A program made the translations under genes and the position numbers. This document shows, in pieces, positions 1 to 13,926 of a stretch of 13,926 nucleotides of DNA (positions are counted from its first letter, which is position 1; the number at the start of each line of letters is the position of its first letter). The stretch is from Candidatus Hydrogenedentota bacterium (GTDB lineage: Bacteria > UBA8481 > J006): the NCBI GenBank assembly GCA_003697085.1, contig RFFU01000088.1, positions 1-13,926 on the forward strand. Reading direction: 5' to 3'. The notes below the pieces were generated by a model, which saw only the letters and a list, made by a program, of their open reading frames with translations, had not been told where the DNA came from and ran no database searches.

Positions 1-294
1 GCCGTGATCGAGACACTGGCCCGCAAGACACAAGCGGCACTCCGAAAGGCAAAGGTGAGGAGGATGGTGGTGACGGGGGGAGTCGCCGCGAACGAAAGCC
101 TGCGGGCCCGTTTGAGAAGAATCGCCGAGGCGGAATGTGTCGATTGTCTCTTTCCACAAAAGAGACACTGTACCGACAATGCCGCGATGATCGGAGCGGC
201 CTTCTGGGCGCGAAAACGAGTTCCTCTCAGGGAGAACGAGGGAGCCGACGCCTCGCTTCCACTTCCCCAAACGCTCTCTGCAACAACACCGTGA
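1..294 (+). CDS. tsaD: tRNA N6-adenosine threonylcarbamoyltransferase TsaD, C-terminal fragment
   Basis: This is the 3' end of a gene whose start lies outside the window; the frame is open from base 1 to a TGA at 292-294. The fragment carries the C-terminal signature of the TsaD/Kae1/Qri7 family: VVTGGVAANESLR, followed by a conserved CTDNAAMIG stretch whose Asp belongs to the metal/ATP site of the ASKHA fold. TsaD transfers the threonylcarbamoyl group made by TsaC onto A37 of ANN-reading tRNAs, working with TsaB and TsaE in the cytoplasm. None of those partners is in view. The last 30 or so residues after the signature form a poorly conserved tail, as is common in bacterial TsaD. The gene converges on asnB, with 144 bases between the two stops. 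Confidence 0.93.
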   Translation, partial: AVIETLARKTQAALRKAKVRRMVVTGGVAANESLRARLRRIAEAECVDCLFPQKRHCTDNAAMIGAAFWARKRVPLRENEGADASLPLPQTLSATTP

Positions 295-438
295 ATCTCG
301 AACCCGTTCCGGGAGAGAAAAAAGCCCCGGCAGGTCAACTTTTCCCTTTTCCGTTGCTTTATCACATAAAAACGGACAAGGCCCCGCAAAAGAGAAGTGC
401 CATTGCGGCGGTGAGTGGCCCTTCTTCGCGGTTCGATT
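295..438. other. Convergent intergenic spacer between tsaD and asnB
   Basis: This 144-base spacer separates two converging stop codons and contains no credible gene. On the plus strand, CCGGG and CCCGG can pair around an A-rich loop near 313-336 ahead of a T-rich run, a weak terminator candidate for tsaD. On the minus strand, CCGCAA and TTGCGG can pair near 384-409, with a T run about 12 bases further on, a weak terminator candidate for asnB. Neither has the compact stem plus immediate U-tract of a strong intrinsic terminator. Confidence 0.3.
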
Positions 439-2328
439 TCACCCCTTGAAGGCTGATTCCTTCCAGCATCCCAGGACGTAAAGCGCCCAGATTTCCCGCC
501 AGCGGTTTGCTCGGCCCTGTTGGTGCTCGTTCCAGATTCTCCGCGCGACGGCTCCCTCCAAACCAAATGTCTCCGTCTCGCCCAGCATCGCCGCCACGTT
601 CTCCCGGAGGTCTTCCCGAAACCATTTCGCCAGCGGAACGGCGAACCCCTGTTTCCCGCGGCGACTGATCGGAGCCAGACACGTGCTCCTCAGAAGCCGC
701 TTCAAAAGGACCTTCTTCGTCACCAGCGGATCCGGCAAGCGGTTGGCGAAGGCGACGACGGAAGGATCAAGAAAGGGGGCACGCACTTCGAGCGAATGCG
801 CCATCGAGGACCGGTCCGTCTTGACGAGGATGTCGTCGGGAAGATAGCGCATCTGATCGAGAAGACGTGACACCGCGGCGACACCGGCCGTCCGGAACGG
901 TCCCTGCTCCCGGCGCGTCTCTCCCCCCTCCTCGCGCTCTTCCTTCTCAAATTGAAACGCCGCCGGCTCCGCGCTCCATTCCCTCGCCTCGGGGAAGAGT
1001 TCCGCAAGCAACTCGGGCTCGACGTACGCCGTCCACCCGACCTGCCGTTCAACGGGTGGCTTCGCGCAATGCCGGAGGAACCTTGCCAGGACGTAGGAGG
1101 GCGGATAATAGCCGTCCCCTTGGGGCAGGCGTTCCGCGATGGGAGCCAGTTGCGGCAGAGCCCGGCGAAAAACCGCCAGGCGCTGTGCCGCCGTCTGAGC
1201 CCAGAGCGTCGGATAACCCCCGAAGAGTTCGTCGGCCCCGTCCCCCGATAAGGCCACCTTAACGAACCGCGAGGTATGACGGCTCAAGAGATAGGTCGGC
1301 ACGGCCGAGGCGTCCGCGAAAGGCTCGTCGAAAGTTTTCAGGACCTTGGGAATTGTTTCGATGAGATCCGCCGGAGTGCACGTCAATTCGTGATGTTCCG
1401 TCCGAAGTGTCCGCGCGACGAAACGCGCATATTCGGATTCATCGAAGGCCTTCTCCGTGAAAGAGACGGAGAACGTCCGCAAGGAATCGCAGTTCTCCGC
1501 CGCCAAGAGCCCCAGCAGCGACGAGTCGATTCCGCCCGAAAGCCAGACTCCGACCTCAACATCGGCGACGAGACGCCGTTTCACCGCCCCGGTAAGAAGA
1601 CAGCGCAATTCTTCTTCCCACTCGCTTACGGAAGAACTCCATGGGCGCCTCTCGGAAATCTCCGGGTGGAAATAACGTGAAACTCGAAATTTTCCCTCGT
1701 GGAAAATTCCAACGCAACCCGGCGGAAGTTTTCGGATTCTCGAATAGATGGTCCTGGGAGCCGCAACGTAGCCGAGGGCCAGATATTGAGCCAGGGCCTT
1801 CCGATCGATCTCCTTCGCCAAACCTGGAACACGGAGAAGCGATTTGAGTTCGGAAGCAAAGGCTATTCCCCCATCCGAAAGCATCGCGTAATAAAGCGGC
1901 TTCTGTCCCATCCGATCCCGCGCTAGGACGAGCCGACGCCGCGGGCCGTCCCACACCGCGCAGGCGAACATTCCGTTCAAAGTCGCGAAACACCTCTCTC
2001 CTTCCTCCTCGAAGAGGTGGACCAATACCTCCGAATCGCTTCGTGAATGAAATCTGTGTTCACGTTTTTCGAGGCCGCGCCGAACCGTTTCGAAATCGTA
2101 TATTTCACCGTTACAAACAAGAAGAACCTCTCCCGACTCGTTTCGCAGAGGCTGCCGTCCTTTCTCCGAGAGATCGACGATGGAAAGCCGGCGATGTCCC
2201 AGAGCAACCTCGCCCGTATCGATCACTCCGCGATCATCGGGACCTCGGTGAACCAGAGCCTCTGTCATCGCTTCAATTGCTTTCCGTATTCCCGGATCGG
2301 GGTGAAGAATTCCCGCAATGCCGCACAT
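439..2328 (-). CDS. asnB: Asparagine synthase (glutamine-hydrolysing)
   Basis: The 629-aa product makes asparagine from aspartate, glutamine and ATP. The frame is open further upstream, but the start is fixed at 2328 because the protein must begin MCGIAG, where Cys2 becomes the N-terminal nucleophile of the class II glutamine amidotransferase domain. GGGGAGGA lies about 7 bases upstream of this ATG. The glutaminase half (residues 2 to about 190) shows HRRLSIVD, CNGEIYD and LARDRMGQKPLYY. The synthetase half has the PP-loop LSGGIDSS at 263-270 and LSGDGADELFGGY at 360-372. Length is normal for the TIGR01536-type family. The gene follows mrp on the same strand across a 178-base spacer, so read-through from mrp is possible but not certain. 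Relatives also sit in surface-polysaccharide clusters and amidate sugars or peptides, and nothing here excludes that. Confidence 0.95.
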   Translation of the reverse strand: MCGIAGILHPDPGIRKAIEAMTEALVHRGPDDRGVIDTGEVALGHRRLSIVDLSEKGRQPLRNESGEVLLVCNGEIYDFETVRRGLEKREHRFHSRSDSEVLVHLFEEEGERCFATLNGMFACAVWDGPRRRLVLARDRMGQKPLYYAMLSDGGIAFASELKSLLRVPGLAKEIDRKALAQYLALGYVAAPRTIYSRIRKLPPGCVGIFHEGKFRVSRYFHPEISERRPWSSSVSEWEEELRCLLTGAVKRRLVADVEVGVWLSGGIDSSLLGLLAAENCDSLRTFSVSFTEKAFDESEYARFVARTLRTEHHELTCTPADLIETIPKVLKTFDEPFADASAVPTYLLSRHTSRFVKVALSGDGADELFGGYPTLWAQTAAQRLAVFRRALPQLAPIAERLPQGDGYYPPSYVLARFLRHCAKPPVERQVGWTAYVEPELLAELFPEAREWSAEPAAFQFEKEEREEGGETRREQGPFRTAGVAAVSRLLDQMRYLPDDILVKTDRSSMAHSLEVRAPFLDPSVVAFANRLPDPLVTKKVLLKRLLRSTCLAPISRRGKQGFAVPLAKWFREDLRENVAAMLGETETFGLEGAVARRIWNEHQQGRANRWREIWALYVLGCWKESAFKG

Positions 2329-2403
2329 CAGAAATCCTCCCCGAAATCGCATGATTCTTTCGAAAGGAAGAAACCACCGCGAAACTCACGAGGAGGAGCG
2401 AAG

Positions 2404-2459
2404 GGAAAGAGGAGAAAGGCAGAGGGCAGAAGGCAGAGGGAAAAAGGCAAAAGGGATGA
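2404..2459. repeat. Degenerate 7-base tandem repeat in the mrp-asnB spacer
   Basis: Eight consecutive 7-base units all begin with GG: GGAAAGA, GGAGAAA, GGCAGAG, GGCAGAA, GGCAGAG, GGAAAAA, GGCAAAA, GGGATGA. The central three are nearly identical. The tract sits within a wider purine-rich stretch from about 2389 to 2500, between the stop of mrp and the start of asnB. On the transcribed minus strand it would be a pyrimidine-rich leader or spacer RNA with little secondary structure. Confidence 0.7.
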
Positions 2460-2506
2460 CGGAAAAGATGAGAGGGGAAAGAGCAAAGGAAGGGTTCGAA
2501 AGCGGA

Positions 2507-3577
2507 TCAGGGCGAGGTTTTTCCGAGGGCGATCGAGCGCGGCACTCCGTGTTGGCGCGTGGAAATCTCGCCGGCGATGTTCCGCGCTATCGTACGAAAG
2601 GCATCCGCGAGTTCGTCGTCGCGCAACGCGGGAGGTTCTCCCGCATCCCCACCCGTTCTTACGGCCGGATCCATCGGGAGTCTTCCGAGAAAGCGCACAC
2701 ACCACTCCTTCGCCGCCGCCTCCGCTCCCCCATGCCCGAACGGCTCCACTCGCTCCGAACAATGCGGGCAAATGAAGTACGACATATTCTCGACCACTCC
2801 GAGAATTTCGATGTTCACCTTTCGCAACATCGTTACGGCCTTAGCCGCATCCTCGAGCGCAACGTTCTGCGGCGTCGCAACGATGACGGCTCCGGAAACA
2901 GGGATCATCTGCGAAAGAGACAACTGAACATCGCCCGTCCCCGGAGGGAGGTCAACAATGAGATAGTCCAGTTCCCCCCACTCGACGTCGTAAAGGAACT
3001 GCTTGACGGCACTGTGAAGCATCGGCCCGCGCCAGATCACCGGCTGATCGGGATTGAGAAAGAACCCCATCGAAAGGACCCGGATGCCGTGCTTCCTCGC
3101 CGGCACGATCTTCGACTCCGTTACCCGTTCCGGCTCGTGAACTCCCAGCATCGTCGGAACATTGGGACCATAGACGTCGGCATCCAGAAGCCCCACGCGC
3201 GCTCCGTCGCGGGACAGCGCCAAGGCGGTATTGACGGCCACGGTCGACTTGCCCACGCCCCCCTTCCCGCTGCCCACCGCCACCACGTGACCCACTCCGG
3301 GAAGCGAGTTCTTCTCTTCCGTCGCCGCAACACGGCCCGTAAAGCGGATCTGAATCTGTCCCATTCCTGGGAGTCCCTTGAGCACGCGGCGAACATCGGA
3401 AGCGATCTGTTCCTTCAGAGGGCACGCGGGAGTGGTCAACTCGATCTGCACCGACACATCCGCGCCGGAAACATCGACCTCCTTGACCATTCCCAGAGAA
3501 ACGATGTCTCGTTTCAGTTCAGGATCGATGACCGCTTTCAGCGCCTCGAAGATCTCCTCTTTCTTCACGTCGACCAT
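2507..3577 (-). CDS. mrp: Mrp/ApbC-type iron-sulfur cluster carrier ATPase
   Basis: This 356-aa cytoplasmic P-loop NTPase binds and delivers Fe-S clusters to apoproteins. An N-terminal MIP18/DUF59 domain (residues about 5-80, EALKAVIDPE with the TTPACPL motif) precedes the ATPase domain. The deviant Walker A GSGKGGVGKST is at about 102-112, LLDADVYGP at 130-138 and LIVDLPPGTGD at 206-216. The CPHC motif at 270-273 supplies the two cysteines that hold the bridging 4Fe-4S cluster of the dimer. An upstream extension in the same frame has proline-rich, non-conserved composition and lies over promoter sequence, so the start is set at the ATG ending at 3577, where MVDVKKEEIFEAL begins. No usable Shine-Dalgarno precedes this ATG; a TATAAT lies seven bases upstream, suggesting a leaderless mRNA. 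Confidence 0.95.
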   Translation of the reverse strand: MVDVKKEEIFEALKAVIDPELKRDIVSLGMVKEVDVSGADVSVQIELTTPACPLKEQIASDVRRVLKGLPGMGQIQIRFTGRVAATEEKNSLPGVGHVVAVGSGKGGVGKSTVAVNTALALSRDGARVGLLDADVYGPNVPTMLGVHEPERVTESKIVPARKHGIRVLSMGFFLNPDQPVIWRGPMLHSAVKQFLYDVEWGELDYLIVDLPPGTGDVQLSLSQMIPVSGAVIVATPQNVALEDAAKAVTMLRKVNIEILGVVENMSYFICPHCSERVEPFGHGGAEAAAKEWCVRFLGRLPMDPAVRTGGDAGEPPALRDDELADAFRTIARNIAGEISTRQHGVPRSIALGKTSP

Positions 3578-3584
3578 AGGCCTT

Positions 3585-3612
3585 ATTATACCGCCCCGAA
3601 ATCTCCCGTAAA
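3585..3612 (-). promoter_or_regulatory. Putative sigma-70-type promoter of mrp giving a leaderless mRNA
   Basis: Read on the minus strand, TTTACG (3612-3607), a 16-base spacer and a perfect TATAAT (3590-3585) are followed by only seven bases before the ATG. A start seven or eight bases past the -10 hexamer would fall at 3578 or on the A of the ATG at 3577. The AAGG between the -10 and the ATG is too close to the start codon to serve as a ribosome binding site, which supports a leaderless reading. Confidence 0.6.
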
Positions 3613-3654
3613 AAGAAAAAGGGGGAGCGACCGGCGGGGATCCCGCGTCAGACT

Positions 3655-3797
3655 CCGCTAACCTCAATGCCAGGAGTTTAAGGATTTAGTCAATGCGTGC
3701 GTAGCGAAGCAATCGCCTCAATATTGGAATTTGCTTCGTCGTTGCGCTTCTCGCAATCACCCGGAAAGGCTTAAGCTCCTGGCATTGCCGCTAACCT
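3655..3797. mobile_element. MITE-like insertion with 18-bp terminal inverted repeats and 10-bp target duplication
   Basis: A 123-bp element at 3665-3787 begins CAATGCCAGGAGTTTAAG and ends CTTAAGCTCCTGGCATTG, inverted repeats that pair with one mismatch. It is flanked exactly by direct repeats of CCGCTAACCT at 3655-3664 and 3788-3797, which look like a target-site duplication. The interior has no ORF and is itself partly self-complementary (AGCGAAGCAA near 3703-3712 against TTGCTTCGT near 3731-3739), so the whole element could fold into a long hairpin. The size, terminal repeats and duplication fit a non-autonomous transposable element mobilised in trans. The 10-bp duplication suggests an IS4-like or similar transposase, which is inference. 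It lies upstream of mrp and downstream of hicA. Confidence 0.75.
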
Positions 3798-3973
3798 GCC
3801 CTGCCCGCGGCCGGGCTTCGCCCGCCCGTGTTTACGGCGGCCGCTTTGGAAACAAGTCGGTGTTCCGTCATTGGGAACCCGTCGGAAGATTCCGATCCGC
3901 CGCGGCCAACTTCAAAGGCCATGAACCGCGTTTCCGCGCGCCCTCGCTACGACCGGGTTTCTGGAACAGGCCC
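3798..3973. other. Spacer between MITE-like element and hicA
   Basis: This stretch has no credible ORF. It contains a GC-rich hairpin, CGGGC-TTC-GCCCG at 3812-3824, without a T-run on either side. Nothing else could be recognised. Together with the MITE-like element it separates the converging-side end of hicA from the promoter of mrp. Confidence 0.4.
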
Positions 3974-4198
3974 TTAGTTTTGATCGATAAGTTCTTGGAC
4001 CGTCAGACCGATGTCCCGCGCAATCTTTCTGAGAAGTGTCGGTGAAATATCTCGGCTGGCATGAAACGGCACGGTGGTACTACGGCCATCGGAATGCCGA
4101 TATTGTTTATGGGAACCGCGCTGCCGTACTTCCACGAATCCAAGCCGCTCGAGAAAAGCAACCACCTCTCGCGGCTTGAGGACCGGGACGGAGCCCAC
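3974..4198 (-). CDS. hicA: HicA-family mRNA interferase toxin
   Basis: This 74-aa protein matches the HicA/YcfA toxin family, small ribosome-independent RNases with a double-stranded-RNA-binding-like fold. The family pattern is clear: PREVVAFLERLGF for the first helix, then RGSHKQYRH with the presumed catalytic His at residue 30, and TVPFH followed by the C-terminal helix SPTLLRKIARDIGLTVQELI. It lies two bases downstream of the hicB stop, and the start used here is a GTG (ending at 4198). AGGAG directly abuts that GTG, which is poor spacing, so translation probably depends on coupling to hicB, or the true start differs slightly. Antitoxin-first order (hicB then hicA) is a common arrangement. 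Confidence 0.88.
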   Translation of the reverse strand: MGSVPVLKPREVVAFLERLGFVEVRQRGSHKQYRHSDGRSTTVPFHASRDISPTLLRKIARDIGLTVQELIDQN

Positions 4199-4200
4199 TC

Positions 4201-4410
4201 CTATGCAACTTGAATTTGGCGGACGCCTAGGAACTCCGACTCCAACCGCGGTTCGCCATCTTCAAGTAACATTTCGATGACCTCGCGGAGATTACGTTGA
4301 AGCTCGTCAAGATCCGCCCCCTGCGTGTGGGCCCCCGGCCAACCGGGAACGTAACCAACCAACAAACCCGTACGGGGATCCCGTTCCACCACAAATTCAA
4401 ATGTACGCAT
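4201..4410 (-). CDS. hicB: HicB-family antitoxin (short form)
   Basis: This 69-aa protein has the partly degraded RNase H fold typical of HicB: an N-terminal strand MRTFEFVVERD, then GLLVGYVPGWPGAHTQGADLDELQRNL and a helix REVIEMLLEDGE. It is the short form that lacks a C-terminal helix-turn-helix or ribbon DNA-binding domain, so autoregulation by direct operator binding is less certain. The start at the ATG ending at 4410 is preceded by GGGAGGT about 9 bases upstream; an in-frame GTG two codons earlier is too close to that site. It should bind and neutralise HicA, encoded immediately downstream. The pair sits between the MITE-like element and ino1, as expected of an accessory module. Confidence 0.88.
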   Translation of the reverse strand: MRTFEFVVERDPRTGLLVGYVPGWPGAHTQGADLDELQRNLREVIEMLLEDGEPRLESEFLGVRQIQVA

Positions 4411-4766
4411 TGCCACGTTACCTCCCCGCAATAGGCCAAAATACGCCAATCTTCCGATCAGTTCTCAACCGACCCCACCGGATGCCATTTGAGCACTCAT
4501 TCGAGAACGCAGGAGGCACTTCCACAACAAGCGGCCGGGTAATCGGTAACACCATTCGCCGGCCGCGCCGTACCCCGCAATCTCATTCTTCTTCTCCATC
4601 TCCCTTTACTCGAACGATGTATTTGAATCTTTTAATCACAACGTTTCGTGTTCCGTCAAGCGAAAACCAGGAGGCCCGCCACGGCAACGGGAGCGGCCCG
4701 CCGGTTGCCTCTCTTCATCGGGAATTCCTCCTCGTCCCGGTCGGCGCTTGGAGTGACGGGGAGAGA
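4411..4766. other. Intergenic region between ino1 and hicBA
   Basis: This 356-base region has no credible gene. It must hold the hicBA promoter on the minus strand. Two weak candidates are visible: TTGACG (4659-4654) with TTAAAA 18 bases on, and TTGAGA with TATTTT 19 bases on nearer to hicB. GGCAAC (4683-4688) and GTTGCC (4704-4709) can form a hairpin past the end of ino1, but no U-run follows directly on the minus strand. No operator palindrome could be assigned with confidence. Confidence 0.35.
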
Positions 4767-6137
4767 TCAACTGGACGAGTCTTCCTCCTCGTGATCCTGC
4801 TCGTAATAATCGAGGCCCGAATGATCGATCACCATCTCTCCCTTGAGGATCCTCAGCGTGTTTCGCAATTTTTCGTCCTGCTGAAAGAGATCATTCACCG
4901 GAGGGAGGTCGGCGCGGTGCATCGGCGACTTGAAATAGAACGACAGCCACTCCTGGATTCCCTTCAACCCGGCACGCTTGGCGAGATCGAGAAAGAGGAC
5001 GATGTCGAGCACAACCGGAGCGGCCAGGATCGAATCCCGGCAGAGAAAATTCACCTTGATCTGCATCGGAGCATCGAGCCACCCGCGGATATCGATGTTG
5101 TCCCAGCCCTCCTTCGCGTCTCCGCGCGGAGGATAATACTCGATCCGAACCTTGTGGAAATAATCGCCGTACAGTTCGGGATAGAGGTCCGGGCGAAGAA
5201 TACTGTCGAGCACGGAACTCTTCGTGACCTCCTTCGAACGAAACGACCCCGGATCGTCCAGGACCTCCCCGTCGCGGTTCCCGAGAATATTACTCGAAAA
5301 CCACCCCTCCAACCCCAGAAGCCGCGCCTTGATTCCCGGAGCGATGATCGTCTTCATCAGGGTCTGCCCCGTCTTGAAATCCTTTCCGGCGATCGGAACT
5401 CCGGACTCAATCGCCAACGTCGTCAGCGCCGGCACGTCACACGCAAGATTCGGCGCCCCGTTCGCGAAAGGAATCCCGGATCGAATCGCGGCGTAGGCGT
5501 ACACCATCGACGGAGGAATCTCGGGGCTGCTCTCCTTCAACGCACGCTCAAGGGAATCCAGATCCTCGAAAATCGTGTTTCCCGGTGCCTCTTGATAAAC
5601 CTCGGTGGAGCCGCACCAGCACATCACGCAACGACTCACGCCCGTCTCCTCGCGAAAACGCTCGATATCGCGCATCACGAGTTCTGCCGCTTCCATGAGA
5701 TTCGCGTACTCTTTCTTGTTCGGTCCATCGAGGTTTCTTACGAAGGCCGGATCAAAAACCGCCGGGAGGGCCTTTATCCCTTCGAGCTCGCCGCGAACCG
5801 GCTCCAATCGTTCCTTCTCGATCACCCCGGCCCGCAACGCCGCCTCGTACGCATTCCAATCCATTATATCCCACGAGCCGAAGACGAGGTCCTCGAGGTC
5901 CGCCAGCGGAACGAATTCCCGAATCAAGGGATAGCGGGCTTCATTTCGTTTCCCAAGGCGGATCCTCGACATCTGCGTCAGCGAGCCGACCGGACGCCCG
6001 AGGCCCTTCCTTACCAAAAATACTCCGGCCATCAACGTCGAACTCACCGCCCCCAGCCCCGGCAACAGAATACCGAGTTTCCCTTCCGCCGGAAGAATCT
6101 CCTTCCTCAGACCACGATATTCATAGGTTCCCGACAT
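4767..6137 (-). CDS. ino1: Inositol-3-phosphate synthase (myo-inositol-1-phosphate synthase)
   Basis: The 456-aa enzyme converts glucose 6-phosphate to 1L-myo-inositol 1-phosphate using bound NAD+, the committed step of inositol synthesis. The Rossmann start KLGILLPGLGAVSST is at residues 20-34 and GSLTQMSRIRLGKR at 51-64. The core signatures APNLACDVPAL (about 228-238), GKDFKTGQTLMKT (251-263), SSNILGNRDG (281-290) and QIKVNFLCRDSILAAP (359-374) are all present with the expected lysines. Length and order fit the bacterial family, and the tail ends in an acidic EEEDSSS. The ATG overlaps the 3' end of the preceding small ORF by 17 bases, and AGAGGAAAAGG lies just upstream. In bacteria the product can feed phosphatidylinositol-type lipids, mycothiol-like thiols or compatible solutes; the window does not say which. 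Confidence 0.93.
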   Translation of the reverse strand: MSGTYEYRGLRKEILPAEGKLGILLPGLGAVSSTLMAGVFLVRKGLGRPVGSLTQMSRIRLGKRNEARYPLIREFVPLADLEDLVFGSWDIMDWNAYEAALRAGVIEKERLEPVRGELEGIKALPAVFDPAFVRNLDGPNKKEYANLMEAAELVMRDIERFREETGVSRCVMCWCGSTEVYQEAPGNTIFEDLDSLERALKESSPEIPPSMVYAYAAIRSGIPFANGAPNLACDVPALTTLAIESGVPIAGKDFKTGQTLMKTIIAPGIKARLLGLEGWFSSNILGNRDGEVLDDPGSFRSKEVTKSSVLDSILRPDLYPELYGDYFHKVRIEYYPPRGDAKEGWDNIDIRGWLDAPMQIKVNFLCRDSILAAPVVLDIVLFLDLAKRAGLKGIQEWLSFYFKSPMHRADLPPVNDLFQQDEKLRNTLRILKGEMVIDHSGLDYYEQDHEEEDSSS

Positions 6138-6378
6138 CGCCTTTTCCTCTCTTCCCGGAAGGTCCTTCGGCCCGTTTTTCCTTCACCTTCTTCCGAAATT
6201 GTTCCATCTTCTTCACCGCCACTCGAAAACAGAACTCGAGTATCTCCTCCGGAGGTTTCGGTTTCAAACCTCCCCGCGTCACGGCGTTCACGGCCGCAAG
6301 CAGTTCCTTCTCCGAAAGAACGTTCTTCACGAAGGTGTCTCGTTCCTCCGGAGTGAAGGAATCGTAATCGATCGTCAA
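6121..6378 (-). CDS. Small hypothetical protein between gloB and ino1
   Basis: No family is recognised. The frame is open from about 6468, inside the end of gloB, to a TGA at 6123-6121, and overlaps the ino1 start by 17 bases. It contains no usable ATG start. The start chosen here is a TTG ending at 6378 with GGAGAG about 10 bases upstream; TTG codons at 6468 and 6402 and a GTG further in are alternatives. The roughly 85-residue product begins TIDYDSFTPEERDTF, has an amphipathic middle (NVLSEKELLAAVNAVTRGGL) and ends in a strongly basic tail (KKMEQFRKKVKEKR). The protein-like composition, position in a same-strand gap of about 300 bases, and overlap with ino1 argue for a real gene translationally coupled to ino1. 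Start and function remain open. Confidence 0.5.
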   Translation of the reverse strand: MTIDYDSFTPEERDTFVKNVLSEKELLAAVNAVTRGGLKPKPPEEILEFCFRVAVKKMEQFRKKVKEKRAEGPSGKRGKGDVGNL

Positions 6379-6433
6379 AACCGGTTGTCTCTCCGCGGAC
6401 AAAAGAACGTAGGTCGAAGCACCTCTAACACAT

Positions 6434-7207
6434 TCAATACCGATCCCGCAAGGATCGCAATGCCGCAAAGGTCTCCAATCCGGGCGCCGTCTCCATCTTC
6501 TTCCGAACCTTGAGGCTCTCGATCAATTTCCGATCGCGTGTTCTGAGGAACGGATTCGTCTGCCGCTCCCGCCCCATCTCCCCCGGCACGCTCGGCCTTC
6601 CCTCGGCTCTCAAGCCCTTGATGTAGTTGTACTGTGCCCGGACCCGGGGATTGTCCGGCTCGATCTCGAGCGCAAATCGAAGGTTCTTTTCCGCGTATTC
6701 GTGGCCACAATAAAGACGAACATTGTCCGGAACCGTACCGAAGACACGTTCCAGGCTTTCGTACATTTCCGCCGCCGTTCCCTCGAACAATCGGCCGCAC
6801 CCTCCGAGGAAGAGCGCATCGCCGGAAAAGATGATGTCCTCGACGAAATAGACGACGTGGCCTCGCGTGTGCCCCACTACCTCCCTCACCTCGACCGTCG
6901 TCGGTCCGAACGGAAAGCGATCCCCTTCCCCCGTCTGGAAACACCGCACCTCGAGATCGGGAACCTCCGAGGGAGCACGAACTGGAATTCCGTATCGCTG
7001 CGCCAGCGGCACAGCACCCGCGATGTGATCCGAATGCTTGTGCGTAAGCCAGATCTCCGTGGGAATAATCCGGCGAGCCGAAAGAAATCGCATCACGGAT
7101 TGCGTCTCACCCGGATCCACCAGTGCCACGGCACTGCGGTCCCGCGCATGAACAGCGTAGCAGTAATTGTCCGAAAGGACAGGAATGATGTCGACTTGCG
7201 CGTACAT
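6434..7207 (-). CDS. gloB: Metallo-beta-lactamase-fold hydrolase, glyoxalase II-like (hydroxyacylglutathione hydrolase family)
   Basis: This 257-aa protein carries the full glyoxalase II metal-site set: THKHSDH (His56, His58, Asp60, His61), GHTRGH (His113, His117), FSGDALF with the bridging Asp130, and CGHEYAEKNLRFAL with His169. The C-terminal part has NPFLR, typical of GloB proteins. The family hydrolyses S-lactoyl-thiol adducts formed in methylglyoxal detoxification; the acceptor thiol in this organism is unknown. The start is placed at MYAQVDIIPVLSDNYCY because homology begins there and GGAAGGAGAG lies about 10 bases upstream; an upstream in-frame extension is basic and not family-like. 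It heads a minus-strand cluster with a small ORF and ino1. Confidence 0.88.
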   Translation of the reverse strand: MYAQVDIIPVLSDNYCYAVHARDRSAVALVDPGETQSVMRFLSARRIIPTEIWLTHKHSDHIAGAVPLAQRYGIPVRAPSEVPDLEVRCFQTGEGDRFPFGPTTVEVREVVGHTRGHVVYFVEDIIFSGDALFLGGCGRLFEGTAAEMYESLERVFGTVPDNVRLYCGHEYAEKNLRFALEIEPDNPRVRAQYNYIKGLRAEGRPSVPGEMGRERQTNPFLRTRDRKLIESLKVRKKMETAPGLETFAALRSLRDRY

Positions 7208-7245
7208 TGACCGCTCTCTCCTTCCTCTCTTCTGTAACCCTTGCC

Positions 7246-7254
7246 ATTCTATCA
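7246..7254 (-). promoter_or_regulatory. Putative extended -10 promoter of gloB
   Basis: On the minus strand TGATAGAAT (7254-7246) is an extended -10 element (TGn plus TAGAAT, five of six matches to TATAAT). The -35 position, CTGGCG 17 bases further out, is poor, as extended -10 promoters tolerate. It would give a leader of about 30 bases that includes the gloB Shine-Dalgarno. Confidence 0.45.
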
Positions 7255-7327
7255 CATACCACCCCTCACGCCAGTCCCCTTAACCACGGGGGGGAATGAC
7301 GGATCATGGGCGAAGTAAAACTGGGGA

Positions 7328-7357
7328 GGTAAGCTTTCTGGGAGCCCAGACATCCTA
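7328..7357. repeat. Dispersed repeat, copy in inverted orientation to 9570-9597
   Basis: The stretch GGTAAGCTTTCTGGGAGCCC resembles the reverse complement of GTGCTCCCAGAAAAGCCTGACC near 9576-9597, with GCTCCCAGAAA shared exactly. The two copies lie on either side of the flagellin gene. Confidence 0.45.
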
Positions 7358-7373
7358 CCTGCTCCCATCATCA

Positions 7374-7423
7374 CATTCCGAGCCCCTCGCTTTCGCTCAG
7401 CACAGGCTCCGCGAGGAATCCCC
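7374..7423. repeat. 50-base dispersed intergenic repeat, copy 1
   Basis: This 50-base stretch, starting CATTCCGAGCCCCTCGC and ending GCGAGGAATCCC, recurs at 13764-13813 with three mismatches. It is self-complementary (CCTCGC against GCGAGG) and would fold into a hairpin. It belongs to the common family of dispersed intergenic repeats of 'cattccgag...gaggaatcccc' form seen in many environmental bacterial genomes. Confidence 0.7.
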
Positions 7424-7450
7424 CTTCGCTCGCCATCCTGGGCGAATTCC

Positions 7451-7488
7451 CCGGCAGTGCACGCATCCTGCCGGCGGGTAAGCCCCGC
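7451..7488. repeat. Two adjacent GC-rich hairpins
   Basis: CCGGCAG (7451-7457) and CTGCCGG (7468-7474) form a perfect 7-bp stem with a 10-base loop. GCGGG and CCCGC at about 7474-7488 can form a second, overlapping or adjacent stem. No T-run follows, so these are not obvious intrinsic terminators. They lie in the 507-base spacer between the divergent gloB and flagellin genes, which otherwise holds promoters and repeats and no credible ORF. Confidence 0.5.
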
Positions 7489-7612
7489 GATCGAGGCCCC
7501 TTCCCGTAATCTGACAAACCTTCTCGGTCGGAATCACAGCATCAAGAGGGGGCAAAAAAATGTGGGGCTTTATGCCAGGTCGAGCCGAACCTCCCATTCG
7601 AAAAAAACTCCG

Positions 7613-7641
7613 TAGAAGAATCTTCCAACTCCCGCCGATAA
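7613..7641 (+). promoter_or_regulatory. Putative sigma-28 (FliA) promoter of the flagellin gene
   Basis: GCCGATAA at 7634-7641 matches the full sigma-28 -10 consensus. The -35 side is weaker: TAGAAGAA at 7613-7620 resembles TAAAGTTT but gives a spacing about two bases longer than usual. The transcript would have a leader of about 65 bases before the ATG at 7715. Sigma-28 control is the normal class III regulation of flagellin, so this supports expression with the late flagellar genes after hook completion. Confidence 0.6.
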
Positions 7642-7714
7642 GGATAACGAGGGGTTCTCATTCATCGGCGTCCACGGAAGGGCGTTAAGAAACGCAAGGG
7701 AGTGTGTCTCGAGA

Positions 7715-9310
7715 ATGTCCGGGCTTCGCATTCGTGATCGTTCCTTCGGTTACACAGCGGTCCGTCACGCGGGCGGATTCCAGCGAAAAGTCCTTGAAAG
7801 TTCCCGCAAAATGGCGTCGGGCCAGCGTATCAACTCGGCCGGGGATGATGCGGCAGGCTTGGCCATCTCGGATAAGATTCGCCAACAACGAAACGGTCTG
7901 AATCGAGCGGAAAAGAACGCGCAGGACGCCGTCTCGCTCATCCAAACCGCCGAGTCAGGTATTCGAAAATTGAACGACATCGTCCAAAGATTGAAGACAT
8001 TGGCGGTCCAATCCGCGAGCGATACGCTCACCGACGCCGATCGCTCGCTCGTCCAGAAACAGGCTTCGGAATTGATCGCCGAATACCAAAGAATAACGAC
8101 CTCGACCACCTTCAACGGGCAGAGTCTTCTCGACAGTCCTCTTGTCTCCACCTCTAATGCCGCGGTGGCCGCGGCCTCCACCGGCTCGGCGCTTGGTTTC
8201 CCCTGGGCGGAACTCAAGAACGCCATCGATGCCCTTTCTACGGGCGTTGATCAGACCGTCGATTTCACCGTCTCCTTCATTACCCCTCCCGGCTCGACCG
8301 AGGATGGCGCAATAACGACGGCCCAGGATCAAACGGATTCCAATCCTGCTACCTCCGCCTTTCAGGCGGACGTCATGAGCGCCTTCAACGAATGGAAGCG
8401 GCTTTTCGAACGGATCTATTCGCGAGCCAACGGCGCCAAGGCCAATCTCACTATCAATTTCACCAACCTCGGCGCCGAAAAACCCAACTCCGTCCCATCC
8501 GATCCGGCCGAGCCGAGTTACACTCTTCCTCATCCCGACGGGATCGGCGATTTCCGCGTCACTGTCGTTCCTCTCGATGGAATCGGCGGAACACTGGCTC
8601 ACGGGTTTTCCCCTTCCGGCACGCCGGGGAGTCTGGGAAACGTCGGAGGCGATATTCATTTCGACTCCGCCGAGAATTTCCGCGTCGAGGGGAACGCCGC
8701 TTCCGGAGACTTCAGCGTCAAGCACATCGCGGTTCACGAGATCGGACACGCATTGGGCCTGGGCCACGACACTTCCAACTCCGCCATTATGTTTCCCTTG
8801 ATCGGCGCCGGCGTCGATTTCGCGGACCGGTTTCCCAACGGCTTGCCGATCGATGGAAGCGATGCCGGAAGCATTATGAACGTGTACGGGGTTCCCGGGG
8901 AGGCCGCGGCGGAAGGACGGCGTTTCCACGTCGGAGCCAATCAGGACGAAACAATCTTGCTTGCCCCGATCAATGTTACCGCCTCACAAGTCGGCCTCTC
9001 TTCGATCGACCTCACCACCCGCAACGCCGCCGAGAAGGCTTTGACCACAGTCAACGACGTCGTCGATAGATTGACGGCGAAGGCGGCTGAGCTAGGAGCA
9101 GAACAGAATCGCTTCGAAAAGACGATCGATTTCGTGAAGGTCTCGGAGGAAAACTCAGCCAGCGCTGAATCCCAGATCCGCGACCTCGATTTCGCGAACG
9201 AAACAACGAATCTCGCACGAAACCAGATTCTGGCGCAATCCTCGTCGTCCGTTGTCTCTCAAGCCAACCTCCTGCAGTCGAATATGCTCCAGCTCCTCGG
9301 GCTCGCCTGA
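7715..9310 (+). CDS. Flagellin with inserted matrixin-type zinc metalloprotease domain
   Basis: The 531-aa product is a flagellin whose surface-exposed variable region is a peptidase. Residues 1-145 form N-terminal D0/D1: a divergent first 35 residues that align without gaps to ordinary flagellins, then SGQRINSAGDDAAGLAIS, AQDAVSLIQTAE and FNGQSLLD. Residues from about 404 (FHVGANQDETI) to 531 form C-terminal D1/D0, with ELGAEQNRFEKTI, IRDLDFA, NQILAQ and a final LLGLA. Between them, about 180-393, lies a matrixin catalytic domain: GGTLAHGFSP with His296 and GDIHFD with His315 (structural-zinc positions), HEIGHALGLGHD with His341, Glu342, His345 and His351 (catalytic zinc), the Met-turn SAIMFP with Met359, and SIMNVYG as the closing helix. 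There are no cysteines, so no cysteine-switch propeptide. AAGGGAG lies about 12 bases before the ATG. No other flagellar gene is nearby. Confidence 0.95.
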   Translation: MSGLRIRDRSFGYTAVRHAGGFQRKVLESSRKMASGQRINSAGDDAAGLAISDKIRQQRNGLNRAEKNAQDAVSLIQTAESGIRKLNDIVQRLKTLAVQSASDTLTDADRSLVQKQASELIAEYQRITTSTTFNGQSLLDSPLVSTSNAAVAAASTGSALGFPWAELKNAIDALSTGVDQTVDFTVSFITPPGSTEDGAITTAQDQTDSNPATSAFQADVMSAFNEWKRLFERIYSRANGAKANLTINFTNLGAEKPNSVPSDPAEPSYTLPHPDGIGDFRVTVVPLDGIGGTLAHGFSPSGTPGSLGNVGGDIHFDSAENFRVEGNAASGDFSVKHIAVHEIGHALGLGHDTSNSAIMFPLIGAGVDFADRFPNGLPIDGSDAGSIMNVYGVPGEAAAEGRRFHVGANQDETILLAPINVTASQVGLSSIDLTTRNAAEKALTTVNDVVDRLTAKAAELGAEQNRFEKTIDFVKVSEENSASAESQIRDLDFANETTNLARNQILAQSSSSVVSQANLLQSNMLQLLGLA

Positions 9311-9435
9311 TCGAGATCGCTCCTTCGATTTTCCTTCCTCTCTTCTTCACCTCCTGTCCCCCCTTTTTCTTCTGACCACCGGCACGATGGCGACATTTCA
9401 AGCGGGAAACCGACGCTTCTTCTCCTGTCATTCCC

Positions 9436-9460
9436 AGGCGCGCCAGCGCCGAGGAATCCC
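9436..9460. repeat. Dispersed repeat core, copy 1
   Basis: AGGCGCGCCAGCGCCGAG at 9436-9453, followed by a 'gaatccccg' tail, matches 13714-13731 exactly over 18 bases. It is a shorter relative of the 50-base family at 7374 and 13764, sharing the terminal 'attcc ... gag(g/a)aatcccc' layout. Confidence 0.6.
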
Positions 9461-9636
9461 CGGGACGGGAAGGCCACAATAATACTGAGACGACCATAGG
9501 AAGAACTTCTCCGAACCGGTTTTTCAGCCGGGATGCCTGCCGACAAGCGGGTCTTCCTGGCGGCAGACAGGCCTGTGCTCCCAGAAAAGCCTGACCACTA
9601 AAATCGAACTCCCCCCACAATGTTCCACGCACCCTA

Positions 9637-9665
9637 TTTACGCCCCACCTGATCAATGATAGAAA
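9637..9665 (+). promoter_or_regulatory. Putative promoter giving a leaderless mRNA for the aminotransferase operon
   Basis: TTTACG (9637-9642), a 17-base spacer and TAGAAA (9660-9665) with an extended TGa in front lie so that a start seven bases past the hexamer falls exactly on the A of the ATG at 9672. No Shine-Dalgarno precedes that ATG. The -35 hexamer is identical to that of the mrp promoter, and TGATAGAA is shared with the gloB promoter. Confidence 0.5.
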
Positions 9666-9671
9666 CCGTTT

Positions 9672-10808
9672 ATGGAGGAGATTCCGTTTGCCAGACCGTG
9701 CTTGAGCGAGGAGGAGGTTGCCGCGGTCACTGAAGTGCTCCTCTCGGGTTGGATCACGACAGGGCGCGAGACGAAGGCGTTCGAGAAGGAATTCAGCCGG
9801 TACATCGGCGAAGGCATCGCCGTGGCCGTTTCCAGCGGTACCGCGGCGCTTTTTCTGGCGTTGTTTTTGGCCGAGATCGGGCCGGGCGACGAGGTCATCG
9901 TTCCTCCATTGACATTTACAGCCACGGCCAATGTTGTCGAGCACCGTGGCGCCACGGTGCGCTTCGCAGACGTCGATCTCGAAACCGGCCTCCTCGATCC
10001 CGCTGCCGCGCGCGCGGCTCATACAGAGCGCACCCGCGCTCTCATCACCGTTCCCCTTCACGGCCGCGCGGCCTTTCTGGAAGAATATGCTTCCTTTGCG
10101 CGCGAAAAGAACCTCTTTCATCTCACCGATTGCGCCCACGCGATCGAAACGCGCGTCAACGGCCGGCATCCCGTCTCACAAGCGGATATGGCGGCCTTCT
10201 CCTTCTACGCCACCAAGAACCTCACCACGGGAGAAGGCGGCATGTTGGTCGTCAAGGACCAGGACCTCGCGGCGAAAGCCTCCATCGCCGCATTGCACGG
10301 CATGGATCGCGACGCCTATCGCCGCTACGAGGCCGACGGGACGCCCTTCTACGACGTCTTGCTGCCCGGATATAAATTCAACCTAACCAACATTGCCGCC
10401 GCGCTCGGTCGCAAACAACTCGCGCTCCTTCCAAAACACCTGCGACGGCGCGAGGAGATTTGGCGACGGTACAACGAGGCGTTCGCTGACCTTCCCGTTA
10501 CCCTTCCTCCTGAACCACCACCCGGTGACATCCACGCGCGCCATATCTATGCGCTTCGCGCCGAAAATCGCGCGGAGCGGGACCGACTGCTGGCCGAACT
10601 GCGCCGCCGGGGCATCGGCACCGCGGTTCATTTTCGCCCCGTCCACCTCTTCTCGTATTACCGCAAAAAGTATGGGTATTCCGCCGGAGATTTTCCGAAC
10701 GCGGAGGCGATCGGTGATACGACGTTCTCCCTGCCGATGACGCCCTATCTGACCGATGCCGATGTCGAACGGGTTACCGAAGCCCTCCGGGCTGCTTTCG
10801 GCAAGTGA
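9672..10808 (+). CDS. DegT/DnrJ/EryC1/StrS-family (ArnB/PseC-like) nucleotide-sugar aminotransferase
   Basis: The 378-aa PLP enzyme belongs to the family that transfers an amino group from an amino acid, usually glutamate, to a keto-sugar nucleotide. Visible features are the substrate loop GWITTGRET near residues 26-34, VSSGTAALFLAL for cofactor phosphate binding (about 53-64), the PLP-ring Asp153 in LTDCAHAIE, and the Schiff-base Lys182 in SFYATKNLTTGEGGM. The C-terminal part shows GIGTAVHFRPVHLFSYY and FPNAEAI. Overall style is closest to ArnB/PseC-type proteins, but the exact sugar cannot be read from sequence. The GGAGGAG just after the ATG cannot serve this start, and nothing upstream resembles a ribosome site, consistent with a leaderless message. 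Its TGA overlaps the next start by four bases, making it the first gene of a three-gene operon. Confidence 0.92.
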   Translation: MEEIPFARPCLSEEEVAAVTEVLLSGWITTGRETKAFEKEFSRYIGEGIAVAVSSGTAALFLALFLAEIGPGDEVIVPPLTFTATANVVEHRGATVRFADVDLETGLLDPAAARAAHTERTRALITVPLHGRAAFLEEYASFAREKNLFHLTDCAHAIETRVNGRHPVSQADMAAFSFYATKNLTTGEGGMLVVKDQDLAAKASIAALHGMDRDAYRRYEADGTPFYDVLLPGYKFNLTNIAAALGRKQLALLPKHLRRREEIWRRYNEAFADLPVTLPPEPPPGDIHARHIYALRAENRAERDRLLAELRRRGIGTAVHFRPVHLFSYYRKKYGYSAGDFPNAEAIGDTTFSLPMTPYLTDADVERVTEALRAAFGK

Positions 10809-11890
10809 ACGCGGACCTCGCTCAACCCCCCCTCCGAAAAAAACAAAAACTCTATACCGTTCGTTTCGAGATTCCGTGGCCCTGGAAGATCATCTTCGCC
10901 GCACTGGCCGCCGCAATTCTTCTCCTCTTCCAAACCCCCGCGCTTCAGCGAAGATTCCTCGATACCCTCTCCCCCGTTCTCGATCCCGTCCTCCTCCGAA
11001 TCCGTCTTCACCGTTTCGAACGCATCACCGGGATTCGAGGTTTTTCGGAACTTCCCGACAACGGATTTCTTGTCGCCACCGGATACCGCGTCTATTACCT
11101 CCGCCCGTCCAGCGAAATTCCGACCGAATACCGTATCGTTTACGACTACAAGACCTACAAGGAACACTTCGAGGGAAAGCCTCCTTCGATCTCCACCGCC
11201 TCCTTTCCGTCGGAGAACCACTTCCTTCTCGGAACCTGGCGCGGGCGAATCCTTCAATATCGAAACGGGCGATGGTCCTCGACCTCGCTGACACAGGAGA
11301 AGGGACGCCGCGTGGTCGGTTTGGCCCTCGATGGAGAAAGCATAATTTGCGCGGGATACGACGGCGTTTTTTCGATCCCGTTCGATGGAATCGTTCATCG
11401 CGCGTCGGAGCCGCGCTCCGCCGAGGGACTGGCTCGGGCGCCGGACGGAACCTTCTGGTGTTGGAATTATCGCACACTCTACCGGCGCGAAGGGACCGGA
11501 CCCGACGCTCGATGGGTCCCTGTCTGGACGCTTCCGAGCCAGGCGGTCGCGATTGAGTCGCTCGCTTTTTCGAAAAATGAGATATTTGTTGGAACCAAGA
11601 AATCGGGGATCCTTCGGCTCGATTCCCGATACCGTATCCTCGGAAAGGAGTTGCCCGGAATCTGGATCAACGCGATCGCCGTGGAATCGAAAACGGGTAC
11701 GATCGCGGCCGGAGCGTGGAACCGAGACGGCCTCTTTGTCAAGAGAGGAACACGCTGGAAGCAGTATCGCCCGGTTCTGGGCCTTCCGCTCAAGGACATC
11801 TTCACGCTCTTCATCGACGATTCCGGCCGGCTCTGGATCGGCCCGTACGGAGGAAGTTTGATGGTGATCGCTCTGGAGGATTTGCCGTGA
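10805..11890 (+). CDS. Membrane-anchored protein with propeller-like repeats, function unknown
   Basis: This 361-aa protein starts at a GTG within a GTGA overlap with the aminotransferase stop, implying coupled translation; no good Shine-Dalgarno is seen. A basic N-terminus (RKKQK) and a hydrophobic segment at about 28-44 indicate one membrane span, with the rest probably outside the cytoplasm. That remainder holds about seven short repeats of the form 'G-x-hydrophobic-h-h-G-x-x-x-G-h-h-h', near residues 87-98, 138-152, 179-192, 216-228, 259-272, 298-312 and 341-354 (for example LLGTWRGRILQY and LWIGPYGGSLMVI). They resemble the Reg_prop/ligand-binding blades of beta-propeller sensors, and seven blades would close a propeller. 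No enzyme motif is seen. It could be a sensor or a scaffold. Confidence 0.75.
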   Translation: MNADLAQPPLRKKQKLYTVRFEIPWPWKIIFAALAAAILLLFQTPALQRRFLDTLSPVLDPVLLRIRLHRFERITGIRGFSELPDNGFLVATGYRVYYLRPSSEIPTEYRIVYDYKTYKEHFEGKPPSISTASFPSENHFLLGTWRGRILQYRNGRWSSTSLTQEKGRRVVGLALDGESIICAGYDGVFSIPFDGIVHRASEPRSAEGLARAPDGTFWCWNYRTLYRREGTGPDARWVPVWTLPSQAVAIESLAFSKNEIFVGTKKSGILRLDSRYRILGKELPGIWINAIAVESKTGTIAAGAWNRDGLFVKRGTRWKQYRPVLGLPLKDIFTLFIDDSGRLWIGPYGGSLMVIALEDLP

Positions 11891-13659
11891 AAAGCAGAAA
11901 ACGAAATTCTTCCAACGCGCGCCGAGGCTCGAAGGCGTTTTTCATCCTCTTCTTCTCCCTCTTCTTCCTGGTCGGAATCGCGATGTGCGCGTTCGGACTC
12001 CACCGGGCCTATCAAGCCCACCTCTCCCAATCCTGGCCCTCGACAAACGGAATCGTCACGGAAAGCAAGGTCGTCATCCATCACTCGACGGGAAAGAATT
12101 CCTCGACGACCTACGGCGCGGAAATCTCATATGTGTACTCTGTCTCCGGCCGGCGGTATCGCGGATCACGGGTACGGGTGATTGACGTGAGCACCAGCAA
12201 CCCCTCTTATGCGCAAGGAATCGTCAACCGGTATCCGAAGGGGAAAAGAGTGCGGGTTCATTACGATCCGAAGAATCCGGCTTTCGCCGTTCTGGAACCC
12301 GGTTTTTCTCTCTCCTTGCTCTTTCCCCTCCTCCTCGGCGTTATTCTCCTCATTGCGACCGTCATCTTTCTCTTTCTGATGATTCGCCGTGGCGGATCCG
12401 CGGGACAGCACGTCCGCGGCGGCGACGCGCTGTCGAATCTCGAGACGACCGGAGCCGAATTCGGGATTGGCGGCGGTGAAATTCGATGCTCGACCGGAAA
12501 GGATGCACGCTTCTTCTGGTTCTTCGCCGTCTTCTGGAACCTCGTCGCCTCGCTCCCGCTTCTTCTTCGAGGAATCCCGGACGCCTGGCACAACGGCGAT
12601 TATGGGACGGTCACCTTGATGTCTTTCTTTCCCTTGGTCGGAATCATCGTTCTTGTCGTCGCGATCCGTCTCACCGTCCAAGCCCGCAAATTCGGTATCT
12701 CCACCTTCCGTTTCTCTCCTCTTCCCGTCCCGCTGGGAAGTCGATTCCGAGGGGAAATCACCGTCGAACGCGGCGGTACCTTCCTGACCTCCGACGTTCT
12801 GCTCTCGTGGTCCTGTGTCCACATCTATGTCACCGGAACCGGGAAAAATCGTTCGACACATTACGATCTGAAGTGGAACCTGGAACAGACGGTTCCGCAG
12901 GGCGAAGTGAGAATTTTGGGCCCGGCAGCCGTCATCCCCGTGGACCTCCCTGTTCCCTGTGATCGTCCCGAAACCGATGAATCGAATCCGGCCAACAGGA
13001 TCGTCTGGATGTTGACGGCCTCAGCATCAATCCCCGGAATCGATTACGAGGCGACCTTCGAGGTTCCCGTAAAGTCCACGGATCGAACCGATCCCGCCCT
13101 GACCTCGGATTCGATCGAACAAGAGGTCGCCGCAAGCCTCCAGGAGGTTGACTTATCCGCGCTCTCTCCGGCCCGCTTCAACGAAACTCCCGACGCAATG
13201 GAATTATTCCTTCCTCCGTTTCGAATTCTGACCGCCTCCTTGGTTTTGATCGTCGTGTTCTTGATATTTGGAGGAATCGCTTATGGTTTGGCCTCCCACG
13301 AAGCCCCCTTCTTCGTCCTCGGGATTTTCGGCGTTATCCTCTTCTTCCTCGGGCTCTTCATCCTCCACACACTCCTGAGTCAAACATGGCTGCGCATCGA
13401 GCGCACGGGTACCGTTCTTCTCAAGAAGAGTTGGCTCGGGATCGGCTTCGTCTGGACGTTTCCCACCGAGGTCGTGGAAAAGGTTCACACGACGATCGAA
13501 TCGAGCAGCCTCGGAGCCGGTGGTCGAGCGACGGCGTATTACGGTCTGGCGATCATCCTCCGCGATGGCACGAAATTCCGAACTGGTCTCATCACCCACC
13601 GCCAGCGTCTCCTTCACGCACTGGCGAAACGCCTGAGGAAAGCAGCCGGAAAAGAATAA
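11887..13659 (+). CDS. Multi-pass membrane protein with DUF3592-like and arrestin-like regions
   Basis: The 590-aa product begins at a GTG in a second GTGA overlap, with GGAGGA seven bases upstream; this start is preferred over an open frame extending back to 11716 inside the previous gene. Predicted membrane spans lie at about 17-38, 141-165, 208-229, 243-262, 444-467 and 474-494. The loop between spans 1 and 2 looks like DUF3592: SWPSTNGIV, then a paired-strand SYVYSVSGRRYRGSRV and RVRVHYDPKNP. The segment at about 275-396 (PLGSRFRGEITVERGG, then SIPGIDYEATFEVPV) resembles an arrestin-like beta-sandwich. A C-terminal domain with FPTEVVEKV and IILRDGTKF follows. Such proteins are usually uncharacterised. 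Its close linkage to the propeller protein suggests the two work together at the membrane. Confidence 0.78.
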   Translation: MKSRKRNSSNARRGSKAFFILFFSLFFLVGIAMCAFGLHRAYQAHLSQSWPSTNGIVTESKVVIHHSTGKNSSTTYGAEISYVYSVSGRRYRGSRVRVIDVSTSNPSYAQGIVNRYPKGKRVRVHYDPKNPAFAVLEPGFSLSLLFPLLLGVILLIATVIFLFLMIRRGGSAGQHVRGGDALSNLETTGAEFGIGGGEIRCSTGKDARFFWFFAVFWNLVASLPLLLRGIPDAWHNGDYGTVTLMSFFPLVGIIVLVVAIRLTVQARKFGISTFRFSPLPVPLGSRFRGEITVERGGTFLTSDVLLSWSCVHIYVTGTGKNRSTHYDLKWNLEQTVPQGEVRILGPAAVIPVDLPVPCDRPETDESNPANRIVWMLTASASIPGIDYEATFEVPVKSTDRTDPALTSDSIEQEVAASLQEVDLSALSPARFNETPDAMELFLPPFRILTASLVLIVVFLIFGGIAYGLASHEAPFFVLGIFGVILFFLGLFILHTLLSQTWLRIERTGTVLLKKSWLGIGFVWTFPTEVVEKVHTTIESSSLGAGGRATAYYGLAIILRDGTKFRTGLITHRQRLLHALAKRLRKAAGKE

Positions 13660-13713
13660 CGAAGAAAGATTCTCTTCCGTTTCTCTTTCCCCAGGGGATT
13701 TCGAGGGATTCCG

Positions 13714-13740
13714 AGGCGCGCCAGCGCCGAGAAATCCCCG
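13714..13740. repeat. Dispersed repeat core, copy 2
   Basis: AGGCGCGCCAGCGCCGAG at 13714-13731 is identical to 9436-9453, followed by 'aaatccccg'. It is preceded by GGGATTCCG, so the outer ends (GGGATT against AATCCC) could pair. Confidence 0.6.
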
Positions 13741-13763
13741 CCGCGTGGTATCCCGCCTTCTGT

Positions 13764-13813
13764 CATTCCGAGCCCCTCGCATTCGCTCGGGACAGGCTCC
13801 GCGAGGAATCCCC
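13764..13813. repeat. 50-base dispersed intergenic repeat, copy 2
   Basis: It matches 7374-7423 with three mismatches in 50 and lies in the same orientation. The CCTCGC and GCGAGG arms give a hairpin with a loop of about 20 bases. Confidence 0.7.
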
Positions 13814-13871
13814 TCCACAGGGTATCCCGCCCCGTGGGCCGATCGGCACCCCTGGGGGATTCCTCGTCGGC

Positions 13872-13922
13872 GTCGCTTCGCTCCACCTCGCTCGGAATGA
13901 CACCAGGGGGGAGCGAAGCGAC
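13872..13922. repeat. 13-base perfect inverted repeat
   Basis: GTCGCTTCGCTCC at 13872-13884 and GGAGCGAAGCGAC at 13910-13922 are perfect complements separated by 25 bases that include CTCGGAATGAC. This is the palindromic form of the same repeat family and would fold into a stable stem. Confidence 0.65.
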
Positions 13923-13926
13923 ACAC

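Follow-up and report, generated by a model that had tools for sequence, protein, structure and literature searches.

We describe a flagellin that carries a matrixin catalytic domain in a loop of its D1 region and that is encoded within the window, by which we mean the whole stretch of DNA analysed (13,926 nt). We think it likely that the protein is an enzymatic flagellin, incorporated as a minor subunit of the filament, whose matrixin domain was probably drawn from a pool present in phage tail-fibre-like proteins. A preliminary description of this DNA had read the same forward-strand open reading frame as a flagellin with a metalloprotease in its surface domain, and the frame and every motif named there are present at the same residues (Table 1).

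Table 1. Position of the matrixin flagellin gene and its parts in the window, and phage-borne carriers of related matrixin domains. Residue numbers refer to the 531-aa protein.
Feature	Location	Strand	Details
Possible sigma-28-type promoter, TAGAAGAA-N13-GCCGATAA	7613..7641	+	81 nt before the ATG; -10 exact, -35 with one mismatch
CDS, flagellin with matrixin insert	7715..9310	+	531 aa; Pfam Flagellin_N, Peptidase_M10 and Flagellin_C
N-terminal flagellin region D0/D1 (residues 23-140)	7781..8134	+	Flagellin_N, E 4.8e-30
Matrixin catalytic domain (residues ~160-394)	8192..8896	+	Peptidase_M10, AlphaFold2 model, MT1-MMP structural match
His296 in GTLAHGF (LAHGF at 294)	8600..8602	+	Aligns with the MMP-14 LAH histidine (structural zinc site); invariant in the subfamily
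His315-Phe-Asp317 (GDIHFD at 312)	8657..8665	+	Aligns with MMP-14 GDTHFD (structural zinc/calcium); His315 invariant in the subfamily
Zinc-binding helix motif HEIGHALGLGHD (341-352): His341, Glu342, His345, His351	8735..8770	+	Invariant, 27 of 27 alignment rows
Met-turn methionine Met359 (SAIMFP, 356-361)	8789..8791	+	From sequence; nearly invariant in the 27-row alignment
C-terminal flagellin region (residues 444-528)	9044..9298	+	Flagellin_C, E 3.3e-20
L247	IMG/VR contig		Collagen repeats and M10, between collagen-repeat tail fibres
L272	IMG/VR contig		1,615 aa; M10 with collagen repeats; parts of the protein match virion-protein PHROGs
L250 (with L270)	IMG/VR contig		3,157 aa; M10 in a tail-fibre/virion-like protein
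L258, L262, L275	IMG/VR contigs		Matrixin behind a vWA-like part (by eye from the sequence, no Pfam match)

A flagellin with a matrixin domain

Both flagellin profiles lie above their curated Pfam cut-offs, Flagellin_N with 104.9 bits (cut-off 26.6) and Flagellin_C with 72.7 bits (cut-off 23), by which the protein qualifies as a bacterial flagellin, and all of its best Foldseek matches are flagellar filaments. Between the two, Peptidase_M10 matches residues 285-364 (E 1e-22; 81 bits, cut-off 24); a chance motif was rejected, as the Pfam scores for this order of domains far exceed chance. In a full-length AlphaFold2 model, where the insert itself is poor owing to a thin alignment, both D0/D1 halves are kept and are predicted to form a single long helix bundle, as in filament flagellins, with pLDDT >90 across most of residues 70-130. 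D0 residues 1-28 diverge from the usual flagellin start, the Flagellin_N match beginning only at residue 23, and D1 resumes at FHVGANQ (residue 404), ahead of the Flagellin_C match; a low-confidence linker (~141-159) precedes the matrixin domain. That D0/D1 regions bracket the insert, as proposed earlier, holds, but the domain is somewhat larger than the size then given to it, about 210 residues. The Pfam match to Peptidase_M10 is confined to the C-terminal half of the fold, and the limits of the whole domain in Table 1 come from structure and subfamily alignment.

The insert is assigned to the matrixins (PF00413/M10A) by its HExxHxxGxxH zinc motif at residues 341-351 and, from sequence and model together, by the Met-turn and the MMP catalytic fold. 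Its best sequence match in the PDB is MMP-14 (1.5e-13), and karilysin (4e-11), matrilysin and other MMPs are also matched; the MMP-14 alignment covers LAHxF, GGDxHFDSAE, the zinc helix and the Met-turn, and aligns His296 and His315 with the structural zinc site, whose two upstream ligands lie outside that alignment. All seven residues that are invariant in a 27-row alignment (W, H, E, G, H, G, H) are intact in the insert, and the catalytic, zinc and Met-turn residues are all retained although the relatives are only ~40% identical.

A separate AlphaFold2 model of the insert (residues 140-416), built from an alignment of 27 natural relatives, has a mean pLDDT of 80 and a pTM of 0.81, and Foldseek pairs it best with the catalytic domains of MMPs and with karilysin (E ~1e-9). 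VIA structural matches to MMPs and karilysin reach Z 16-17.3 over ~150-164 residues, with 26-34% structural identity and, for most rows, 2.3-2.8 Å; the match to MT1-MMP (Z 17.3, rmsd 2.7, 164 aligned) recovers the full MMP fold. The model thus predicts a complete matrixin (M10A-like) catalytic fold, in which the three zinc histidines would converge, judging from the alignment to MMP structures. The earlier reading of the insert as a matrixin-type metzincin is in this way borne out by Pfam, by the PDB sequence matches and by a confident structure model.

With matrixins and MMPs such as MT1-MMP and karilysin, the insert shares the fold, the zinc helix, the Met-turn and the closing helix (SIMNVYG, residues 386-392), as well as the LAH and GDxHFD histidines. 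In contrast to MMPs, it has no separate secretion form, cysteine-switch prodomain or hemopexin domain but is embedded in a flagellin; its strands two and three are separated by a long additional stretch (~250-280), and the loop that follows the Met-turn is longer. The cysteine-switch prodomain is a feature of vertebrate MMPs that is not universal among bacterial members. Here, as had been recognised, such a switch is impossible, the 531-aa protein having no cysteine at all; other latency devices are compatible with this.

The insertion loop and comparison with flagellinolysin

The matrixin sits in D1 between FNGQSLLDS and RRFHVGAN, a place occupied in the host's ordinary flagellins by only ~10-16 residues, and the insertion point is exact against sibling and relative flagellins. 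In the flagellinolysin used as a reference for the site (L075, 238 bits to the NF033876 model), the peptidase lies between FNNIKLLQG and NFQVGAN, which is the same loop, and three further flagellins have non-peptidase inserts there (L078, L080 and L025). Judged from these alignments, the D1 loop is an insertion hot spot, taken here by a different class of metallopeptidase, and, since two unrelated proteases occupy the same flagellin loop, the matrixin and the flagellinolysin represent convergent use of one site. The reference locus itself (L075:1153-4200, G270:C334) is an open frame of 1,175 aa in which two flagellins are fused head to tail, the flagellinolysin first and behind it the start of another flagellin bearing an insert of TolB-like repeats.

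Flagellinolysins (M101, NF033876), such as FliA(H) of C. haemolyticum and HgrFlaMP of H. gracilis, likewise carry a metalloprotease in the central variable region and are expected, as is the matrixin flagellin, to display it on the filament. They are, however, gluzincins with HExxH and a distal Glu (PMC5595980) and constitute the separate MEROPS family M101 (PMC7643111), whereas the third ligand position here is His351 in the HExxHxxGxxH of a metzincin of MMP fold. That the protein is nonetheless a divergent flagellinolysin, and hence already known, would fit an architecture and an insertion loop that are exactly those of the reference, but we hold it to be extremely improbable, as the NF033876 model reaches 45.2 bits against a cut-off of 205, with its best stretch at residues 397-458, in the flagellin part, and as the gluzincin motif of M101 is confronted here by HExxHxxGxxH, a Met-turn and an MMP fold. 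Membership in the flagellinolysins was rejected on score, motif and fold, in agreement with the earlier suspicion that a different metallopeptidase class was present, and the profile search proposed at the time assigns the insert to Peptidase_M10. The protein is distinct from flagellinolysin, a putatively proteolytic flagellin with an unrelated protease, and the independent domain acquisition that had been suggested draws support from the difference in class and from the phage-borne closest relatives.

Other enzyme or binding domains in flagellin variable regions, namely Peptidase_M26, sialidase and vWA, appear in Table 1 of the 2017 survey (Eckhard et al., 2017; PMC5595980); these belong to families other than M10, which is not among the ten commonest flagellin domains of that table. 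No paper pairing a flagellin with a matrixin insert was found among the main texts of the open-access articles searched. Two diverged flagellinolysin-like flagellins were also collected, L076 (G120:C138) and L079 (G151:C33), with HEMTH/HEMVH motifs and 86 and 61 bits to NF033876 (cut-off 205), and these probably form a branch of the M101 type that has yet to be described.

Relatives, host genome and distribution

The closest relatives of the insert that we found are three phage matrixin domains, those of L247, L272 and L250, with 37-42% identity over ~240 residues. Phage relatives were recovered from 2.9 million viral contigs by degenerate HExGHxxG patterns, a scan of viral contigs with single-sequence patterns having given no match, and no relative of this phage subfamily was found among 50,697 GenBank phage records. 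The insert and the phage domains alike begin with G-x-PW-x-EL and contain GNVGGDxHFDS and, ahead of GDFR, the extra segment. In a tree of 42 matrixin domains, the insert and six phage domains form a clade (99/98) with no bacterial row inside, seven rows that group apart from all other matrixins as a phage tail-fibre subfamily. The carriers of its phage members (L247, L250/L270, L272, L258, L262 and L275) are virion or tail-fibre-like proteins with collagen repeats, LamG-like or vWA-like parts, in contrast to the flagellin described here, and the genes adjacent to L275 have matches among tail-spike and tail-fibre families. By these comparisons the insert is kin to phage tail-fibre matrixins. 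A phage origin and the direction of transfer are only likely, since sampling was uneven, the viral side comprising 2.9 million contigs and the bacterial side the 386 genomes covered by the profile search, and the phage kinship may partly reflect this.

In composition, the insert (GC 0.594, GC3 0.697) has the values of host genes, and GC and GC3 are uniform over the N-terminal part, the insert and the C-terminal part and match the flanking host genes, whereas the loci of the phage relatives have 42-47% GC. The insert is therefore probably an old, adapted acquisition, without any sign of a chimera.

The flagellin backbone is probably native to the host, as in sequence comparisons it groups, with weak support (85/86), with flagellins of the same genome and of G001, the only order-mate genome found. 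Flagellin_N matches nine loci of the host genome, of which two are FlgL-like, and FlgK- and FliD-like genes are also present; the genome encodes at least five ordinary flagellins, and its only Peptidase_M10 gene is the one described here. The protein start MSGLRIR is common to flagellins on contigs C2 and C13. On the latter, a paralogous flagellin of ~898 aa (934-aa open frame; L069:1319-4012), with an MSGLRIRD start, has two large inserts in which Pfam finds no domain, one close to the D1 loop used here and one following the VGAN-like hairpin.

The matrixin flagellin gene sits among housekeeping genes, outside any flagellar cluster, its neighbours encoding an asparagine synthase, an Mrp-type ATPase, HicA, a myo-inositol-phosphate synthase, a glyoxalase-II-like hydrolase and a DegT aminotransferase. 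The HicA toxin gene (PF07927, 1e-20; 3974-4449 of the window, strand -) is adjoined by a small HicB-like gene with no Pfam match, and a protein with weak propeller repeats (10805-11887) lies ahead of a membrane-protein gene with a DUF3592 domain (11887-13656, strand +). The possible promoter in Table 1 was located using the -10 box alone: GCCGATAA, which we take to be the sigma-28 -10 consensus, occurs once in the window, against 0.39 copies expected by chance anywhere in it. The flagellin gene on contig C52 has TAAAGATT...GCCGATAA upstream, the full TAAA...GCCGATAA form, and the strict pattern TAAA-N12-16-GCCGATAA matches only there and at one other place.

Sequence and profile searches for other flagellins with a matrixin insert, which the preliminary description had called for, gave none among 386 diverse genomes. 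The phylum to which G053 belongs (348 genomes) likewise yielded none, nor did small phyla, plasmids or GenBank phages, and a scan of 84,980 species with exact 8-residue query patterns, which diverged members could escape, returned ordinary flagellins only. With no orthologue bearing the insert found, the matrixin flagellin is known from one sequence in one fragmented MAG of 145 contigs.

Proposed function and alternative explanations

We propose that the gene would be expressed under flagellar (sigma-28-type) control and that its product would pass unfolded through the type III channel of the flagellum, co-polymerising as a minor subunit beside the ordinary flagellins of the cell. With its D0/D1 ends packed into the core of the filament, the protein would have its catalytic domain folded on the outside and pointing outward, with zinc bound by His341, His345 and His351 and Glu342 acting as general base, so that the surface-displayed matrixin may cleave proteins close to the cell. 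The domain was probably acquired from the pool in phage tail-fibre-like proteins and inserted at the loop used by other flagellins. As folding and zinc binding would occur only outside the cell, a cysteine switch would be unneeded, and latency may be ensured by unfolded export. Many copies along the filament had been envisaged earlier; a minor subunit is more likely, given the number of ordinary flagellin genes in the same genome.

The domain could instead be a structural or binding decoration, folded and adhesin-like or antigenic at the surface, with little or no proteolysis. Indeed, the same flagellin loop accepts non-enzymatic inserts (L078, L080, L025) and the 934-aa paralogue bears large inserts without a Pfam domain, but we regard a decoration as unlikely, as the catalytic, zinc and Met-turn residues are all kept despite a difference of ~60% from the relatives elsewhere, and in inactive copies the HExxH glutamate or a ligand is usually the first to disappear. 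In another reading, the main role of the flagellin ends would be to tag a secreted protease for type III export, be it a released monomer or a component of the tip or the hook junction. The divergent D0 start and the distance of the gene from flagellar clusters speak for this; it is improbable in our view, as both D0/D1 halves are kept in what is predicted to be a filament-like helix bundle, and an export tag would make the C-terminal half superfluous.

An artefact of assembly or binning, fusing a flagellin with a phage matrixin, has to be weighed as well, the gene lying on a single 13.9 kb MAG contig with no second copy seen. We consider it very improbable, as there is one open frame of uniform, host-like GC and GC3, set apart from the low GC of the phage loci, the junctions fall exactly at the known insertion loop, and the MSGLRIR start recurs in the flagellins on two other contigs; an assembly chimera is unlikely from composition and junctions.

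The characterised proteolytic flagella have so far involved one protease family only (M101). We see about an even chance that the putatively enzymatic flagellin described here stands for a second, independently evolved class of protease flagella, in which a native flagellin has received an MMP-type domain of phage tail fibres at the flagellinolysin loop, the module being exchangeable between phage appendages and filaments. If so, the conversion of a filament into an enzyme array would be a repeatable evolutionary step, and the D1 loop a port for insertions in general, of use in the engineering of enzymes for display. Through the kinship with phage domains, the exchange of modules between phage tail fibres and flagella becomes a concrete, testable hypothesis, and an enzyme of MMP fold without a cysteine-switch prodomain, borne on a polymer exported unfolded, would offer, in a poorly sampled lineage of bacteria, a natural test of export through a narrow channel as the sole means of metzincin latency.
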